64,000 nucleotides of DNA from Halomarina rubra (GCF_023699475.1 NZ_JALXFV010000005.1:452925-516924), one strand, 5' to 3'; counted from the stretch's first letter, positions 1 through 64,000 are shown. Notes: generated from the letters alone by a model not told the origin. Made by a program: numbers and translations.

Positions 1-912
1 CTGTTCGGCCTCCAGAGCATCGGCTGGCAGCCGTTCGCGGTGGCGACCGGCCTGCTGGCGATGGTCATCGGCATCCTCAGCTACGACTTCGTCGAGCGGG
101 TGATGGTCACGATGATGTTCGGCCTCCTCATCGCGTACCTCGTCGTCCTGAGCGGGAGCAGCCCCGACGTCGGGGCGGTCGTCTCGGGGTTCGTCCCCGG
201 CGTCAGTGAGGCCGGGTCGATGGCGCTGGCGGTCAGCATCCTCGGGACGACGGCGCTCTGGCCGAACTTCTTCCTCGAGTCGAAGCTGGTCGCGCAGAAG
301 GGCTGGAACTCGGCCGCCGACGTCCCCATCATGCGCCGCGACCTCTCCATCGGCTACTTCATCGGGGGGCTCACCACCGTCGCGATTCTCATCGTGGCGG
401 CGGCGGTCCTCCGCCCGGCGGGGTACACGCAACTCGACACGTTCCTGACACCCGGTCGGGCGCTGTCGGCCGTCCTCGGCGACTGGGCGATGACGCTGTT
501 CCTCGTCGGGACGGTCGCCGCCGCGTTCAACAGCATCGTCCCCATCATGTGGGCACCGGCGTACATGATTCCCGACGCGATGGGCGAGCGGTTCGACGGC
601 AACTCTCGGCTGTTCACCGCCATCTACGTCGGTGGCGTTGGTCTGGGCTGTCTCTCGCCGCTCGTCCAGCAGGTGCTCCAGCTGAGCGTCGTCGACATGA
701 TCGTCCTCTTCCCGGCGTACAACGGCGTCGTCGGACTGCCGGTCACCGCCCTCTTGTTGTTCTGGGCGGTCAACGATAGCGAGACGATGGGCGACCGGAC
801 CAACGGCTGGAAACTGAACGTCGTCAACAGCCTCCTCATCCTGCTGGCGGTCTACTCGGCGTGGACCGGGGGACAGGCCGTGTTCGACGCCATCTTCTCG
901 GGCGGTTTCTGA
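1..912 (+). CDS. Nramp-family divalent metal transporter, C-terminal part
   Basis: The reading frame is open from base 1, so the 5' end lies outside the window and only about 303 C-terminal residues are seen. It is a polytopic membrane protein with at least seven hydrophobic segments. The stretch TTALWPNFFLESKLVAQKGW is typical of Nramp proteins, where a hairpin between transmembrane helices follows a helix-breaking, metal-lining segment. Members import Mn2+ or Fe2+ with protons across the cytoplasmic membrane. The next gene starts 4 bases after the stop on the same strand, so the two are probably co-transcribed. The metal-binding DPGN motif of helix 1 would be upstream and cannot be checked, so substrate is unassigned. 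Confidence 0.85.
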   Translation: MFGLQSIGWQPFAVATGLLAMVIGILSYDFVERVMVTMMFGLLIAYLVVLSGSSPDVGAVVSGFVPGVSEAGSMALAVSILGTTALWPNFFLESKLVAQKGWNSAADVPIMRRDLSIGYFIGGLTTVAILIVAAAVLRPAGYTQLDTFLTPGRALSAVLGDWAMTLFLVGTVAAAFNSIVPIMWAPAYMIPDAMGERFDGNSRLFTAIYVGGVGLGCLSPLVQQVLQLSVVDMIVLFPAYNGVVGLPVTALLLFWAVNDSETMGDRTNGWKLNVVNSLLILLAVYSAWTGGQAVFDAIFSGGF

Positions 913-916
913 GCCG

Positions 917-1696
917 ATGGTCGCCGGGGTCCCCGTCGAGATGTTGGTCGTGCTGGTCGTCGTCGCCGCGGTGGCCGGCGTCGGCATCACGGCCGTCGGA
1001 CCCGGCGGCATCTTCCTCACCGTCGCGCTGTACGCGCTGACGGACCTGCCGTCGGCGACGGTCGTCGGGACCGTCAGCGCGACGTTCGTCGCGACCGGCC
1101 TGCTCGGGTCGCTGAGCTACTACCGCTCGGGCGAACTCGGGAGCGACGGCGGTCGGGAGGCGGCGGCGGTGTTGAGCGTCACGGGACTGCTCGGCGCGTT
1201 GCTGGGGGTGCGACTCAACGCGGTCGTCTCGGAGGCCGCCTTCGGCGTGTTGCTCGGCGCGCTCGTCCTCGTGACGGGCGTGCTCGTGTTCTACCGGACC
1301 CGACGAGGAGTCGGGACCCGACCGGCCGGCGAGGACGCCACGACGCCCGGACTCGTGCTCGTCGGCGTAATCGGCGGGTTCGTCGGCGTCTCGGGCGGAC
1401 TGCTCGGCGTCGGCGGTCCCGTGCTGGCGGTGCCGCTGCTCGTCGTCGTCGGGATGCCGTTGCTGCTCGCGGTCGGCATCGCGCAGGTCCAGTCGGTGTT
1501 CATCGCGCTGTTCACGACGGTCGGCTACGTCACGCAGGGAGCGGTGTCGTGGCCGCTCGCGCTCGTCGTCGGCGTCCCGGAACTGCTCGGCGTGGTCGCC
1601 GGCTGGTACGTCGCGCAGTCGGTCGACTCCGAACGGCTGACCCGCGTGCTCGCCGGGATGATGGTCGGTCTCGGCCCCGCCATCGTACTGTTCTGA
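917..1696 (+). CDS. TauE/SafE-family membrane permease
   Basis: This 259-residue protein is almost entirely hydrophobic, with about eight transmembrane segments and a Gly-rich duplicated core: GPGGIFLTVALYALT near the N terminus and a second half beginning GFVGVSGGLLGVGGPVLAVP. Two inverted halves with this Gly-Gly pattern are the hallmark of the TauE/SafE (former DUF81) family, which exports sulfite, sulfoacetate or related organic anions. The substrate cannot be read from sequence. It starts 4 bases after the Nramp gene and probably shares its transcript. The cupin gene on the opposite strand converges on it. Confidence 0.85.
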   Translation: MVAGVPVEMLVVLVVVAAVAGVGITAVGPGGIFLTVALYALTDLPSATVVGTVSATFVATGLLGSLSYYRSGELGSDGGREAAAVLSVTGLLGALLGVRLNAVVSEAAFGVLLGALVLVTGVLVFYRTRRGVGTRPAGEDATTPGLVLVGVIGGFVGVSGGLLGVGGPVLAVPLLVVVGMPLLLAVGIAQVQSVFIALFTTVGYVTQGAVSWPLALVVGVPELLGVVAGWYVAQSVDSERLTRVLAGMMVGLGPAIVLF

Positions 1697-1720
1697 GGGC
1701 GTCGCGCCCGGCGGCCGGCC

Positions 1721-2134
1721 TCACTCCTCGACGAGTTCGATGGTGTCGTCACCGGTCGGCACGGCACAGATGAACGCCCCCTCCTCGCTCCCCTCGTTGC
1801 GGTACCAGTGGACGACGCCCGCGGGGATGAACAGCGAGTCGCCCTCGCGGACGACGTGTTCCTCCTCGCCCAGGCCCACCGTGTACTCCCCGTCGAGGAC
1901 GTACTGCTCGTGCTCGACGGCGTTGGTGTGCGGGGGCACCTCCGCGCCGGGGGCGAGCGTGAACCGACGGATAGCGAGGTTCGGCGCGCCGTCGTCGGGG
2001 CCGACGAGGACGCCCTTCGACATCCCGTCGGCCGCGCCCACCTCCTCGTAGTCGACGTGCTCGGCCCGGCGGACGAGCGGGCGCGGCGCGGTGGTCTCCT
2101 GGTCGGTGTCGGCGTTCGCGTCGGTGTCGCTCAT
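1721..2134 (-). CDS. Single-domain cupin protein
   Basis: This 137-residue soluble protein has an acidic disordered N-terminal tail of about 20 residues, then a conserved beta-barrel of the cupin_2 type. Candidate metal ligands are in PPHTNAVEHEQYVLDGEY (motif 1 with two His, Glu and Gln) and GVVHWYRN (motif 2 His). Such small cupins bind a divalent metal and act as isomerases, dioxygenases or sensory domains; none can be chosen here. It is convergent with the TauE-like gene (24 bases between stops) and divergent from the site-2 protease gene, with a 141-base promoter region between them. Confidence 0.8.
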   Translation of the reverse strand: MSDTDANADTDQETTAPRPLVRRAEHVDYEEVGAADGMSKGVLVGPDDGAPNLAIRRFTLAPGAEVPPHTNAVEHEQYVLDGEYTVGLGEEEHVVREGDSLFIPAGVVHWYRNEGSEEGAFICAVPTGDDTIELVEE

Positions 2135-2247
2135 GGGCGAGGCTAGCCGGCGACGGACAAAACGCTACGCCTCGGCGGAGGCGGGTCACCGCGGCGCGCG
2201 GGGGACCTGCCGACGGGGTCGGTCCGTACCCCACCCAGCGCGGTTGC

Positions 2248-2253
2248 TTATTA
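2248..2253 (+). promoter_or_regulatory. TATA-like box for the site-2 protease gene
   Basis: TTATTA sits 23-28 bases before the ATG at 2276, the spacing expected of a haloarchaeal promoter giving a leaderless or nearly leaderless transcript. No Shine-Dalgarno sequence is seen before that ATG, which agrees. Confidence 0.5.
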
Positions 2254-2275
2254 CCGTTCGGACCCGAGTTAGTGT

Positions 2276-3598
2276 ATGCGAAGCTTCCGTATCGGGAGCG
2301 TCCTCGGCATCCCCATCAAGCTCGACCTCACGTTCCTGCTGGTGTTGCCGCTGTTCGCCTACCTCATCGGCGCACAGACGGGGACGTGGGTCGAGACGCT
2401 GGGCACGACGCTGGGCGTCGCCATCGACCTCGGGCCGTACGGCGAGGGGCTGTTCCCGTTCGTCCTCGGGTTCGTCGCGGCCGTGGGACTGTTCGCCAGT
2501 GTGCTCCTCCACGAACTGGGTCACTCCGTCGTCGCGATGCGCTACGGCTACCCTATCGAGTCCATCACGCTGTGGCTGTTCGGCGGCGTCGCCAACCTCG
2601 GCGAGATGCCCGAAGACTGGAAGCAGGAACTCGCCATCGCCATCGCCGGCCCCATCGTCAGCGTCCTGCTCGGCGTCGCCTTCTTCGCCGGGATGCTCGC
2701 GCTCCCGGCCGGGAGTCCGGCGCTCGCCGCGGCCGTCTTCGTCGTCGGTTACCTCGCGGTGACGAACGTCGCGCTCGCGGCGTTCAACCTCCTGCCCGGC
2801 TTCCCGATGGACGGCGGCCGGGTGCTCCGGGCGCTGCTCGCGCGCACTCGAACCTACGCCCGGGCGACCCAGATAGCGGCGGAGGTCGGCAAGGCGTTCG
2901 CCATCATCCTCGGGTTGGCGGGGCTGTTCGTCTTCGGGAACATCTTCCTCGCGGGCGTCGCGCTGTTCATCTACATCGGGGCGTCCTCGGAGGCCCAGCA
3001 GACCGTCATGAAGGCGGCGTTCGACGGCGTCCGGGTCCGCGACGTGATGACCCGCGCAGAGGAGGTCGACGTGGTGCGAGCCGACGACTCGGTCGCCCAC
3101 CTGCTCGACCGGATGTTCACCGAGCGCCACACCGGTTACCCCGTCGTCCGCGACGGGGCCATCGTCGGGATGGTCACCCTCGAAGACGCCAAGAACGTCC
3201 GGGAGGTCGAACGCGACGCCTACCGCGTCGAGGAGGTGATGACGACCGAACTCGTCACCATCGGCCCCGACGAGAGCGCGATGGCCGCGCTCACCCGGAT
3301 GCAGTCCGGCGGCGTCGGTCGACTGCTCGTCATCGAGGGGGCGGGCGACCCCACGACGGCGGACCTGACGACCGACCACGGCCCGTTCGTCGGTCTCGTC
3401 ACCCGCACCGACCTGATGACGGCGCTCAGCGTCATCCAGTCCAGCGGGTCACAGGGCGCACAGGTCGTCCGCCGCGGTGAGGGCGAGCGCCCGCGCGATC
3501 CCTCGGCCGAGTCGCCGCGCTCGGAGTTCGACCGGGACGGTGCGGACCGCCGTCAGACCGACGGCGGCGACGACGACCGCGACGACCGGCCGTACTGA
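2276..3598 (+). CDS. Site-2 protease (M50) with C-terminal CBS pair
   Basis: This is a 440-residue intramembrane metalloprotease. The zinc site HELGH (His79, Glu80, His83) lies in one membrane helix and the second signature, NLLPGFPMDGGR (Asn171 to Asp179), supplies the third ligand. About five or six hydrophobic segments span residues 15-245. After them come two CBS motifs: VRVRDVMTRAEEVDVV and, about 70 residues later, EEVMTTELVTIG. CBS pairs usually bind adenosine nucleotides and gate activity. The tail of about 45 residues is Arg/Asp-rich and probably disordered. The family cleaves membrane-anchored anti-sigma factors or regulators; the substrate here is unknown. The gene has its own TATA-like box and no partner on its strand. 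Confidence 0.92.
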   Translation: MRSFRIGSVLGIPIKLDLTFLLVLPLFAYLIGAQTGTWVETLGTTLGVAIDLGPYGEGLFPFVLGFVAAVGLFASVLLHELGHSVVAMRYGYPIESITLWLFGGVANLGEMPEDWKQELAIAIAGPIVSVLLGVAFFAGMLALPAGSPALAAAVFVVGYLAVTNVALAAFNLLPGFPMDGGRVLRALLARTRTYARATQIAAEVGKAFAIILGLAGLFVFGNIFLAGVALFIYIGASSEAQQTVMKAAFDGVRVRDVMTRAEEVDVVRADDSVAHLLDRMFTERHTGYPVVRDGAIVGMVTLEDAKNVREVERDAYRVEEVMTTELVTIGPDESAMAALTRMQSGGVGRLLVIEGAGDPTTADLTTDHGPFVGLVTRTDLMTALSVIQSSGSQGAQVVRRGEGERPRDPSAESPRSEFDRDGADRRQTDGGDDDRDDRPY

Positions 3599-3646
3599 CC
3601 GGCCAGCGGCGTCGCTCTCGACACCACACTCCCCCTCCCTACCCGC

Positions 3647-4372
3647 TCACTCCTCCTCGTCGACGATGGCGACGTGTTCACGGAGCCACGCCTCGGCCTC
3701 GTCGAGGTGGCGCTCGTCGGCCGCGGTTATCTTGATGCGGTTGTGCTCCGCACCACGGGAGGGGTACGACCCGAGCGACACCGCCGGAAGCTCCTCGCGG
3801 GCGTCCTGGAGCATCGGTGTCACCTCGCCTTCGACCATCGACGTCTCCAGGGTGCGGGTGACGCGGTCGCCGGCGAACTCGTCGGCGAACTGTGCGAACA
3901 TCGCCTTCATCTCGCGAGGGATGCCCGGGACGACGTAGACGTTCTCGGCGACACACCCCGGCGAGAGGCCGTCGGTGTTCAGGAGTGGACGAGCGCCCTC
4001 GGGGATGGAGGCGTGGCGCTCGACGTCCAGGTCCAGGTCGGGGTACTCGTCGCGGACCGCCTCGACGGTCCGCTCGATGTCGGCGACGGCGGCCTCGTCC
4101 ACGACGAGCGGGCGGTCGAACGCCGCGGCGACGCCGTCCATCGTCAGGTCGTCGGGCGTCCCGCCGAGGCCGCCGGTGACGACGACGGCGTCGAACTGGT
4201 CGGAGAACGAGCGGACGTAGTCGGCGATGACGGACACCTCGTCGGGGACGACGGCGATGCGCGCGAGCGTCACCCCACGGTCGGCGAGCTGGCGGGCGAT
4301 CCACGTCGCGTTCGTGTTCTCGATGTCACCGGCCAGCAGTTCGTCGCCGACGGTGAGCAGAGCGGCGTCCAT
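3647..4372 (-). CDS. CinA-like molybdopterin-binding-domain protein
   Basis: This 241-residue protein opens with LLTVGDELLAGDIENTNATW and carries VVTGGLGGTPDDLTMDGVAA, the two signatures of the MoCF-biosynthesis/CinA N-terminal fold, which spans residues 3-165. The rest has the PGIPREM segment usual in CinA-type proteins. The C-terminal nicotinamide-mononucleotide deamidase domain of bacterial CinA is absent, as is common in archaea. Family members act on molybdopterin or on ADP-ribose/NAD by-products; the reaction here is not established. It converges on the site-2 protease gene (48 bases between stops). Confidence 0.85.
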   Translation of the reverse strand: MDAALLTVGDELLAGDIENTNATWIARQLADRGVTLARIAVVPDEVSVIADYVRSFSDQFDAVVVTGGLGGTPDDLTMDGVAAAFDRPLVVDEAAVADIERTVEAVRDEYPDLDLDVERHASIPEGARPLLNTDGLSPGCVAENVYVVPGIPREMKAMFAQFADEFAGDRVTRTLETSMVEGEVTPMLQDAREELPAVSLGSYPSRGAEHNRIKITAADERHLDEAEAWLREHVAIVDEEE

Positions 4373-4412
4373 AGCGCATCGTGGGGCGTCAGGGCGATGA
4401 GGTTTGCTCCGG

Positions 4413-4508
4413 CTACAGCAGTCGACGCAGCGCGCGGAGCGGGAACGTGATGACCGCGATTAGCAGGCTGATCGCCGACCGGAGTATCGAACGGAGTGCA
4501 CCGAGCAT
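4413..4508 (-). CDS. 31-residue basic membrane microprotein
   Basis: This short ORF has an ATG and a TAG stop and would encode 31 residues starting MLGALRSILR. The peptide has no acidic residue and six Arg. A hydrophobic run SLLIAVITFPL is flanked by Arg on both sides, so it could be one short membrane helix or a surface-lying amphipathic helix. It lies 40 bases upstream of the CinA-like gene on the same strand. That composition is the reverse of a typical haloarchaeal soluble protein and does not look like chance ORF content. Function is unknown. Confidence 0.45.
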   Translation of the reverse strand: MLGALRSILRSAISLLIAVITFPLRALRRLL

Positions 4509-4593
4509 ACGCTCCGCGACGCGAGACTGTCCTGTGGTCGTGTGGCCTGCCGACGCAAGCTATCGGGCGAGGACGGCGCGCAGGGCGACGAGG

Positions 4594-4722
4594 TCAGGGG
4601 TTCGTGGACGCGACGTTCCGTTCGTACTGGGGGACAACCGTCCAGTAGTACATCAACAGGGCGTAGGCTGCGATACACAGCCACGTCAACCCGACCGTCA
4701 CGAGCGGTTCACTGAGTGCCAT
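4594..4722 (-). CDS. 42-residue single-span membrane microprotein
   Basis: The ORF begins ATG at 4722 and ends TGA, giving 42 residues. After an 8-residue N terminus comes a transmembrane stretch of about 20 residues, VGLTWLCIAAYALLMYYW, then a polar tail with PQYERN. The N-out or N-in pattern, aromatic belt at the helix end and short charged tail suggest a genuine membrane protein. It shares strand with the 31-residue microprotein and CinA-like gene and is divergent from the BAT-type sensor gene. No family is recognised. Confidence 0.5.
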   Translation of the reverse strand: MALSEPLVTVGLTWLCIAAYALLMYYWTVVPQYERNVASTNP

Positions 4723-4911
4723 GGTGATACGTTCGGTCGCCGGGGCCTGTGCGTGCCCGCTATCAGTTGAGCGGCCACCACGCGCCGACGGCTACCATCG
4801 TAGATTGCTCCGACTGAGAGAGTATCAAGATATCGGCCACGTACGGTGCCGAAGGTCGGTGCGCTGTCACGTCCCCGAAGACCGAAGGGTGGCGACCCAC
4901 AACGGTGGGTA

Positions 4912-7818
4912 GTGACTTTCTCCCGGAGGGACCACGCGAGTGCGTTCCTCTTCGCCGGTGCCGAGACCGAGCGGTCCACGACGCTCCGACAGAGACTCCG
5001 GACGCTCGACGGGGTGCTCGACGGCCACGTCGCCAGCACTGCCGACGAGGCACTCGCGGTGGTCGAGCGCGAACGCCCGGCGGTCGTCGTCGCCCGAGCG
5101 GACCTGCCGGACGGCGACGGCTTCGACGTCCTGCGTCGGATTCGCGACGACCACCCCGGGACGCGGACGCTGCTCCTCGCGACCAACCCCTCGGCGTCGG
5201 TCGTCGAGCGAGCGTACGACGCCGGCGTCGACGAGGTCGTCCAGGACACCGGCCCGGAGAGCGACCACATCGTCGAACGGCACGTCGCGCGGTTCCTCCG
5301 GGCGCGAGACGCCACCGCCGACCCGACGCCGGCCCGACAGATGGCAGCGCTCGCCGAGACCGCCGCCGACGCCGTCGTCACGGTCGACGAGTCGGGGACG
5401 ATTCGCTCGGCCAACTCGGCGGAGAGCGAACTGTTCGGCTACGACCCCGTGGCACTCGTCGGCGAACCGGTGACGACGCTGCTCCCCGACGACGACGGCC
5501 AGCAGACGAACGGCCGGTCGGCGACCGACGGACGGGCGCTCGACGGCGACGTCGAACTGCTGTCGTTCGAGGGCGACACGACCCCACCCGCTCGACGGGT
5601 GGCGGCGGGCGAGACCGTCGACGGCGAACTCCGAATCGCGGTCGGCGGCGAGACCCGACGGCTCTCCGTCGCCAGCGCACCGCTGCCCGACGACGGGGCG
5701 ACCCGCTCGACGGTGGTCACCTTCCAGGACGTGACCGACCGCGAACGCCGCGAGCGGCGGCTCCGACTCCACGACGCGGTGATGAACACCGTCGGCGACG
5801 GACTGTACGCGCTCGACGAGGACGGGCGGTTCGTGGTCGTCAACGACGCGTACGCCGACCTCGTGGGCACCGACCGCGAGGCGCTCCTCGGTCGGCCGGC
5901 CGACGAGGTCGTCGGCGAGCACGCCACCGCCGAGGCCGCGGACCTCCAGCGCCGGATTCTCGACGACGACGTCGAGGAGGCGACGCTCGAGACGTGGCTC
6001 GCGACCGTCGACGGCGAACGGGTACCCATCGAGGCGCGCATCTCGCTGTTCGAACTCGACGACGACACCACGGGGCGGGCGGGCGTCGTCCGCGACGTCT
6101 CCGACCGCCAGCGCCGCGAGGACCGGCTCGCGCGACTCAACGAGGTCGGCCAGGCGCTGACCGTCGCCGAGACTCGCGCGGAGGTCGCCGACGTGGTCGT
6201 CGAGGGCGGACGGGAGGTCCTCGGCCTCCCGCTGGCGACCGTCGAGTACTACGACGAGACGACCGGCCGACTGGCGTCGGGACCGCGGACCGACGAGTTG
6301 GAGGCGCTCGTGGGCACCGACCCGCTGTTCACCGACGAGTGGGACCTCCCCTGGCAGGTGTACGCCGAGAACGAGGCCCGAGTCGTCGCCGACCTCGACG
6401 GGGCGGCCGACGTCGGCGAGACGCCGCTCGGAAGCGCCATCGTCCTCCCGTTGGGGAGCCACGGCGTGTTCGTCGCCGGAGCGTCGACGGCCGGCGCGTT
6501 CACCGAGACGGAGGTGAAGGTCGCCCGTATCCTCGCGGCGAACGCGCTCGCCTCGCTCGACCGTGTCGACCGCGAACGGGAACTCCGGAGCGAGCGTGCA
6601 CGCCTCCAGGAGCACAACGAGTCGCTCGAACGCATCAACCGACTCAACGGCGTCATCCGGCGACTGACTCGAAAGCTGACGCAGGCATCGACCCGCGAGG
6701 CGGTCGAGACCGCGCTGTGTGAGGAGCTCGCGAGCGTCGAGCCCTACACCTTCGCGTGGGTCGGCGAGCGCCAGGCAGTCGGCGACGAGGTCGTCCCGCG
6801 GGCGAGCGCGGGTCGCGACGCGGGGTACCTCGACGCGGTGACCGTCACCGCCGACGAGGGACCGAACGGACACGCCCCGACCGGGGTCGCACTCCGTACC
6901 CACGACCCGGCCGTTCAGAACGACCTCCACACCGACCCCCCGTTCGAACCCTGGCGGAGCGAAGCGCTCCAGCGAGGGTTCCGCTCCAGCATCGCCGTCC
7001 CGCTGGTCTACCGCGAGACGGTGTACGGCGTGTTGAACCTCTACGCCGGCGAACCGGACGTGTTCGACGAGATGGAGGTGGCCGTCCTCGGCGAACTCGG
7101 GTCGATGGTCGGCTACGCGCTCAACGCCATCGAGCGCAAGAAGGCGCTCGTCAGCGACTCGGCGGTCGAACTCACCTTCGCCGTCGACGACCCGGCACTC
7201 CCGTCGGTCCGGTTCGCCGCCGAGACCGGCGGCGAGTTCACCTTCGAGACGCTCGTCGAACAGAGCGACGGGTCGTTCCGCGTGTTCTTCGCCGTCGCCG
7301 GCGTCGACCCGCCGACGGTCTACGAGTTCGCCGAACGCTCGCCCATCGTCGAGCACGTCTCGTTACTCACCGAGCACGGCGACACGGGACGCTACGAGGC
7401 GGTGGTGAGCGACGACAGCTTCCTCGGCGACCTCGTCTCCTACGGCGCGCACCCGACGGCGTTGACGGCCGACGCCGACGGCGGGCGCGTCACCGTCGAA
7501 CTCCCCCGGAGCGGCGACGTCCAGTCGTTCATCCGGATGTTCGTCGGGACTTACGAGGGGGCGACGCTGCTGGCGCGAACCGAACACGACCGGCCCATCC
7601 GGACCTCCGCGGAGTTCGAGGCCGACTACCGCGACCGCCTGACCGAACGCCAGACGGAGGTGCTGAAGACGGCGTACTTCAGCGGCTTCTTCGAGTGGCC
7701 GCGGGTGACCAGCGGGAAGGAGTTGGCCGCGATGCTCGACATCGCACAACCGACCGTCAGCCGACACCTGCGGTCGGGCGAGCGCAAACTGTTCGGCCTC
7801 GTCTTCGACGACGACTGA
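4912..7818 (+). CDS. BAT-type multi-sensor regulator (pseudo-receiver, PAS, GAF, HTH_10)
   Basis: With the GTG at 4912 the protein has 968 residues; a GTG at 4846 would add 22 residues (PKVGALSRPRR...) unlike the rest of the family, so the later start is preferred. Domains in order are a receiver-like domain (about 10-125), a PAS domain starting near MAALAETAADAVVTVDESG, a second PAS (LYALDEDGRFVVVNDAYADL), two GAF domains, a bacterio-opsin-activator domain and a C-terminal HTH_10 (LTERQTEVLKTAYFSGFFEW) ending two residues before the stop. The receiver lacks the acidic pair, has Arg where the phospho-acceptor Asp should be (VVVARADLPDGDG) and lacks the conserved Lys, so it is probably not phosphorylated. 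It is predicted to be a soluble transcription regulator sensing light, redox or a small ligand. A HalOD1 gene follows. Confidence 0.88.
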   Translation: MTFSRRDHASAFLFAGAETERSTTLRQRLRTLDGVLDGHVASTADEALAVVERERPAVVVARADLPDGDGFDVLRRIRDDHPGTRTLLLATNPSASVVERAYDAGVDEVVQDTGPESDHIVERHVARFLRARDATADPTPARQMAALAETAADAVVTVDESGTIRSANSAESELFGYDPVALVGEPVTTLLPDDDGQQTNGRSATDGRALDGDVELLSFEGDTTPPARRVAAGETVDGELRIAVGGETRRLSVASAPLPDDGATRSTVVTFQDVTDRERRERRLRLHDAVMNTVGDGLYALDEDGRFVVVNDAYADLVGTDREALLGRPADEVVGEHATAEAADLQRRILDDDVEEATLETWLATVDGERVPIEARISLFELDDDTTGRAGVVRDVSDRQRREDRLARLNEVGQALTVAETRAEVADVVVEGGREVLGLPLATVEYYDETTGRLASGPRTDELEALVGTDPLFTDEWDLPWQVYAENEARVVADLDGAADVGETPLGSAIVLPLGSHGVFVAGASTAGAFTETEVKVARILAANALASLDRVDRERELRSERARLQEHNESLERINRLNGVIRRLTRKLTQASTREAVETALCEELASVEPYTFAWVGERQAVGDEVVPRASAGRDAGYLDAVTVTADEGPNGHAPTGVALRTHDPAVQNDLHTDPPFEPWRSEALQRGFRSSIAVPLVYRETVYGVLNLYAGEPDVFDEMEVAVLGELGSMVGYALNAIERKKALVSDSAVELTFAVDDPALPSVRFAAETGGEFTFETLVEQSDGSFRVFFAVAGVDPPTVYEFAERSPIVEHVSLLTEHGDTGRYEAVVSDDSFLGDLVSYGAHPTALTADADGGRVTVELPRSGDVQSFIRMFVGTYEGATLLARTEHDRPIRTSAEFEADYRDRLTERQTEVLKTAYFSGFFEWPRVTSGKELAAMLDIAQPTVSRHLRSGERKLFGLVFDDD

Positions 7819-7821
7819 CCT

Positions 7822-7845
7822 CGGATGCTAGCATCCTAGCATCCG
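7822..7845 (+). terminator. Perfect 10-bp stem-loop after the BAT gene
   Basis: CGGATGCTAG at 7822-7831 pairs exactly with CTAGCATCCG at 7836-7845 around a CATC loop. It begins 3 bases after the stop codon of the BAT-type gene. It may end or stabilise that transcript. No T-run follows directly, so an operator role for the next gene is the alternative. Confidence 0.5.
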
Positions 7846-7910
7846 ACCGGGGACGGACCGTATAGTCTTATCCTGACGACGTATGGCGCAGGCGTGACTC
7901 GGCCGAGAGG

Positions 7911-8207
7911 ATGCGAGACTCGGCAGCCGACACGACCGGTCGACTCACGTGCGAGTCCCTCGTCGTCGCCGTTGTCGAGGCGCTGGCGACCGCCCGTGAC
8001 GTCGACCCGCTCGACCTCCCGCCGCTGCACGACTACGTCGACGTCGACGCGCTCTCCACCCTCTTTCGGACGCCGGCGGGGACGGACAGGGGCAACGGGT
8101 GGGTCACCTTCCCTGTCGAGCGCCACGAGGTGCGAGTGAGCGACGACGGCAGCGTCGCCGTCTCCCCACTGGACGCGGGTGCCGACGACTCGGCGACGTA
8201 CAACTGA
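7911..8207 (+). CDS. HalOD1 output-domain protein
   Basis: This 98-residue protein has a Thr/Asp-rich N terminus and then the HalOD1 pattern: SLVVAVVEALATARDVDPLD, then LPPLHDYVDVDALSTLF, then a short beta unit, VTFPVERHEVRVSDDG. HalOD1 (halobacterial output domain 1) is a small alpha/beta domain found alone or fused to haloarchaeal signalling proteins; its biochemical action is unknown. It lies 92 bases after the BAT-type regulator on the same strand, past a strong stem-loop and a TATAGTCTTA element near 7861, so it may have its own promoter. Three more HalOD1 proteins occur in this window, again beside regulators. Confidence 0.85.
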   Translation: MRDSAADTTGRLTCESLVVAVVEALATARDVDPLDLPPLHDYVDVDALSTLFRTPAGTDRGNGWVTFPVERHEVRVSDDGSVAVSPLDAGADDSATYN

Positions 8208-8261
8208 CCACGGGACGAACCGCGACCGACCACGAGACGACATCCACCGAACACACCGAGC

Positions 8262-8351
8262 ATGACCACCGAGCGGACCGAGACGAACGACACGCGCGAA
8301 CGGAACCGTGAACCGACGAACGACCACCCCGACGATCGGGTGATCCGATGA
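8262..8351 (+). CDS. 29-residue coupled small ORF
   Basis: ATG at 8262 opens a 29-codon frame rich in Thr, Arg, Asp and Asn that starts MTTERTETND. Its TGA overlaps the ATG of the next gene in an ATGA junction (8348-8351), the classic arrangement for translational coupling. The peptide is polar and shows no fold or family. It may be a leader that delivers ribosomes to the next ORF, or a real microprotein. Confidence 0.35.
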   Translation: MTTERTETNDTRERNREPTNDHPDDRVIR

Positions 8352-8710
8352 CGACGGACGAGTCCTACCGGCTGGTCTGTCGAGCCTGCGAGTTCGAGCG
8401 AGCGGTCGACGCCCTCGACCCGGCGCTCGACTGGATGGGCCACCACAAGCGCCGGGAGGGCGAAGACCACAACGTCGACGTCTACTCGGTCACCTACCTC
8501 ACCAGACTCGCCACCGACGGGCCACCGGGGGGCGAGACACCGGTCGAGCGACGCGCGATGAAACTGGTCTCCGAGACGGAAGCGCCGAGTGCCGACGAGC
8601 AGGCGGGCCGCTCGCCCGAGCGCATCGACGACGGACAGACCGCGGGCGACGGCCGGACCGCGAGCGACGAGCAGGGGCACGGCGCTGGACAGCGAGCGGG
8701 CGACGGGTAG
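8348..8710 (+). CDS. Small haloarchaeal protein with one CxxC
   Basis: This 120-residue protein begins MTTDESYRLVCRACEFERAV, so a single CRAC knuckle lies at residues 11-14. A predicted helix DWMGHHKRREGEDHN adds paired His residues that could complete a metal site with the two Cys. Residues 55 to 120 are low-complexity, acidic and Gly/Asp/Gln-rich and are probably disordered. No family is recognised. It overlaps the 29-codon ORF by 4 bases and converges on the CoA-ligase gene, with 13 bases between stops. Confidence 0.6.
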   Translation: MTTDESYRLVCRACEFERAVDALDPALDWMGHHKRREGEDHNVDVYSVTYLTRLATDGPPGGETPVERRAMKLVSETEAPSADEQAGRSPERIDDGQTAGDGRTASDEQGHGAGQRAGDG

Positions 8711-8723
8711 TCGGGGTCGCCGC

Positions 8724-10403
8724 TCACTCGGTCTGCTCGCGGTCACGCAGGTCGACCCGGCGAATCTTCCCCGAGGAGGTCTTGGGCAGGTCGGCGACGA
8801 ACGCGACCTCGCGGGGGTACTCGTAGGCCGCGAGACGCTCGCGGGCGCGCTGCTGGAGTTCTTCTCTGAGGTCGTCGTCGCCCGTCGCGCCGGGGACGAG
8901 TTCGACGAACGCCTTGATGCGCTCGCCGCGAGTGTCGTCCGGGACGCCGACGACCCCGACCTGCTCGACCGCGGGGTGGTCGAGCAACACCTGCTCGACC
9001 TCCAGCGGCCCGACGCGGTAGCCCGCGGTGATGATGACGTCGTCCGCACGGGACTCGAACCAGACGTAGCCGTCCGCGTCGCGCGTGACGAGGTCGTCGG
9101 TGAGGTACCAGCCGTCGTGGCGCTTGGCGGCGGTCGCCTCCGGACGGTTCCAGTACTCCGCGAAGAACACCCGCTCGTCGTGGGGGCGGACGGCGAGTTC
9201 GCCGAGTTCGCCGGGAGGCAGTTCCTCGCGTGTCTCGGGGTCGAGCACCGCCAGGTCGTAGCCCGGGAGCGCCTTGCCCATGCTCCCGGGGCGGACGTCG
9301 AACCAGCGCGCGGCGTTGGCGACGACGAGGTTGAGTTCGGTCTGGCCGTAGTACTCGTCGATAGCCACGTCGTCGAGCGCCTCGGCCGCCCAGTCCAGAA
9401 TCTCGGGGGTGAGCGGTTCGCCCGCCGAGGCGACCGTCTCCAGCGCGAGGTCGGCGGGCGGGGTCTCGCTCATCAGCATCCGGAGCGCGGTCGGCGGAAT
9501 CAGCGCGTGGGTCACGCCGAACCGGTCGAGCACGTCGAACGCCGCGCTCGGGTCGAACCCCGCCATCGGCGCGGCGACGACGGTGCCGCCGTAGTGCCAC
9601 GTCCCGAGCAGGAGACCGCCCAGCGCGGACCCCCACGCCCAGTCGGCGGGTGTCCAGCAGACCGCGTTCGCGCCGAGGCCGCCGTCGAAGAACGTGTGGG
9701 CGGCCGCCGCTCGCCCCAGCCAGACGGCGTGGCGGTGGCGCACGCCCTTCGGCGGTCCCGTCGACCCCGAGGTGTACATGATGGCGGAGTCCGTCGCCGG
9801 CGTCGACTCGTAAGGGGCGTACTCCGGGTCGTGGTCGGCGACGACGCGGTCGTACGCGAGGACGTCACAGTCGAGCGGTTCCGTCGCGTCGCCGCGGTCG
9901 TGCTCGCCGGCGAACAACGGGTGCTCGTCGAGGGCGACGGCGGTCTCCAGCGCGGGACACTCCGTGCTGGCGGCGGCGAGCGCTGCGCGGACGCTCGGGT
10001 CGAAGACGACCGCCCGTGCCTCGGCGTCGTCGAGACGGTAGGCGAGCGCGTCCTGGCCGAACAGCGTCGTCAGCGGTACCGTCACCGCTCCGAGCTTCCA
10101 GCAGGCCATGTGGGCGATAGGCGTCTCGGGCCGCTGTGGGGCGACGACGCCGACGCGGTCGCCCGGTTCGACGCCGCGTGCGGCGAGTGCGTTCGCGAGG
10201 CGGCCCGACGCGTCGTCGATATCGCGGTAGGTGAACCGTTCGCCCGTCGCGGCGTCGAGGAGCGCGACGCGGTCGCTCGGGCCGGGCGACTCGTGTTTCC
10301 GGAGGCAGTCGACCGCCGGGTTGAACGTCTCGGGGAGCGCCCACTCGAACTCGGTTCGGGCACGCTCGTACGTGTCGTAGTCGGGCAGCACGTGCCACGG
10401 CAT
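8724..10403 (-). CDS. AMP-forming acyl-CoA synthetase
   Basis: From the ATG at 10403 (MPWHVLPDYDTYERA) the protein has 559 residues. A longer upstream frame exists but lacks family similarity. It carries the phosphate-binding motif IMYTSGSTGPPKGVRH near residue 206, the YYGQTE motif, the hinge region DGWYLTDDLVTRDADG, and the C-terminal catalytic lysine in KTSSGKIRR near residue 543. Length and motifs match acetyl/medium-chain acyl-CoA synthetases, which activate a carboxylate with ATP and CoA. Substrate is not readable. It is divergent from the SDR gene across 154 bases and sits in an acyl-CoA gene cluster. Confidence 0.9.
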   Translation of the reverse strand: MPWHVLPDYDTYERARTEFEWALPETFNPAVDCLRKHESPGPSDRVALLDAATGERFTYRDIDDASGRLANALAARGVEPGDRVGVVAPQRPETPIAHMACWKLGAVTVPLTTLFGQDALAYRLDDAEARAVVFDPSVRAALAAASTECPALETAVALDEHPLFAGEHDRGDATEPLDCDVLAYDRVVADHDPEYAPYESTPATDSAIMYTSGSTGPPKGVRHRHAVWLGRAAAAHTFFDGGLGANAVCWTPADWAWGSALGGLLLGTWHYGGTVVAAPMAGFDPSAAFDVLDRFGVTHALIPPTALRMLMSETPPADLALETVASAGEPLTPEILDWAAEALDDVAIDEYYGQTELNLVVANAARWFDVRPGSMGKALPGYDLAVLDPETREELPPGELGELAVRPHDERVFFAEYWNRPEATAAKRHDGWYLTDDLVTRDADGYVWFESRADDVIITAGYRVGPLEVEQVLLDHPAVEQVGVVGVPDDTRGERIKAFVELVPGATGDDDLREELQQRARERLAAYEYPREVAFVADLPKTSSGKIRRVDLRDREQTE

Positions 10404-10557
10404 GGCACCCCGTTCGAACGGTCCGAACTTGGTGGTTCGGGTGGCGACAGCCCCGACGGGACGGCTCTCTCGCGGGGCGTCGCGGCCTCGACACTTGAAC
10501 CGCCTCGCATCCGGCGTCCAACCGCCTTGTGCGTCCGCGCCGTCTCCACCGGTCGAG

Positions 10558-11334
10558 ATGGACTTCGGACTCGACGGGAAGACGGCGCTCGTCACGGGTG
10601 GCGGCGGTCGAATCGGGAGCGAGGACTGTGCGGTGCTGGCGGCCGAGGGCGCGGAGGTCGTCGTCCTCGACGTCGCCGAGGACCAGGCCGAGTCGGTCGC
10701 CGGCGACGTCGAGGACGACGGCGGCACCGCCCACACCGTCGTCTGTGACCTCACCGACCGCGAGGCCGTCGCCGACACGATAACGGCGGTCCGCGAGGAG
10801 ACGGGCGGGGTGGACGTGCTGGTGAACAACGCGGGGATGGTCGACGCCCGCTCGCGGATGGAAGACTACGACGACGACGTCTGGGACCGCGACATCGCCG
10901 TCAACCTCACCGGGACGTACAACGTCACTCGACAGGTGTTCCCGGCGATGTGCGAACGCGGCTGGGGGCGAATCATCAACATGTCCTCGATGGCGGGGTG
11001 GCAGGGCGGGTTCGGCCAGGCGTCGTACTCCGCGACGAAAGCCGCGCTCGTCGGCTTCGGCAAGACCCTCGCACTCGAAGGTGCCCAACACGGCGTCACC
11101 TCGAACGTCGTCGCCCCGAGCATCGTGGTGGGCGCGCTCGCGGACCTGCCGGTCGACCAACTCGAACAGGTCGACGAGCACTTCGCCCGTATCGCGAAGG
11201 CCACCCCGATGCGCGAGTTGGGGACGGAGGCGGACGTGGCGAACCTCGTGGCGTACCTCGCCAGCGAGCAGTCGAGCTACATCACCGGACAGGTCGTCGG
11301 CGTCACCGGCGGTATCGACCTGTTCAGCTTCTGA
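10558..11334 (+). CDS. Short-chain dehydrogenase/reductase (FabG-like)
   Basis: This is a 258-residue classical SDR. The cofactor motif is unusual but recognisable, ALVTGGGGRIGSEDCAVLAA. NNAG follows near residue 90, the catalytic serine lies in NMSSMAGW, and YSATK gives the catalytic Tyr and Lys. The family reduces 3-oxoacyl thioesters or oxidises secondary alcohols with NAD(P). Its position between two CoA ligases and upstream of an acyl-CoA dehydrogenase suggests hydroxyacyl/oxoacyl-CoA conversion (inference). The start at 10558 is the ATG that places MDFGLDGKTALVTG at the usual distance from the nucleotide-binding fold. A GC-rich stem-loop follows the stop. Confidence 0.88.
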   Translation: MDFGLDGKTALVTGGGGRIGSEDCAVLAAEGAEVVVLDVAEDQAESVAGDVEDDGGTAHTVVCDLTDREAVADTITAVREETGGVDVLVNNAGMVDARSRMEDYDDDVWDRDIAVNLTGTYNVTRQVFPAMCERGWGRIINMSSMAGWQGGFGQASYSATKAALVGFGKTLALEGAQHGVTSNVVAPSIVVGALADLPVDQLEQVDEHFARIAKATPMRELGTEADVANLVAYLASEQSSYITGQVVGVTGGIDLFSF

Positions 11335-11335
11335 A

Positions 11336-11356
11336 GCGGGCGGAGCGACCGCCCGC
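11336..11356 (+). terminator. GC-rich stem-loop after the SDR gene
   Basis: GCGGGCGG (11336-11343) pairs perfectly with CCGCCCGC (11349-11356) around an AGCGA loop, starting 1 base after the SDR stop. It may mark the end of the SDR transcript, although there is no T-run as in typical archaeal termination. Confidence 0.4.
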
Positions 11357-11433
11357 GAACGCACCGACGAACACCTCCGGAATCCGACCGGTAGAGAAGC
11401 GGCTATAGTCGCCACCCCGCACGTAGCTGTCAC

Positions 11434-12084
11434 ATGCGTTACTTCAGGGCGGTCGTCATCCCGGCGGGCGACGGGATTCACCCCATCGACGCGGCGTTCG
11501 CGCGCGACCCCGAGGTCACGCGCGAACTGCTGCACAACGTCAACCTGCTGGGCGACGGGACGGCGATGACGATGTACCGACTGTCGGGGAGCGTCGAGCG
11601 CATCCACGACATCTGTGACTCCCCGGACGTCCACGAGTACCACCTCGCGGAGGGACCGGACCACGTCACCCTGTACGCGCACTTCGAACCGACCGAGACG
11701 GTCGCACGCCTGCTCTCGCTGTTCCAGCACCACCGCCTCATCCTCGACACGCCCATCGAGTACACCGACCGCGGCGGTCTGCGCGTGCTCGTCATCGGCA
11801 CCGAGGAGACCATCCGCGAGATACTCCCGAAGGTCCCCGACGACATCTCGCTGAAGCTCGAACGGCTCGGGGACTACGAACCCGAGGCCGAACGGCTGTA
11901 CTCACAGCTCACTCCGCGCCAGCAGGAGACCCTGCAGGCGGCCCTTCGGGTGGGGTACTACCAGGTGCCTCGCGAGGCGACCCACGAGGACGTCGCGGCC
12001 GAACTCGACCTCAGCGGCGGCACCGTCGGCGAGCACCTGCGGAAGATAGAGGCGACGGTGTTCTCGGCCATCACGCCGCGCTGA
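11434..12084 (+). CDS. HTH_10 regulator, acyl-CoA cluster copy 1
   Basis: This 216-residue protein has an N-terminal regulatory domain of about 150 residues and a C-terminal HTH_10: LTPRQQETLQAALRVGYYQV, then DVAAELDLSGGTVGEHLRK as the recognition region. The N domain has the segment AGDGIHPIDAAFARDPEVTR and YRLSGS, both conserved in the second regulator of this cluster at 15877, so the two are paralogues. HTH_10 proteins are haloarchaeal transcription activators related to BAT. It lies between the SDR and the second CoA ligase, so local control of acyl-CoA genes is likely (inference). The effector is unknown. Confidence 0.85.
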   Translation: MRYFRAVVIPAGDGIHPIDAAFARDPEVTRELLHNVNLLGDGTAMTMYRLSGSVERIHDICDSPDVHEYHLAEGPDHVTLYAHFEPTETVARLLSLFQHHRLILDTPIEYTDRGGLRVLVIGTEETIREILPKVPDDISLKLERLGDYEPEAERLYSQLTPRQQETLQAALRVGYYQVPREATHEDVAAELDLSGGTVGEHLRKIEATVFSAITPR

Positions 12085-12187
12085 ACGCGCGTCGACCGCG
12101 TGTGGACCGCGGAGACGACCCCCAACATAAACTGCCTCGAATGCCCGGACGAACCGCCTTGGGGGCGTGTTCGGTACGGAGTGACAC

Positions 12188-13897
12188 ATGAGCGACATCG
12201 AGCGACCGTGGCTGACGGAGTACGAGCGGTACGGGGTGCCCGAGAGCCTCGAACCGTACCCCGACGCCCCCGTCCACCAGTTCCTGTACGACGCCGCCGA
12301 GCGGTTCCCCGACCAGGGGGTCGTCCAGCGCGGCCGGAAGCTGTCGTACCCCGAACTGGTCGAGGAGGTCGAGCGGTTCGCGACGGCGCTGGCCGCCCGC
12401 GGCGTCGGTCCGGGCGACCGCGTCGCGACGGTCCTCCCGACGTCCGTCCAGTTCGTCGTGACGACGAACGCCGTCTCGCGAGTGGGCGCGACCCACATCC
12501 CGAACGACTTCCTCGACGCGACCGACGACCTCGTCTACCGCCTGGAGACGGGGGACCCCGACGTGCTCGTGGGCCACGACGAACACCGCGACCTGCTGGA
12601 GACGTTGCGCGCTGAACTGGACCTCGACACGCTCGTCCTCACGAGCCTCGACGACTACTCGGCGGCGAACGACGGGCGACCACCGGACCACGACGAGGGG
12701 AGCGACGCGACGACACACGGCGGCGAGGACGGCGTCGAGTGGTTCACCGACCTCGTCGCCGCCCACGACGCCGACCCGCCCGACGTGTCGTTCTCGCCGG
12801 CCGATGACGTCCACACACTCCTGTTCACCGGCGGGACGACGGGCCGGCCGAAGGGCTGTCGGCTCACCCACCGCAACCTCGTCGCCAACGCGTTGCAGGC
12901 GACCGCCGCCCAGTCGCGACTCACCGACCTGATGCGCGGGCAGGCCGCGGCCGTGATGGCGCTGCCGATGTACCACGCCTACGGCTACTCGGTGACCAAC
13001 AGCCTCGTCGAACTCGGTCTCGACCTCGTGCTCGTCCCGGACGCGCGGGCGACCGACCACCTCGCGGCGGGCATCCGCGAGCACGAACCGATGGTCGTCC
13101 TCGGCGTCCCCACCCAGTTCATGGAGCTGGTCGACGAGGAACTCAACCAGAACGTCGTCGGCATCTCCGGGTCCGCGCCGCTGGCCTCCGAGACGCGCTC
13201 GCGGTTCGGCGAGCGCGGCGGCGGCCTCTCGCAGGGCTACGGACTCTCGGAGCTGTCGCCCATCACGCACTTCAACGTCGCGGGGTTGCAGGAGGCGCTG
13301 TCGGGCCGGGCGGCCGACGACGAGGGGTTCGACCACCCGACCATCGGCGTCCCCGTCCCCGACACCGAGGTCAAACTCGTCGACGTCGACACCGGCGAGG
13401 AGATACCCCTCTCGGTGGCCGTCGACGAGGAGCGCACGGGCGAGTTGTGGCTGAACGGCCCTCAGCGGATGGCGGGCTACCTCGACGCCGACGACCCGTT
13501 CGACGAGGACGGCTTCGTCGCCACCGGCGACGTCGCGAAGGTCGACTCCAGAGGCCGGTTCTACGTCGTCGACCGGGTGAAGGACATGGTCAACGTCTCA
13601 GGACTGAAGGTGTACACCGAGGAGGTCGACGACGTGCTCCAGGAGATGCCGGCGGTCCGCCGGGCGGCGACTATCGGCGTTCCCGACCCCGACCGACCGG
13701 GCAGCGAACGCGTCGTCGTCTACGTCGAACCGGAACGCGACGAGGACCTCGACCCAGGAGCCGTCGAGACGTACCTCGACGGCGAGATTCCCCACCACGC
13801 GATGCCCACCGCCGTCGAGGTGGTCGAGACGGTGCCGCTGACCGACATCGGCAAGACCGACAAGGAGGCGCTGCGCGCGCGCTGGGCCGACGAGTAG
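12188..13897 (+). CDS. AMP-forming acyl-CoA ligase, second copy
   Basis: The protein has 569 residues with the adenylate-forming motifs in order: LLFTGGTTGRPKGCRL near residue 214, YGLSELSP near 350, the conserved ATGDVAKVDSRGRFYVVDR segment, and a C-terminal lysine in TDIGKTDKEALR near residue 556. It resembles long-chain or aryl acyl-CoA ligases and differs clearly from the ligase encoded at 8724-10403, so the cluster probably activates two kinds of acid. A short insertion rich in Asp/His/Gly (near residues 155-185) looks disordered. It starts 103 bases after the HTH_10 gene and precedes the SCP2-dehydrogenase operon. Confidence 0.88.
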   Translation: MSDIERPWLTEYERYGVPESLEPYPDAPVHQFLYDAAERFPDQGVVQRGRKLSYPELVEEVERFATALAARGVGPGDRVATVLPTSVQFVVTTNAVSRVGATHIPNDFLDATDDLVYRLETGDPDVLVGHDEHRDLLETLRAELDLDTLVLTSLDDYSAANDGRPPDHDEGSDATTHGGEDGVEWFTDLVAAHDADPPDVSFSPADDVHTLLFTGGTTGRPKGCRLTHRNLVANALQATAAQSRLTDLMRGQAAAVMALPMYHAYGYSVTNSLVELGLDLVLVPDARATDHLAAGIREHEPMVVLGVPTQFMELVDEELNQNVVGISGSAPLASETRSRFGERGGGLSQGYGLSELSPITHFNVAGLQEALSGRAADDEGFDHPTIGVPVPDTEVKLVDVDTGEEIPLSVAVDEERTGELWLNGPQRMAGYLDADDPFDEDGFVATGDVAKVDSRGRFYVVDRVKDMVNVSGLKVYTEEVDDVLQEMPAVRRAATIGVPDPDRPGSERVVVYVEPERDEDLDPGAVETYLDGEIPHHAMPTAVEVVETVPLTDIGKTDKEALRARWADE

Positions 13898-14083
13898 CGA
13901 CGTGTGACCGTGGGCGAGTGCGAGCGAGCACGGGAGCGGAACGAACGTGGGCGGGAGTCGCGTCGAACGGGGCGCTCGCGGCAGTACTTATAAACGACCT
14001 CCCATCCGACGGAACGGACCGAAGCGGGAGACGGCCGTACGATGGGTCGAGACCGGTCGCCCGGCGACCGGCCACCACGAACC

Positions 14084-14653
14084 ATGACCGACGAACTCGC
14101 ACGCCGAATCGAGGCATCGTTCGAGAAAGACGACGACCAGCTGGAGGAGGACCTCCCCGAACTGCTCGACGACATCGACGGGCAGGCCGACGAACTCGTC
14201 CGCGAGCACCCCGCGCTCGTCTCGCGACTGCTCGGCCGGATGCAGGAGATGGACATCGCGGAGTTCGTCTCGGAGAACCCCGAGACCGCAGACCAGTTCC
14301 AGGAGCTGCTCTGGGCGGGGGTCCGCGTGCTCGCGGAGAACGACGACGAGGTCAGCGAGCAGATCACCGAGGACATCTCGGTGAACTTCGAGGCCGACGA
14401 CTGCCCGATGACCGGCCACCTCCGGACCGACGCGGACGCGGGGACGGTGACCGGCGGCTCGGGCCACCTCGACGACTCGGACCTCACCATCACCGGGCCG
14501 GCGGACACGCTCGTCGGCCTCATCACGGGCGGCGTGGACCCCATCCAGGGGTTCATGCAGCAGAAGTACGAGATGGACGGTCCCGTCCACAAGGGGACGC
14601 GACTCGCGCCCATCATGAACTCGCTCTCGGAGAAGGCGGCGACGCCCCAGTGA
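14084..14653 (+). CDS. SCP2 sterol-binding-domain protein
   Basis: The ATG at 14084 (MTDELARRIEASFEKD) is chosen over an in-frame ATG at 14042, which would add a low-quality basic leader; the protein then has 189 residues. It has a helical acidic N-terminal half and a C-terminal SCP2-like core with DADAGTVTGGSGHLDDSDLT and the typical GLITGGVDPIQGFMQQKYEM. SCP2 domains bind lipids or acyl-CoA in a hydrophobic tunnel. The acyl-CoA dehydrogenase gene starts 1 base after the stop, so they are translationally linked, and this protein may present substrate to that enzyme (inference). Confidence 0.82.
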   Translation: MTDELARRIEASFEKDDDQLEEDLPELLDDIDGQADELVREHPALVSRLLGRMQEMDIAEFVSENPETADQFQELLWAGVRVLAENDDEVSEQITEDISVNFEADDCPMTGHLRTDADAGTVTGGSGHLDDSDLTITGPADTLVGLITGGVDPIQGFMQQKYEMDGPVHKGTRLAPIMNSLSEKAATPQ

Positions 14654-14654
14654 G

Positions 14655-15863
14655 ATGCGCCTGACCGCCGAACAGGAGGCGTTCCGCGACGACCTCCGCC
14701 AGTACCTCGACAGCGAGGTCGACCCCGTCGTCGACGACCTCGACGAGAACGGGCCGCTCGACCGCGAGACGCTGCTGACGTTTATCCGGGACCTCCGGGA
14801 GCTGGGTATCGGGTTCGACCCCGAGACCGCCCCGCAGTTCTTCGGCGACGTCTGGCGGTTCGTCATCACCGCCGAGGAGGTCAGTCGCGTCTGGCCGAGC
14901 CTCAACGTCGGCCTGATGATGTCGTTCCCGTCGGTGTTCGTCCGGTTCGCCTCCAGCGAGACCCGCGAGGCGATGCTCCCGAAGCTCGAACGCGGGGAGT
15001 GTCTGGGCAGTCTCGCGGTGACCGAACCGAGCGGCGGGAGCGACACCGCCCGACCCCGGACCACGGCCCGCAAGGAGGGCGAGGAGTTCGTCCTGAACGG
15101 CCAGAAGACGTGGGTCGGCAACGCTCACTACGCCGACGTGGTGCTCGTCGTCGCGGAAGACGAGTCGGCGGGCGCACAGGACATGTTCCTCGTCGACCGG
15201 GAGAACGCCAGCTTCGAGACCGAGGAACTGGAGAAGCTCGGCTGGAAGGGCGTCTCGAACGCCCGCATCACGTTCGACGAGGTGCGCGTCCCCGCGGACA
15301 ACCGCCTCTCGACGATGTTCAGCAACGCCATCGGCGCGGGCAACGACATGAACGACATCGTCCCGTTCCCCGAGAGCGTCACCCAGCTGTTCTTCGAGCA
15401 GAAGCCGCTCAACGCGACGTTCTCGTTCATGCGGACGGGGATGGCGTTCATGGCCGTCGGCATCATGCAGGCGGCGTTCGACGAGGCGCTCGCCCACGCC
15501 ACCGACCGCGAGACGTTCGGCTCGCCCATCGGGGGCCACCAGCTCGTCCAGGAGACGCTGTACGACATGCGCGTCGGCCTGGAGACCTCCCGACAGCTCG
15601 CACGGCGGGCCGCCGAGTCGCTGGAGACCGGGTCGGAAGACGCCCGCCTGCTCTCTTCGATGGCGAAGGGTTACACCAGCGAGACGTGCGTCGACGTCAC
15701 CTCCAACGCCATCCAGGTGTTCGGCGGCGAGGGACTGAAGACCGACAACCGACTGGAACGCTACTTCCGGGACGCGCGGGTGATGCCCATCCCGGACGGC
15801 ACGACCGAAATCCAGAAGCTCATCGTCGGCAAGGAGTTGACCGACCTGAGCGCGTACACGTAG
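14655..15863 (+). CDS. Acyl-CoA dehydrogenase family flavoprotein
   Basis: This 402-residue protein has the three-part acyl-CoA dehydrogenase fold. Seen are LGSLAVTEPSGGSDTA (FAD/substrate loop near residue 120), the NGQKTWVGNAHYAD strand, and the C-terminal QVFGGEGLKTDNRLERYFRD. At the position of the usual catalytic Glu (YEGT in medium-chain enzymes) this protein reads IPDGTTEIQ, with Asp381. Some family members place the base elsewhere, so activity is not excluded. Members oxidise acyl-CoA to 2-enoyl-CoA, passing electrons to ETF. It starts 1 base after the SCP2 gene, and 13 bases before the next regulator, forming a three-gene operon. Confidence 0.9.
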   Translation: MRLTAEQEAFRDDLRQYLDSEVDPVVDDLDENGPLDRETLLTFIRDLRELGIGFDPETAPQFFGDVWRFVITAEEVSRVWPSLNVGLMMSFPSVFVRFASSETREAMLPKLERGECLGSLAVTEPSGGSDTARPRTTARKEGEEFVLNGQKTWVGNAHYADVVLVVAEDESAGAQDMFLVDRENASFETEELEKLGWKGVSNARITFDEVRVPADNRLSTMFSNAIGAGNDMNDIVPFPESVTQLFFEQKPLNATFSFMRTGMAFMAVGIMQAAFDEALAHATDRETFGSPIGGHQLVQETLYDMRVGLETSRQLARRAAESLETGSEDARLLSSMAKGYTSETCVDVTSNAIQVFGGEGLKTDNRLERYFRDARVMPIPDGTTEIQKLIVGKELTDLSAYT

Positions 15864-15876
15864 GTCACCCACACCC

Positions 15877-16623
15877 GTGAGCCGAGACGTCGACGACACC
15901 GACCGGACGAACGGCCCTCGCCCGACCGGCGAGGAGCCACTGGTACGGAACGACCGGATTCGGGCGGTGACGCTCACGCTCCGGCTGCCCGGCGACGCGC
16001 TCCACCCCGTCGACGCGATGCTGGCGGGCCTGCGCGACGTCTCGCGCGAGTCGGTGTGGTACGCCGACGCCTTCGTCGACGGGACGGGGCTGCTCGGCTA
16101 TCGCCTCTCCGGCGACCCGAGCGTCCTCGACGGCCCGCTCGACCGTCGGTCGGACGTCCTCGGCTACGAGGTCGTCGCGGACCACGACGGGAGCACCGTC
16201 CTCTATCTCCACGTCGACTCCGGCGAGCCGGCGGGGACCCTCGTCGAACTGCTCTCGGCGTACCGCCTGCTCGTGGAGACGCCGTTCGCGTTCACCGACG
16301 AGGGACTGCGAGTGACGCTCGTCGGGACCGCCGCGGCGCTGCGCGGTGCGCTCGGCGACCTCCCCTCGAACGTCGAGTGGACCGTCGAGCGCCACGTCCC
16401 GTTCGCGGCCGTCGAGACCGACGACGGGCTGCTGGCGGGGCTGACCGACCGCCAACGCGAGACGCTCGAAGCGGCCGTCGACGTCGGCTACTACGACGTC
16501 CCCAAGTCCGGCGACCGTGCGGACGTCGCGGCGAGACTCGACTGCTCGGCGTCGACGGTCGGGAAACACCTCCAGAAGGCCGAACGTCACATCGTCACCC
16601 GACTGTTCGAGAGCGGTTCGTGA
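15877..16623 (+). CDS. HTH_10 regulator, acyl-CoA cluster copy 2
   Basis: A GTG start gives 248 residues. A disordered N terminus of about 25 residues precedes a regulatory domain with PGDALHPVDAMLAG and LLGYRLSGD, aligned with the same places in the regulator at 11434. The C-terminal HTH_10 begins LTDRQRETLEAAVDVGYYDV and contains DVAARLDCSASTVGKHLQK. It is the last gene of the SCP2/acyl-CoA dehydrogenase operon, so it may autoregulate that operon. The shared N-domain suggests both paralogues sense a similar ligand, perhaps an acyl-CoA (inference). Confidence 0.85.
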   Translation: MSRDVDDTDRTNGPRPTGEEPLVRNDRIRAVTLTLRLPGDALHPVDAMLAGLRDVSRESVWYADAFVDGTGLLGYRLSGDPSVLDGPLDRRSDVLGYEVVADHDGSTVLYLHVDSGEPAGTLVELLSAYRLLVETPFAFTDEGLRVTLVGTAAALRGALGDLPSNVEWTVERHVPFAAVETDDGLLAGLTDRQRETLEAAVDVGYYDVPKSGDRADVAARLDCSASTVGKHLQKAERHIVTRLFESGS

Positions 16624-16708
16624 GTGAACGAATCGTGAGAGAACTGGTGGTGAAAAGACGAGTCGACGAGCGACCGACGAGTCGGCGAGGAGAGTGGAGT
16701 CGGGTCGT

Positions 16709-17254
16709 TCAGGCTTCGAGCAACAGACCGTAGACGACCCCGAGGGTCGCGCCGTAGACGACGCTCGCGACGACACCGACGAGACACGGGACGACGAGCG
16801 AGGCGACGGCGACCGACCCGGCGAGCGTCGCCCACACCGGGGCGGCGACCAGGTAGACGCCGACGCCGACGACGAGACCGTAGCCGGCACCGAGCGCGCT
16901 GGTCGTCACCGCGAGCGCCGAGCGGTTCAGCAACGGGACGAGCACCCGCTGGAGCGCGTCGGACTGGCTCGATAGTACGATGACGCGGTTGACGAACCCG
17001 TTGATGGAGCCGGAGACGACCGCGCCGAACGGCACCGCCAGGACGACGCCGAAGACGAGCGTCGCGAGCCAGCCGCCGCCGACCGACCCCAGACCGACGA
17101 GCGACCCGGTCAGGAGCATCGCGACCTGGTCGAATATCTGCATCGTCGTCCCGGCCAGCGCCGCCCCCAGGAAGCCGCCCGCGGCGAGCATCCCGACCTC
17201 GCCCGTGTCGAGGTCGATACGTCCCTCACCGACCGACGGCACCGTCAGCCGCAT
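16709..17254 (-). CDS. Multispan membrane protein, unknown
   Basis: This 181-residue protein has a short polar N terminus (MRLTVPSVGEGRIDLDTGEV) and four or more hydrophobic segments rich in Gly, Val, Leu and Ala. One inter-helix loop holds NRVIVLSSQSDALQRV. No transporter or enzyme motif is visible. It shares strand and orientation with the downstream-facing SCP2 gene at 17303 (48 bases upstream), so the two may be co-transcribed. A role in lipid or envelope handling would fit the neighbours but is inference only. Confidence 0.65.
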   Translation of the reverse strand: MRLTVPSVGEGRIDLDTGEVGMLAAGGFLGAALAGTTMQIFDQVAMLLTGSLVGLGSVGGGWLATLVFGVVLAVPFGAVVSGSINGFVNRVIVLSSQSDALQRVLVPLLNRSALAVTTSALGAGYGLVVGVGVYLVAAPVWATLAGSVAVASLVVPCLVGVVASVVYGATLGVVYGLLLEA

Positions 17255-17302
17255 CGCGCACCTCCGGCACGTGGGGTCGAGAGCCGGCCCGAGCGCCGTG
17301 GT

Positions 17303-17839
17303 TCAGCCGCCATCGTACCGTTCGTCGGCGAACGCGGCGTCTATCTCGCCGGCGATGTCGGTCAGCCTGACCGCCGCCTGGGAGTACTGCAACACCTTCT
17401 GCATGTCCCCGTCGAGCTGGAACTTCCCGCTCATCATCCCGTCGATGATGCCGATCTCCTGGTCCAACAGCGCCTTCCAGGTCTCGGTGGGAGCCGTCAG
17501 TCGGAAGCCGGGGTCGACGCTGTCGGGTTCGACGAGTCGCGCGCCGGTACAGCGACCGTCTTCGAGACCGAGGTAGGCGCGCCCGACGTGGCCCTTCCCC
17601 TCCTCGGGCGTGACGTACTCGTCGAGTTCCTCGCGGAGGTACTCGGGCATCGCGGCGGTGTCCATCTCCTCGACGGGCATCTCCGTCATCTCGAAGAGGA
17701 AGTCCCCCTCGAAGTCGACGCCCCAGCCCTCACTCGCCTCGCGGTACGCCTCGTCGTCGTTGATGGCCTCCTCGTAGGCTTCGAACCACGCCTGGCTCGG
17801 GAACAGCAACGGGTCGGGGTCGTACTCAACGTTCGACAT
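17303..17839 (-). CDS. SCP2-like lipid-binding protein, second copy
   Basis: The protein has 178 residues, is very acidic, and starts MSNVEYDPDPLLFPSQAWFE. The central beta strands (VGRAYLGLEDGRC) and the helix IGIIDGMMSGKFQLDGDMQK match the tunnel-lining end of SCP2 domains. It is a diverged relative of the SCP2 protein encoded at 14084. It is probably a stand-alone lipid or acyl-CoA carrier. It is upstream of the membrane-protein gene on the same strand; its own 5' region (17840-17928) is AT-rich and probably contains the promoter. Confidence 0.75.
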   Translation of the reverse strand: MSNVEYDPDPLLFPSQAWFEAYEEAINDDEAYREASEGWGVDFEGDFLFEMTEMPVEEMDTAAMPEYLREELDEYVTPEEGKGHVGRAYLGLEDGRCTGARLVEPDSVDPGFRLTAPTETWKALLDQEIGIIDGMMSGKFQLDGDMQKVLQYSQAAVRLTDIAGEIDAAFADERYDGG

Positions 17840-17928
17840 TATCGTTCACGACATACAATGTCACGCAGACGGCTATCAACCTACCCCGGGTCATAAGAGG
17901 TCGTTTAAGAGGCACGGGCGACGCCCGC

Positions 17929-18501
17929 TCACGAACGGGACGGCGACGACGTGTCCCGGACGTCTTCGAGGACGTACCGGGTCTCGGGGTACGACTCGCC
18001 GCCGATGGTGGTCGGCTGTTCGTCGACGCGTTCGAACCCGAAGTGCTCGTAGAAGCCGCGGCCGGGTTCGTTCGCCGAGAGTACCATCGCGTTGACCCGG
18101 TCGACACCCGCGTCGGCGAGGGCGTCGACGGTCCGGTCGAGCAGGTCGCGGCCCAGGTTCTCCCGGCGGTGGTCGGGGTCGACGTACAGTCGCAGGATGT
18201 AGCCCTCGTGGTCGGTGTCGGTCCACGTCGCGTGGGCGAACCCGACGACGCTACTCTCGTCGCCCGCCTCGTTCTCTCCCTCACCACCCTCGCCGTCTCC
18301 CCCGTCTTCGCCCTCGGCGACGAGCACGAGGGTCCGACTGTCTCTGAGCTCCGCGGCGATGCCCTCGGCGGTGTACCAGTCGGTAACCGCCGTCTCGGCG
18401 GTCTCGCGGGTCAGGATGTCGGGGTAGTCGGTCGTCCACGACCGCTTCGCCACCTCGCGGATGGCCTCGATGTCGTCGCCGGTCGCCCGTCGAACGGTCA
18501 T
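17929..18501 (-). CDS. GNAT-family N-acetyltransferase
   Basis: From the ATG at 18501 the protein is 190 residues, starting MTVRRATGDDIEAIREVAKR, the normal GNAT N terminus. The acetyl-CoA site is at LRLYVDPDHRRENLGRDLLD (motif A with RRxxxGxxL) and the C-terminal strand NEPGRGFYEHFGFERV is typical. An insertion of Gly/Glu repeats (GEDGGDGEGGEGENEAGDES) sits in the loop before motif A, an unusual but plausible disordered linker. It transfers acetyl from acetyl-CoA to an unknown amine. It is divergent from the RecA-like/PolB-like cassette, with 245 bases between. Confidence 0.85.
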   Translation of the reverse strand: MTVRRATGDDIEAIREVAKRSWTTDYPDILTRETAETAVTDWYTAEGIAAELRDSRTLVLVAEGEDGGDGEGGEGENEAGDESSVVGFAHATWTDTDHEGYILRLYVDPDHRRENLGRDLLDRTVDALADAGVDRVNAMVLSANEPGRGFYEHFGFERVDEQPTTIGGESYPETRYVLEDVRDTSSPSRS

Positions 18502-18609
18502 GCCGTCGTGTACCACACGATTCGAGTTAACCGTTCGTTGTGTCGGCGAGACGTGAGCGTCCCGAAAGAGAGAACGAAGGCCCCGGGCCGCGAGCGACCG
18601 CTCGGAGAA

Positions 18610-18703
18610 TCGGAAACCGGTATCGGAAACGGGTCGAAGCCCCGATATCGCCACCTGTGGCGGTTCTCCGAGCGATGTAGTGAGTATCGGAACTTTCGGA
18701 AAC
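18610..18703. repeat. Four TCGGAA direct repeats upstream of the PolB-like cassette
   Basis: TCGGAAAC occurs at 18610, 18623 and 18696, and TCGGAACT at 18687, all in the same orientation in under 100 bases. The copies form two close pairs (13 and 9 bases apart). They lie in the divergent region between the GNAT gene and the cassette at 18747, just above the likely promoter, so they may be binding sites for a regulator. Confidence 0.45.
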
Positions 18704-18746
18704 GACCCTCCTAGCTACATCTGGGACGTGGCTCGTCCGTTGTAGT

Positions 18747-19424
18747 ATGTCAGTCAACACGGCCGTGGCCGGGGTGCCGTCGCTCCCGACGCTCGACACG
18801 GGTGTCACCCTGCTCGACGGGTCGGCCCGCGCCAGCGGCGTCGTCCACTCGCTCGTCGTCGACCACCTCTGCATCCGCCAGGGCGAGGCGGTGTGGGTCG
18901 ACAGTCACGGCACCGCCCGCACGGGCGACCTGCTGAACCTCGCACCGAGTCGACGCTTCCTCGACCGCATCGACGTCGCCCGTGGGTTCACCGCCTACCA
19001 GCACCGAAGCCTGCTCGACGCGCTCGCGACCCGCGTCGACGGCGAGACGGCACTCGTCGTCGTCCCCGAACTCGACTACCCGTACCGCGAGGGCGACCTC
19101 GACGCCGGGGCCGCAGACCGGATGCTCGCCAGCGCGCTCGACCGACTGCGGGCGCTCGCCGACGAGTGGGACGTGCCGGTGTTGGTGACCCGCCACGCGA
19201 GCGGGGACGCCGTCGAAGCCTGCGCCGACCGCGTGCTGACGGTCGTCCCGACCCGACACGGCCCGCGGTTCGTCGAGGACTCCGAGGGGGCGTTCGAGAC
19301 GCTCGTCTACCGCGACGGGCGGACCGTCCAGACGACCATCGCGTTCTGGGCCGGGGTGCTCGCCGAACGCCAGCAGGCCCGCGAGGCGCTCAGACAGGAG
19401 GTGTTGGCGCGTGGGGCGAACTAA
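18747..19424 (+). CDS. RecA-fold protein without Walker A
   Basis: This 225-residue protein has the strand and helix order of a RecA/RadA-type core. A Walker B-like strand ALVVVPELDYPYRE is present near residue 110 and is followed by a long helix and WDVPVLVTRHASGDAVEACA. In the place of a P-loop it reads IRQGEAVWVDSHGTARTGDL, which has no GKT/S. ATP hydrolysis is therefore doubtful. The C terminus is a coiled-coil-like helix (AERQQAREALRQEV). It is the first gene of a three-gene run: the next ORF overlaps it by 14 bases and the PolB-like gene follows. A structural partner of that polymerase is inferred. Confidence 0.6.
   Translation: MSVNTAVAGVPSLPTLDTGVTLLDGSARASGVVHSLVVDHLCIRQGEAVWVDSHGTARTGDLLNLAPSRRFLDRIDVARGFTAYQHRSLLDALATRVDGETALVVVPELDYPYREGDLDAGAADRMLASALDRLRALADEWDVPVLVTRHASGDAVEACADRVLTVVPTRHGPRFVEDSEGAFETLVYRDGRTVQTTIAFWAGVLAERQQAREALRQEVLARGAN
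19396..19403 (+). promoter_or_regulatory. Shine-Dalgarno site deciding the 19411 start
   Basis: AGGAGGTG lies inside the end of the RecA-like gene and 7 bases before the GTG at 19411. It supports the GTG start of the second cassette gene and the 14-base overlap with the first. Confidence 0.6.
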
Positions 19425-19725
19425 CCCGACCTACCGCGACCTGCTGCGGGGCATCGAGGAACGCTGGAGCGACTACCGCCGGGCGCTCCGCCGTGACGAC
19501 CAGTTCGTCCTCGACCGCCTGTTCGAGTACGCCGGCGAGCACGCCGACGCCGCCAGCTACCTCAACCACCGCTCGCCGCTCCTCCCGGTGTTCGTCGCGG
19601 TCGACCTCGAACAGGAGAAGCGCCTGGACGACCTGGAAGACCGCCTCGACACGCTGGAGACGGACCTGAACGAGCGAGGCGTCGACGGCGACGAGTCGAC
19701 CCCGGAGGAGGAATCGGGTCGCTGA
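19411..19725 (+). CDS. Small helical protein of the PolB-like cassette
   Basis: The protein has 104 residues from GTG at 19411. The N-terminal half is mixed helix with aromatic and charged residues (MGRTNPTYRDLLRGIEERWS); the middle holds a Pro-bordered hydrophobic segment LLPVFVAVDLEQEK, and the C-terminal third is a heptad-like coiled coil (LDDLEDRLDTLETDLNERG). It ends in an acidic tail. No catalytic motif is present. It overlaps the RecA-like gene by 14 bases and is 3 bases from the PolB-like gene, so it is probably a bridging subunit (inference). No named family is claimed. Confidence 0.7.
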   Translation: MGRTNPTYRDLLRGIEERWSDYRRALRRDDQFVLDRLFEYAGEHADAASYLNHRSPLLPVFVAVDLEQEKRLDDLEDRLDTLETDLNERGVDGDESTPEEESGR

Positions 19726-19728
19726 GCG

Positions 19729-21906
19729 ATGGTGTTCAAAGTCGACTACCGCGACGGCGACGTGCTGCGCTGGTCGGCCACCGCTTCGGGTGCGAGCGTC
19801 GACCGCGACACGGAGTACACCCCCGCGCTCTACGTCACCGCCGAGACCCCCGCCGCCGTCGGGGACGTCCGCGAGCACCTGGAGCGCCACCCACGGGTCG
19901 TCCGGACGGTGCTGGAGTCCCACCGCCGCGGGTTCCGCTCCGACGTCGAGGAGACCCTGCGGGTCGACGTGGCGTCCATCGACGACGTGACGCCGGTCGC
20001 CCACACCGTCCAGGGGTGGGGCGACCCCGGCACCTACCGCCTGTACGACGTCGACTTCAGCCGGGAGTTCCGCCACTGTCTCGACGAGGGGCTGTCGCCG
20101 GTGCCCGACCGGGACCTCCGGACGCTCGCCATCGAGGCGACGCCGCGGGCGCTGGCTGGAGAGACGCTCGGACAGGTGAGCGTCGACAGCGAGACCGTGA
20201 CGGGCGACGACTGGACACTCGCCACGACGGTCTGTGACCGCATCGCCGAGCGCGACCCGGACGTGCTGGTCGTGAACACCGCCGCGGTGCTCGCACGGGT
20301 GAACCGACTCCTCGGCGAACGACCGGGCGAAGGGGACGCCTACCACCTCGGGCGACTGCCGGGGTTCGAGCAGTTGGCGGGGCGCTCGACGTACGAGAGC
20401 TACGGGCGGGTCGGCCACTCGCCGGCGCGGTACACGGTGCCGGGACGGGTCATAATCGACCGCTCGAACTCGTTTCTCTGGTCGGAGACGAACCTCGCGG
20501 GCTGTCTCGACATGGTCGAGCGGTCGGGGAAACCCCTCCAGGAACTCGGCTGGGCGTCCATCGGCAACGTGCTGACGGCGATGCAGGTCCGGGAGGCACG
20601 GGCTCGCGACGTGCTCACGCCGTGGCACTCCTGGCGACACGAGCAGTTCAAGCGCGCCGGCCAACTCCACGACGCCGACCGCGGAGGGACGACGCTCTCC
20701 CCGAGGGTGGGGGTCCACGAGGACGTCCACGAACTCGACTTCTCCAGTCTCTACCCGAACGTCATCGTCACGCGGAACGTCAGTCCCGAGACGACACGGT
20801 GTGACTGCCATCGCGGACGACCGGACGTGCCCGGTCTCGACTACGCCGTCTGTGACGAGCAGGGCTACCTCCCCGAGGTGCTCGAACCGCTCGTCGACGA
20901 CCGCGACGCCATCAAAGCCCGGCTGCGGGACTGTTCGGACCCCGAAGAGCGCGCGGTCCTCGAAGGGCGGTCGGCGGCCATCAAGTGGGTGCTCGTCAGC
21001 TGTTTCGGCTACCAGGGGTTCTCGAACGCGAAGTTCGGTCGAATCGAGTGTCACGAGGCCATCAACGCCTACGCTCGCGAGATACTGCTGGACGCGAAGG
21101 CGACCCTCGAGCGCAACGGCTGGCGGGTCGTCCACGGCATCGTCGACTCGCTGTGGGTCACCGCTCGTGAGGACGAGCTTCAGGTCCCGCTCGACGCGCT
21201 CTGTACGGCCATCACCGACGAGACCGGTATCCGACTGGAGTACGAGGGGCGGTTCGACTGGGTGGCGTTCGTCCCGCGACGGACGTCGAACACCGGCGCG
21301 CTCACGAAGTACTTCGGCCGGCGGGCCGACCGTCGGACGGACGACCCCGCGGCGTACAAGTTCCGGGGTATCGAGTGTCGCCAGCGGTCGACGCCGCCGT
21401 TCGTCGCCGACGTCCAGCGGGAACTGATCCGGGTGTTCGACAGGACTCGCTCGCCGGAGGCGGTGTGTACGCGGCTGGCGACGCGACTCGCCGACCTCCG
21501 GAACGGCGCGGTCGACCCCTCGGAGCTAGTCGTCGAGAACCGCGTCTCGAAGACGGCCGACGAGTACGTTCAGGCGACGCGTAACGCCGCCGCACTGGAG
21601 CGGTCGGCGTCGTTAGGCGTCGCGAAACACCCCGGCGAGAGCGTCGGCTACGTCGTCGTCGACGACGACGCGGCCGCCCCCGAGCGGGTGAGGCTGGCCT
21701 CCGAAGCTCCCGCGACCTACGACACCGAGTTCTACGCGGGGCTGCTCGTCCGGGCGGCCGAGAGCGTCTGCTCGCCGGTCGGTTGGCGCGAGGCCGACGT
21801 CGACGCGGCGCTCGCCGAGACGACGGACCGTCGACTCACCGACGGGGAGTGGGGCGAGCGAGAGGCACGAGGCGCTCAGGCGAGTCGGTCGGACCCCCAG
21901 GCGTGA
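19729..21906 (+). CDS. Family-B DNA polymerase-like protein with altered active sites
   Basis: The protein has 725 residues, near the size of archaeal PolB. Motif A is intact, DFSSLYPNVI (Asp337). Motif B is KWVLVSCFGYQGF (Lys419), so the usual Asn-Ser becomes Val-Ser and Tyr becomes Phe. Motif C is HGIVDSLW instead of YGDTDS: the first metal Asp is Ile471 while Asp473 stays. In the exonuclease I position LAIEA replaces DIE (Ala134), and no clear ExoII Asp is found. Loss of these carboxylates suggests little or no normal polymerase or proofreading activity. The C-terminal third (thumb and beyond) has VVENRVSKTADEYVQ, usual in PolB. It overlaps PadR convergently by 31 bases. Confidence 0.85.
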   Translation: MVFKVDYRDGDVLRWSATASGASVDRDTEYTPALYVTAETPAAVGDVREHLERHPRVVRTVLESHRRGFRSDVEETLRVDVASIDDVTPVAHTVQGWGDPGTYRLYDVDFSREFRHCLDEGLSPVPDRDLRTLAIEATPRALAGETLGQVSVDSETVTGDDWTLATTVCDRIAERDPDVLVVNTAAVLARVNRLLGERPGEGDAYHLGRLPGFEQLAGRSTYESYGRVGHSPARYTVPGRVIIDRSNSFLWSETNLAGCLDMVERSGKPLQELGWASIGNVLTAMQVREARARDVLTPWHSWRHEQFKRAGQLHDADRGGTTLSPRVGVHEDVHELDFSSLYPNVIVTRNVSPETTRCDCHRGRPDVPGLDYAVCDEQGYLPEVLEPLVDDRDAIKARLRDCSDPEERAVLEGRSAAIKWVLVSCFGYQGFSNAKFGRIECHEAINAYAREILLDAKATLERNGWRVVHGIVDSLWVTAREDELQVPLDALCTAITDETGIRLEYEGRFDWVAFVPRRTSNTGALTKYFGRRADRRTDDPAAYKFRGIECRQRSTPPFVADVQRELIRVFDRTRSPEAVCTRLATRLADLRNGAVDPSELVVENRVSKTADEYVQATRNAAALERSASLGVAKHPGESVGYVVVDDDAAAPERVRLASEAPATYDTEFYAGLLVRAAESVCSPVGWREADVDAALAETTDRRLTDGEWGEREARGAQASRSDPQA

Positions 21907-22208
21907 TACTCCTCGAGCGCCGCGAGGCCGGCGTCGGTGATGGCGTAGTAGTTCGTCCGGCGGTCGATGGTCCCCTTCGAGACCAGCCCGGCGTCGACGA
22001 CCGTGTCGAGGTTCGGGTAGAGTCGGCCGTGGGTAATCTCCTGGCCCGACTGCGCTTCGAGGTCCTCCTTGATGGACTGGCCCGACGGCTGGTCCAGTCC
22101 GGCGATGACGTACAGCAGGTCGCGCTGGAACCCGGTCAACCCGTGGATGGAACGACTGCTCGCACTGGCTCCGGTCCCGGCTGCGACACCTTCGTCTGGC
22201 GTGGACAT
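21876..22208 (-). CDS. PadR-family transcription regulator
   Basis: This 110-residue protein has a Ser/Ala/Gly-rich N terminus, then a winged helix: LTGFQRDLLYVIAGLDQPSG, QEITHGRLYPNLDTVVDAGL, and a wing with RRTNYYAITDAG. This is the standard PadR arrangement, in which a dimer binds an inverted repeat in its target promoter. It lies downstream of the RND exporter on the same strand, with 320 bases between. PadR proteins commonly repress efflux genes, so it may control the RND/surface-protein operon (inference). Its 3' end overlaps the PolB-like gene by 31 bases in the convergent sense. Confidence 0.9.
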   Translation of the reverse strand: MSTPDEGVAAGTGASASSRSIHGLTGFQRDLLYVIAGLDQPSGQSIKEDLEAQSGQEITHGRLYPNLDTVVDAGLVSKGTIDRRTNYYAITDAGLAALEEYHAWGSDRLA

Positions 22209-22528
22209 GGTCCGCTATAGGTATCAGCGGTGTATTGTTATACTCCGCCAAGACACTCAACAGAACGCAACAGTAACCGTTGCACGACTGTCTTCGGCCG
22301 TATGCTGTGCTTTATGCTTCATCTGGGAAGCTCTCGGAACGAACGAGGTGGTCGTCGGACGACCACCTAGAGGCACGTGCCAACATTTGCCGCGATACGT
22401 AGGCGCATGTACCTGGGGCGATGACTGTTGGCTGACGGCGCTGTGTAGGCAACAGCCTGGCTATCATTGTCGGGGGGCGTCACCGTCGCGCCCCACTTCC
22501 GTTTACCACCGAGCCTCGCCGCTAGCGC
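22209..22528. other. 320-base intergenic region, promoter and palindrome
   Basis: No gene is seen here. The right part holds the downstream side of the RND gene. The left part is AT-rich just above the PadR start (GTATCAGCGGTGTATTGTTATAC, quoted in pieces: GTATTGTTATAC at about 22231) and includes GTAT-N4-ATAC, a small palindrome. A strong inverted repeat at 22346-22368 is annotated separately. Confidence 0.5.
22346..22368. repeat. 11-bp perfect inverted repeat between RND and PadR genes
   Basis: AGGTGGTCGTC (22346-22356) is the exact reverse complement of GACGACCACCT (22358-22368), with one base between. A one-base centre would be strained as an RNA hairpin, so a protein-binding palindrome is at least as likely as a terminator for the RND operon. 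Confidence 0.5.
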
Positions 22529-25042
22529 TCAGTTCGCGAGCGCGTCCCACGCGACCACCACCGAGGGCGTGACGACGAGGGCGGTGACGTAGGAGTAGAC
22601 GACCGTGAGCGCGACGAGGACGCCGAACTGCCCGAGGACGGGGAAGATAGCGAACACGAGTACGCCGATGCCCGACGCCGTGGTGAGCATGCTCCCCGTG
22701 AGCGCGCCGCCGGTGCCCGCGACGGTCCGGTCGAGCGCGGCGAACACGTCGCCCGTGAGGCGGTACTCGTCGACGAACCGGTGGACGACGTGGACGGAGT
22801 AGTCGATGCCGAGTCCCAGCGCGATGGCGAGGATGGTCGCCGTCAGCGCGTTGAACGGGATGTCGAGCAGGCGCATCGTCCCGGCGAGCAGCGCTACCGA
22901 CACGACGATGGGCGCGAGGTTGACCAGCCCCAGCGACGCCCGCCGTTCGAGGACGTGGTAGACGGCGAGCAGAAACACCGCCGTCGCGACGAGCGCGACC
23001 GCCAGACTCCGAAGCGTCGACTCCAGGATGACGTCCGCGGTCGCCTCGAAGACGACGATGGGCCCGGTCGCCGTCGCTGCCAGCCGGTAGCGGTCGGCCA
23101 TCTCGCGGGCGTCGGCCGTGACCTCGGCCTGGTCGGCGTCGGCCTCGACGGCGTAGACGACCTGCGTGCTCGTGTACTCCTCGTCGATGTAGTGGAGCGC
23201 CTGCGCGCGGGCCGGCGAGGCCAACAGCGCGTCGTAGATCCGTTCGAGGTCGTCGTCGGGGACGCCGTCGTCGTCGACGTCGTTTCGCTCGACGAGTGCC
23301 CGGAACGCGGGGTCGCGAGCGGCGTAGTCGTCGACGACCGTCAGGATGCTCGTCGGCTCCGCACGCCGGTTCTCGGCGACGAACGAGTCGGGCGGGTCGC
23401 GATTCGCACGCTGGAGCGATTCGAGCGCGTAGTCTGCCGTCAGCGGCCCTTCGGCGTAGACGGTGACGGTGTCGTCCTCTGCGGAGGCGAACTTCGATTC
23501 GAGCAGGTCGAGCGTCCCCGTGACGGTGTACTCGCCGGGTGCGAACGGTTCGGGCAGCGCCTCCAGGTACGCGGGGGCGTCGTCGGGAGGGAGGAAGTCC
23601 TCGGTGTCGAACGACGTCCCCACGCCGGTCGCGTAGACCGCCGACCCGGCGGTTAGGACGACGATACCAGCGAGAAACAGGTACGGCGCACGGCGGGCGA
23701 CGACGACGCCGACCGAGAGCACGCGAGCGAGCGCCGACCCCTCCGCCCCCAGCGGGCGCTCGCCGAACCGCGGCAGGCCCCACCGGTCGCTGCGGGTGTC
23801 GACGGCGACCTTCGTCGCCGGGAGGAAGAGACCGAAGATGAGGAACGTGAAGACGATGCCGACGGCGGCGATGAACCCGAAGTCGCGGATGGGCGCGAGT
23901 CTGCTGACGCCGTTGGAGGCGAAGCCGAAGACGGTCGTCCCGGTGACGATGAAGAACGCGACGAGCAGTTGGTCGGTCGCGGTCCGCATCGACGGGCGGA
24001 CCGCCCGGCCCGCGACGCGCTCCTCGCGATAGCGGTTGATGGCGTGGATGCCGAAGTCGATACCGACCGCGAGCAAGAGCGGCGGGACGGCGATGAGCAA
24101 CTGCGAGAACGGGATGCCCGCCAGTCCGAGGAAGCCGAACGTCCAGAGCACCGCCATCGCGAGGGCGACGACGCCCAACAGCAGGTCCAGCGGGTCGCGA
24201 TAGGAGACCACGAGGAACAGGACGATGAGCACGACGGCGGCGGGGACGACGATGAGCAACGAGTCGCCGATGACCGTCTGGCTCTCGGCGGCGATAATCC
24301 CCGCCCCGAACACGGTGACGTCGGCGTCGACCGTGCTCGCGACGAACCGGGCCTCCTCCTGGATAGGCGTCAGTGGACTCTCGCCGCTCTGGCCCGCCGA
24401 CTGGGAGACCCCCCCAGGGACGTCGTGTTCGACGACGCCGATGGTCGCCGACGCCGTGGCCGCCTCGCGGTCGAAGTCGTCGCTGACGACCCCGAGGAAG
24501 GCGTCGGTGGCCGCCGCTCGTCGGACGGCCTCGCGGACCTGTGACTCGCTGGCTCCGTCGATGGCGGCGTACTGGGCGTCGAGCGTCGTCGCGTCGGGGT
24601 CGATGGTCTGGGCGACGATGGCCGCGGCGCTCGACGTCGACGCGACGCGCATCGAGGGACGGTCGGCCATCCGGCGCTGGACCGTCAGCATCGACAGCAG
24701 TTGGTCGCTCGCGAGCACGTTCGTCCCCTGCTGGACGAGCTGGGTCGTCCCGTTCGTCGTCGCGAACGGGGGGGTGAACTCCTGGTTCACTCGGTCGAGC
24801 GCCACCTGCTCGGGGCTGTCCTCGGTGAACTGCTCGGTGCCGGCCTCGGTCGAGATGTTGCCGACCCCGACGGCGAACACCGCCGACACCATCAAGAACG
24901 CGACGACGACGGCCACCGGCCGCTCCGTTATCCAGTCGTCGACGCGGTCGATGGCGCGCTGGTAGAGCCGTTCGGAGCGCTCGGGACGCTCGTCGGTGCC
25001 GCCGTCCGAGTGAGCCGCGTCGGAGCGGTCGGGGCGGGTCAC
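22529..25042 (-). CDS. RND/MMPL-family membrane exporter
   Basis: A GTG start gives 837 residues. One N-terminal transmembrane helix (VVVAFLMVSAVFAVGV) is followed by a large extracytoplasmic domain, five or so helices, then a second similar half: the pseudo-twofold layout of RND pumps. Proton-relay type motifs LAVGIDFGIHAINR in the first half and LGLGIDYSVHVVHR in the second are conserved. The family exports lipids or hydrophobic compounds. Its start directly abuts the stop of the surface-protein gene upstream (TGA then GTG, no gap), so the two are co-expressed and probably one machine. An Asp/Glu-rich 40-residue N terminus faces the cytoplasm. Confidence 0.9.
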   Translation of the reverse strand: MTRPDRSDAAHSDGGTDERPERSERLYQRAIDRVDDWITERPVAVVVAFLMVSAVFAVGVGNISTEAGTEQFTEDSPEQVALDRVNQEFTPPFATTNGTTQLVQQGTNVLASDQLLSMLTVQRRMADRPSMRVASTSSAAAIVAQTIDPDATTLDAQYAAIDGASESQVREAVRRAAATDAFLGVVSDDFDREAATASATIGVVEHDVPGGVSQSAGQSGESPLTPIQEEARFVASTVDADVTVFGAGIIAAESQTVIGDSLLIVVPAAVVLIVLFLVVSYRDPLDLLLGVVALAMAVLWTFGFLGLAGIPFSQLLIAVPPLLLAVGIDFGIHAINRYREERVAGRAVRPSMRTATDQLLVAFFIVTGTTVFGFASNGVSRLAPIRDFGFIAAVGIVFTFLIFGLFLPATKVAVDTRSDRWGLPRFGERPLGAEGSALARVLSVGVVVARRAPYLFLAGIVVLTAGSAVYATGVGTSFDTEDFLPPDDAPAYLEALPEPFAPGEYTVTGTLDLLESKFASAEDDTVTVYAEGPLTADYALESLQRANRDPPDSFVAENRRAEPTSILTVVDDYAARDPAFRALVERNDVDDDGVPDDDLERIYDALLASPARAQALHYIDEEYTSTQVVYAVEADADQAEVTADAREMADRYRLAATATGPIVVFEATADVILESTLRSLAVALVATAVFLLAVYHVLERRASLGLVNLAPIVVSVALLAGTMRLLDIPFNALTATILAIALGLGIDYSVHVVHRFVDEYRLTGDVFAALDRTVAGTGGALTGSMLTTASGIGVLVFAIFPVLGQFGVLVALTVVYSYVTALVVTPSVVVAWDALAN

Positions 25043-27253
25043 TCAGTCGCCCCCGTCGCCCTCGTCTCGCTGCCGGCGGACGGTGACGGCGACCCCCACG
25101 CCGACGAGCAAGAGCGCGAGCACCACCAGCACGGCCCATAAGCTGCCGAACAGGCCGCCGCCCTCGGGCTCCCGCACTTCGACGGGCACCTCGTACGGTT
25201 CTGAGAGCTTCGTGTCGCCGGCCGCCGTGTCGTACTGGAAGTCGACGCTCAACGGGTAGGTACCGGGGGGAGCGTCGCCGCTCGCGCTCACCTCGAAGGT
25301 GACGTTCACCGACTCGCCGGGGGCGAGCTCCGCGACGAACGCCTCGTCGCGGTCGACGCTCAGCGGGTCGTCGACGAACGCCTTGGCGTTGACGTTCCGG
25401 ACGGTGCCGTTCCGTTCGTTCGTGAGTTCGAGCGTGACGGTCGCGGTTCCGCCGACGTCGACGGGGCCGCTGCGCCGGACGATGCGGAACTCCTCGCGTT
25501 CGGGACCGACGTCGACCTGCGCGGGGAGACGGTCGCTCGTCCGCGCGGTCCCGTCCGTGTCGTCGTAGTCGACGACGAACGAGAACTGTCTGGGGCCGGG
25601 GTCGGCGCTCGTCGTCACCTCGACGGGGAACGAGACGGTGGTCGACGCGCCCGCGGCGAGGCTACCGACCGCGACCTCGGTCGACTGCGGTTCGACGTTC
25701 TCGCCGGGAGCGAGGAGGCGGACGACCGCGTTCTCGGCGTCGCCGGGGCCGTCGTTGCGAACCGTGACGGTGAGGCGACCCTCGTCGCCGACGCTGAGGT
25801 TGCCGCTCGCGTTCGCCAGCGAGAACGCCTGCTCGTCGGCCGGTTCGACGCCGAACGTGACGGGGTCGGCCCGGGCCGAATCGCCGTCGGCGTCGACGTA
25901 GCTCACCGCCGTCCGGAGCGGGTACGACCGCCGTTCGGAGTCGTTCGCCGCCCGCACGTCGAACGCGACGGTCCGCTCCTCGCCGGCGGGCCAGTCGCCG
26001 ACGAACGCCGTGGCGTTGCCGGCCCGCCCGACGACGAGTTCGGGGCCGAGCGAGGAGAGCGAGACGGTCGCTTCGCTCGCGTCCGCGCCGGCGTTGCGGA
26101 GCGTGACGTCGACCGTCCCCTCCCCGCCGATGGGGACGTCGGCGGCCGTCGAGACGAGTTCGAAGTCGTCGGTCGCCTCCCCGACGGCCACGCCGAACGC
26201 GACCGGTCCGGCCCGGCCGGGTTCGTTCTCCGTGTCGGTGTACGACAGCGACGCTTGCACCGGGTACTCGCCGACGGCGACCCCACGACCGGCGAGCGCG
26301 CTCACCTCGACCGTGCGCGTCTCGCCGGCGGGCCAGTCGCCGACGAAGACGCTCGCGTTGGGTGACTCGCCGAACAGCACCGCGCTGCCGAGCGACTGGA
26401 GCGAGAGCACCGCGTCGTCGGCGTCCTCGCCGGTGTTCTCGACGGTGAGCGAGACGGTCCCCTCCGCGCCCGGTTCGAGCGTCGAGTCGACGGCCGTCAC
26501 GGCGAGGTCGGCGTCGCGCTCCTCGACGGTCACCTGTGCGGCGAGCGGGGCGCTCCGTCCCCGTTCGTCCCCCTCGGTCCGGAACTGGACGACGAACGAC
26601 ACCTGCCGGTCACCGGGGGCGACACCCGGTCGGACTGCGACCGGGTAGTCGAAGTCGACAGACTCGCCGTCGTCGAGGTCGCCGAGGACTACCTCGGACT
26701 GTCTGGGCGTGACGTCGCTCGCGTTCGAGGCGACGACGAGGACGGCGTCCTCCACGTCGTCCGGGCCGTCGTTGGTGACGGTCCCGGAGACGGTGCCGTC
26801 GCTCCCGACGGCGAGCGAGGCGTCGACGTCGTCGAGCGAGAAGTTCTGCGCGTCGGTTCGAGGGCCGCCCGGCGTGGGCGTCGCCGTCGGGGGGGCCGAC
26901 CCCGACGGTGCTGCCTCGCCCGCGGCCGACCCGTCGGGGGCCGACGGCCCGGCCTGCCCGCCACCCGAGGTCGGCGACGCGGCCGGCGATTGCGACGGCT
27001 CCGTACCGGCCGTCGACGGTGGCGTACCGGAGGGCGGTCCCGCCGGTGACGCGGTCGCCGACGCGTCGGCGTTCTCGTTGCCCGAGTCGTTCTCCGGCCC
27101 GGTCTCGGTCGGCGTCTGGGTCGCGACCACCTCGCCTGTGACGTCGGCCGTCGTCACACCGGGAGGACCGTCGGCCGGCCCTCCGACCCCGGTCGCCACG
27201 CCCTGTACCACGAGCGCACCGACGAGGACGACGAGCAGGAGGTTACGACGCAC
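25043..27253 (-). CDS. Secreted S-layer-type protein with CARDB-like repeats
   Basis: A GTG start gives 736 residues. A signal peptide (MRRNLLLVVLVGALVVQGVA) is followed by a Ser/Thr/Pro/Gly linker to about residue 125, likely O-glycosylated. Then come about five Ig-like repeats of 100-110 residues of the COG1361/CARDB kind; each holds a segment like VGDEGRLTVTVRNDGPGDAE or VGGTATVTLELTNERNG. The C terminus has one transmembrane helix (WAVLVVLALLLVGVGVAV) and a short basic tail, so the repeats face outside. The downstream RND gene abuts it. It may be an outer partner that guides cargo to the cell surface (inference). Confidence 0.85.
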   Translation of the reverse strand: MRRNLLLVVLVGALVVQGVATGVGGPADGPPGVTTADVTGEVVATQTPTETGPENDSGNENADASATASPAGPPSGTPPSTAGTEPSQSPAASPTSGGGQAGPSAPDGSAAGEAAPSGSAPPTATPTPGGPRTDAQNFSLDDVDASLAVGSDGTVSGTVTNDGPDDVEDAVLVVASNASDVTPRQSEVVLGDLDDGESVDFDYPVAVRPGVAPGDRQVSFVVQFRTEGDERGRSAPLAAQVTVEERDADLAVTAVDSTLEPGAEGTVSLTVENTGEDADDAVLSLQSLGSAVLFGESPNASVFVGDWPAGETRTVEVSALAGRGVAVGEYPVQASLSYTDTENEPGRAGPVAFGVAVGEATDDFELVSTAADVPIGGEGTVDVTLRNAGADASEATVSLSSLGPELVVGRAGNATAFVGDWPAGEERTVAFDVRAANDSERRSYPLRTAVSYVDADGDSARADPVTFGVEPADEQAFSLANASGNLSVGDEGRLTVTVRNDGPGDAENAVVRLLAPGENVEPQSTEVAVGSLAAGASTTVSFPVEVTTSADPGPRQFSFVVDYDDTDGTARTSDRLPAQVDVGPEREEFRIVRRSGPVDVGGTATVTLELTNERNGTVRNVNAKAFVDDPLSVDRDEAFVAELAPGESVNVTFEVSASGDAPPGTYPLSVDFQYDTAAGDTKLSEPYEVPVEVREPEGGGLFGSLWAVLVVLALLLVGVGVAVTVRRQRDEGDGGD

Positions 27254-27573
27254 GCGCTCCCCACTCCGCCGCGCACGACCCCGGCGTCAGTACCATCGTG
27301 ATAACAGCCCCCACACAGAGAGTAGAAACTTGACAACAGAATTATTAGTTTCGGAGCGACGCAGAATCGCCGCCTCCCGGTCGTTAGGAGTATCCTTCCG
27401 GACGTAACGTCCATCTATTCTGTCAGTTAGTCACACCCGTGGCGGTGTCCAGACAGAGGGGAGTGAGCGAGGCGTGGGCGGCGAGCGGGTGACGCTCGTC
27501 GGTACCCCCGCCGGTGGACGCGAACCGTCACCGGCCCGAGCGCCCGAGCGCTGGTCGCAGTTCCCCACAGCCA
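27254..27573. other. 320-base region upstream of the surface-protein gene
   Basis: No gene is recognised. The part near 27325-27355 is AT-rich (ACAACAGAATTATTAGTTT) and about 70-100 bases before the GTG at 27253, so it probably contains the promoter for the surface-protein/RND operon. The right part is GC-rich and lacks any coding signal. Confidence 0.4.
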
Positions 27574-28362
27574 TCAGGCTCCGTCTCGATAGCGCTCGTG
27601 CCACCCGCCGAGCGTCTCCGAGAGCGCCGCCATCGTGCTACCGACGTTCAGAATCTGGTAGCCCTGCTCGACCTTCCGGTGGACATCGTCCATCCCGAAG
27701 GTGAGGTTCCCGACGGGGACGCCCGCGTCGAGACAGCGGTCCCGGACCGTCTCGACGGCCGCCTCGACGTCGGGGTGGTCGACCTGTCCGGGGTGGCCCG
27801 TCGACACCGAGAGGTCGAGCGGACCGACGAAGACGAACCCCAACTCGGGGACCGCGAGGATGTCGTCGAGGTGCTCGACGGCCCGCAGCGACTCGACGGT
27901 GACACCGAGCAGCGTCTCGCGGTCCTCGACGGTCGGGTAGTCCTCGACGTGTCCCCAGCGTCGTGCTCGGGGGGCGGCCATCCCGCGCTGGCCCGGGCCG
28001 CCGTCGTAGGTGAACCGGGCGGCTTCGACGACCCGGCGGGCCTCCTCGGCCGTCTCCACGCGCGAGACGAACGCCGTCCTGACGCCGGCGTCGAGCACCT
28101 TCCGGACCATCGCCGGGTCGGGCGACGGCAGGCGGACGAGCAGTTCCGTGTCGGTGGCGTCGGCCGCACGCAGCAGGTGTTCGAGCGTCGGCGCGTCGTA
28201 GACGCTCGGCCCCGCGTGTTCGAGGTCCAGCCATACGAAGTCGAAGCTGAACTCACCGTACAACTCGACGAGTGCTGGGCTGTAGAGACCGTCGAGCACG
28301 CCGAAGGCGGTGTCACCGTCCTCGACGATTCGTCGAAGACCGTTCTCGTTCGCTCGTGTCAT
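27574..28362 (-). CDS. HpcH/HpaI-type aldolase
   Basis: Starting at the ATG at 28362 the protein has 262 residues. It shows the family core: FDFVWLDLEHAGPSVYD near residue 40, ELLVRLPSPDPAMVRKVLDA, AGVRTAFVSRVETAEEA and the PRARRWG loop; FVFVGPLDLSVSTG corresponds to the metal-site region near residue 180. These TIM-barrel enzymes cleave 2-keto-3-deoxy or 2,4-dihydroxy acids into pyruvate and an aldehyde using a divalent metal. Substrate is not predicted. It is monocistronic and divergent from the SnoaL-like gene. Confidence 0.85.
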   Translation of the reverse strand: MTRANENGLRRIVEDGDTAFGVLDGLYSPALVELYGEFSFDFVWLDLEHAGPSVYDAPTLEHLLRAADATDTELLVRLPSPDPAMVRKVLDAGVRTAFVSRVETAEEARRVVEAARFTYDGGPGQRGMAAPRARRWGHVEDYPTVEDRETLLGVTVESLRAVEHLDDILAVPELGFVFVGPLDLSVSTGHPGQVDHPDVEAAVETVRDRCLDAGVPVGNLTFGMDDVHRKVEQGYQILNVGSTMAALSETLGGWHERYRDGA

Positions 28363-28613
28363 GAGGAGTGGATGAACAGCAGTGTCGATAGCTGTTGGCG
28401 AACCACCAGTTCGACGAGACCGTCCGCGACGGGGAGGGGACGGGGTGGAGTCGGGGTGGCGACACCACGTGACGGCGGTGGAAACGACGCCCCCGAAAGT
28501 ATGCTGTTCGACAACATTTAGCACACTGAAGTCGTAGTGGACGACTGCGCTCGCTCCGCCGACACGCCGCGAGGGGGAGAGACGTCGTGCCGAGTGCGAC
28601 AGGGTGAGGACCG

Positions 28614-29048
28614 ATGGCAGCCACGACAAGCACGACGGAGAACGTACGAATCGCACGGCGGGTCCCCGAAGACATCGCCACCGAACGACGGTTCGACCTC
28701 GTGGACGAGGTGTACACCGAGGACGCCGTCGAACACAGTCCGGTCGACGAGCGGCGAGGCCGGGCGTCCATCCGAGAGGGACTGGAGGAGTTCGTCGGCG
28801 GGTTCTCGGACTTCACGGCGACCGTCGACGACGTCGTCGCAGGAGACGACACCGTCGCCATGCGCGTGACGCTCAGCGGCACGCACGACGGTGATTTCAT
28901 GGACATCGCGCCGACAGGCGAGTCCTTCGAGGTCGAGAACATGGTGTTCACACGACTGGAGGACGGCCGGATCGCCGAACGGTGGATACTCCCGGACATG
29001 CTCGGGATGCTCCGGCAACTCGGGGTCGTCGAGTCGCCGATGCGGTGA
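28614..29048 (+). CDS. SnoaL-like (ester cyclase family) protein
   Basis: This 144-residue protein has the alpha+beta cone fold of the NTF2/SnoaL group: VDEVYTEDAVEHSPVDERR near residue 30, then IREGLEEFVGGFSDFTATVDD, and FEVENMVFTRLEDGRIAERW at the C-terminal side. Many such proteins in prokaryotes are small hydrolases or have no known substrate, despite the polyketide cyclase name. The paired acid residues (Asp and His in the first segment) are kept. It is divergent from the aldolase across 251 bases and 257 bases upstream of the DUF389 gene. Confidence 0.85.
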   Translation: MAATTSTTENVRIARRVPEDIATERRFDLVDEVYTEDAVEHSPVDERRGRASIREGLEEFVGGFSDFTATVDDVVAGDDTVAMRVTLSGTHDGDFMDIAPTGESFEVENMVFTRLEDGRIAERWILPDMLGMLRQLGVVESPMR

Positions 29049-29305
29049 CCCGACACCCGATTTTTCGGTCGCGGAGGACCGACGCGCGAGCGACCGCACC
29101 GGGGCGAACCGCGTTCGGAGTCGGCCGGTGAGGTGTCTCACGTCGTCGACGTTCGACAGGAGGACCCCGACGAAGATGACGAGGAAGCCCGCGAACGCGT
29201 CGGTGCGGCCCGTTCGCCGAGCACCAGCCTCCCGGATACTCGCTCGGGCGGCGACGACCCCGTCCGCTAGTGTCAACTTATCTATCTTTGTGCCCTACGG
29301 GGCGT

Positions 29306-30679
29306 ATGCGGCTCGTACAGGTACTGATTCCGGAGGGGGCACGAGAGCACGTCCTCGAGACCCTCGACGACGAGGGGATAGACTACGCCGCCTTCGAGGA
29401 GATCGGGCGGGGGGATTTCGAGGCGATGGTGCAGTTCCCGGTCCCGCCGAGCGGCGTCGAACCGGTGCTCGAACGGCTGACCGACGCGGGCATCCGCGAG
29501 GACTCCTACACCATCGTCCTCGCCCCCGAGACCGTCGTCTCACAGCGTCTCACGGCGCTCATCGAGCGGTATCCGGGGCTACGTATCTCGCGGGAGGAGC
29601 TGTACGCCCGGGCGGAGGACCTCGCGCCGGCGAACTCGACGTTCTTCGCCTTCCTCGTGTTGAGCACCGTCATCGCGACGACGGGGCTGTTGCTCGACTC
29701 GGCGGCGACCATCATCGGGGCGATGGTCGTCGCGCCGCTGATGGGGCCGGCCATCTCCGCCAGCGTCGGGACCGTCCTCGACGACCAGCGCATGGCCGCC
29801 CGAGGGGTCAGACTCCAGGTCGTCGGCCTCCTCGCAGCCATCGCGACCGGCGCGGTGATGGGCTGGCTGCTCCAGTTCACCATCCTCATCCCGCCGGACC
29901 TCGACATCCTCACCGTCCCCCAGATCGTCGAGCGGACGAACCCGAACTTCCTCTCGCTGTTCCTCGCGCTCGGGTCCGGACTCGCCGGGGCCATCAGCAT
30001 CATGCGCGGGTCCGGGTCGACGCTCGTCGGCGTCGCCATCGCCGTCGCGCTCATCCCCCCCGCCGCCACCGCCGGCCTCGGCCTCGCGTTCGGCCCCTTC
30101 GGCGTCGCCGTCGGCGCGAGCGTCCTCGTGCTGGTCAACCTGCTGGCCATCAACCTCTCGGCGCTCGTCCTGTTCTACCTCGCCGGGTTCAGACCGCTCG
30201 ACGCCGACCAGGTCGAGGGCGTTCGCCGGTCGGTCGTCTCGCGCATCGCCGTCATCGCCGTCGGCATCGTCGTCCTCTCGGTCGTCCTCGGGGCCGTCAC
30301 CTGGACGACGTTCCAGACCGAGTCCTACGCGGCCCAGGCCCAGAACGAGATCCAACAGGAGTTCGACCGGGTCGACGCCGAGGGCGTCGAACTCGTCTCC
30401 GTCGAGGTGGCGTACGAACCCGTCGACCTCGTGCTCGGGAACGAACCCGAGGTCGACGTCCTCATCGGCATCCCGAGGGACGTCCAGGCACCACCGGACC
30501 TGGCCCAGCGCCTCGACGACCACCTGACCGAGCAGTTGGGGCGGGACGTCGTCGTCCGGATGGGGTTCGTCGAGGCGGAGGTCTCCGAGTCCGAACCGCC
30601 CGACCCGCCGTTCGGACGGGTGGCTGAGTCCTCCCCCACGTCGCTGGCGGACCGACGACTCACGACCGTCGCCACGTAG
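29306..30679 (+). CDS. DUF389-family membrane protein
   Basis: The start chosen is the ATG at 29306 (MRLVQVLIPEGAREHVLETL), giving 457 residues; an upstream in-frame GTG would add 12 residues through a TATA-like stretch. An N-terminal cytoplasmic domain of about 95 residues is followed by about eight hydrophobic segments beginning FFAFLVLSTVIATTGLLLDS. The signature ATIIGAMVVAPLMGPAISA identifies DUF389 (TIGR00341-type). A soluble C-terminal domain of about 110 residues follows. Function of the family is not known. A CTTATCTAT element at 29278 suits a leaderless transcript. Confidence 0.88.
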   Translation: MRLVQVLIPEGAREHVLETLDDEGIDYAAFEEIGRGDFEAMVQFPVPPSGVEPVLERLTDAGIREDSYTIVLAPETVVSQRLTALIERYPGLRISREELYARAEDLAPANSTFFAFLVLSTVIATTGLLLDSAATIIGAMVVAPLMGPAISASVGTVLDDQRMAARGVRLQVVGLLAAIATGAVMGWLLQFTILIPPDLDILTVPQIVERTNPNFLSLFLALGSGLAGAISIMRGSGSTLVGVAIAVALIPPAATAGLGLAFGPFGVAVGASVLVLVNLLAINLSALVLFYLAGFRPLDADQVEGVRRSVVSRIAVIAVGIVVLSVVLGAVTWTTFQTESYAAQAQNEIQQEFDRVDAEGVELVSVEVAYEPVDLVLGNEPEVDVLIGIPRDVQAPPDLAQRLDDHLTEQLGRDVVVRMGFVEAEVSESEPPDPPFGRVAESSPTSLADRRLTTVAT

Positions 30680-30756
30680 ACGAGGACGAACGACCTCTCA
30701 TATCAGAAGTGAGTAGCGTAACACATTTGTGAACCAGTCAGGTCTGACCAGATACG

Positions 30757-31353
30757 ATGTACACTGGACTCGTCGAAGAAGTCGGACGAATCGTGGCGGT
30801 CACCCCCGAGACGAGCGGCTGTCGAGTCGTCGTCGAAGCGCCGGTCACAGACCTCGCCGTCGACGACAGCGTCGCCGTCAGCGGTGTCTGTCTGACCGCG
30901 GAAGCCGTCGGCGACGGCTGGTTCGAAGCGTACCTCTCGGCAGAGACCGTCGAACGGACGTATCTCGCGTCACTTCGACCGGGAGCGGCCGTGAACATCG
31001 AACGTCCGCTCTCGGCGGACGGACGGTTCGACGGCCACGTCGTCAAGGGGACGACCGACACGACGACGGAGGTCGTCGCCATCGAGGAGCGAGGCGACAA
31101 CGACGACCGACTGCTCACCGTCGCGATTCCCGACGGGTACGAGCAGTACCTCGTCGAGAAGGGAGCGGTCGCTGTGGACGGAATCAGTCTGACCGTCGCC
31201 GACCTCACCGAAGAGACGTTCACGCTCGCGATTATCCCACAGACGAACGCGAAGACGACCCTCTCGGAGAAAGCGGTCGGCGACCCGGTCCACTTCGAAG
31301 CGGACGTGCTGGCGAAGTACGTCGAACGCCAACAGACAGTCGGAGCGACATGA
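30757..31353 (+). CDS. ribE: Riboflavin synthase
   Basis: This 198-residue protein begins MYTGLVEEVGRI, the N-terminal MFTGI/VEE signature, and repeats a lumazine-binding barrel twice (residues 1-95 and 96-190). The second barrel begins GRFDGHVVKGTTDTTTEV; in most bacterial enzymes this place reads GHVVSGHVD, so the His is replaced. The strands VAVSGVCLTAEAV and VAVDGISLTVADL are the matching lumazine sites of the two barrels. The enzyme dismutates two 6,7-dimethyl-8-ribityllumazine molecules to riboflavin and a pyrimidinedione. It stands about 100 bases before a GTP cyclohydrolase III gene, another step of the same pathway. Confidence 0.92.
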   Translation: MYTGLVEEVGRIVAVTPETSGCRVVVEAPVTDLAVDDSVAVSGVCLTAEAVGDGWFEAYLSAETVERTYLASLRPGAAVNIERPLSADGRFDGHVVKGTTDTTTEVVAIEERGDNDDRLLTVAIPDGYEQYLVEKGAVAVDGISLTVADLTEETFTLAIIPQTNAKTTLSEKAVGDPVHFEADVLAKYVERQQTVGAT

Positions 31354-31444
31354 AACGAACGATGTGCTCCACGCAGTCGGTGGCGATACGTGATGCCGAC
31401 TGCCGAAGTGTCACCACCGACGCCTCGGCGAACGCCCGTCGCCT

Positions 31445-31450
31445 GGAGGT
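31445..31450 (+). promoter_or_regulatory. Shine-Dalgarno deciding the arfA start
   Basis: GGAGGT ends 6 bases before the GTG at 31457, which is the codon giving the normal archaeal N terminus MIQTTLVQLDNYGPWT. It decides against the GTG two bases upstream and out of frame. Confidence 0.65.
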
Positions 31451-31456
31451 ACACGT

Positions 31457-32209
31457 GTGATACAGACGACGTTGGTCCAGCTCGACAACTACGGCCCGTG
31501 GACGGTGACGCCGGAGCCACGAGCGGAGATGTGCCTCCAGGCCCTCCAGGCACGGCTGTACGCCGACCTCGCGGAGGCAGTAGGTCACCGTAATGGCTAC
31601 GCGTTCTACACCCGCGGAGACAATATGATCAGCGTCACAAACGGCATCGGTCGCGAGGCGCACGCCGAGATTCAATCGTCGCTCGCCGTCCAGTACCCCG
31701 TCACGACGAGCATGGCGATTGGGACGGGAGCAACCCCGAAGGAAGCGGTCGACGACGCCTCCGCGCTGATGCAGTCGGCGGGCGGCGCACAGTCTCCCAA
31801 CCGAGAGATGGTCGTCGCTGGCACGTCGGCCCCGCCCTCGACCGACCAGCACCTCTCGGTTGCCCACTTCGACGTCATTGACGTGACCGGGCGGTACACG
31901 GACCGGATGGGTGCGTTCGAGACGTACCGAACCATCGAACGGGGGTACTCCTCGCTGATGGACCACCTCTACACTGCCCACGGCGCGCTGTCGTTCTTCG
32001 TCGGGGGAGACAACGTCGTCGCGCTCTGCCCATCGCTTCCGCAAGTCGCCTACCGCGAAGCGCTCGAACACGTCCGTGAGGCGACCGGAGTCACGTTACA
32101 GGTCGGCGTCGGAACGGGGGCGACGGCGACAGAGGCGGGGATGGCTGCCAAACACGGCCTCGAACGGTGTCGGAAGGAAACGGTTCGAATCACGATGGCT
32201 AGAGACTGA
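31457..32209 (+). CDS. arfA: GTP cyclohydrolase III (archaeal)
   Basis: GTG start after GGAGGT; 250 residues, the usual length for archaeal GTP cyclohydrolase III. The N terminus IQTTLVQLDNYGPWT, the phosphate-binding stretch YTRGDNMISVTNGI and the second-half FVGGDNVVALC are characteristic: the protein is a duplicated adenylate-cyclase-like domain, each half having a GDN with metal-binding Asp. It converts GTP to 2-amino-5-formylamino-6-ribosylaminopyrimidinone monophosphate, the first step to riboflavin and F420 in archaea. With the riboflavin synthase just upstream, this forms a two-gene flavin cluster. Confidence 0.92.
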   Translation: MIQTTLVQLDNYGPWTVTPEPRAEMCLQALQARLYADLAEAVGHRNGYAFYTRGDNMISVTNGIGREAHAEIQSSLAVQYPVTTSMAIGTGATPKEAVDDASALMQSAGGAQSPNREMVVAGTSAPPSTDQHLSVAHFDVIDVTGRYTDRMGAFETYRTIERGYSSLMDHLYTAHGALSFFVGGDNVVALCPSLPQVAYREALEHVREATGVTLQVGVGTGATATEAGMAAKHGLERCRKETVRITMARD

Positions 32210-32466
32210 CGACCGACGCTACCGGTGTCTCCCCGGATTCGGCCAGTGTGCTACTTTCGGATAGCTCACTCTCAAGTACCGAACAGTGTCTCGCGACAGA
32301 ACCAACTGTTTTCCGTGTGACTCACTGCGATTTCCCAAGCGGAGTCACCACACACCGTGTGCTCGCGCCCCGATTATGAAGGGGCCGCCTGAACTGCCTG
32401 TTCCTTTCCGCGTGTCCGGAGCGCGGGACCACCGAGTGTCCGTCGGACCCGTGATACGTGCCCACA

Positions 32467-32799
32467 ATGTCCCAGACTACCCCCGCGATATCGCTGGAAA
32501 CGACGTTCGAGATACTGAGCGACGACCACCGCCGACAGATCCTCCAGGACGTCGCCGAGGAGACGACCCCGGCGCACCCCGAAATTACGCTGGACACACT
32601 GCTCAGCGGCCGTGAGACGACCGGTTCCGCGACCGACCTCGAACTCGAGTTCCAACACGTCCAGCTCCCGAAGCTGGCGGACGAGGAGCTCATCGGTTGG
32701 AATCGGAGTCGAGGTGTAGTGTACCGGGGCCAGGCGTTCGACGACGTCGCCCCGATGCTCACGCTCTTAGAGGAGCACGAGGAGGAGCTGCCGAACTAG
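32467..32799 (+). CDS. Small winged-helix protein (DUF7344-like), first copy
   Basis: The ATG at 32467 gives 110 residues. The pattern is that of small haloarchaeal winged-helix proteins of the DUF7344 kind: TTFEILSDDHRRQILQDVAE as the first helices and FQHVQLPKLADEELIGWNRS as the second part, where a positively charged helix and short wing follow. It is expected to bind DNA or be an output module. It is the first of a three-gene row with a HalOD1 gene and another winged-helix gene, all on one strand. No sensor is fused. Family naming is by resemblance only. Confidence 0.7.
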   Translation: MSQTTPAISLETTFEILSDDHRRQILQDVAEETTPAHPEITLDTLLSGRETTGSATDLELEFQHVQLPKLADEELIGWNRSRGVVYRGQAFDDVAPMLTLLEEHEEELPN

Positions 32800-32843
32800 C
32801 GACACCGACGTTTCGAGCCACTTCGGCCGACACGACACGAACC

Positions 32844-33152
32844 ATGAGTGACCACGACCAGAGAGAGACCCGCCACGACCCCGACGTGGGCTTCGTTCGG
32901 ACAGTCGCCGACGACGAGTCGCCGTGCGACGCCGTCGTCCAGGCTGTCGCCGACGCGACCGAGCGTGCCCCCGAGTCGCTCCCGGAGACACTCTACAGTG
33001 CGACGAGTCCACACGCACTCGAACAGCTGTTCCGACAGCCGTCCGAGCGCGGAGACCAGACGGCTGCGGTCGTCTTCCGGTTCTGTGAGCGCCTCGTCAC
33101 GCTCTCCGACGAGGGGTACGTCGTGGTACAGGAGACCGCCGAATCGGAGTAA
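32844..33152 (+). CDS. HalOD1 protein, middle of trio
   Basis: From ATG at 32844 the protein has 102 residues. It shows the HalOD1 core: CDAVVQAVADATERAPESLP, then LYSATSPHALEQLFRQ, and a beta part VVFRFCERLVTLSDEGYVVV. It is the most divergent of the four HalOD1 proteins in the window, since Asp-Pro-Leu is changed to Ala-Pro-Glu in the loop. Placed 44 bases after a winged-helix gene and 235 bases before another, it may be co-expressed with the first. Confidence 0.72.
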   Translation: MSDHDQRETRHDPDVGFVRTVADDESPCDAVVQAVADATERAPESLPETLYSATSPHALEQLFRQPSERGDQTAAVVFRFCERLVTLSDEGYVVVQETAESE

Positions 33153-33387
33153 CGTCTCCACCGTCGCGTGTCGCGGACGCTCGTGGGACGACACTCCCCT
33201 CCGACGGCCACGACGCCCTGCCGTCCCAACGGGTGCCACTCGCGGCGGAACCCGTCGATTCGAGGGGTGACACGCCACACGCGCTCGTTCCCGAGAAGAG
33301 GTTCGAGGAGTGCGACGAGAGTCAGTCACCCACACACCAATCTCTTTGGGTGAAGACGTTACGGACCTGCCTGTCTGTCTTACTAGC

Positions 33388-33762
33388 ATGAACGACGCCG
33401 ATTTCGGCATCTCGACGACGACGGTGCACTCGCTGTTGGGGACGAAGACGCGCTGTCAGGTCATCACCCTCCTGCTCGAAGCGGAGCGGACGTGGGACGT
33501 CGAGACGCTGGCCGCAGAGCTCGTCCGGCTCGACCCGACCCTCGCTCCGGACGGTGCGCAGGTCGAGAATCACACGGACCGTCTCGCCACCCGACTGTAC
33601 CACTGTACGCTCCCGAAACTCGCCGACGAGGACGTCGTCGACTTCGACCACGACGCGATGGTCGTGACGCCGGGCGAGAACCTCTCGGCGGTGGGCGCGT
33701 ACCTCGGCGAGTCCCTCGACTGCTCGGAGGCGTCGGTCGAGCAGGTCTCGCTCAACGCCTGA
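33388..33762 (+). CDS. Small winged-helix protein (DUF7344-like), second copy
   Basis: The ATG at 33388 gives 124 residues: MNDADFGISTTTVHSLLGTK, TRCQVITLLLEAERTWDVET, and YHCTLPKLADEDVVDFDHDA. The last segment matches the LPKLADEELI block of the neighbour at 32467, so these are paralogues. It contains two Cys (in TRCQ and YHCT) that the others lack at the same places. No ligand domain is seen. A longer in-frame GTG upstream would cross a region with poor coding character, so the ATG is preferred. Confidence 0.7.
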   Translation: MNDADFGISTTTVHSLLGTKTRCQVITLLLEAERTWDVETLAAELVRLDPTLAPDGAQVENHTDRLATRLYHCTLPKLADEDVVDFDHDAMVVTPGENLSAVGAYLGESLDCSEASVEQVSLNA

Positions 33763-33800
33763 GCGCGACCGAATCGTCACAGAACCGTCACAGAACCGAC

Positions 33801-35588
33801 TCAGAGACCGCAGGCACCGGTCCGTTCGAGAATCGCCGTGTACTGATTGGGGCCGAGTTCCTGTTCGTCACCGTACTGGTCGACCCGCGGGACGACCCCC
33901 AGCGGGACGAGGTCCGACAGCGACCCGGGAGTGGGTCGCTGGGGGACGAACGCCGGCGGTCGGGGGCCGAACTCCTCGACGAGTTCGTAGTTGTACTGCC
34001 CGGCGACCAGGTTCTCGAGGTACGAGGCTCGCTCCGGGTCGTACCCGAAACGGAACTCCTCTCTGAGGTTCAGGAGGTCCCGGCGCGTGACCTGGAGGTA
34101 CGTCGGACACGGGTCGACGTCGACGCCGGCCCGGTCGTCGTCGTGAAAGCGCTCGACGGCCATCCCGTGTGGGATGGCGGTGTCCTGGAAGTCGTTGCGC
34201 GAGACGCCGAGCGTCGCGTTCGGTGACGCGTTCGCATCGAGCCACGTGACGGCCGCGTCGCGCGGTTGGGAGGCGTAGCCGGCGGTGCCGACGGCGGCGT
34301 ACGCGCCGCTGGTGAGCACCAGACACGCGACGAGGGCGCGCGCGACGGACGGCCGACGCACCCGCAGCCGGGAGAGCGAACTCGCGAGCACCACGGCGAG
34401 CAACGGGAACGTCGGCAGCAGGTGGTGGACGCGGAAGTCGTGCCACTGGGAGAACAACAGGAGGTAGCTCCCGAGGCCGACCAGCGCGAGCGTGACGCCG
34501 GCGGCGGTCGTCCGCCGACCGACGCTGCGGACGCTGGCGAGGACGCCGACGACGCTCCCCACGAACAGCGGCAGTCCGAGGCCGTTGACGTAGCCACGGA
34601 GGAACCACCACCAGACCGGCGCGTCCGGTCCGGTCTCGCTGTAGGTCCGGCCGACCGACTCCCCGAGCACGCGGTCGACAAGCGGGTCGAAACTCGCCGA
34701 GACGAGCACGCTGGGGAAACAGAGGACGATGGTCACCGCACCGAGCGCTCCCCCAGCGACGAGCACCTTCGCGTGACCCAGCGCCGGGCGGTAGTTCCCG
34801 GTCGTGTGGACGCGGAGGGCGTAGCCGACGACGAGGACGACGACGATTGGTGCAGCGGTGAGTTTGAACGCGATGGCGAGGGCCCCGGTGAGACACCCCG
34901 CGAGGAACCGGCGGGGCGCGCCCGTCTCCGTGTACTGGACCGTGTAGTAGAACGCGAGCAGGAAGAAGAACAGCGCCGGCACGTCCTCGCCGGCCTCGTG
35001 AGCGAGGACCAGGAACCCGAACGTGACCGTCAGGAGCACCGCCGCCAGGCGGCCGGTCGGCCGGTCGCGAATCGTCGTCCCGATACGGTAGGTGACGTAG
35101 ACGGCACCCACGGCGAAGGCGACGTTCGCGAGGCGAGCGAGGACGATACACGCCATCCAGAACCACTCCGGCGTGTCGTGCCAGAGCTGCCAGTACCGGA
35201 AGCTGTCGTCCGGGGAGACGAACCCGGTGAGGACGTCGACACGACCGAGCAGGAGCGTCGCCGCGACGACGGGCAGCAACACGACGGCGTAGAGGTAGAA
35301 CGTCCCCGCGAACGCCGTCCGCCCCCACGTCACGCCCTCTTGTAAGGAGGCGACGCTGGGGTCGTCGACGACGGTCCCGTACGCGACCAGCACGTCGAGC
35401 AACCGGTCGCGCTCGTCGCGCGTCGCGAAGTTCGGGGCCAGATGCCAGAACCAGAACCCCGCGAGCACGGCCGCCGAACACAACACGTACAGGAGGTAGG
35501 GGTCCTCGCGGAGGTCACGTCGGACCTGTCGTCTCGCTCGCCGACAAACGCTGCGCGCGGCTCCCGCCACGCGAGTCTCTCGTAACAC
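33801..35588 (-). CDS. Membrane glycosyltransferase (GT39/GT-C type)
   Basis: GTG start, 595 residues, with about twelve hydrophobic segments and a soluble C-terminal domain of some 150 residues after the last (LGVSRNDFQDTAIPHGM...). The first lumenal/extracellular loop has NFATRDERDRLLDVLVAYG, a D-E containing motif at the position where GT-C enzymes hold their catalytic acid. The family transfers sugars from polyprenyl-phosphate donors. Arg-rich N terminus (RRARRQVRR) is positive-inside. Acceptor is unknown. It is convergent with the winged-helix gene (38 bases apart). Confidence 0.78.
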   Translation of the reverse strand: MLRETRVAGAARSVCRRARRQVRRDLREDPYLLYVLCSAAVLAGFWFWHLAPNFATRDERDRLLDVLVAYGTVVDDPSVASLQEGVTWGRTAFAGTFYLYAVVLLPVVAATLLLGRVDVLTGFVSPDDSFRYWQLWHDTPEWFWMACIVLARLANVAFAVGAVYVTYRIGTTIRDRPTGRLAAVLLTVTFGFLVLAHEAGEDVPALFFFLLAFYYTVQYTETGAPRRFLAGCLTGALAIAFKLTAAPIVVVLVVGYALRVHTTGNYRPALGHAKVLVAGGALGAVTIVLCFPSVLVSASFDPLVDRVLGESVGRTYSETGPDAPVWWWFLRGYVNGLGLPLFVGSVVGVLASVRSVGRRTTAAGVTLALVGLGSYLLLFSQWHDFRVHHLLPTFPLLAVVLASSLSRLRVRRPSVARALVACLVLTSGAYAAVGTAGYASQPRDAAVTWLDANASPNATLGVSRNDFQDTAIPHGMAVERFHDDDRAGVDVDPCPTYLQVTRRDLLNLREEFRFGYDPERASYLENLVAGQYNYELVEEFGPRPPAFVPQRPTPGSLSDLVPLGVVPRVDQYGDEQELGPNQYTAILERTGACGL

Positions 35589-35696
35589 GACTCGAACACG
35601 TCGGTTCTCGTCTGCGTCTTATACCGCTGTCGACACGACGCTCGGCGGCGACTTCTCGTCGGCGGCCGCGTCGACCGCGGCGGTGCTGGTCTCAGT

Positions 35697-36668
35697 TCAC
35701 AGCGAGAGTTCCGTACCGAGTCCCGCCTCGTGGGCGGCGTCGTAGAGGACGCTCGCGGCGGCCACGTCGAAGACGGCGCTCCCCACGCTGTCGACGACCA
35801 GTACCTCCTCGGCCGACTCGCGACCGCTCGACCCGTCGAACAGCGACCCCATCGGGACGAGGTCATCGACGCCGAGGTCGGTCGCTGCGACGTCGCCGAT
35901 GGCGGCCACCTCCTCGGGGACGTCGGCGAACACCCGTGCCGCGCGGTCGAACACCGCCGGTTCGAGTTCCTGCATCTCGGCGGTGTACGCCCCCACCGCG
36001 ACCACCAGCGTCCCCGGCGAGAGCGCCTCGGCGGGGAAGACGGGCGTCGAACTCGTCGTCGCGGTGACGACCACCGTCGCGTCCTCGACGGCCTCCTCGG
36101 CCGACGCCACTGCCGTCGCGTCGAGACCGTCCTCCCGGAGCGCCGCCGCACAGTCGTGTTTCGAGTCGCTCGGGGAGTACACCGAGACCGACGCCACGTC
36201 ACACAGTGCGGCGATGGCACGCGTCTGCCAGCGGGCCTGCGCACCGGCCCCGACGACGCCAACGCGGACGGGGTCGGTCGCGAGTTCGCGGGCGGCTAAC
36301 CCACCGATGCACCCCGTTCGCGCGTTCGTCAGCCGAGTCGCGTTCAGGAATGCGAGTGGCTCGCCCGTCCCGGCGTCGCCGAGGACGAGTTGTGCGTGGA
36401 GCGACGGCAGCCCCCGCTCGTCGTTGCCGGGGAAGACGCTCGCGAGTTTGGTCGAGAAGTAGGGGTCGCCGTGGATGTACGCGGGCATCGCGAGTCCCGT
36501 CCCCAGCGCCTCCTCCGACTCGATGCCCTCGCCGATGGGGTAGTGCGGTCGGTGGGGACGCTCGACGTTGCCCGCCGTCTGTTCGACCAGCGCCCGTTCG
36601 ACCGCGTCGGCGACCGACGGGAGGTCGAGGACCGCGTCCACGTCCTCGTCCGAGAGAGTCAGTACCAT
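35697..36668 (-). CDS. Ornithine cyclodeaminase/mu-crystallin family enzyme
   Basis: This 323-residue NAD(P)-binding protein has the family signature: the substrate part KLASVFPGNDERGLPSLHAQ, LAFLNATRLTNARTGCIGG, and the Rossmann strand VRVGVVGAGAQARWQTRAI with GxGxQA near residue 130. Members include ornithine cyclodeaminase and archaeal alanine dehydrogenase, so the reaction is either cyclodeamination of ornithine or NAD-linked oxidation of an amino acid. The downstream neighbour is a glycosyltransferase and the divergent neighbour an FAD amine oxidase-like enzyme, which may favour amino acid metabolism. Confidence 0.88.
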   Translation of the reverse strand: MVLTLSDEDVDAVLDLPSVADAVERALVEQTAGNVERPHRPHYPIGEGIESEEALGTGLAMPAYIHGDPYFSTKLASVFPGNDERGLPSLHAQLVLGDAGTGEPLAFLNATRLTNARTGCIGGLAARELATDPVRVGVVGAGAQARWQTRAIAALCDVASVSVYSPSDSKHDCAAALREDGLDATAVASAEEAVEDATVVVTATTSSTPVFPAEALSPGTLVVAVGAYTAEMQELEPAVFDRAARVFADVPEEVAAIGDVAATDLGVDDLVPMGSLFDGSSGRESAEEVLVVDSVGSAVFDVAAASVLYDAAHEAGLGTELSL

Positions 36669-36776
36669 GCGACCCGTTCCGAGGCACGTCCGTTAGGTGT
36701 TGTGGGGCCGCCCGTTCGGAGCGGTCCGAGCGGCGAGAACGGGACTCCGGTCTTCATGCCGACAGGTCGGCGTAGG

Positions 36777-36782
36777 TTTATT
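36777..36782 (+). promoter_or_regulatory. TATA-like box for the FAD oxidoreductase gene
   Basis: TTTATT is 26-31 bases before the ATG at 36808, the right distance for a leaderless start. It supports the choice of that ATG over longer upstream frames. Confidence 0.55.
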
Positions 36783-36807
36783 CGCCACCCCTCCCGACCG
36801 AGCGAGT

Positions 36808-37971
36808 ATGAACGTCGTTGTCGTGGGGGGTGGTATCGTCGGTCTCGCCTCGGCGTACTCGCTCGCTCGGGCAGGAGCGGACGTCACGCTCTGTGAACGG
36901 GGGGCGCTCGGGACGGAGAGCACGGCCCGGTCGGCGGGGGGAATCCGCTCGCAGTTCTCGACGGCGGTCAACGTCGAACTCTCGCTGGCGAGTCGCGAGG
37001 TGTGGGACAGCTTCGAAGCGCGCTTCGGCGTCGACATGGGCTACCGGCGTCACGGCTATCTCTTCCTCGCCCGGAGCGAGGCGACCGCCGAGCAGTTCCG
37101 CGAGAACGTCGCGATGCAGAACGACCTCGGCGTCGACAGCGAGTTCCTCACGCCCGCGGAGGCGACCGAGCACTGTCCGGAACTCCACGCCGAGCAGTTC
37201 GTCGGCGCGACGTTCAACGCCGCGGACGGCTACGCCGACCCGAACCTCGCCGTCCAGGGGTTCGCCGGAGCGGCCCGGGAGGCGGGTGCCGACATCCGCA
37301 CCAAGACCGCCGTCACGGACCTGCACACCGACGAGCGAGCCGGGAAGCGAGTCGTCACGGGCGTCGAGACCGAGGACGGCCCGCTGGAGGCAGAGTTCGT
37401 CGTCAACGCCGCTGGCGCGTGGGCACGTCGCCTCGCCGCGATGGCCGACGTCGACCTCCCGATTCGCCCGCGACGACGGCAGATCGCCGTCGTCGACCCG
37501 AGCACGCACCTCGCCGAGGACGTCCCACTCACCATCGACCTCGAGACGGGGTCGTACTTCCGCCCCGAGCGGGAGGGGACCGCGCTGGTCGGCGGGCACT
37601 TCGGGAGCACCGACCCGGACGTGGACACGGAGGGGTACAGCGAGTCGATGGACATCGAGTGGGCCGCGACGGCCGTCGAACGCGCCGCCGACGCGGCGGG
37701 GTACTTCGACGGCGACTCACGCATCAGACGCGGGTGGGCCGGCCTGTACGCCGTGACGCCCGACCACCACCCCATCCTCGAGGAGACGATGCCGGGACTC
37801 GTGACAGCCGCCGGCTTCTCGGGCCACGGCTTCCAGCACGCCCCTGCGACCGGACAGTTGGTCGCCGAACTCTGTGTCGACGGTGCGACGTCGCTCGTCG
37901 ACGTCGACGTACTGTCGAGTGACCGGTTCGACGCTAGTGATGGCCACCTCACCGAGCAGAACGTCGCCTGA
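36808..37971 (+). CDS. FAD-dependent DAO-family oxidoreductase
   Basis: 387 residues, starting MNVVVVGGGIVGLASAYSLA with the dinucleotide fold GxGxxG and the acidic end ERG at the ribose position. SAGGIRSQFS follows near residue 50. A C-terminal block with GWAGLYAVTPDHHPILEE and AAGFSGHGFQHAPATGQLVA is typical of the sarcosine oxidase/glycine oxidase/D-amino-acid dehydrogenase group. Members oxidise secondary or primary amines with FAD. The substrate is not readable. It begins the run followed by a VOC and a GNAT gene on the same strand. Confidence 0.88.
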   Translation: MNVVVVGGGIVGLASAYSLARAGADVTLCERGALGTESTARSAGGIRSQFSTAVNVELSLASREVWDSFEARFGVDMGYRRHGYLFLARSEATAEQFRENVAMQNDLGVDSEFLTPAEATEHCPELHAEQFVGATFNAADGYADPNLAVQGFAGAAREAGADIRTKTAVTDLHTDERAGKRVVTGVETEDGPLEAEFVVNAAGAWARRLAAMADVDLPIRPRRRQIAVVDPSTHLAEDVPLTIDLETGSYFRPEREGTALVGGHFGSTDPDVDTEGYSESMDIEWAATAVERAADAAGYFDGDSRIRRGWAGLYAVTPDHHPILEETMPGLVTAAGFSGHGFQHAPATGQLVAELCVDGATSLVDVDVLSSDRFDASDGHLTEQNVA

Positions 37972-38051
37972 GAAGTCTCGCGACCGGCGGAGTGCGACGG
38001 CCACGACTCGACGGCCGGTACGACCATCCCGTCGCTCCCCGACCCACCAGC

Positions 38052-38891
38052 ATGGACCTGACCGTGGACCACGTCACCGTCGCCGGTGCCGACCTCGACG
38101 CACTCGACGCGGCCTTCGCGAGCGCCGGCCTCCCCGCGGAGTACGGCGGGGCGCACTCGAACGGCGTCACCCACATGTCGGTCGTCGGCTTTCGCGACGG
38201 GAGCTACGTTGAACTCGTCTCGACCGAAGCGTCGAACACGGCGTCACCGTGGTGGAACGACCCGATTCGCGCCGACGGCGGGCCGTGTGCGTGGGCAGTC
38301 GGCGTCGACGACATCGAGGCGGCGAGCGAGACGCTCCGCGAGCGTGGCGTCGCCATCGACGGCCCGCACGAGTACGAACGCGAGCGCCCGGACGGCACGC
38401 TCGTCGAGTGGGACCTCACGTTCCTCGGCGGGGGCGACCCCGGCCACACGTTGCCGTTCCTCATCAGCGACCGGACGCCACGCGAGCGGCGCGTCCGGCC
38501 GACCGGCGACCTGGGTGCGTCAGCGATTCGTGGCGTGGAGACGGTCGTGCTCGCGGTCGCCAATCTGGAGGCGGCTATCGAGCGGTTCGAGACCGCGTTC
38601 GACCTGCGCGGGGTCGAGCGCGGCGTCCCCTCGCCGTTCGACGCGTCAGTGGCTCGCTTCCCCGGGACGCCGGTCGCACTGGCCGAACCGACGTCGGACG
38701 GGTGGCTCGCCGACCGACTCGACCGGTTCGGGCCGCTGCCGGTCGCGTACCTCCTCGGTCTCGACGCTCGGGCCGACGGGCGGTTCGACGTCGGCCGGGC
38801 AGCCCCGTTCGGCGACCGTGAGGTTCGGTGGCTGGGACTGACCGAACCCGTAGGGTGTCCGTACCTCGGGCTCGTCGACGCGACACGCTGA
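38052..38891 (+). CDS. VOC-family (glyoxalase-like) protein
   Basis: From the ATG at 38052 (MDLTVDHVTVAGADLDALDA) the protein has 279 residues. Two beta-alpha-beta-beta-beta units are seen: the first from residue 3, the second beginning GVETVVLAVANLEAAIERF near residue 160. His in DHVTV and Glu in YVELVS may be metal ligands. It resembles the glyoxalase_3 (DUF) type of VOC proteins, for which substrates are mostly unknown. An in-frame upstream GTG-like start is not supported. It lies 80 bases after the FAD oxidoreductase. Confidence 0.82.
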   Translation: MDLTVDHVTVAGADLDALDAAFASAGLPAEYGGAHSNGVTHMSVVGFRDGSYVELVSTEASNTASPWWNDPIRADGGPCAWAVGVDDIEAASETLRERGVAIDGPHEYERERPDGTLVEWDLTFLGGGDPGHTLPFLISDRTPRERRVRPTGDLGASAIRGVETVVLAVANLEAAIERFETAFDLRGVERGVPSPFDASVARFPGTPVALAEPTSDGWLADRLDRFGPLPVAYLLGLDARADGRFDVGRAAPFGDREVRWLGLTEPVGCPYLGLVDATR

Positions 38892-38927
38892 CCACAGCTA
38901 CAAAGGCCACCCCCATCACGAGAGGGC

Positions 38928-39446
38928 ATGAACGTCGTCCGACTGGTCTCGGAGGAGGCCGCCGTCCGTCGCTATCTCGAGGAACTCTGGCTGCCGTACA
39001 ACCGCGAGTTCGAAATGCTCCTCGACGACTTCGCGCTCGCCGAGGACGTCGACATCGTCGCCGAGGAACTCGCGTTCCGCGTCGACCGCCTGGAGTCGGC
39101 GGGCCGTCGGACGTGGGTGGCAGTCGACGGCGCGCCCGGAGACGTGGACCTCGCCACCACGGACGGTGAGCTGGTCGGCTTCGTCGCGGCCACTCTCGAC
39201 GAGGCCCCGAGCGTCTTCGACCGCCCCGACCGCCTGCTCGTCACCGACATCTACGTTCGGGAGTCGTATCGCGGGACGGACATCGCCCGCGAGTTGGTTG
39301 AGCGGGCCAGAACGTGGGCGCGGGAGGTAGGCTGTGACGAACTCACGCTCGACGTCGACGTCGGGAACGACCGTGCCATCGCGTTCTACGAGAAGCTCGG
39401 CTTCGAGACACGGCAGTACTCGATGACGAGCAACGTCGACGGGTGA
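38928..39446 (+). CDS. GNAT-family N-acetyltransferase
   Basis: 172 residues. The acetyl-CoA motif is LLVTDIYVRESYRGTDIARE (RxxxGTxxA), followed by LTLDVDVGNDRAIAFYEKLG, which holds motif B and the conserved Tyr. An acidic helical N-terminal part of about 60 residues is longer than in simple GNATs. Substrate unknown. It starts 36 bases downstream of the VOC gene and may share its message. It converges on livF (18 bases between stops). Confidence 0.85.
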   Translation: MNVVRLVSEEAAVRRYLEELWLPYNREFEMLLDDFALAEDVDIVAEELAFRVDRLESAGRRTWVAVDGAPGDVDLATTDGELVGFVAATLDEAPSVFDRPDRLLVTDIYVRESYRGTDIARELVERARTWAREVGCDELTLDVDVGNDRAIAFYEKLGFETRQYSMTSNVDG

Positions 39447-39464
39447 GCCAGTCGGGGAGGCTCG

Positions 39465-40169
39465 CTACCCGCCGAGGAACTGTCGTCTGACCTCCTCGTC
39501 GTTCAGCAACTCGTCGCCGCCACCCTCGTAGCGGTTCTCGCCGTTCGCGAGGACGTACCCACGGTCACAGCGCCGGAGCGCCTCCTTCGCGTTCTGCTCG
39601 ACGATGAGTACGGCCGTCCCCATCTCGTTGATATCGTCGATGCGGTCGAACATCTCGTCGACGAGGTCCGGCGCGAGACCCGCCGACGGTTCGTCGAGCA
39701 ACACTAGGTCGGGGTCGAGCATCAGCGCACAGCCCATCGCGAGCATCTGCTGTTGGCCCCCCGAGAGCGTCCCCGCGACCTGCTCGCCACGGTCGGCCAA
39801 CACCGGGAACCGCTCGAAGATAGCTTCGCGACGCGACTCGGGCACGTCGTCGAGGATGTACCCACCCAGTCGGAGGTTCTCGTCGACGGTGAGCGACGGG
39901 AACACGTTCTCGGTCTGGGGAACGTAGCTCAACCCCTCGTGGATGACCCGCTCGGGGGAGTGTGCCGTGATGTCGGTGCCGTCGAAGGTGATGGATCCGC
40001 CCTGTCGGTCGGCGATGCCGAAGACGGACTTCATCGCCGTCGACTTCCCGGCCCCGTTCGGCCCGACGATGGCGACGTACTCCCCCCGGTCGACGGTGAG
40101 GTCGACGTCGGAGAGCACCTGCAGGTCGCCGTAGCCGGCGTCCAGGTTCGAGACGTCGAGCAGGCTCAT
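39465..40169 (-). CDS. livF: Liv-type ABC transporter ATPase LivF
   Basis: 234 residues. Walker A GPNGAGKST near residue 36, the signature LSGGQQQMLAMG, and Walker B VLLDEPSAGL with the LivF-type ending. This is the second ATPase of a branched-chain amino acid/urea/amide-type ABC importer. It follows the mini-ORF at 40166-40270, whose stop overlaps its ATG (ATGA), and a GGAGGTGA just before the ATG is a good ribosome site. It is the last gene of the five-gene operon. Confidence 0.93.
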   Translation of the reverse strand: MSLLDVSNLDAGYGDLQVLSDVDLTVDRGEYVAIVGPNGAGKSTAMKSVFGIADRQGGSITFDGTDITAHSPERVIHEGLSYVPQTENVFPSLTVDENLRLGGYILDDVPESRREAIFERFPVLADRGEQVAGTLSGGQQQMLAMGCALMLDPDLVLLDEPSAGLAPDLVDEMFDRIDDINEMGTAVLIVEQNAKEALRRCDRGYVLANGENRYEGGGDELLNDEEVRRQFLGG

Positions 40170-40270
40170 CGGTGGTCACCTCCGGGGGCCGCGTTCGACG
40201 GGGCGTGTACCCGTACCCACCGTGTTTCAGCGACGATACGGCGACTCTCTCGGTGTCTGTGTTCGTCCAT
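40166..40270 (-). CDS. 34-residue ORF bridging livG and livF
   Basis: The ATG at 40270 is 2 bases after the livG stop and the TGA overlaps the livF ATG by 4 bases, so this 34-codon ORF fills the livG-livF gap exactly. It encodes a His/Arg-rich peptide beginning MDEHRHRESRRI without recognisable domain. Its last codons contain the livF Shine-Dalgarno site. It probably keeps ribosomes moving from livG to livF; a role for the peptide itself is not supported. Confidence 0.4.
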   Translation of the reverse strand: MDEHRHRESRRIVAETRWVRVHAPSNAAPGGDHR

Positions 40271-40272
40271 GC

Positions 40273-41028
40273 TCATTCCCCGAGGTAGGCTTCGATGACG
40301 CGTTCGTCTGCCAACACCGCCGCAGGCTCGCCCTCGACGAGGAGGCTCCCCTGTTCGAGGACGACGAGGCGGTCGACCAGTTCGGTCAGCGTCTCCAGTT
40401 CGTGTTCGATGATGACGACGGTCATCCCCTCGTCGTTGAGGTCGGCGATGCGGCCAGCGATCTCGTTCGTCAGGGTCGGGTTGACGCCCGCGAACGGCTC
40501 GTCGAGCAACAGCACCTCCGGGTCGAGCATCAACACGCGGGCCAGCTCCAGCAGCTTGCGCTGGCCACCCGAGAGCGCCCCGCTGTACTCATCTTTCAGG
40601 TGGTCGAGTTCGAACGCCTCGATGAGTTCGTCGGCCCGGTCCCGGACCGCCTGCTCCTCCTCGCGCATCCCCGAGGTCCGCAACAGCGCGGGGAGCGCCC
40701 GTTCGCCGCGCTGGTCGGGCGCTGCCAGTCGGACGTTGTCGCGGACGGTCATCGTCTCCAGTTCGCGCGTCCGCTGGAACGTCCGGACGAGACCGGTCTT
40801 CGCCAGTGATTCGGGAGCGTCGCCGGTGACGTCCTCGCCGTCGAACCGGACCGTTCCGGCGTCCGGTGCGACGACGCCGCTGACGCAGTTGAAGAACGTC
40901 GACTTCCCGGCCCCGTTGGGCCCCATCACGCCGACGAGTTCGCCACGGTCGACCGAGACCGAGAGGTCGTCGAGGGCACGAAGCCCACCGAAGTCCTTCA
41001 CCAGTCCGTCGACGTCGAGCAGGCTCAC
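40273..41028 (-). CDS. livG: Liv-type ABC transporter ATPase LivG
   Basis: 251 residues: Walker A GPNGAGKSTFFN near residue 40, signature LSGGQRKLLELARVL near 155, Walker B VLLLDEPFAGVNP, and the LivG-type C-terminal EPAAVLADERVIEAYLG. Its ATG overlaps the livM stop by 4 bases (ATGA type coupling). It pairs with LivF to drive uptake. Confidence 0.93.
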   Translation of the reverse strand: MSLLDVDGLVKDFGGLRALDDLSVSVDRGELVGVMGPNGAGKSTFFNCVSGVVAPDAGTVRFDGEDVTGDAPESLAKTGLVRTFQRTRELETMTVRDNVRLAAPDQRGERALPALLRTSGMREEEQAVRDRADELIEAFELDHLKDEYSGALSGGQRKLLELARVLMLDPEVLLLDEPFAGVNPTLTNEIAGRIADLNDEGMTVVIIEHELETLTELVDRLVVLEQGSLLVEGEPAAVLADERVIEAYLGE

Positions 41029-42086
41029 GAGTCCACCCCCAGTTCACGCTCGTCGCCCCAGATACCGGCCGGCCGGTATCGGATGACGAGCACGAGGATG
41101 AGGCCGACGGCGATGAGCCGGATGGACGCGAACGCGTCCGCCGACACCGGCGTGACCTCGAGGGCGAACCGCGAGAGCAGCCGGAGCCCCATGATGATGG
41201 CCAGTCCACCGAGGACGGCCCGGTGGTTCGACGCCCCGCCGAGCAGCATCCCGATCCAGATGGTGACCGTCACCTGGATGGTGAAGAAGCCCGGCGCGAC
41301 CGCACCGTTGTACAGCGCGAACAGGCCGCCGGCGAAGCCCGCGAGGGCGGCGCCGTAGACGAACGCCTGCATCTTGTAGCTGAACGTCGACTTCCCGACC
41401 GAGCGGGTCACGAGCTCGTCCGCCCGAATCGCCCGCAGGACGCGCCCGTACGGCGACCCGGTCAGTCGGGTCATGAACCCCAGCGCGATGATCGTCACGC
41501 CACCGAACAGGACGAGCGTCGCTATCTGAGCGGTGTCGCTGTCGGCGGCGAGGTCGGCGATGGGCTGAGGGACGCCCAGGATGCCGACGTTGCCGCCGAA
41601 GACGCCACGGAAGTTGACGAACAGCGTGTGGAATATCTCGGCGGTCGCGAGCGTGACGATGGCGAGGAAGTCGTCGCGAAGTCGGAGCGACGTCGTCCCG
41701 ACGATGGCACCGAGGACCGCGGCGGCGACGACACCCACGGGGAGCGCCAGCAGCCACGGGAGACCGAGTGCGACGCCCGCGAACGAGCCCTCCGCCGAGA
41801 GCATCGCGACCGTGTACGCGCCGACGGCGAAGAAGACGACGTGCCCGAAGTTGACCAGGCCGGTGTAGCCGTACTGGAGGTCCAACCCGAGGACGAGCAG
41901 TCCGTAGATGACGAACAGGGTCCCGACCTCGATGAACACGAACGAGCTGCCCGGGACGGTGACGGCCAGCGGCGTGAACACGAGCAGCGCCGCGACGAGC
42001 AGGCAGACGCCGCCGACGAGGAACGCACGCTCCGCACTGCCGCCCGAACGCTCGCCGTCGCCGAACAACCGCTCTCTGACGCTCAC
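41025..42086 (-). CDS. livM: Liv-type ABC permease LivM
   Basis: 353 residues with about ten hydrophobic segments. The central LGLDLQYGYTGLVNFGHVVF and ATAEIFHTLFVNFRGVFGG segments are diagnostic for LivM. It forms the membrane channel with LivH. It overlaps livH by 4 bases at its start and livG by 4 at its end. A polar 20-residue N terminus holds Arg/Gly/Glu. Confidence 0.92.
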   Translation of the reverse strand: MSVRERLFGDGERSGGSAERAFLVGGVCLLVAALLVFTPLAVTVPGSSFVFIEVGTLFVIYGLLVLGLDLQYGYTGLVNFGHVVFFAVGAYTVAMLSAEGSFAGVALGLPWLLALPVGVVAAAVLGAIVGTTSLRLRDDFLAIVTLATAEIFHTLFVNFRGVFGGNVGILGVPQPIADLAADSDTAQIATLVLFGGVTIIALGFMTRLTGSPYGRVLRAIRADELVTRSVGKSTFSYKMQAFVYGAALAGFAGGLFALYNGAVAPGFFTIQVTVTIWIGMLLGGASNHRAVLGGLAIIMGLRLLSRFALEVTPVSADAFASIRLIAVGLILVLVIRYRPAGIWGDERELGVDS

Positions 42087-42997
42087 GCCTCACGCACCTC
42101 CTGGCCGGCCAGCCCGCTCGGTTTGACGAGCAGGACGCCGATGAGGATGAGAAAGGCGATGGCCGAGGAGATGCCCGTCATCCCGGCCGGGAGGAACGCC
42201 GTCGACAGCGCCAACACGAGGCCGATGACGTACGACCCGGCGATGGCACCGTAGGGACTCCCCGCCCCGCCGAGAATCGCCGCCGAGAGTATCTGGAGGA
42301 TCTGGCTGAACCCGGTCCCGGCGCTGACGTTCGTCTGGATACCCAGCAGGACGCCGGCGAGTGCGGCCAGTACGCCCGCCAGCACCCAGACGCTGTCGCG
42401 GATGCGCTGGGTGTCGATGCCCCGGACGCGAGCGAGGTTCTCGTTGTCGCCCATCGCTCGCATCGCGATCCCGACGTCCGTTCTGGTCAACAGCGTGTGG
42501 ACGAGCAGAAAGACGCCGACCGCACAGCCCATGACGATGAGCTGTTCGGAGGTGACGAAGAACCCACCGAGCAGGTCGACCGACCCAACCGAGAGCGGCG
42601 GGAGGCCGTCGAACCGGAACGTGATAGCCTCTGTATCGAAGTAGCGGGCGCTCTGGCCGGCGGTGAGACGGATGCCGTTTCGCAGGACCAACCCGAGGCC
42701 GATGGACGTGAGCAACATCGGGACTGGCCCGGTCTGGTTGATGGGGGTGAAGAACAGCCGGGCGAGCAGCAGGCTGATGAGCCCGCCACCCACCATCGCG
42801 ACGACGGCCGCGAGCGGGAGCGGCAACGGCAACACGCCGACGGTGAGGATGCCGATGAACGCCCCCATGGTGAGGTACTCGCCGTAGGCGAAGTTGATCA
42901 TGTTCACGATGCCGTAGATGAGCGTGAAGCCGATGGCGGCGATGGCGATGTACGACCCGGTCACCAGCCCGAAGATGACGTTCTGTGCGAGCCCCAT
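42083..42997 (-). CDS. livH: Liv-type ABC permease LivH
   Basis: 304 residues with eight or so transmembrane segments. The N-terminal YIAIAAIGFTLIYGIVNMIN and FAYGEYLTMGAF and the later MRAMGDNENLARVRGID coupling loop are the LivH hallmark. It starts 3 bases after the substrate-binding protein gene stop. Confidence 0.92.
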   Translation of the reverse strand: MGLAQNVIFGLVTGSYIAIAAIGFTLIYGIVNMINFAYGEYLTMGAFIGILTVGVLPLPLPLAAVVAMVGGGLISLLLARLFFTPINQTGPVPMLLTSIGLGLVLRNGIRLTAGQSARYFDTEAITFRFDGLPPLSVGSVDLLGGFFVTSEQLIVMGCAVGVFLLVHTLLTRTDVGIAMRAMGDNENLARVRGIDTQRIRDSVWVLAGVLAALAGVLLGIQTNVSAGTGFSQILQILSAAILGGAGSPYGAIAGSYVIGLVLALSTAFLPAGMTGISSAIAFLILIGVLLVKPSGLAGQEVREA

Positions 42998-43000
42998 CGC

Positions 43001-44296
43001 TCAGTACTCGTCCTCCGGGACGAGGCCACGGATGTCCTCGGCCGGGATGACCTCCTCCTGGGAGAACTCGCCGCCGCCGGCGACGTTGATGGCGACCGGG
43101 CCGAACACGTTCCCGAAGTTCGTGAAGTTCGTCGGCGTCGCCGCCCCCTGGTACGATATCTCCTCGCCGTTCGCCAGCGCCTCCTTCCCCTCGGCGAACG
43201 TCGTCACTTCGGTGCCACCGTCCCGGCTGACCGGGCCGAGGTTCTGCTGAATCGCCTCGGGCGTCGCCTCGCCCGCCCGCTCGATGGCGAGGGCGGTCAC
43301 GTGCATCGCGTCCCAGGCCGGTGGCGTCCAGCCGTTGAGTTCCGCATCGCCGCCCTGCTCGTAGGTCTCGACGAACGAGTCGAAGCTGGGGCCGGCCTGT
43401 CCCGGACTCGCTGCCCAGGCTCCGTCGAGGTCGCCGCCGACCTGCGAGGCGAGGTCGTTCTGTGCGAGCGGGTCCGAGAGGATGGGCTGGCGACCGTAGC
43501 CACCGTCCGACCAGTCGCTCAACAGTGTCGTCGCGTCCTCCAGCGGGATGCTCACCGCGAACGCGCTGAACTCGCTGCCGAACAACCGGTCGAGCGCCGA
43601 CTGGTAACTCGACTGGCCGAGACTCACCTCGACGCGCTGGGCAACGGTGCCACCACCCTCCTCGTAGGCGGCGACGAACCCGTCGGCCCAACTCCGCGCC
43701 CCTTCGGAGTTCCCGTTGATGACGCCGAGAGTGTCGTTGCCCTCGTCCAGCGCCCGGCGTGCACCGCCGGCCGTGTGGACCGTGTCGCCGATGACGGTCC
43801 GCCAGACCCACTGGTCGTCGTCGATGTTGTCCGGCGTCCCCATGTCTCCTCCACGGGTGTCGAGGTAGCCCGACCCCGGCCATGGGGTGACGACGGGCGT
43901 CTGCTGTTCCTGCAGGAAGTCGAACAGCGGGTTGATCTCGCTCGAGAACAGCCCCATCAGCGCCAGCGCGTCGTCGTTCTCGACGAGTTGTGTCACCACC
44001 GAGCGCGCCTCCTGTGGGTTGACCGCCGTGTCACGCCGCTGGACCTCTATCTCGCGGTCGAGCGGGCCGCCGGCGTCGTTGATCTGTTGGACGGCGACGT
44101 CGGTCGCCTGCGAGACACCCGGCTGGAGGAAGTCCCAGTCGCCCGTCTGGGCCGCCGGCTGCCCGAGCGTAATCGTCCCACTCCCCCCGCCGCTGTCGCC
44201 GAAGCTGAGACACCCTGCCGTCGCGGCGACTCCCCCGGCCCCGACCGCCTTGAGGAAGTTCCGACGCGTATTTCGACCTGTGTTATCAAACGCCAT
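43001..44296 (-). CDS. Liv-type substrate-binding lipoprotein
   Basis: 431 residues. A Tat signal with twin Arg (NTRRNFLKAVGAGG) ends in the lipobox TAGCL, so the mature protein is a surface lipoprotein folded before export, as usual in haloarchaea. A Gly/Ser spacer follows, then a type-I periplasmic-binding fold of the LivJ/LivK (Peripla_BP_6) family: LGQPAAQTGDWDFLQPGVSQ at the start and TPPAWDAMHVTALAIERAGE near the C terminus. Ligand may be a branched-chain amino acid, amide or urea-type compound; not determined. First gene of the operon livJHMGF. Confidence 0.9.
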   Translation of the reverse strand: MAFDNTGRNTRRNFLKAVGAGGVAATAGCLSFGDSGGGSGTITLGQPAAQTGDWDFLQPGVSQATDVAVQQINDAGGPLDREIEVQRRDTAVNPQEARSVVTQLVENDDALALMGLFSSEINPLFDFLQEQQTPVVTPWPGSGYLDTRGGDMGTPDNIDDDQWVWRTVIGDTVHTAGGARRALDEGNDTLGVINGNSEGARSWADGFVAAYEEGGGTVAQRVEVSLGQSSYQSALDRLFGSEFSAFAVSIPLEDATTLLSDWSDGGYGRQPILSDPLAQNDLASQVGGDLDGAWAASPGQAGPSFDSFVETYEQGGDAELNGWTPPAWDAMHVTALAIERAGEATPEAIQQNLGPVSRDGGTEVTTFAEGKEALANGEEISYQGAATPTNFTNFGNVFGPVAINVAGGGEFSQEEVIPAEDIRGLVPEDEY

Positions 44297-44685
44297 GTTA
44301 TTCGAGCAGTTTGCAGCAGGGGTTGTTATAACTTTGTGTAATTTAATTTCTAAATCGGCGCGCAGTCACCCGATTTCCTCGATTGTTGTTTAGATGTTCG
44401 TCACTGAGAGAATGTCCGGTGTGAACCCCGGACGAGGGAGTTATCGTCCTCCAGCGGTGCTCTTGAGCCGCTTCACAGGTTCTTGGCGGCGTTCGGGACA
44501 CTCACCGTGTGGCGACGACCGACGCTGTCTCCACTGTACCAGTCAAGCGGCGGTGTTCGCGACGGCGTGAATCGAGCGACTGGAGAGGGATGTCGGACAT
44601 CGTTACACTACCGAACTGAGTTGTACCGAGTTGACAACGAATCGAGGATATGTGTTTACTACGCTTCGTGTAAACTGTTAGACGA
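44297..44685. other. 389-base divergent promoter region
   Basis: No gene is seen. It separates the Liv operon (leftward) from the GH97 gene (rightward). The left third is very AT-rich (TTGTTATAACTTTGTGTAAT near 44321-44340) and likely holds the Liv promoter. The right end has an inverted repeat annotated separately. A GC-rich middle shows nothing recognisable. Confidence 0.5.
44654..44675. promoter_or_regulatory. GTTTAC-N10-GTAAAC inverted repeat before the GH97 gene
   Basis: GTTTAC (44654-44659) and GTAAAC (44670-44675) form a 6-bp inverted repeat with a centre one helical turn long. It ends 10 bases before the ATG at 44686 and covers the usual promoter zone, so a regulator bound here could control the glycosidase. 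Confidence 0.4.
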
Positions 44686-47600
44686 ATGTCGAAGGACACT
44701 GACGATGGTGTGAGTACAGACCGGCGGCGATTGTTGAAGGGGCTCGCGGGATTGGTCGCTGCCTCGGCGTACTCGGCAACGATTCCGGCCGAAGTTGCGG
44801 CACAGGTGACCAGCGGGGACGACTCGGACGTGCAATCGGTCAGCTCCCCGGACGGCTCCATCACCGTCACCGTCGATGTCTCCACGGGCGTCCCAACGTA
44901 CGCAGTCTCGCGTGACGGGACCGACTACATCGACCAGTCACCCATCGGGTTCGACTTCGCGAACCAGGCCGCCTTCGGGACGGCTATCAGCGGCTCCGGC
45001 CCCGCTATCACCGTCACCGGCAGCGAGCGCGACAGCGCCACCGAGACGTGGGACCCAGTGTGGGGTGACTTCGACACCGTCGCCGAGGAGTACCGCTCCC
45101 TCCGGCTCGGTCTCGAAGAGACGGCCAGTCCGGGTCGGTCCGCCAACCTCGAACTGCGTGTGTTTGACAGCGGCCTCGGGTTCCGTGTCGTGTTCGACCA
45201 GGAGTTCGGTGACTTCACCGTCACCTCCGAGAACACCGAGTGGCGCTTCGGCGAGGACTACACGAGCTGGTGGATAGAGAACGAGTTCACGAACCCTCGT
45301 TTCGAACAGGAGTACCGCGAGACGGCGCTCAGCGCCATCCCCGCGGGTGCACACACGACCAGGCCGAACGACAACTCGGTCCGACGCGGAGCGCACACGC
45401 CGCTGACGATGCGGGCGAGCGACGGGACACACCTCTCGGTCCACGAGTCGAACCTCGACGACTACGCGAGCATGTCGCTCGCCGCGGTGGCCGACGGTGG
45501 CGGAACGCGATTCGCGACCGAACTCGCCCCCCTCCCGGACGGGACGAAGGTCCAGGCGTCGGCCCCGCACACGACGCCGTGGCGCACGCTCCAGATCGGG
45601 GACTCGCCGGGCGACCTCGTCGAGTCACAGCTGATTCCGCTGCTCGCCGACCCGCTCGACGCGTCGGCGTTCCCCGGCGGCGACACCAGTTGGCTGGAGG
45701 ACGGTCGCTCGTACGTCGGCATCTGGTGGCTGATGATCGCCGGGTCGGCGAACTGGCAGTACAAGTCCGACAGCCAGGTGTCGAGCGAGGGCGGCGACCC
45801 GGCGAAGTACATCCACGGAGCCAGGACCGAGCGGATGAAACGCTACATGCGCTTCGCCAACGAGCACGGCATCGAGAGCGTGCTCGCCGAGGGGTGGAAC
45901 CAGGGCTGGTCGACGTACCCCGGCGACGGCACCGGCTTTGAGATGGGCGTCGCCGACTCCTACCCAGACTTCGACGTCCCCGAGGTGACCAACTACGGAG
46001 CCAGCCTCCCGAACCCGGTCGAGATGACCATCCACAACGAGACGGCGGGCAACGTCGTCACCTACGAGGACGAGATCCAGACCCAGGGCATCTTCGCGGA
46101 GTACGAGGCCGAGGGGATTCGCTCCATCAAGAACGGCTACGTCAAGGACCCAGGCCTGGGCTTCGAGGGCGACGGCGCGACCGCCAGCCACAACCAGCAC
46201 TGCCAGACGGCAGTAAACCACCACCGACTGGTGATGCAGGCGGCCGCGTCGAACCGCCAGATGCTCGAGATACACGAGGGCATCAAGCCGACCGGCGAGA
46301 TTCGGACCTACCCGAACGTCGCCGCCCGCGAGGTCGTCAAAGCCCAGGAGTACGACGGGTTCGGTGAGTTGGGTGCCGACGTCGGCGACGGCCACCACGT
46401 CACCCTGCCGTTCACGCGGATGCTCGCCGGGCCGACCAGCTACCAGCCGGGTATCTTCGACCTCACGTTCGAGGACAACGACGACGCGCGCATTCGGACC
46501 ACCCTCGCGAAACAACTGGCGATGTACCCGACGTACCTCGGTGGGTTGCAGATGGCGGCCGACCGCATCGAGGCGTACGTCGACCACACGTTCGAGGTGG
46601 GCCAGTTCGTCCAGGCGCAGTCGGGAAAACTCGACGGCACGATAACGGCTGACACGTGGCGCGACGCGTTCGGCGGTCACTACGTCCCTATCGACCCCTC
46701 GCGCGAACCGGAGGGCGCGACCGCCCGGTTCACGGTTCGGAACGTCCCCAGCGCGGGCACCTACGACCTGCACCTGCGCTACGCGGCCGACCAGGAGGAC
46801 AACCGAACGGAGGTCCAGACCAACGGCACCCCACAGGCGACGCTCGTCGTCAACGACACGGAGACGAGCCTGACGCCGCCGTTCACCGACTACTGGGACG
46901 ACTGGGCCGTCCACACCGTCTCCGTCGACCTCGTCGCGGGGACCAACCGTCTCGGCATCGAACTCGGCTCGGGTGACGTCGGCGGGTTCAACCTCAACAC
47001 GGTCGGTGTCACGGAGCCCGGGGCGGGAGCGCCGTTCCCGGCCGCCTACACCGACTTCTCGGAGACCCACGCCGCCAACGAGAACTTCGACACGGTGCCG
47101 GCGTTCGAGTTCGTCGAGAACGTCCCCGTCAGCTGGGACGAAACCGTCGCCGTCGACGGGCGGGTCGGCGACTACAGCGTCACCGCGAAACGCCGCGGCG
47201 ACGAGTGGTTCCTCGGCGCGATGACCGACGAGAGCGCCCGCGACCTGACCGTCTCGCTCGACTTCCTCGCGGGTCGCTCCGGTGGGTGGACCGTTGTCGA
47301 GTACGCCGACGCCCCCGAGACCGGTGTCGACAACAACCCCACGTCGGTGGTCATCAGCGACTACGACGTCGCCGCCGGCGACGACGTCGACCTCTCGCTC
47401 GGTTCCAGCGGCGGTACCGCTCTGCACATCGTCCCCGCCGCGAGTGGCGACGGGGCGAACTTCCAGTCCGGCGAGACCTACGTCCTCCGGAACGTCAACA
47501 GCGGGAAGGCGCTAGACGTCGCGTCCGCTTCAGCGAGCGACGGTGCGAACGTTCACCAGTATGGCTACGTCGGCGACGACAACCAGAAGTGGGTCGTTAC

Positions 47601-47892
47601 CGACCTCAACAACGGTTACTACAAACTCGAAGCAGTCCACAGCGGGAAGGCGTTGGACGTCGAGGCCGCGTCGACGAGCGACGGCGCGAACGTCCACCAG
47701 TACGGCTACGTCGGTGCCGACAACCAGCAGTGGGAGATCGTCGAGAACGCCGACGGTAGCTACCGCCTGCTCGCTCGACACAGTGGGAAGGCACTCGACG
47801 TCGAGTACGCCTCGACGAGCGACGGAGCGAACGTCCACCAGTACGGCTACGGTGGCGCGGACAACCAGAAGTGGACATTCGAACGTCTGTGA
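44686..47892 (+). CDS. Secreted GH97-type glycosidase with ricin-B repeats
   Basis: 1068 residues. A Tat signal (TDRRRLLKGLAGLVAASAYS, Arg13-15) exports the folded protein. An N-terminal beta-sandwich (GH97_N, residues 55-300) is followed by a TIM barrel with ESVLAEGWNQGWS, HEGIKPTGEIRTYPNVAARE, EYDGFGE and FTRMLAGPTSYQPGIFDLTF, the latter three being the best GH97 markers. A CBM-like beta-domain spans about 640-790 (FTVRNVPSAGTYDLHLRYAA). Residues 930-1068 are three ricin-B/beta-trefoil units. GH97 enzymes cut alpha-glucosides or alpha-galactosides. At the barrel position of the retaining nucleophile this protein reads IKNGYV, so it is more like inverting members (tentative). A large solo gene with its own promoter. 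Confidence 0.85.
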   Translation: MSKDTDDGVSTDRRRLLKGLAGLVAASAYSATIPAEVAAQVTSGDDSDVQSVSSPDGSITVTVDVSTGVPTYAVSRDGTDYIDQSPIGFDFANQAAFGTAISGSGPAITVTGSERDSATETWDPVWGDFDTVAEEYRSLRLGLEETASPGRSANLELRVFDSGLGFRVVFDQEFGDFTVTSENTEWRFGEDYTSWWIENEFTNPRFEQEYRETALSAIPAGAHTTRPNDNSVRRGAHTPLTMRASDGTHLSVHESNLDDYASMSLAAVADGGGTRFATELAPLPDGTKVQASAPHTTPWRTLQIGDSPGDLVESQLIPLLADPLDASAFPGGDTSWLEDGRSYVGIWWLMIAGSANWQYKSDSQVSSEGGDPAKYIHGARTERMKRYMRFANEHGIESVLAEGWNQGWSTYPGDGTGFEMGVADSYPDFDVPEVTNYGASLPNPVEMTIHNETAGNVVTYEDEIQTQGIFAEYEAEGIRSIKNGYVKDPGLGFEGDGATASHNQHCQTAVNHHRLVMQAAASNRQMLEIHEGIKPTGEIRTYPNVAAREVVKAQEYDGFGELGADVGDGHHVTLPFTRMLAGPTSYQPGIFDLTFEDNDDARIRTTLAKQLAMYPTYLGGLQMAADRIEAYVDHTFEVGQFVQAQSGKLDGTITADTWRDAFGGHYVPIDPSREPEGATARFTVRNVPSAGTYDLHLRYAADQEDNRTEVQTNGTPQATLVVNDTETSLTPPFTDYWDDWAVHTVSVDLVAGTNRLGIELGSGDVGGFNLNTVGVTEPGAGAPFPAAYTDFSETHAANENFDTVPAFEFVENVPVSWDETVAVDGRVGDYSVTAKRRGDEWFLGAMTDESARDLTVSLDFLAGRSGGWTVVEYADAPETGVDNNPTSVVISDYDVAAGDDVDLSLGSSGGTALHIVPAASGDGANFQSGETYVLRNVNSGKALDVASASASDGANVHQYGYVGDDNQKWVVTDLNNGYYKLEAVHSGKALDVEAASTSDGANVHQYGYVGADNQQWEIVENADGSYRLLARHSGKALDVEYASTSDGANVHQYGYGGADNQKWTFERL
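47500..47889 (+). repeat. Three ricin-B repeats with exact 141-base period
   Basis: The codons for SGKALDV start at 47500, 47641 and 47782, exactly 141 bases apart. Each 47-residue unit repeats SDGANVHQYGY and NQ(K/Q)W. The near-identity of units, including nucleotides (AGCGGGAAGG at 47500 and 47641), suggests recent internal duplication. Three such units form one beta-trefoil carbohydrate-binding module. Confidence 0.85.
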
Positions 47893-48546
47893 ACGACTGC
47901 CCGCGGTAGCGGGCTCGAGGTGGATTCTATCTGCTTTAACGAGAGAATCCCGCCGTTCGCGGCGTTGACGAGATGCGGCGCGTCTCGTTCGCACACTAGA
48001 CCGCGGAGCGTTCTGACTGCCACCCAGACGTCTCTGACGGCTGGTGATGGGGCTTCTTGCTTCAACGCCACGGTATTCACAACCTCGATTAAGCAAACGT
48101 CACCAGTCAAAGGGAAAGTAGTGAATCCAACAGGAAAAAGACACCAGAGGAAACGACAGTCTTCCTCAAAAACCCCGGTCGAGCAAGCGCAAGACGGGGC
48201 CCAGTGGATGCCCGGCACCGTTGACGAGGGGCAAAGTGCCTCTGACTACACCTTCCCGCCCGCGTGCTAGTTAATGCCACCCATGCACATTTATCTTTCG
48301 TATTGGATTATTGGATGAGCAATCAGGCAACTGAATTTTGACAGACGAGGCGGTACCGAGTATATTGACAGGGGCTTCGAGCAAAAGCAAGGAAGCTAGG
48401 GGAGGACAATGATTTCTTAGAGGTGTCAAGTCCAATCTGATTGTGAACGAGCCGCTTCAACAAGGTACACAGGAATATTCGTACGCCCAGCGATGTCAGT
48501 TCTCACACGGATCCAAGTCAGCAGTGGCGGACTTGGTCACTCCCTG
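47893..48546. other. 654-base region with possible decayed transposon material
   Basis: There is no convincing gene. One frame on the minus strand in 47925-48110 reads ALKQEAPSPAVRDVW and then HLVNAANGGILSLKQ, reminiscent of C-terminal tails of haloarchaeal transposon proteins, but it lacks a start and a full domain. From about 48280 to 48546 the sequence is AT-richer than its surroundings and has no ORF over 20 codons of good quality. It marks the left edge of an accessory region. Confidence 0.35.
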
Positions 48547-48882
48547 TTAAACCAGCGGGTCAAGATCGCCGATGTTCTCACCAGGACCGACCCACTCGGC
48601 CTCTGGGTCGAACGAAATAACATTCTCTTGGGCGAGACGAGGCAGATGATGATGTACCAGTGCGATTTCGACCTTGGTCGTGTGATCGCCTTCCTTATTC
48701 ACTGTACTCTCGGTGTGTATCTCGGTCGCGACATCCTGTGCGAACGTATCGAGGTCGATTCGATCGCCTGCTTCAGCGTCCAGAAGGAGATTGATGATAA
48801 TTCGCCGATACTCCGAATCGACCGCGTCGAACGCACCGGCTTTGGAGATGGATTCAGGGTCGTACTCTTCCACAATAATCAC
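48547..48882 (-). CDS. Small winged-helix protein (DUF7344-like), third copy
   Basis: 111 residues from the GTG at 48882 (or 108 from GTG at 48873). FDAVDSEYRRIIINLLLDAE gives the helix-turn part and VHHHLPRLAQENVISFDPEA matches the LPKLADEELI block of the copies at 32467 and 33388, so the three are paralogues. It is divergent from a HalOD1 gene 90 bases away, giving the same gene partners as the trio at 32.5-33.8 kb. Codon use is less GC-biased than in the core genes. Confidence 0.7.
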   Translation of the reverse strand: MIIVEEYDPESISKAGAFDAVDSEYRRIIINLLLDAEAGDRIDLDTFAQDVATEIHTESTVNKEGDHTTKVEIALVHHHLPRLAQENVISFDPEAEWVGPGENIGDLDPLV

Positions 48883-48971
48883 TCTATTGTGTACGCCAAC
48901 CTAATTCCTTTGGCCAATTGTATGATGTAATTTATTGTGTGTGGGACTCTGAGAAATCTCACACTCAGTCA

Positions 48972-49274
48972 ATGATGACCGGAGCAGATTCGCCAGCCAC
49001 CGGCGACCCAGATGACGAACTTCACGACTACGAACTGGCGGCCAACCAACCCTGTAGCGTGACGATCGTATACGCCGTTGCGGACGTGCTGGGACGTGAC
49101 CCGCTCGAGTTGCCAGAACTCCTGTATAACGCGATCGATGTCGACGCACTCGATGCGCTGTTCTCGTCCACTGGACGTCCTCCATCAGCGTCGCCATCGC
49201 TCTCGTTCGAGTTCTGTGGACTGATGATTACCGTACAACCAGAGGGACTGACCCTCCTTCCAGAGAGCAGTTAG
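48972..49274 (+). CDS. HalOD1 protein paired with a winged-helix gene
   Basis: 100 residues from ATG 48972. Core: SVTIVYAVADVLGRDPLELP, LLYNAIDVDALDALF, LSFEFCGLMITVQPEG, fully matching the HalOD1 pattern. It is divergent from the winged-helix gene and its stop abuts the hsp20 stop (TAG at 49272-49274, then hsp20 stop at 49275), with no space for a terminator between. Confidence 0.82.
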   Translation: MMTGADSPATGDPDDELHDYELAANQPCSVTIVYAVADVLGRDPLELPELLYNAIDVDALDALFSSTGRPPSASPSLSFEFCGLMITVQPEGLTLLPESS

Positions 49275-49715
49275 TCACTTGACGTCGATTCGACGCGCTT
49301 TGTCCTCCTCAATCCGGGGTAGCGTAATCGTCAGTACGCCGTTGTTCATCCGTGCGTTCACCGCGTCCTTGTCCACAGCTCCTGGGAGTCGGACCGCCCG
49401 TGTCGCCGACTCGTGACGTCGCTCGTGGTGGATGAACTGCTCTTCTTCCTCTTCATGCTCTTCACTTCGTTCAGCACGAATCCGAAGCATGCTATCGGTG
49501 ATTCGGACGTCGACGTCGTCGCTTTCGTACCCGGGGAGGTCGACGGTGACGATGAACTCCTCGTCGTGTTCAACCAGATCCAGGGCCATCGACTCCGACT
49601 CCGCTTTCTCACCGGAACCGATAGACATCCATCGCTCAGGGTTTCTATCGAACTCTTGTCGCATTCGCTCGAAGACGCGTTCGAGTTCCTCAAACGGGTT
49701 TCTGCGTGCACTCAT
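49275..49715 (-). CDS. Hsp20/alpha-crystallin small heat-shock protein
   Basis: 146 residues. N-terminal helical region NPFEELERVFERMRQEF; an alpha-crystallin domain with FIVTVDLPGYESDDVDVRI at its start and the C-terminal GVLTITLPRIEED; ends RIDVK. These chaperones bind unfolding proteins and assemble into oligomers. A Glu-rich loop EEHEEEEEQFIHHERRHE is an acidic insertion suited to high salt. A good Shine-Dalgarno (GAGGTGA at 49723-49729 on the minus strand) and a TATA-like ACTATATC at 49753-49760 are present. Confidence 0.93.
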   Translation of the reverse strand: MSARRNPFEELERVFERMRQEFDRNPERWMSIGSGEKAESESMALDLVEHDEEFIVTVDLPGYESDDVDVRITDSMLRIRAERSEEHEEEEEQFIHHERRHESATRAVRLPGAVDKDAVNARMNNGVLTITLPRIEEDKARRIDVK

Positions 49716-49837
49716 GTATCTTCACCTCTGTCTTCCCTATGAGCACCAAGGCGATATAGTGTGTGATTTTTGCCACGAATAGAGACAACACGACTGACCT
49801 CATAGTCGGGTATCCCGGTAGATCGGGAGAATAGTGA

Positions 49838-50203
49838 CTACTCCACGCAAAAGCGGTTCACAAGTGGGCGTTCCACCGCCTCTACGAGTACGTAACGTAC
49901 AAAGCCGAATCTGAGGGACTTGTGGTGAAGCAGATTAATCCGGCGTACACGAGTCAACGTTGTTCGAAGTGTGGATTCACCCACGAGGACAATCGCCCAC
50001 ACACCAACGGGCAGGATGAGTTTGGTTGTCTGAAGTGCGGGTACGATGTTCATGCGGATTACAACGCGGCGAAGAATATCGGCTTGAAGTATCTCCGCGA
50101 CCAGCAAAAGTCTGGGCGTGGAGGCGCACCCGTAGGCGTGCGCTTGAACAGCGGGACGTTGATCGTGAATGGCGAGTATTCGCCTACCACCCTCAGCGGT
50201 TAG
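49838..50203 (+). pseudogene. tnpB: Truncated tnpB, 3' fragment
   Basis: The frame is closed by TGA at 49835-49837 and has no start, yet from 49838 it reads continuously for 121 residues as the C-terminal part of an IS200/IS605-type Tnp[20 protein letters not shown], then the zinc ribbon [12 protein letters not shown] ... CLKCGYDVH, then [15 protein letters not shown] with the third RuvC Asp, and [14 protein letters not shown]. The first two thirds, with the first RuvC Asp, are absent. Downstream hairpins resemble the transposon right end. It may still give a guide-type RNA from its 3' end. Confidence 0.82.
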
Positions 50204-50224
50204 AACGGGAGTCCACGCTGAATG

Positions 50225-50244
50225 CCACGTCCTTCAGGGCGTGG
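50225..50244 (+). repeat. Right-end hairpin of the truncated tnpB element
   Basis: CCACGTCCT and AGGGCGTGG pair over nine positions (one G-U wobble) with a two-base centre, 21 bases after the tnpB stop. Its position and form fit the right-end hairpin of haloarchaeal IS200/IS605-type elements. Confidence 0.55.
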
Positions 50245-50423
50245 TAGCTTACTGGACGTTGAATCCGAGCGGAACGACGTAAGAGTGCGCGTCCTGCGGC
50301 GTTTCGACCAAGGAGTTGCAGTGGGTGCGCGAACATTCCAGTCCGGCGTGCGGATTTGAGGCGGGTTGAGACGCGAATGCGGCGTGTAGCATTCGTTCTC
50401 TTGAAATCGTGAAGCCCGCAGCA

Positions 50424-50458
50424 GTGAAGTCCCCCGGGGACAAGCCCCGGGGCTTCAC
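50424..50458. repeat. Long GC hairpin downstream of the truncated tnpB
   Basis: GTGAAG (50424-50429) pairs with CTTCAC (50453-50458); inside, CCCCGGGG (50432-50439) pairs with CCCCGGGG (50445-50452) around ACAAG, with a two-base bulge. A 14-bp stem like this could be the end of a second, nested element remnant or a terminator before the next gene. Confidence 0.5.
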
Positions 50459-50592
50459 CGTATTGACTGCACGTCCCAAAACGGGTCGTGCCGTCGCAGG
50501 CGAATTTTCCTCGGCCTTCCCGAGATGGGTCGGTGGGGTTTTCGAGCACTCCAGCACTAGACGAAGCCGCGAAACCTTTTACATATGTCAGA

Positions 50593-50602
50593 TTATATAT
50601 GG
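50593..50602 (+). promoter_or_regulatory. TATA box of the regulator gene at 50634
   Basis: TATATATGG sits in an AT-rich stretch (TTTTACATATGTCAGATTAT just before), 32-41 bases from the ATG. It suits a transcript with a short leader. Confidence 0.5.
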
Positions 50603-50633
50603 TAATTGTGAGAGAATTCGCGCAGGGGGTATC

Positions 50634-51443
50634 ATGACTACCTCCGAAGACATTGCGGCGCTCGACGATATTTCGTTTCTCGCGCGCTCTGCCAGTCGCG
50701 TGCAGGTGCTCGAAACGCTCGCGTCAGGTACACACGACCGCGCCGAACTGCAGGCGACGACCGGTATCCCTCGGGCGACCGTCGGGCGCATCGTCACCGA
50801 GTTCGAGGGACGAGGCTGGGTCAAACACGATGGCCACAACTACACGACATCGCCGCTCGGTGGATTTCTGATAGCGGAGTTTCGCTCGCTGGTCGATGGC
50901 GTCACGACGATGCAGAAGCTCCGCGGCGTCATCGAGTGGCTCCCGACCGACGAGTTCGATTTCCCGCTCAGTCGCTTCGCCGACGCCACCATCACGCTAT
51001 CGAGAGCGAGCGACACGACCGCGCCCGTCGCCCGTGCCGCCGAGTTGGTCGAGGCTGGCGATGACGTCAGCATCCTCGCCTTCGGGTCCGCACCACCGGT
51101 CGTCGAGGCTGCCTGGCGGACGACCGTCGACGGCACCCAGTCGTTCGAGATCATCTTCGCCGCAGACACCCTCGATACGCTCACTGCAGACCCAGAGATG
51201 GGAGCGTTGCTCTGCGACCTCGCCCGCTGCACACGGGGAACGGTCCGCAGACACGATGGGACTGTCCCCTACAACCTCGCAGTCATCGACGGCACGGCCA
51301 ACTTCGCGCTGATCGACGAACACGGGGCACCGGCGGCACTCATCGAGAGCACCGACGAGGCGATTCGCTCGTGGACGGTTTCCACCATCGACCGCTACCG
51401 GGACGAGTCGGAGCTGCTCGACCCCGACGCGCTCACGTCCTGA
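50634..51443 (+). CDS. Winged-helix transcription regulator with sensor domain
   Basis: From ATG 50634 the protein has 269 residues. N-terminal winged helix: ISFLARSASRVQVLETLASG, AELQATTGIPRATVGRIVTE, GWVKHDGHNYTTSPLG. The C-terminal 170 residues form a sensor-like domain with FADATITLSRASDTTAPVAR and TVPYNLAVIDGTANFALIDE, as in haloarchaeal ArsR/MarR-like regulators with a FilR1-type sensor. Ligand is unknown. It lies 111 bases upstream of the membrane protein/halocyanin pair and may control it. Confidence 0.82.
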   Translation: MTTSEDIAALDDISFLARSASRVQVLETLASGTHDRAELQATTGIPRATVGRIVTEFEGRGWVKHDGHNYTTSPLGGFLIAEFRSLVDGVTTMQKLRGVIEWLPTDEFDFPLSRFADATITLSRASDTTAPVARAAELVEAGDDVSILAFGSAPPVVEAAWRTTVDGTQSFEIIFAADTLDTLTADPEMGALLCDLARCTRGTVRRHDGTVPYNLAVIDGTANFALIDEHGAPAALIESTDEAIRSWTVSTIDRYRDESELLDPDALTS

Positions 51444-51553
51444 GCACAGCCCACGTCGTGAGTTACATCTCAGCGGGAAGCACGATGCTCTGAGCCGCCG
51501 AATCCACTACCCGGGCACGCGTCCCACCCGGGCCGTGCCACTGGAGAAGACCA

Positions 51554-51982
51554 ATGAACGCGGTAACCTACGTGAGACAGAACACGATTGCACTCAGACC
51601 GACCCTCGACTCGATGACTGGCGCGCGCTTGGCAGCCATCGCCCTCGCAACCATCACTGGCGGCGTGCATCTCTATCTCTACTGGACGCAGAGCTTCGTC
51701 CCGTTCTTACTCGCAGGAATCGGGTTCCTGACGATGGCGGCGCTCGTGCCGACCACGTTCGACCATCGACTGCTCTATCTGGGCGGGATTCCGTTCACGG
51801 CGATGCAGGTCGTCGCGTGGATTCAGTTGGGTATGCCCGACTTCCAACTCGGAGTGGCCGACAAGACGGTCCAGCTCCTGCTGATCTGCCTGCTCGGCTA
51901 CCTCTACGTGAGTGAGCGGCGCAACGAAGCCACAGCCCGTGTCGACGTCGAAACCCCCGAGCCGAAAGGTGCGATACGATGA
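51554..51982 (+). CDS. Small four-span membrane protein
   Basis: 142 residues, or 122 if the ATG at 51614 (MTGARLAAIALATITGG) is the true start. Four hydrophobic segments are clear, the first AAIALATITGGVHLYLYW, the last LLLICLLGYLYV. A cytoplasmic acidic tail follows. Its stop overlaps the ATG of the halocyanin gene (ATGA), which couples the two. No family function is recognised; the neighbour suggests electron transport or copper-related use. Confidence 0.7.
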   Translation: MNAVTYVRQNTIALRPTLDSMTGARLAAIALATITGGVHLYLYWTQSFVPFLLAGIGFLTMAALVPTTFDHRLLYLGGIPFTAMQVVAWIQLGMPDFQLGVADKTVQLLLICLLGYLYVSERRNEATARVDVETPEPKGAIR

Positions 51983-52572
51983 GCACCCACAGACGTGGGG
52001 TCCTGAAAGCACTCGCACTCGTGGCCGTTCTCGTGACGGCGATACTGGCTGGCTGTACGAGCGGCACGGCCGACGAAGGCGCTGCGGGACTACAGCTTCC
52101 GAACGAGCCGGACTACAAGGGCTACCTCGACAACACTGACAACTACGACTACACGCACGACATGCGTGGTCAGGAGGCGGTGACCATCGAGGTGGGGTCG
52201 AAAGGCAACATGGGCGACTACGGCTTCGGCCCCGCTGCGGTGGCGGTCTCACCGGGGACGACGGTGACGTGGGTGTGGACCGGCAGTGGCGGTACGCACA
52301 ACGTCGTCGCTGACGAAGGGACGTTCAACAGCGGCCCGCCCGTCGCTGAGAAAGGGACGACGTTCGAGTACACCTTCGACAAGCCGGGAGTCTACCGATA
52401 CGCCTGCGAACCGCACGAAGCGATGGGGATGAAGGGAGCGATATTCGTCACTCCGGATCAGTCTGGCGGCCCAAGTAGCGGCGCTGGTGCCGAGTCGGGC
52501 GATAGCTCCGGAAGCGAATCCATCGAGTACTCGGTGAACAGACACCTCGAACTCGGACACAGACTCGGGTGA
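51979..52572 (+). CDS. Halocyanin-type blue copper lipoprotein
   Basis: 197 residues. Signal with lipobox LAGCT near residue 25 gives a membrane-anchored lipoprotein. A plastocyanin-like domain spans residues 60-155: copper ligands are the His in GTHNVV and Cys, His and Met in YACEPHEAMGMKG. Halocyanins carry electrons between membrane complexes. A Ser/Gly linker and an odd basic end ESIEYSVNRHLELGHRLG follow; many relatives have a second domain or a membrane anchor here, so the end may be truncated. It converges on a BAT-type regulator. Confidence 0.9.
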   Translation: MSTHRRGVLKALALVAVLVTAILAGCTSGTADEGAAGLQLPNEPDYKGYLDNTDNYDYTHDMRGQEAVTIEVGSKGNMGDYGFGPAAVAVSPGTTVTWVWTGSGGTHNVVADEGTFNSGPPVAEKGTTFEYTFDKPGVYRYACEPHEAMGMKGAIFVTPDQSGGPSSGAGAESGDSSGSESIEYSVNRHLELGHRLG

Positions 52573-52628
52573 CCCCTCCGAGTTCAGAACACGATCCGCC
52601 AGCCGCGGGATGAGATGTTGTGCCGTAC

Positions 52629-54380
52629 TCACGGGCTATGGCCCGGAAGAGTCTCTTTGGCGGTATCGTCGAACACGACGTCGAAGCATTTCCGCTGGGC
52701 GATACGGAGGTGCTCGTTGAACGTCGGTGCAGAGACGCCGAGTTGGGTGGCGACCTCTTCGCCGGTGTTCTCACGTGGCCACTCGAACATCCCGGCGAGA
52801 TACGCCGTCTTCAGAGCGGTGTACTGTTTCTCCGTCAGTTCGCCCTCGACGGCAGAGCGAATCGACGAGCCCGTCGTGACCGACCGCTCGACAGTCCGTT
52901 GGGCGACGGGTTGGACGTTCGGGCAGTGCTCCTCGACGAGTTCGATGAGGGGCCGTTTGTCAGGCCCCGTGGGGAACTCTACGACGAACTGGAACGTGGT
53001 GTTCGCTATGGTTGCACCCGTAATCCGACCGCCGTGTGTCGCGATAGCGGCGAGGAAGTCGTCTCCGAGCGTCGTGACGAGTTCGAAGTTGTACACGTCG
53101 TTCCCAGAGTGGTTCAGATGGAGGAGGTCGACCAGCGGTGTCTGTTCGATGGCCGCTTGGAACTCCTCTCGTGCAATCCCGTAGATTTCCCCGAAGCTGA
53201 GCAGACCGTCGCTAGACTTGGTGAAATGATCGACGTCGACTCTCGCCTCGGACTCATTCGTGAGTGTGATGACCTCCTCAAGGACGCCGACGAGTTCGAA
53301 CTTGAACTCGAGAGCCATGTCACTGACCAGTGCCTCCTTGCGCTCGATAGCAGTGATAGCGTGTCCGATGACTTCGCCAAGTCGTGAGAGCGTCTCAACT
53401 GCGGACGTAGAGAACACACTATCAGACGCCGCATAGACGTTCAACACACCGTAGAGGAGCCCTTCGTGGATGATCGGTACCGACGCACTCGACCGGTAGG
53501 CTGGTGTCTCCCGCTCTGGATGCCACGGCTCGACTTTCGTGGTCCCGTTTCCGGAAACCGCCACTTGTACCGCCTGTGTCTGGACAGCGGTGCTGATCGA
53601 CTTCAGTGGGGAAGTCTCGTCGTCGGCTGTTATCTGGACGGGCGTGAGGTCGTTCAGGTCGATGCCGTCCGCTGCGAGTGGCGCGACTCGGTCCTGCGCG
53701 TGGTCGACGCCGCCAACCCACGCGAATCGAAACAGTTCGGAGTTGGCGAACTGCTCGCAGACAGCTCGTATGAGATCATCACGCGTCGAAGTCGTGATGA
53801 CGGCGTGCGTGACATCCTGGCCGATGCGATTGAGTCGGTTGAGGGTGTCGAGCTGTTCACGCCGACGGGCCCGCTCGCGCACCTGGCGGTTCCGCTCGGT
53901 TGCGTAGTGTATCGAGCGGACGAGAAGATCGCTCGTCACCTCACGTTTGACGAGGTAGTCCTGAGCGCCGTGTCGAACTGCAGTGAGTCCGATCTCCTCA
54001 TCGTCGAGTCCTGTGAGGACGATAACAGGTACGAACGCTGTCTCGTCGGTCACTGTAGCGAGTGTCTCCAACCCGGTGCTCTCGGGGAGATCGAGGTCGA
54101 GTAAGACGACATCGACAGTCCCCTCACGCACCCGGTCAAGCCCAGCGGTGAGTGTCTGTTCGTGAGAGAGCGTCACCCCGCCAGCTATCGAGTCGGCGGC
54201 CTCGACCCGTTGGAGAAGTGTCTCCACATCACGGAGCATCTCCTCGATGAGACGGGCGTCACCTGGGTTGTCCTCGATCAGCAGGACGTCGAGCGTCTCC
54301 TCGGCGTCACCAGTCACGGGGACCCACCCGAAGGTTGCCGGGCGCAGGAGGGAGCCTGAAGAGTGGCGATAGATAGACAC
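52629..54380 (-). CDS. BAT-type response regulator with GAF and HTH_10
   Basis: 583 residues from ATG 54380; a GTG at 54317 would put VTGDAEETLDVLLIEDNPGD at the start, like its relatives, and may be the true start. Receiver domain has the acidic pair in LLIEDN, phospho-Asp in VVLLDLDLPES and Lys in DYLVKREV, so it can be phosphorylated. A GAF domain follows (RDDLIRAVCEQFANSELFRF), then the bacterio-opsin-activator region and HTH_10 LTEKQYTALKTAYLAGMFEW. It probably receives a signal from the nearby kinase (58019) and acts as an activator. Terminates convergently 56 bases after halocyanin. Confidence 0.88.
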   Translation of the reverse strand: MSIYRHSSGSLLRPATFGWVPVTGDAEETLDVLLIEDNPGDARLIEEMLRDVETLLQRVEAADSIAGGVTLSHEQTLTAGLDRVREGTVDVVLLDLDLPESTGLETLATVTDETAFVPVIVLTGLDDEEIGLTAVRHGAQDYLVKREVTSDLLVRSIHYATERNRQVRERARRREQLDTLNRLNRIGQDVTHAVITTSTRDDLIRAVCEQFANSELFRFAWVGGVDHAQDRVAPLAADGIDLNDLTPVQITADDETSPLKSISTAVQTQAVQVAVSGNGTTKVEPWHPERETPAYRSSASVPIIHEGLLYGVLNVYAASDSVFSTSAVETLSRLGEVIGHAITAIERKEALVSDMALEFKFELVGVLEEVITLTNESEARVDVDHFTKSSDGLLSFGEIYGIAREEFQAAIEQTPLVDLLHLNHSGNDVYNFELVTTLGDDFLAAIATHGGRITGATIANTTFQFVVEFPTGPDKRPLIELVEEHCPNVQPVAQRTVERSVTTGSSIRSAVEGELTEKQYTALKTAYLAGMFEWPRENTGEEVATQLGVSAPTFNEHLRIAQRKCFDVVFDDTAKETLPGHSP

Positions 54381-54788
54381 AGGTCGACAGTCGCGGTAAC
54401 TGCCGGTATCACCGCCGCGTTCCCTGAACTACGGGGAGCACTCACCGGCAGTTGCGCACTGGTACCGACGAGTTCGGGATGATGCGTGACCGAGTGGAGT
54501 TCATCGTTCACCGACGAATTACACTCCATGATGACAGAGGCTCCTCGGGAGGGGAGAAAAGTGTCCCGGCCAATCGGTCACAGTTGGTCGTCTCCAATTG
54601 TTCGCTGGCCTCGGGGGAATATGTCGCGGCCGGACGTTCACTTGGGAGGTCGCTGTTGGTCGTGAGCCAGGAATCCGTTTCACGATGTGAACGTTCCTTA
54701 CTGGCAATCCGGCGATCAGGGACTCACCGGTCGGTGTTCGCATCGGCACTCCAGGGGAGAGAACGTTCCGAGAACCAGAGAGCAGTGT
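54381..54788. other. 408-base gene-free stretch
   Basis: Both strands lack an ORF of haloarchaeal composition. The part right of 54381 probably carries the promoter of the BAT gene at 52629-54380, but no clear TATA box is seen. The rest is not explained. Confidence 0.4.
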
Positions 54789-55106
54789 TCAATCGGCGAC
54801 CTGGGGAGGAGTCGACTGAGCCTCTTCAGTCGCGGTGGGCCTGGCGATGACCTCACCGTCGGAGTAGACGACGACGTCACACCCAGCCATCGAGAAGCGA
54901 ATCGTCGTGTTCGGCGAGGCGGGGATTCCGGGGGCCTGAATGAGCCGGTTCAGTGCATCCGGGTCGACGACTTCGTACATCGGCTCCATCTCCAGTGGGT
55001 CGACGCCGACCGCTTCGGAGACGGTGAGGACGACGGTCTCGGTGATCTTCCCCTGGCGGCAGACGTTCCTGACAGCGTTGGAGGGCTCGGTAGTCGTCGA
55101 TTGCAT
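54789..55106 (-). CDS. HalOD1 protein between two BAT regulators
   Basis: 105 residues. Core: ITETVVLTVSEAVGVDPLEM, MYEVVDPDALNRLIQA, IRFSMAGCDVVVYSDGEVIA, closely matching the HalOD1 consensus. It lies on the same strand between BAT genes 55436-57577 (upstream) and 52629-54380 (downstream), so it may be expressed with them. Acts as an unknown output or partner module. Confidence 0.85.
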   Translation of the reverse strand: MQSTTTEPSNAVRNVCRQGKITETVVLTVSEAVGVDPLEMEPMYEVVDPDALNRLIQAPGIPASPNTTIRFSMAGCDVVVYSDGEVIARPTATEEAQSTPPQVAD

Positions 55107-55435
55107 ACTCTCACAAAAGGAATACCATCCGATAGTTGCACCTCCAACTCACGTAGGACATCCGCGAAATCGACACTACATGTGTAGGTTTAGGAGTTGG
55201 TGACCCGAGAGACCGGCCGCTGCCTCGGAGGATAGAGAGACAGGGAGAACGCCCACGTCGACGGCCCCGCTCACCTCGCTCGTTACGTTCGCTCCTCGGG
55301 GACCGGAGACACCGCGCTACTGGTTCAGCCGAGGTAGTGAGAGTAGCACCAGCGCGTGGCTGAGCAGGGGGTCACCCCACCACCTCGTAGTGAAGGCGAG
55401 CAGCGTGGAGGGACGGACAGTGGTGGCTTGGCCAG
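55107..55435. other. 329-base stretch between BAT and HalOD1 genes
   Basis: No ORF of good composition is present. It probably contains the HalOD1 promoter close to 55130-55190, where the sequence is AT-richer (AATACCATCCGATAG near 55120). Nothing else is recognised. Confidence 0.35.
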
Positions 55436-57577
55436 CTACGCCGAGTCGCCGCTGAACAGCATCGCACAGAGTTTGCGTTCCGCAGCACGGAGGTGGCCGT
55501 TGAACGTCGGCTGTGTGATACTGAGCGATTCGGCGACCTCCTGACCGGTCCGGTCGCGGGGCCACTCGAAGTAGCCACTGTGGAACGCTGTCTTGAGTGC
55601 CTCCAGTTGCCGGTCTGTGAGTTGTTCGCTGAGTGCTGCGCCAAACGCTTGTTGTGAGTCGTTGTTCCGCTCTTTGTCCCGCCGTGCGATCAGGTCGGTG
55701 TCCGGATAGTGTTGCTCGAACCAGTTGACGAACGAGCGAACGTCCGTCGACTCCGGCAGTTCGACGACCACCTGTGCAGACGTGGCCGTGACGATAATCG
55801 ACCGCGCGATTGCGCCGTACTCGATGAGTTGTGACGGAATGCTCATCCCCGACATCGCTATGACGAACCGTGCCACGCAGTCCCCACCATCGCCGGTCGT
55901 ACTGATACACTCCAAGTGATCGACGCTCGGGATAGTCCCCGCGACGGCTTCGACCGACTCGGCAGCTGCCCCGTGGGCGGTGAAGAACAGACGGGTCGTC
56001 TCATCGGCCTGCGGCACGATGCCGTCGAAAGTGATCTCACAGTCGGTCTCGCGGGCCAGACGGCCGAGCAGGTCATCGGGCTCGTCGATCGCCAGTTCGA
56101 GTTCGACGACCGTGTCCGAGAGCAGTGCCTGCCGTGTCTGCACAGAGTTGATCGCGTTCGCGATGGTTTCACCCAACTCCTCGAACGTCTCTTTCGAGCG
56201 CTCGTCGAACCCGTCGGGCTCGGTCGTGTAGACGGTCAACACACCGTAGGAGAGATCACCGTACGAGAGCGGGACGCTGATGGCCGATCCGAAGTTGCGT
56301 GCCAGAGCGGCCTTTCGCCACGGTGCGCCGCGCAGGTCGGACGCGACGTTCGTGACGACCGTCGCCGCCTCGCTCGTCGCGGCTATCACCGACGGTGGCC
56401 CGGCGGCGTCTTCGGTCGTCAACGAGACGACGTCGAGATAGCCCTGGTCGTTGCCCGCCCACGTTCGCGGTCTGAGTCGCTCATCGACAACATCGCCGAT
56501 CCAGGCGAACGCAAAGCGGTCTTCCTGGGTCAGCCGTTCACAGACCGCCTGCTCAATGGCCTCGCGCGTCGTCGTCTGGACGAGTACCTGGTCGATCTCA
56601 CGGATGAGTTCGTTCGTGCGGTTGAGCGCTTCGAGTTGGCTGTTCCGCTCGGTCAACTCGCGTTCGTGCTCCCGAAGCGCCTCCTCGCGCTCGATACGGT
56701 CGAGTGTCGCCTCCGCGGTCGCCGCGAGGTTGTCGGCCAACATGACGGTCTGCTGGTCGAAACCCCCGGTCGTCTCCGAGACGATGGCGATGACGCCGTG
56801 GTTTCCGAGGGGTATCCAGAGCCCGCTTCGCACACTGGTCTCACGCAGAAGGCTGTAGTCGGTATCGAGAACGTCGTCGAGCGCAATCGTCTCGCCGGTG
56901 ACGAAGCTCTCCCACGTAGCTGTTGGCTCCTCGGAGCCGACTGCCCCGAGGTCGTCGACGAGGCTCCTGAGCTCATCAGTGGTCGCTGCAGGCCGAAGAA
57001 CGTTCGTCGAATCGTCGAACAGGAAGACCACGATGCCCGAGAGTTCGAGCACGTCGACCGCGGCATCGAGGACGAGACGGCTCGCTTCAGGCTTCGACTC
57101 TGCCTGGATGACGTCCCGACTCGCTCGGTGCAGTGCTGTCTGTGTCCGCTGGAAGTCCTTTCGCTCGATCGCGTGGCGAAGCGATCGCTGGAGCAGTGCG
57201 GGTGTCAACTCGTCTTTGATGAGGTACTCTTGCGCGCCCTGCTGGACGGCCTGGTCGCCAACACGCTCGTCGTTGTGGCCAGTCAGTACCACGATTGGAA
57301 TGTTCTGAGAGCGTTCACGGACGGTTTCGAGTGTGTCGATGCCGGTGCTCTCGGGCAGCCCGAGATCGAGTAACATCACGTCGAATGCATGCTCCTCGAG
57401 AGAGTCCAGTCCCTCTTCGAGACGAGAGGCATGTCTGATTCCCTGCGTCGCCGTTGCCTGCTGACCGGCTGGCCGCTGTGTTCGGGTGGTCGCCTCCGAA
57501 AGCATCTCTTCGATGAGGCGGACGTCCCCCGGGTTGTCCTCGATCAACAGCACGTCGAGTGCGTCGGCTGGCATCAC
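55436..57577 (-). CDS. BAT-type response regulator, two GAF domains
   Basis: 713 residues, starting MMPADALDVLLIEDNPGDVR. The receiver keeps all key residues: acidic pair in LIEDN, phospho-Asp in VMLLDLGLPES, Thr in VVLTG and Lys in YLIKDELT. Then a GAF domain (LVLDAAVDVLELSGIVVFLF), a second GAF (REAIEQAVCERLTQEDRFAF), the bacterio-opsin-activator domain, and HTH_10 LTDRQLEALKTAFHSGYFEW. Its ATG overlaps the upstream single-domain receiver gene by 4 bases. It is probably the DNA-binding output of the kinase operon. It differs clearly from the paralogue at 52629-54380 in having an additional GAF. Confidence 0.9.
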   Translation of the reverse strand: MMPADALDVLLIEDNPGDVRLIEEMLSEATTRTQRPAGQQATATQGIRHASRLEEGLDSLEEHAFDVMLLDLGLPESTGIDTLETVRERSQNIPIVVLTGHNDERVGDQAVQQGAQEYLIKDELTPALLQRSLRHAIERKDFQRTQTALHRASRDVIQAESKPEASRLVLDAAVDVLELSGIVVFLFDDSTNVLRPAATTDELRSLVDDLGAVGSEEPTATWESFVTGETIALDDVLDTDYSLLRETSVRSGLWIPLGNHGVIAIVSETTGGFDQQTVMLADNLAATAEATLDRIEREEALREHERELTERNSQLEALNRTNELIREIDQVLVQTTTREAIEQAVCERLTQEDRFAFAWIGDVVDERLRPRTWAGNDQGYLDVVSLTTEDAAGPPSVIAATSEAATVVTNVASDLRGAPWRKAALARNFGSAISVPLSYGDLSYGVLTVYTTEPDGFDERSKETFEELGETIANAINSVQTRQALLSDTVVELELAIDEPDDLLGRLARETDCEITFDGIVPQADETTRLFFTAHGAAAESVEAVAGTIPSVDHLECISTTGDGGDCVARFVIAMSGMSIPSQLIEYGAIARSIIVTATSAQVVVELPESTDVRSFVNWFEQHYPDTDLIARRDKERNNDSQQAFGAALSEQLTDRQLEALKTAFHSGYFEWPRDRTGQEVAESLSITQPTFNGHLRAAERKLCAMLFSGDSA

Positions 57578-58026
57578 TCCTCGTCGGTGGTTGGAAGTCG
57601 AACGACCGACAGCCAGAACTGTTGGAACGACTTGACGGTCTCGATGAACTCTCCCGGGTCGACCGGCTTCGTCAGATACGCGTTCGCCCGGAGTTCGTAC
57701 GATTTGACGACGTCCTCTTCGGCCTCCGAACTCGTCAGGATGATGACCGGGACGTTCGACAGTGGATGGTGATCGCGAATCTCTGCGAGCACCTCGTCAC
57801 CGTCTTTCCGGGGCAGGTTCAGATCGAGGAGGATGATGTCCGGCCGTGGGGCGTCTGCGTACTCACCATGCCGAAAGAGGAATTCGAGGGCCTCGACACC
57901 GTCCGTCGTGATGTGCAGCTCGTTACAGATCTGCGCTTCCCTGAACGCTTCCTGAGTGAGTCGCACGTCGCCGGGGTTGTCCTCGACGAGCAGGATGTCG
58001 ATCTCACGGCCAGCCGGATTATTCAT
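57574..58026 (-). CDS. Single-domain response regulator (Rcp1-like)
   Basis: 150 residues from ATG 58026. Entire protein is one receiver: IDILLVEDNPGDVRLTQEAF, phospho-Asp in DIILLDLNLPRKDGDEVL, Thr/Ser in VIILTSSEAEED, Lys in AYLTKPVDPGEF. The RKDG loop and the length fit the Rcp1 type seen beside PAS/phytochrome kinases. It overlaps the kinase gene by 8 bases and the BAT gene by 4, so it is locked into the operon as a relay or phosphate sink. Confidence 0.92.
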   Translation of the reverse strand: MNNPAGREIDILLVEDNPGDVRLTQEAFREAQICNELHITTDGVEALEFLFRHGEYADAPRPDIILLDLNLPRKDGDEVLAEIRDHHPLSNVPVIILTSSEAEEDVVKSYELRANAYLTKPVDPGEFIETVKSFQQFWLSVVRLPTTDEE

Positions 58027-60103
58027 CGCTCTCACCTGCTGCGGGAAGCGTGAATGTGAACGTTGAGCCCTCATCGGGTGTGGAGTCGACCCAAATCGCA
58101 CCGCCGTGGCGTTCGACGATTCGTTCACAGAGCGCGAGACCGATGCCCGTTCCCGGATGCTTGTCAGGTGGGTGGAGTCGCTGGAACACCTGAAACACCC
58201 GTTCAGTGTCGTCGGGGTCGATGCCGATGCCTTCGTCACGGACGGAGAGCTCCCACATCTCACCGGCTCGCTCGGCGCTGACCGTAATCTCTGGTGGGTC
58301 GTCGCCACTGTACGTGATTGCGTTGTCGAGCAGGTTCTGGAACACCTGCCGGACCTGGTTCCGGTCGCCTTCGACGCGCGGCAGCGACTCGATGGTGAGG
58401 TCGGTGTCGGTCTCCTCGATGCGCATCTGGAGGTCCGTGCGAACGTCGTCGGCGATGTCGTCGAGTTCGACGGGTTCGATGGGGTCACCACGGGTATCGA
58501 CGCGAGAGTACTTCAGGAGGCTCTCGATCATATCTCGCATCCGGTTCGCGCCGTCGACGGCGAACTCGAGGAACTCCTGACCGTCGTCGTCGAGTTCGTC
58601 AGCATACCGCCGCTCGATCAACTGGAGGTAGCTCGAGACCATCCGTAGTGGCTCTTGAAGGTCGTGTGAGGCAGCGTATGCGAACTGTTCGAGTCGTTCG
58701 TTGGACTCTTCGAGTTTCTGCTGGTAGCGCTTGCGCTCGGTGATGTCGTGGAAGTACACGGAGAGCCCCGACTCCGAGGGGTACGCGTTGAGTTCTATCC
58801 ACATCTCTAACTCCTCGACGTACAACTCCAGCGTGGTGGCCTCCTGCGTCTCCATGGCCGCGTGGAACCGTTCTTCTAACTCGCTGTTGGTAACGTCGGG
58901 GAACACCTCCCAGATCGACCGGCCGAGCAGTTCCTCTTCGCTCATCTGGAAGATCTCAGCCGCCCGGTCGTTGATGTGGGTGAACCGGCCCGCTTCGTCG
59001 AGCGCGTAGAAGGCATCGGAGATACGCCCGAACACCTCGCTCAGTTCGGTCTCGAGCTCGCTTTTGCGGCGTTTGAGTTGGCGTTCACGGCGTTTGAGTT
59101 CGGTGATGTCTTCACCGGCAGTGATGACACGCTCGAGGTCGCCATCCGCGTCGAACACCGGCGTAGCGTTGATTCGGAAATGCATCTCCTCCGTCTCGGG
59201 AGGGGAGATGATGAGTTCCTCGTTCAACACCCGCTCTCCAGTTGCCATGACGCGTGCAGCCGGTGTTTTCTCGGGAGGGACTGGCTCTCCGGATGGGTCG
59301 TACAACTCCCACTCCTCGGCGTTGTCCGGACTCTCGATGAACTCCTGCTCGGAGAGTCCGAGAGCCTCTTGAGCCCGTTGATTGGCCATCACTGTCTCAC
59401 CGTAGCTGTTCTGGACGGCGATGGCGACTGGCGCGGTCCGCAGCAGTTTCTCGGTCTGCTTCGACTCCTGAGCGAGTTCGCGTTCGTAGTCGCGTTGCTC
59501 GGTCTTGTCTCGGGTGACCTTCGTGAAGCCCCGGAGCGTCCCCTCATCGTCACGAATCGCCGTGATGACGACGTCCGCCCAGAACCGTGAGCCGTCGTTT
59601 CGAACCCGCCAGCCTTCGTCTTCGGCGCGGTGGTTCTCCCGTGCGATATCGAGGTTCTCTGTCGGAACCCCGTTTTCGACGTCTTCCTCGGTGTAGAACG
59701 TCGAGATATGCTGCCCGATAATTTCGTCTTCGGAGTAGCCTTTGATCCGTCGTGCACCCTCGTTCCAACTGGCGACGGTGCCGTCCGGGTTGAGCGTGAA
59801 GATAGCGTAGTCCTCGACTGCCCGGACGAACGCTCCGAACTCCTCGAGTTCGGAGTACTGGTCCGTTGGCGACTGCTCCGTGGCCGGCCGCCACCAGACG
59901 GTGGTCCCCGTGTCGAGTTGTTTGGTGTGTAGCTCACCGTTGTCTTCGAGTGCGACTAGGGTTTGTTTCGCGGTGTCAATTGGACACTCCAGTCGCGTCG
60001 CGAGTTCGGCGGCCGTCAGTGGCGTATGTGGCGTATCCAGGTTCGAGAACGCGCTTCGAACCTGCTCACGAAACGCGTCTGGCGTCGAGCCTGCAGCTCC
60101 CAT
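58019..60103 (-). CDS. PAS sensor histidine kinase with N-terminal winged helix
   Basis: 694 residues from ATG 60103 (nine codons longer if ATG 60130 is used). Order: a winged-helix-like unit (LTAAELATRLECPIDTAKQT, residues 20-75); PAS1 (YAIFTLNPDGTVASWNEGAR, with PAC RGFTKVTRDKTEQ); PAS2 (AIAVQNSYGETVMANQRAQE); PAS3 (DAFYALDEAGRFTHINDRAA); HisKA with FAYAASHDLQEPLRMVSS (phospho-His near residue 482); and HATPase (QVFQNLLDNAITYS, DEGIGIDP, GTGIGLALCERIV). No membrane span: a soluble kinase. The N-terminal winged helix is unusual and may link it to DNA. First gene of the kinase-receiver-BAT operon. Confidence 0.9.
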   Translation of the reverse strand: MGAAGSTPDAFREQVRSAFSNLDTPHTPLTAAELATRLECPIDTAKQTLVALEDNGELHTKQLDTGTTVWWRPATEQSPTDQYSELEEFGAFVRAVEDYAIFTLNPDGTVASWNEGARRIKGYSEDEIIGQHISTFYTEEDVENGVPTENLDIARENHRAEDEGWRVRNDGSRFWADVVITAIRDDEGTLRGFTKVTRDKTEQRDYERELAQESKQTEKLLRTAPVAIAVQNSYGETVMANQRAQEALGLSEQEFIESPDNAEEWELYDPSGEPVPPEKTPAARVMATGERVLNEELIISPPETEEMHFRINATPVFDADGDLERVITAGEDITELKRRERQLKRRKSELETELSEVFGRISDAFYALDEAGRFTHINDRAAEIFQMSEEELLGRSIWEVFPDVTNSELEERFHAAMETQEATTLELYVEELEMWIELNAYPSESGLSVYFHDITERKRYQQKLEESNERLEQFAYAASHDLQEPLRMVSSYLQLIERRYADELDDDGQEFLEFAVDGANRMRDMIESLLKYSRVDTRGDPIEPVELDDIADDVRTDLQMRIEETDTDLTIESLPRVEGDRNQVRQVFQNLLDNAITYSGDDPPEITVSAERAGEMWELSVRDEGIGIDPDDTERVFQVFQRLHPPDKHPGTGIGLALCERIVERHGGAIWVDSTPDEGSTFTFTLPAAGESDE

Positions 60104-60571
60104 GACCCAGCCATTGCAACGGAAAAACAAACGTTTAACTATTGACTAGATTGAAATTTTCAAACTATTGAGCAGCGAGCTGAATTGGGTGAAGAGTTGG
60201 TTCGTGTGTGTTGGTCGTCCCCTCGGTACCGACAGATAGCCACGAAGTGTCCTGTTACGGTTCTTCGGGAGCGTGTGCTCGAAGGCTGTCGTGAGCTCCG
60301 TCAGTGGAGCGACCTCTTCGTGCCTGGTTCATTCCCGTTGCGTCGACGCGACGTTTCGTGCGAGGCAGTTTCTGGAGCACGCGCTATGGAAGTCCCACCG
60401 CTCACAGTCCACCTCAGTTCCGTTCGTGGGCATAACGACGGTACTTCGACGTGGATTCCCCTCACTCCACTGCCAGAACTACCAGATTCGAATCGATTGC
60501 AGGTCGTATTGACATCCTCCTCCGCGTGAACGCGGAGGAATCCCACGGCACCGCACCGCTGGGTTGGGATA
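60104..60571. other. 468-base region: kinase promoter and transposon right end
   Basis: No gene. The left end, 60115-60175, is AT-rich (ACAAACGTTTAACTATTGAC within it) and should hold the leftward kinase promoter. The right part from about 60505 holds the right-end hairpin of the tnpB element. The middle holds nothing recognised. Confidence 0.5.
60518..60539 (-). repeat. Right-end hairpin of the full-length tnpB element
   Basis: TCCTCCGCG (60518-60526) pairs with CGCGGAGGA (60531-60539) around TGAA, 33 bases past the tnpB stop, and on the minus strand the stem is followed by GGATGTCAATACG. This is the form of the right end of IS200/IS605-type elements, and probably also the scaffold of the associated guide RNA. 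Confidence 0.65.
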
Positions 60572-61888
60572 TTAGGGTTTGCAGTCTACCACTTGTTCCT
60601 GCGGTTGGAATCCGCTGGACAAGTCATGAAGGTAGACTCCGGGCTGTGCCAACCAGCCGGTACTCCTATCCCCACCCAAACCGGGTGCAGACTCGGAGTT
60701 ACTTTGATTGATGTCGAGACGGATATTTTCCGCCCCATTCACGTCAGCGTTGAACGCCGCATCGCACGTCTCGCACACGTACAAACCACGCTCGACACGC
60801 TGACTGTCGTCTGCTCTACCGCAGATACAACACGTCTTACTCGTATCACACTCGGATACCTCTACGACCTCGATACCCTCGACTTTCGCCTTGTACGTGA
60901 GAATCTTGATGAAGCGGTCGAACGCCCACCCGTGTAGGTCGAGGTTGCCGTGCCGACCCCAGTTTTTCGACTCGCCGTTTTCGCTCTCTCGAACACCTGC
61001 GAGCTTCCCGACGTTGATACGACACACGCCACGTTCGAGACACCTCTCAACGATGTGCTTCGCTAACGAGTGGAAGAAGTGTGTTCGGCGCTCCGACCAC
61101 TTGTGATGCAAACGAGTGGCCTCAGAACCACCTGATTCGTCGCACTTGGCAATTTCTTTCGGGAAGTAGTATCCGTCCTGTTTCAAGCGGTTGCCGGGGT
61201 ACAAGTCGGCTTGTTCGGTGCTGTACGAAACCGCCGCGAAGTTACAGATACCGAGGTCAACACCTGCTGTTTCGTCGCCCGGTGCGTCAGGGGTCTCCAC
61301 GTCGTGCTTACAGACGAGGTGCAGTTCCCACAGTCGCTTGGCCGTGTTGTAGACCGCTCGAACTTGCTGGATGTTCTCGACAGTGGCACCGGGACGAGAC
61401 TCGTAATTGACGAGGATGTAGTCCCAGTCTCGCGGATGGTCTTTGTGGTTCGCCCCTTTCGAGAGTCGCACACGATTGTTCTTCGTGTCGTGGCGGATGC
61501 CTTTCTGCTTCCACGTCACGGTCGAACGCGGGTGTTCTTCGTGGACGCGGTTGCCGTCGTTGTCGTAGTAGTTGCGTTTGCGGTAGCCGGGTGGATTCGC
61601 TCGGTCGTCGGACTTGCGTTTGCCGAACCACGAGGTGAAAGCTTCAGCGAGTTCCTCCAGAACGCGCTGACTGGACTGCGAATGCAGTCCCTTGTATGTT
61701 GGATGTGTCTTCAACTCGCGTTTCAGTTCGGCTTCATCAGGAATCTCGCCCGTTTCATCCCACTGTTCGCGGGAGTAGTAGTTAGCGACGTTCCACAGTT
61801 TCGACGCACTCCACCCATGTAAGTCAAGCATCCGAACCACTTGTGAGTGGTTCAGAACTTTGGCTCGGTAGGTGCGGTGGGTGTGCAT
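60572..61888 (-). CDS. tnpB: TnpB-type RNA-guided nuclease-like protein
   Basis: From ATG 61888 (MHTHRTYRAKVLNHSQVVRM) the protein has 438 residues. The N-terminal half has the wedge/REC-type region; the RuvC fold shows AGVDLGICNFAAVS (Asp211) and NADVNGAENI (Asp382). A zinc ribbon with CCICG and CETCD lies between. At the place of the middle acid (EDL in classical TnpB, about residue 294) it reads INVGKLAGVRESE, so neither Glu nor Asp is at that spot. Cleavage activity is therefore uncertain. No tnpA transposase is nearby. Right-end hairpin lies 33 bases past the stop. Codons are less GC-rich than those of chromosomal genes. Confidence 0.9.
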   Translation of the reverse strand: MHTHRTYRAKVLNHSQVVRMLDLHGWSASKLWNVANYYSREQWDETGEIPDEAELKRELKTHPTYKGLHSQSSQRVLEELAEAFTSWFGKRKSDDRANPPGYRKRNYYDNDGNRVHEEHPRSTVTWKQKGIRHDTKNNRVRLSKGANHKDHPRDWDYILVNYESRPGATVENIQQVRAVYNTAKRLWELHLVCKHDVETPDAPGDETAGVDLGICNFAAVSYSTEQADLYPGNRLKQDGYYFPKEIAKCDESGGSEATRLHHKWSERRTHFFHSLAKHIVERCLERGVCRINVGKLAGVRESENGESKNWGRHGNLDLHGWAFDRFIKILTYKAKVEGIEVVEVSECDTSKTCCICGRADDSQRVERGLYVCETCDAAFNADVNGAENIRLDINQSNSESAPGLGGDRSTGWLAQPGVYLHDLSSGFQPQEQVVDCKP

Positions 61889-62149
61889 CGTGAAACGCTT
61901 CCATAACAAGTTATGCCGTGTTCTATAGTGAGTGTTCGGATTACGGTGGAATATCCAGACGATTATCGCTCGTAGCGAGCGACCATCCATGTCGGATCCA
62001 TCCTGCGCCTAAAGCCGCAGGTATTCTCCTTGATTCTGTATAACGGCTCAGTCGGTGTTGGGTTGGTCCTGTGAACGCCGCTACTGGTGAACCTCTCTGG
62101 ACGCTCAGCGAAGCCATTCGGGACCGTCCATAGCTTGTTTTCCAGTGGC

Positions 62150-62302
62150 CTACCGCAATCCGGCGTCGCGAGGTTCGACGACGGTTTCGTGGTCAGAATC
62201 CGCTTCGTGCCGTCGAGCGAACTCAACTGTCATATTACGATTTGGCGCTTCTCCCCGGAACCCACACTGGAGGCAGAGGACGACCCACCATCCATTTCGC
62301 AT
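62150..62302 (-). CDS. 50-residue protein with CxxC and HxxxxxH
   Basis: A previously easy-to-miss ORF from ATG 62302 to TAG: 50 residues with WWVVLCLQCGF near the start (Cys10 and Cys13) and ARRHEADSDHETVVE (His32 and His38) further on, a C2H2-like metal-site arrangement typical of small haloarchaeal zinc-binding proteins. It is Asp/Glu/Arg rich as haloarchaeal proteins are. The upstream minus-strand sequence is AT-rich, with TATATTTTA-like promoter material at about 62325-62340. No function is assigned. Confidence 0.5.
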   Translation of the reverse strand: MRNGWWVVLCLQCGFRGEAPNRNMTVEFARRHEADSDHETVVEPRDAGLR

Positions 62303-62542
62303 GCGAGTATCATAATATCTCCAACCTCATAAAATATAGTATATCTTGAATTTAATATTCGCTGTCCAATGACTGGTGTCATAGCGTTCACCATCATCGC
62401 TCTGTCAATCGTCAGTGCTCTTGGCCAAGCGTTGTGGGGGGTGAGATCCAAAGAGTGGAGATTGACAGGTTTGAGGCGTTTCGTCGCGCTTAGTCCCCCG
62501 GTTGCACCACTATATCGAGCAGTTTGGTGGGTGGCTATGCGT

Positions 62543-62850
62543 TCACAACTCACCGACCTGCTCAACTGACTCCCGGGCGTACTCTCGAAAGCGAGTGTTC
62601 GCAAGCGACCCAGTGCTGTGTCCTTTCCCAACAGTAGCGAGTCGGTGACCCCCATCGCAGCGCCGTTGCGTGCCGAACTCGACGATTCGGTCGGAGCGTA
62701 TGAACAGCGGCGTACTGTCATCTGTGCGGGCACGAGAGAGGCATCTTCGAAGTCGAGGATGTCGTGGAGTCGGTCGGGGGTAGTACGGACCGGTTCGCCA
62801 GTCAGCTCTCGGTAGAAGCGCCGATCGGGACAGGGAGGGACGAGTCCCAC
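62543..62850 (-). pseudogene. Probable frameshifted remnant of a protein gene
   Basis: Two frames read well in turn. The first, from GTG 62850, contains CPDRRFYRELTGEPVRTTPD and LHDILDFEDASLVPAQ. A second frame then continues with DDSTPLFIRSDRIVEFGTQR and SLANTRFREYARESVEQVGE up to a TGA at 62543-62545. The switch lies near 62725. Each part has balanced acidic composition, unlike the neighbouring frames, so a one-frame protein interrupted by an indel (or a sequencing error) is suspected. Family not recognised. Confidence 0.35.
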
Positions 62851-64000
62851 AGCAAACGCATCATATCTCTTTCAAAAGTGAGCCATCGGAGGGAACTATT
62901 CCGGTGAATCGATTCTCCAGAAGCATGTTGATTGCAGGAACCGGTGACGGCACGTGTCGCGTGCGCCTTGGCGATTATCGAATCCAGTGTATATTCGTGG
63001 ATACGAAATAGGGGGTTCGAAAAGCATCCGTCAGGATAGGGTCAGCGGCGATTCGTGAAATCGCTCGGGAAATCAGCTCAGGTACGAGGCCGTTGACCTG
63101 CTCGTCAACACTGCGAACCGGAGGCTGGACAAACATCCATATCCCACAGCATTGAGACCGAACGTCCGGGCGAGAGTTCGCACACGAGAGCGACGCAGCC
63201 ACAACGCATCCGGGAGCCGTACACAGAGTGTCAGCTTCAACGTGATATGGCCGTGTCAAGAGAAGCGATCAAACCTGCTCGACGATATGCCCACTCTAGT
63301 AGAGGACACATCAATGAGCCAGTGAGAAAACGTACACTGCTCTCTATCCCCGGTAAAAGCGTGTTTGAAGGGAGTTGTACGGTAGACGCTGCTGGTCGGG
63401 GGTTCGTGCTGGAGTTGCTGAAAATCGAAGTCGGATGGACGCAACGGTCGGTGATGAGTCGGAGAGGCCGTGAGCCGGTCGTCTGTGAGGTGTGAGACGA
63501 GTGCGATCACGAGCCGGTCACAGAGCGAGACAGCGCATTGCTGGTGGTTCGCTATCAGATAGTCGTACAGGTCCGTTGCGTATAGCGGTTTTTGCGTCGT
63601 GAGATGCGGCGAGAGGGGGTGGTACTGATGGAATCCCAACCGAGCGAATACAACAGAGGGAGCACCAGAGGACAATGAATTCGACACATGAGGGAGCACA
63701 GGGTAGGGAGAGCACCACCTTGAGCAGGGGTGATTGTGCCCTCGCATCGCGGTGTACAGAACCGTCGCGTCTTGCGGTTTTGCCGTCTGAGAAGGTCGTC
63801 GTGATGGCCAGTTTCCTGCTCGTTCAATTCCCTGAAACGCTTGAATTCAGCCATCTCAGCGAGCCGTCGAGAGAGCGAGCACACCGGAGTGTTTCCACAG
63901 GTATGGCTCACCCCCCTCTCGCAGGTACAGAGTCCTTCACAACTGCATATACCGGGGAGAGAGAGTAGTGTACAGATTGACCCCGGGGTCGACGCCCACA
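62851..64000. other. 1.15-kb gene-poor, decayed tail
   Basis: No gene can be supported. Frames over 80 codons exist but have few acidic residues and little third-position G/C, so they are unlikely to be translated. A minus-strand stretch around 62975-63120 reads DEQVNGLVPELISRAISRIA, which may be a fragment of a lost gene. GC is visibly lower than in the first 47 kb. Confidence 0.4.

Follow-up and report, generated by a model that had tools for sequence, protein, structure and literature searches.

The bacterial ImuA-ImuB-DnaE2 mutasome serves damage tolerance through an operon in which a RecA-like protein is joined by a protein with a polymerase fold. Closer to the locus considered here is the archaeal PolB2 mutasome, whose iRadA-PPB2-PolB2 operon has been described by Makarova 2014 (PMC4104785) and Timinskas 2025 (PMC11791011), and whose products form, in the published account, a heteropentamer of PolB2, iRadA and three copies of PPB2, the last modelled as a trimer. 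Polymerase activity and damage-induced mutagenesis have been reported from Sulfolobus islandicus only (PMC8764526, PMC7390963). According to the literature the second Asp of motif C is the metal ligand, and the PolB2 protein of that species, Dpo2, which lacks the first, matches the replicase in nucleotide incorporation and acts as an extender in lesion bypass (PMC8764526); the same protein is required for targeted mutagenesis (PMC7390963). A clamp-binding motif at the C-terminus of PolB2 or iRadA is confined to some members of the group, and the neighbourhood of orc and polB2 genes is already on record (PMC11791011, PMC1906834). Deletion of polB2 is tolerated in both Halobacterium (PMC1906834) and Haloferax volcanii (PMC7776575), which fits a role in damage tolerance without proving that role.

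Here we set beside these systems a three-gene cassette from Halomarina rubra, lying in what we call the window, the whole 64,000-nucleotide stretch of DNA that was analysed. Its protein set joins this known kind, and the mutasome idea is already the published model for it; the cassette is very probably a haloarchaeal PolB2 mutasome operon whose polymerase is probably active. Upstream of it stands a tandem promoter box, seemingly undescribed as far as we could search, which the operon has in common with a stand-alone Orc/Cdc6 gene.

Gene order and its conservation

The cassette comprises three ORFs, all on the plus strand: iRadA (18747..19424), 225 aa with a Rad51/RadA fold and no N-terminal domain; PPB2 of the arCOG07300 type (19411..19725), a small helical protein of 104 aa read from a GTG start; and the PolB2 polymerase (19729..21906) of 725 aa. 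The first two overlap by 14 bases (19411..19424) and the last two stand 3 bases apart, spacings that agree with those in a preliminary description of this DNA, and the adjacency and common strand of the genes are those of a PolB2 mutasome operon. Counting the window, the complete order recurs in 29 of the 32 loci inspected in detail, 27 of them with exactly the 14-base overlap: the arrangement is more than chance. The 14 shared bases are read twice, as the end of iRadA (final residues and stop codon) and as the MGRT arm of PPB2, which may explain why the overlap is so fixed. Three loci (L027, L031 and L033, all from genomes with several polB2 copies) have PPB2 and PolB2 without iRadA, and there PPB2 is without its MGRT arm. 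The window genome also holds a second iRadA-PPB2 pair with no adjacent polB2 (L042/L077, G000:C15, box at 518806), whose genes overlap, whose PPB2 has the MGRT arm and which is preceded by a TCGGAA box; such extra pairs have been noted in haloarchaea before (PMC4104785). Homologues whose genes are not neighbours, which the preliminary description had named as telling against its cassette, are thus to be found in these two minority forms, while linkage dominates. At the 3' end of polB2 in the window a PadR-family regulator gene on the minus strand (21876-22208) converges on the polymerase gene, with a 31-base overlap.

PolB2 was found in 186 of 293 genomes sampled across the order. Many copies sit on secondary replicons, and 154 records in a plasmid collection contain a relative (150 of them typed as non-mobilizable), at least 80% of the protein being covered in 89. 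A search of viral contigs for PolB2 returned a single distant PolB-like contig and nothing else, an IMG/VR contig filed as viral (L079, 23-1609) whose protein is 33% identical to PolB2 residues 172-691. The distribution is patchy, and in some genomes the copies carry stops or are truncated, all of which, with the secondary replicons, would suit a neutral megaplasmid passenger with no present role. Such indifference is nevertheless extremely unlikely, as 159 positions are invariant over 31 relatives at ~60% identity, and both operator and overlap are conserved.

The three proteins and the polymerase site

The first protein passes the Pfam Rad51 cut-off (29.6 bits against 22, with the core covered) and matches profiles of RadA/RAD51 chains at E 2e-9, so that the RecA-type fold originally proposed for it holds. 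It had also been credited with a Walker B motif in the absence of Walker A; the loss of Walker A stands, whereas Walker B is not intact, its Asp being replaced by Pro107 in the alignment with RadA (LLIVDSLTSHFR / LVVVPELDYPYR). A Rad51 homologue that has shed both its N-terminal domain and its ATPase residues is what a PolB2 mutasome contains. The second protein, PPB2, returned no significant family match, and its predicted structure (pLDDT 88, all helix) found no significant counterpart in the PDB with Foldseek (best E 3.1), so the published likeness to sigma factors was not reproduced; its N-terminus, MGRTNPTYR, is the published MGRT motif, complete with Arg3 and Arg9 (PMC11791011). Inspection by eye of the C-terminal ends for clamp-binding motifs gave weak SLxxF/SLxxY sequences in relatives and none that was clear at the ends of iRadA or PolB2 in the window.

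The third protein is a family-B polymerase, as had been thought, scoring 1007 bits against the type-B subfamily model NCBIfam NF004418 (cut-off 692) and 97.8 bits against Pfam DNA_pol_B (cut-off 23), and aligning with P. abyssi PolB at E 8e-45. Among 31 relatives its active site is a mixture of rigid retention and equally rigid replacement. The D(K/R) motif of the published mutasomes (PMC11791011) is present as D244-R245 (20458..20463, plus strand), with D244 invariant; the motif A catalytic Asp337, in DFSSLYP (20737..20739, plus strand), is kept in 31 of 31; and no relative departs from Lys419 in motif B, nor from Arg392 or Lys396 in the fingers. Motif C, H469-G-I471-V-D473 (21133..21147, plus strand), keeps its invariant His and its second Asp and has Ile for the first, the pattern of most members of the PolB2 mutasome group. 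The earlier reading of Ile471 in motif C, Val-Ser in motif B and an intact motif A Asp337 was correct, and since HGIVDS is fixed in all 31 relatives these substitutions are characters of the family rather than the decay of one genome. In the alignment with P. abyssi PolB the residues that stand at the ExoI Asp and Glu are Glu136 and Thr138. Proofreading is lost; the ExoI loss had been recognised previously but misplaced, having been assigned to Ala134. The window genome also has another B-family polymerase, which is longer and has GDTD in motif C.

Does a polymerase thus altered still polymerise? The preliminary description thought it inactivated-looking and proposed a non-catalytic scaffold, in keeping with the older literature and the original published reading (PMC2527604). 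On that account a dead PolB2 would serve only to place iRadA, PCNA or a different polymerase at damaged sites, the part that ImuB plays for DnaE2, and the replaced first Asp of motif C, the change of motif B Asn to Val and the lost exonuclease all lend it colour. It is improbable all the same, for Asp337, Asp473, Lys419 and Arg392 are invariant in the 31 relatives and S. islandicus Dpo2, with the same I-x-D substitution, is active (PMC8764526). The ImuB type would moreover have lost its catalytic carboxylates, both of which are conserved here, and a search for a Y-family Pfam match in PolB2 gave none, DNA_pol_B being matched instead. We therefore set aside the dead-scaffold analogue of ImuB as the main reading, on the strength of these carboxylates and the Sulfolobus biochemistry. 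An AlphaFold model of PolB2 built with 15 sequences reached a pLDDT of 57, too low to place metal ligands. With only the first motif C Asp gone, the other catalytic residues invariant and Dpo2 active, the window PolB2 is probably an active, error-prone polymerase rather than a dead scaffold.

The tandem promoter box and its candidate regulator

A putative operator (18687..18708, plus strand) precedes the start of iRadA by about 60 bases. It is a tandem TCGGAA-CTT-TCGGAA (18687-18701) followed by AACGACC(C), and it abuts a TATA-like region presumed from its position to belong to the operon promoter (18709..18721, plus strand); relatives have CTTAT/CCTAT-like boxes in the same place. A tandem GGAA-type box with the consensus TCGGAA-n(2-3)-TCGGAA occurs in 28 of 29 iRadA promoters, against 0.69 expected from dinucleotide shuffles, a count that describes rather than blindly tests, as the pattern was spotted by eye in those very sequences. 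It stands 56-61 bases before the start codon (48 in one locus, depending on the start chosen). The lone exception, Haloarcula salina (L004), has in its place TTTCACTTTCACTTTCA, which contains TTTCACTTTCA, the UV box of Halobacterium radA1 (PMC2556686), and the three loci without iRadA retain the GGAA tandem before PPB2-PolB2.

Since the pattern was drawn from the same promoters, the independent part of the evidence is the search of genomes for the box. The exact extended form, YCGGAANNNYCGGAAACRMCCC, has 14 sites in 96 family genomes, and its reversed control none; seven of these sites stand immediately before a gene of one of two kinds, iRadA in four cases and a stand-alone Orc/Cdc6 gene in three. 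A stricter pattern of box plus CTTAT, searched across the order, gave zero matches, being too strict. Three of the exact sites (L065, G000:C9:746294; L066, G313:C2:77689; L078, G000:C15:526147) run antisense into a small winged-helix gene at its 3' end, with a PadR-type gene beyond it, and may mark an antisense transcript or what is left of an element. In the window genome itself the box precedes the PolB2 operon, the second iRadA-PPB2 pair and an Orc gene (L040/L074) 384 kb away on the same contig; before another Orc copy, on contig C3, stands a closely similar version. The radA gene of that genome (L112, G000:C12:310359) is preceded instead by the known haloarchaeal UV box, TTTCACTTTCA, so that the TCGGAA and TTTCACTTTCA circuits look separate.

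The association with Orc extends well beyond one genome. The linked Orc protein has 334 aa; its AAA and Cdc6 lid domains pass the Pfam cut-offs, and a Cdc6_C winged helix is detected only below its own. In at least 15 distinct loci its gene is the immediate upstream neighbour of iRadA. Of 57 family genomes, 34 have Orc together with PolB2, 17 have neither and 6 have one alone (34/2/4/17; Fisher p 6e-9, a value from which shared ancestry was not removed), and 26 of the 34 genomes with both, read by hand, have polB2 and a copy of Orc no more than 10 kb apart. In a paired set the box is found in 22 of 24 Orc promoters and 30 of 31 iRadA promoters, a sharing of the kind seen in an Orc1-2-type regulon, and the two boxes within a locus differ by 0.85 mismatches as against 1.61 in shuffled pairs (p 1e-4, relatedness not removed). 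In genome G204 the promoters of the linked Orc and iRadA share the variant TCTGGCACTTCTGGC, and the unlinked Orc has TCGGAAGAATCGGAA. A different division is seen at L069 (G299:C29), where the Orc gene has TTTCACTTTCAC, resembling the known UV box, and the iRadA operon a GGAA box, which hints at a two-step cascade. Searches of a limited library found no mention of a box common to Orc and iRadA promoters, and two Halobacterium UV papers that we searched name neither polB nor orc among the induced genes.

Together, the shared box and the co-occurrence suggest a damage regulon run by Orc, like that of Sulfolobus Orc1-2 (PMC9738581). The regulatory step from Orc to operator, taken by itself, falls just short of an even chance in our judgement, its main rival being a real operator read by some other regulator, for instance a PadR-type protein. 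That reading is unlikely, if less so than any other alternative weighed here: PadR genes lie downstream of four of the 14 exact sites (L065, L066, L070 and L078), which is what makes PadR the main rival, and the convergent gene at the end of polB2 in the window is of this type, but PadR is no regular neighbour in related loci, and it is Orc that co-occurs with PolB2, has the box in its own promoter, a box that resembles its partner's within a locus. The box might also be no operator at all. Orc proteins bind repeated boxes at origins, and the linkage to Orc/Cdc6 could mean that the complex and its Orc start or regulate replication, with the TCGGAA tandem an origin-type Orc box. Although this option was raised in PMC4104785, we consider it very unlikely, because in nearly all promoters the box keeps its place 56-61 bases before the start codon and upstream of the TATA-like region, because it is present also where no Orc gene is adjacent, and because Halobacterium and H. 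volcanii can do without polB2 (PMC1906834, PMC7776575).

A proposed damage regulon and its counterparts

What an Orc-run regulon would do can be sketched as follows. Damage would activate the Orc protein at the tandem box beside the TATA region, and Orc, the likeliest regulator by analogy with Orc1-2 in Sulfolobus, would then boost its own production along with that of the mutasome. On PolB2, iRadA and PPB2 would assemble; if the published models carry over to these homologues, the MGRT arm of PPB2 would wedge between PolB2 and iRadA near the DNA, and iRadA would sit on a RadA-like oligomerisation motif of PolB2. The palm of the polymerase, with Asp337, Asp473 and Ile471 for the first motif C Asp, would extend distorted or mismatched primer ends past lesions, and such bypass without proofreading would presumably be paid for in mutations. 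On a wider scale, we tentatively propose, at a little under even odds, a haloarchaeal SOS-like regulon. In it a stand-alone Orc/Cdc6 protein, acting through the tandem TCGGAA operator, would regulate itself and turn on the PolB2 mutasome together with the second iRadA-PPB2 pair and a small number of further genes, separately from the TTTCACTTTCA circuit, and operator and linked Orc paralogue would drift together. Should the shared operator prove real, one short box and one candidate regulator would offer a practical way into the control of damage-induced mutation in halophiles, and genetically tractable hosts exist in Haloferax, Halobacterium and Haloarcula.

The preliminary description's wider idea, of a polymerase that works with a RecA-fold protein and a small partner to tolerate damage, is supported as probable and coincides with the published PolB2 model (PMC4104785, PMC11791011). 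Gene set and order are those of the operon of S. islandicus Dpo2, and Dpo2 too has Ile for the first motif C Asp (IID in that species). The MGRT arm with Arg3 and Arg9, the D(K/R) motif, the inactive Rad51 fold without N-terminal domain, the invariant motif C His and the lost exonuclease are common to the cassette and the published mutasomes. There are differences too: the sequence is haloarchaeal; orc1/cdc6 genes are neighbours in the published systems and in relatives of the cassette, whereas in the window genome the Orc gene is not adjacent; the promoter element is a TCGGAA tandem here and ANTTTC in Sulfolobus; and the window proteins have no clear PCNA box at the C-terminus of iRadA or PolB2. 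Sulfolobus Orc1-2 is a non-initiator Orc/Cdc6 protein that regulates its own and other promoters in response to damage, and we propose the like here, though the box sequence differs and the role given to Orc is drawn entirely from co-occurrence and the shared promoter box. The PolB2 proteins of H. volcanii (HVO_A0065, near a radA-like gene) and Halobacterium NRC-1 (near an orc gene) belong to the same family as that of the window; they have been called predicted inactive or of unknown role, and the papers that we consulted describe no operator for them. A widespread haloarchaeal operon, often still labelled an inactive polymerase, moves into an experimentally supported class of translesion machine. 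The likeness to ImuA and ImuB, to which the preliminary description pointed, survives as one of function only: each system joins a RecA-like protein and a polymerase fold in an operon for damage tolerance, but ImuB is a catalytically dead Y-family fold and the window PolB2 a B-family protein with conserved catalytic carboxylates.
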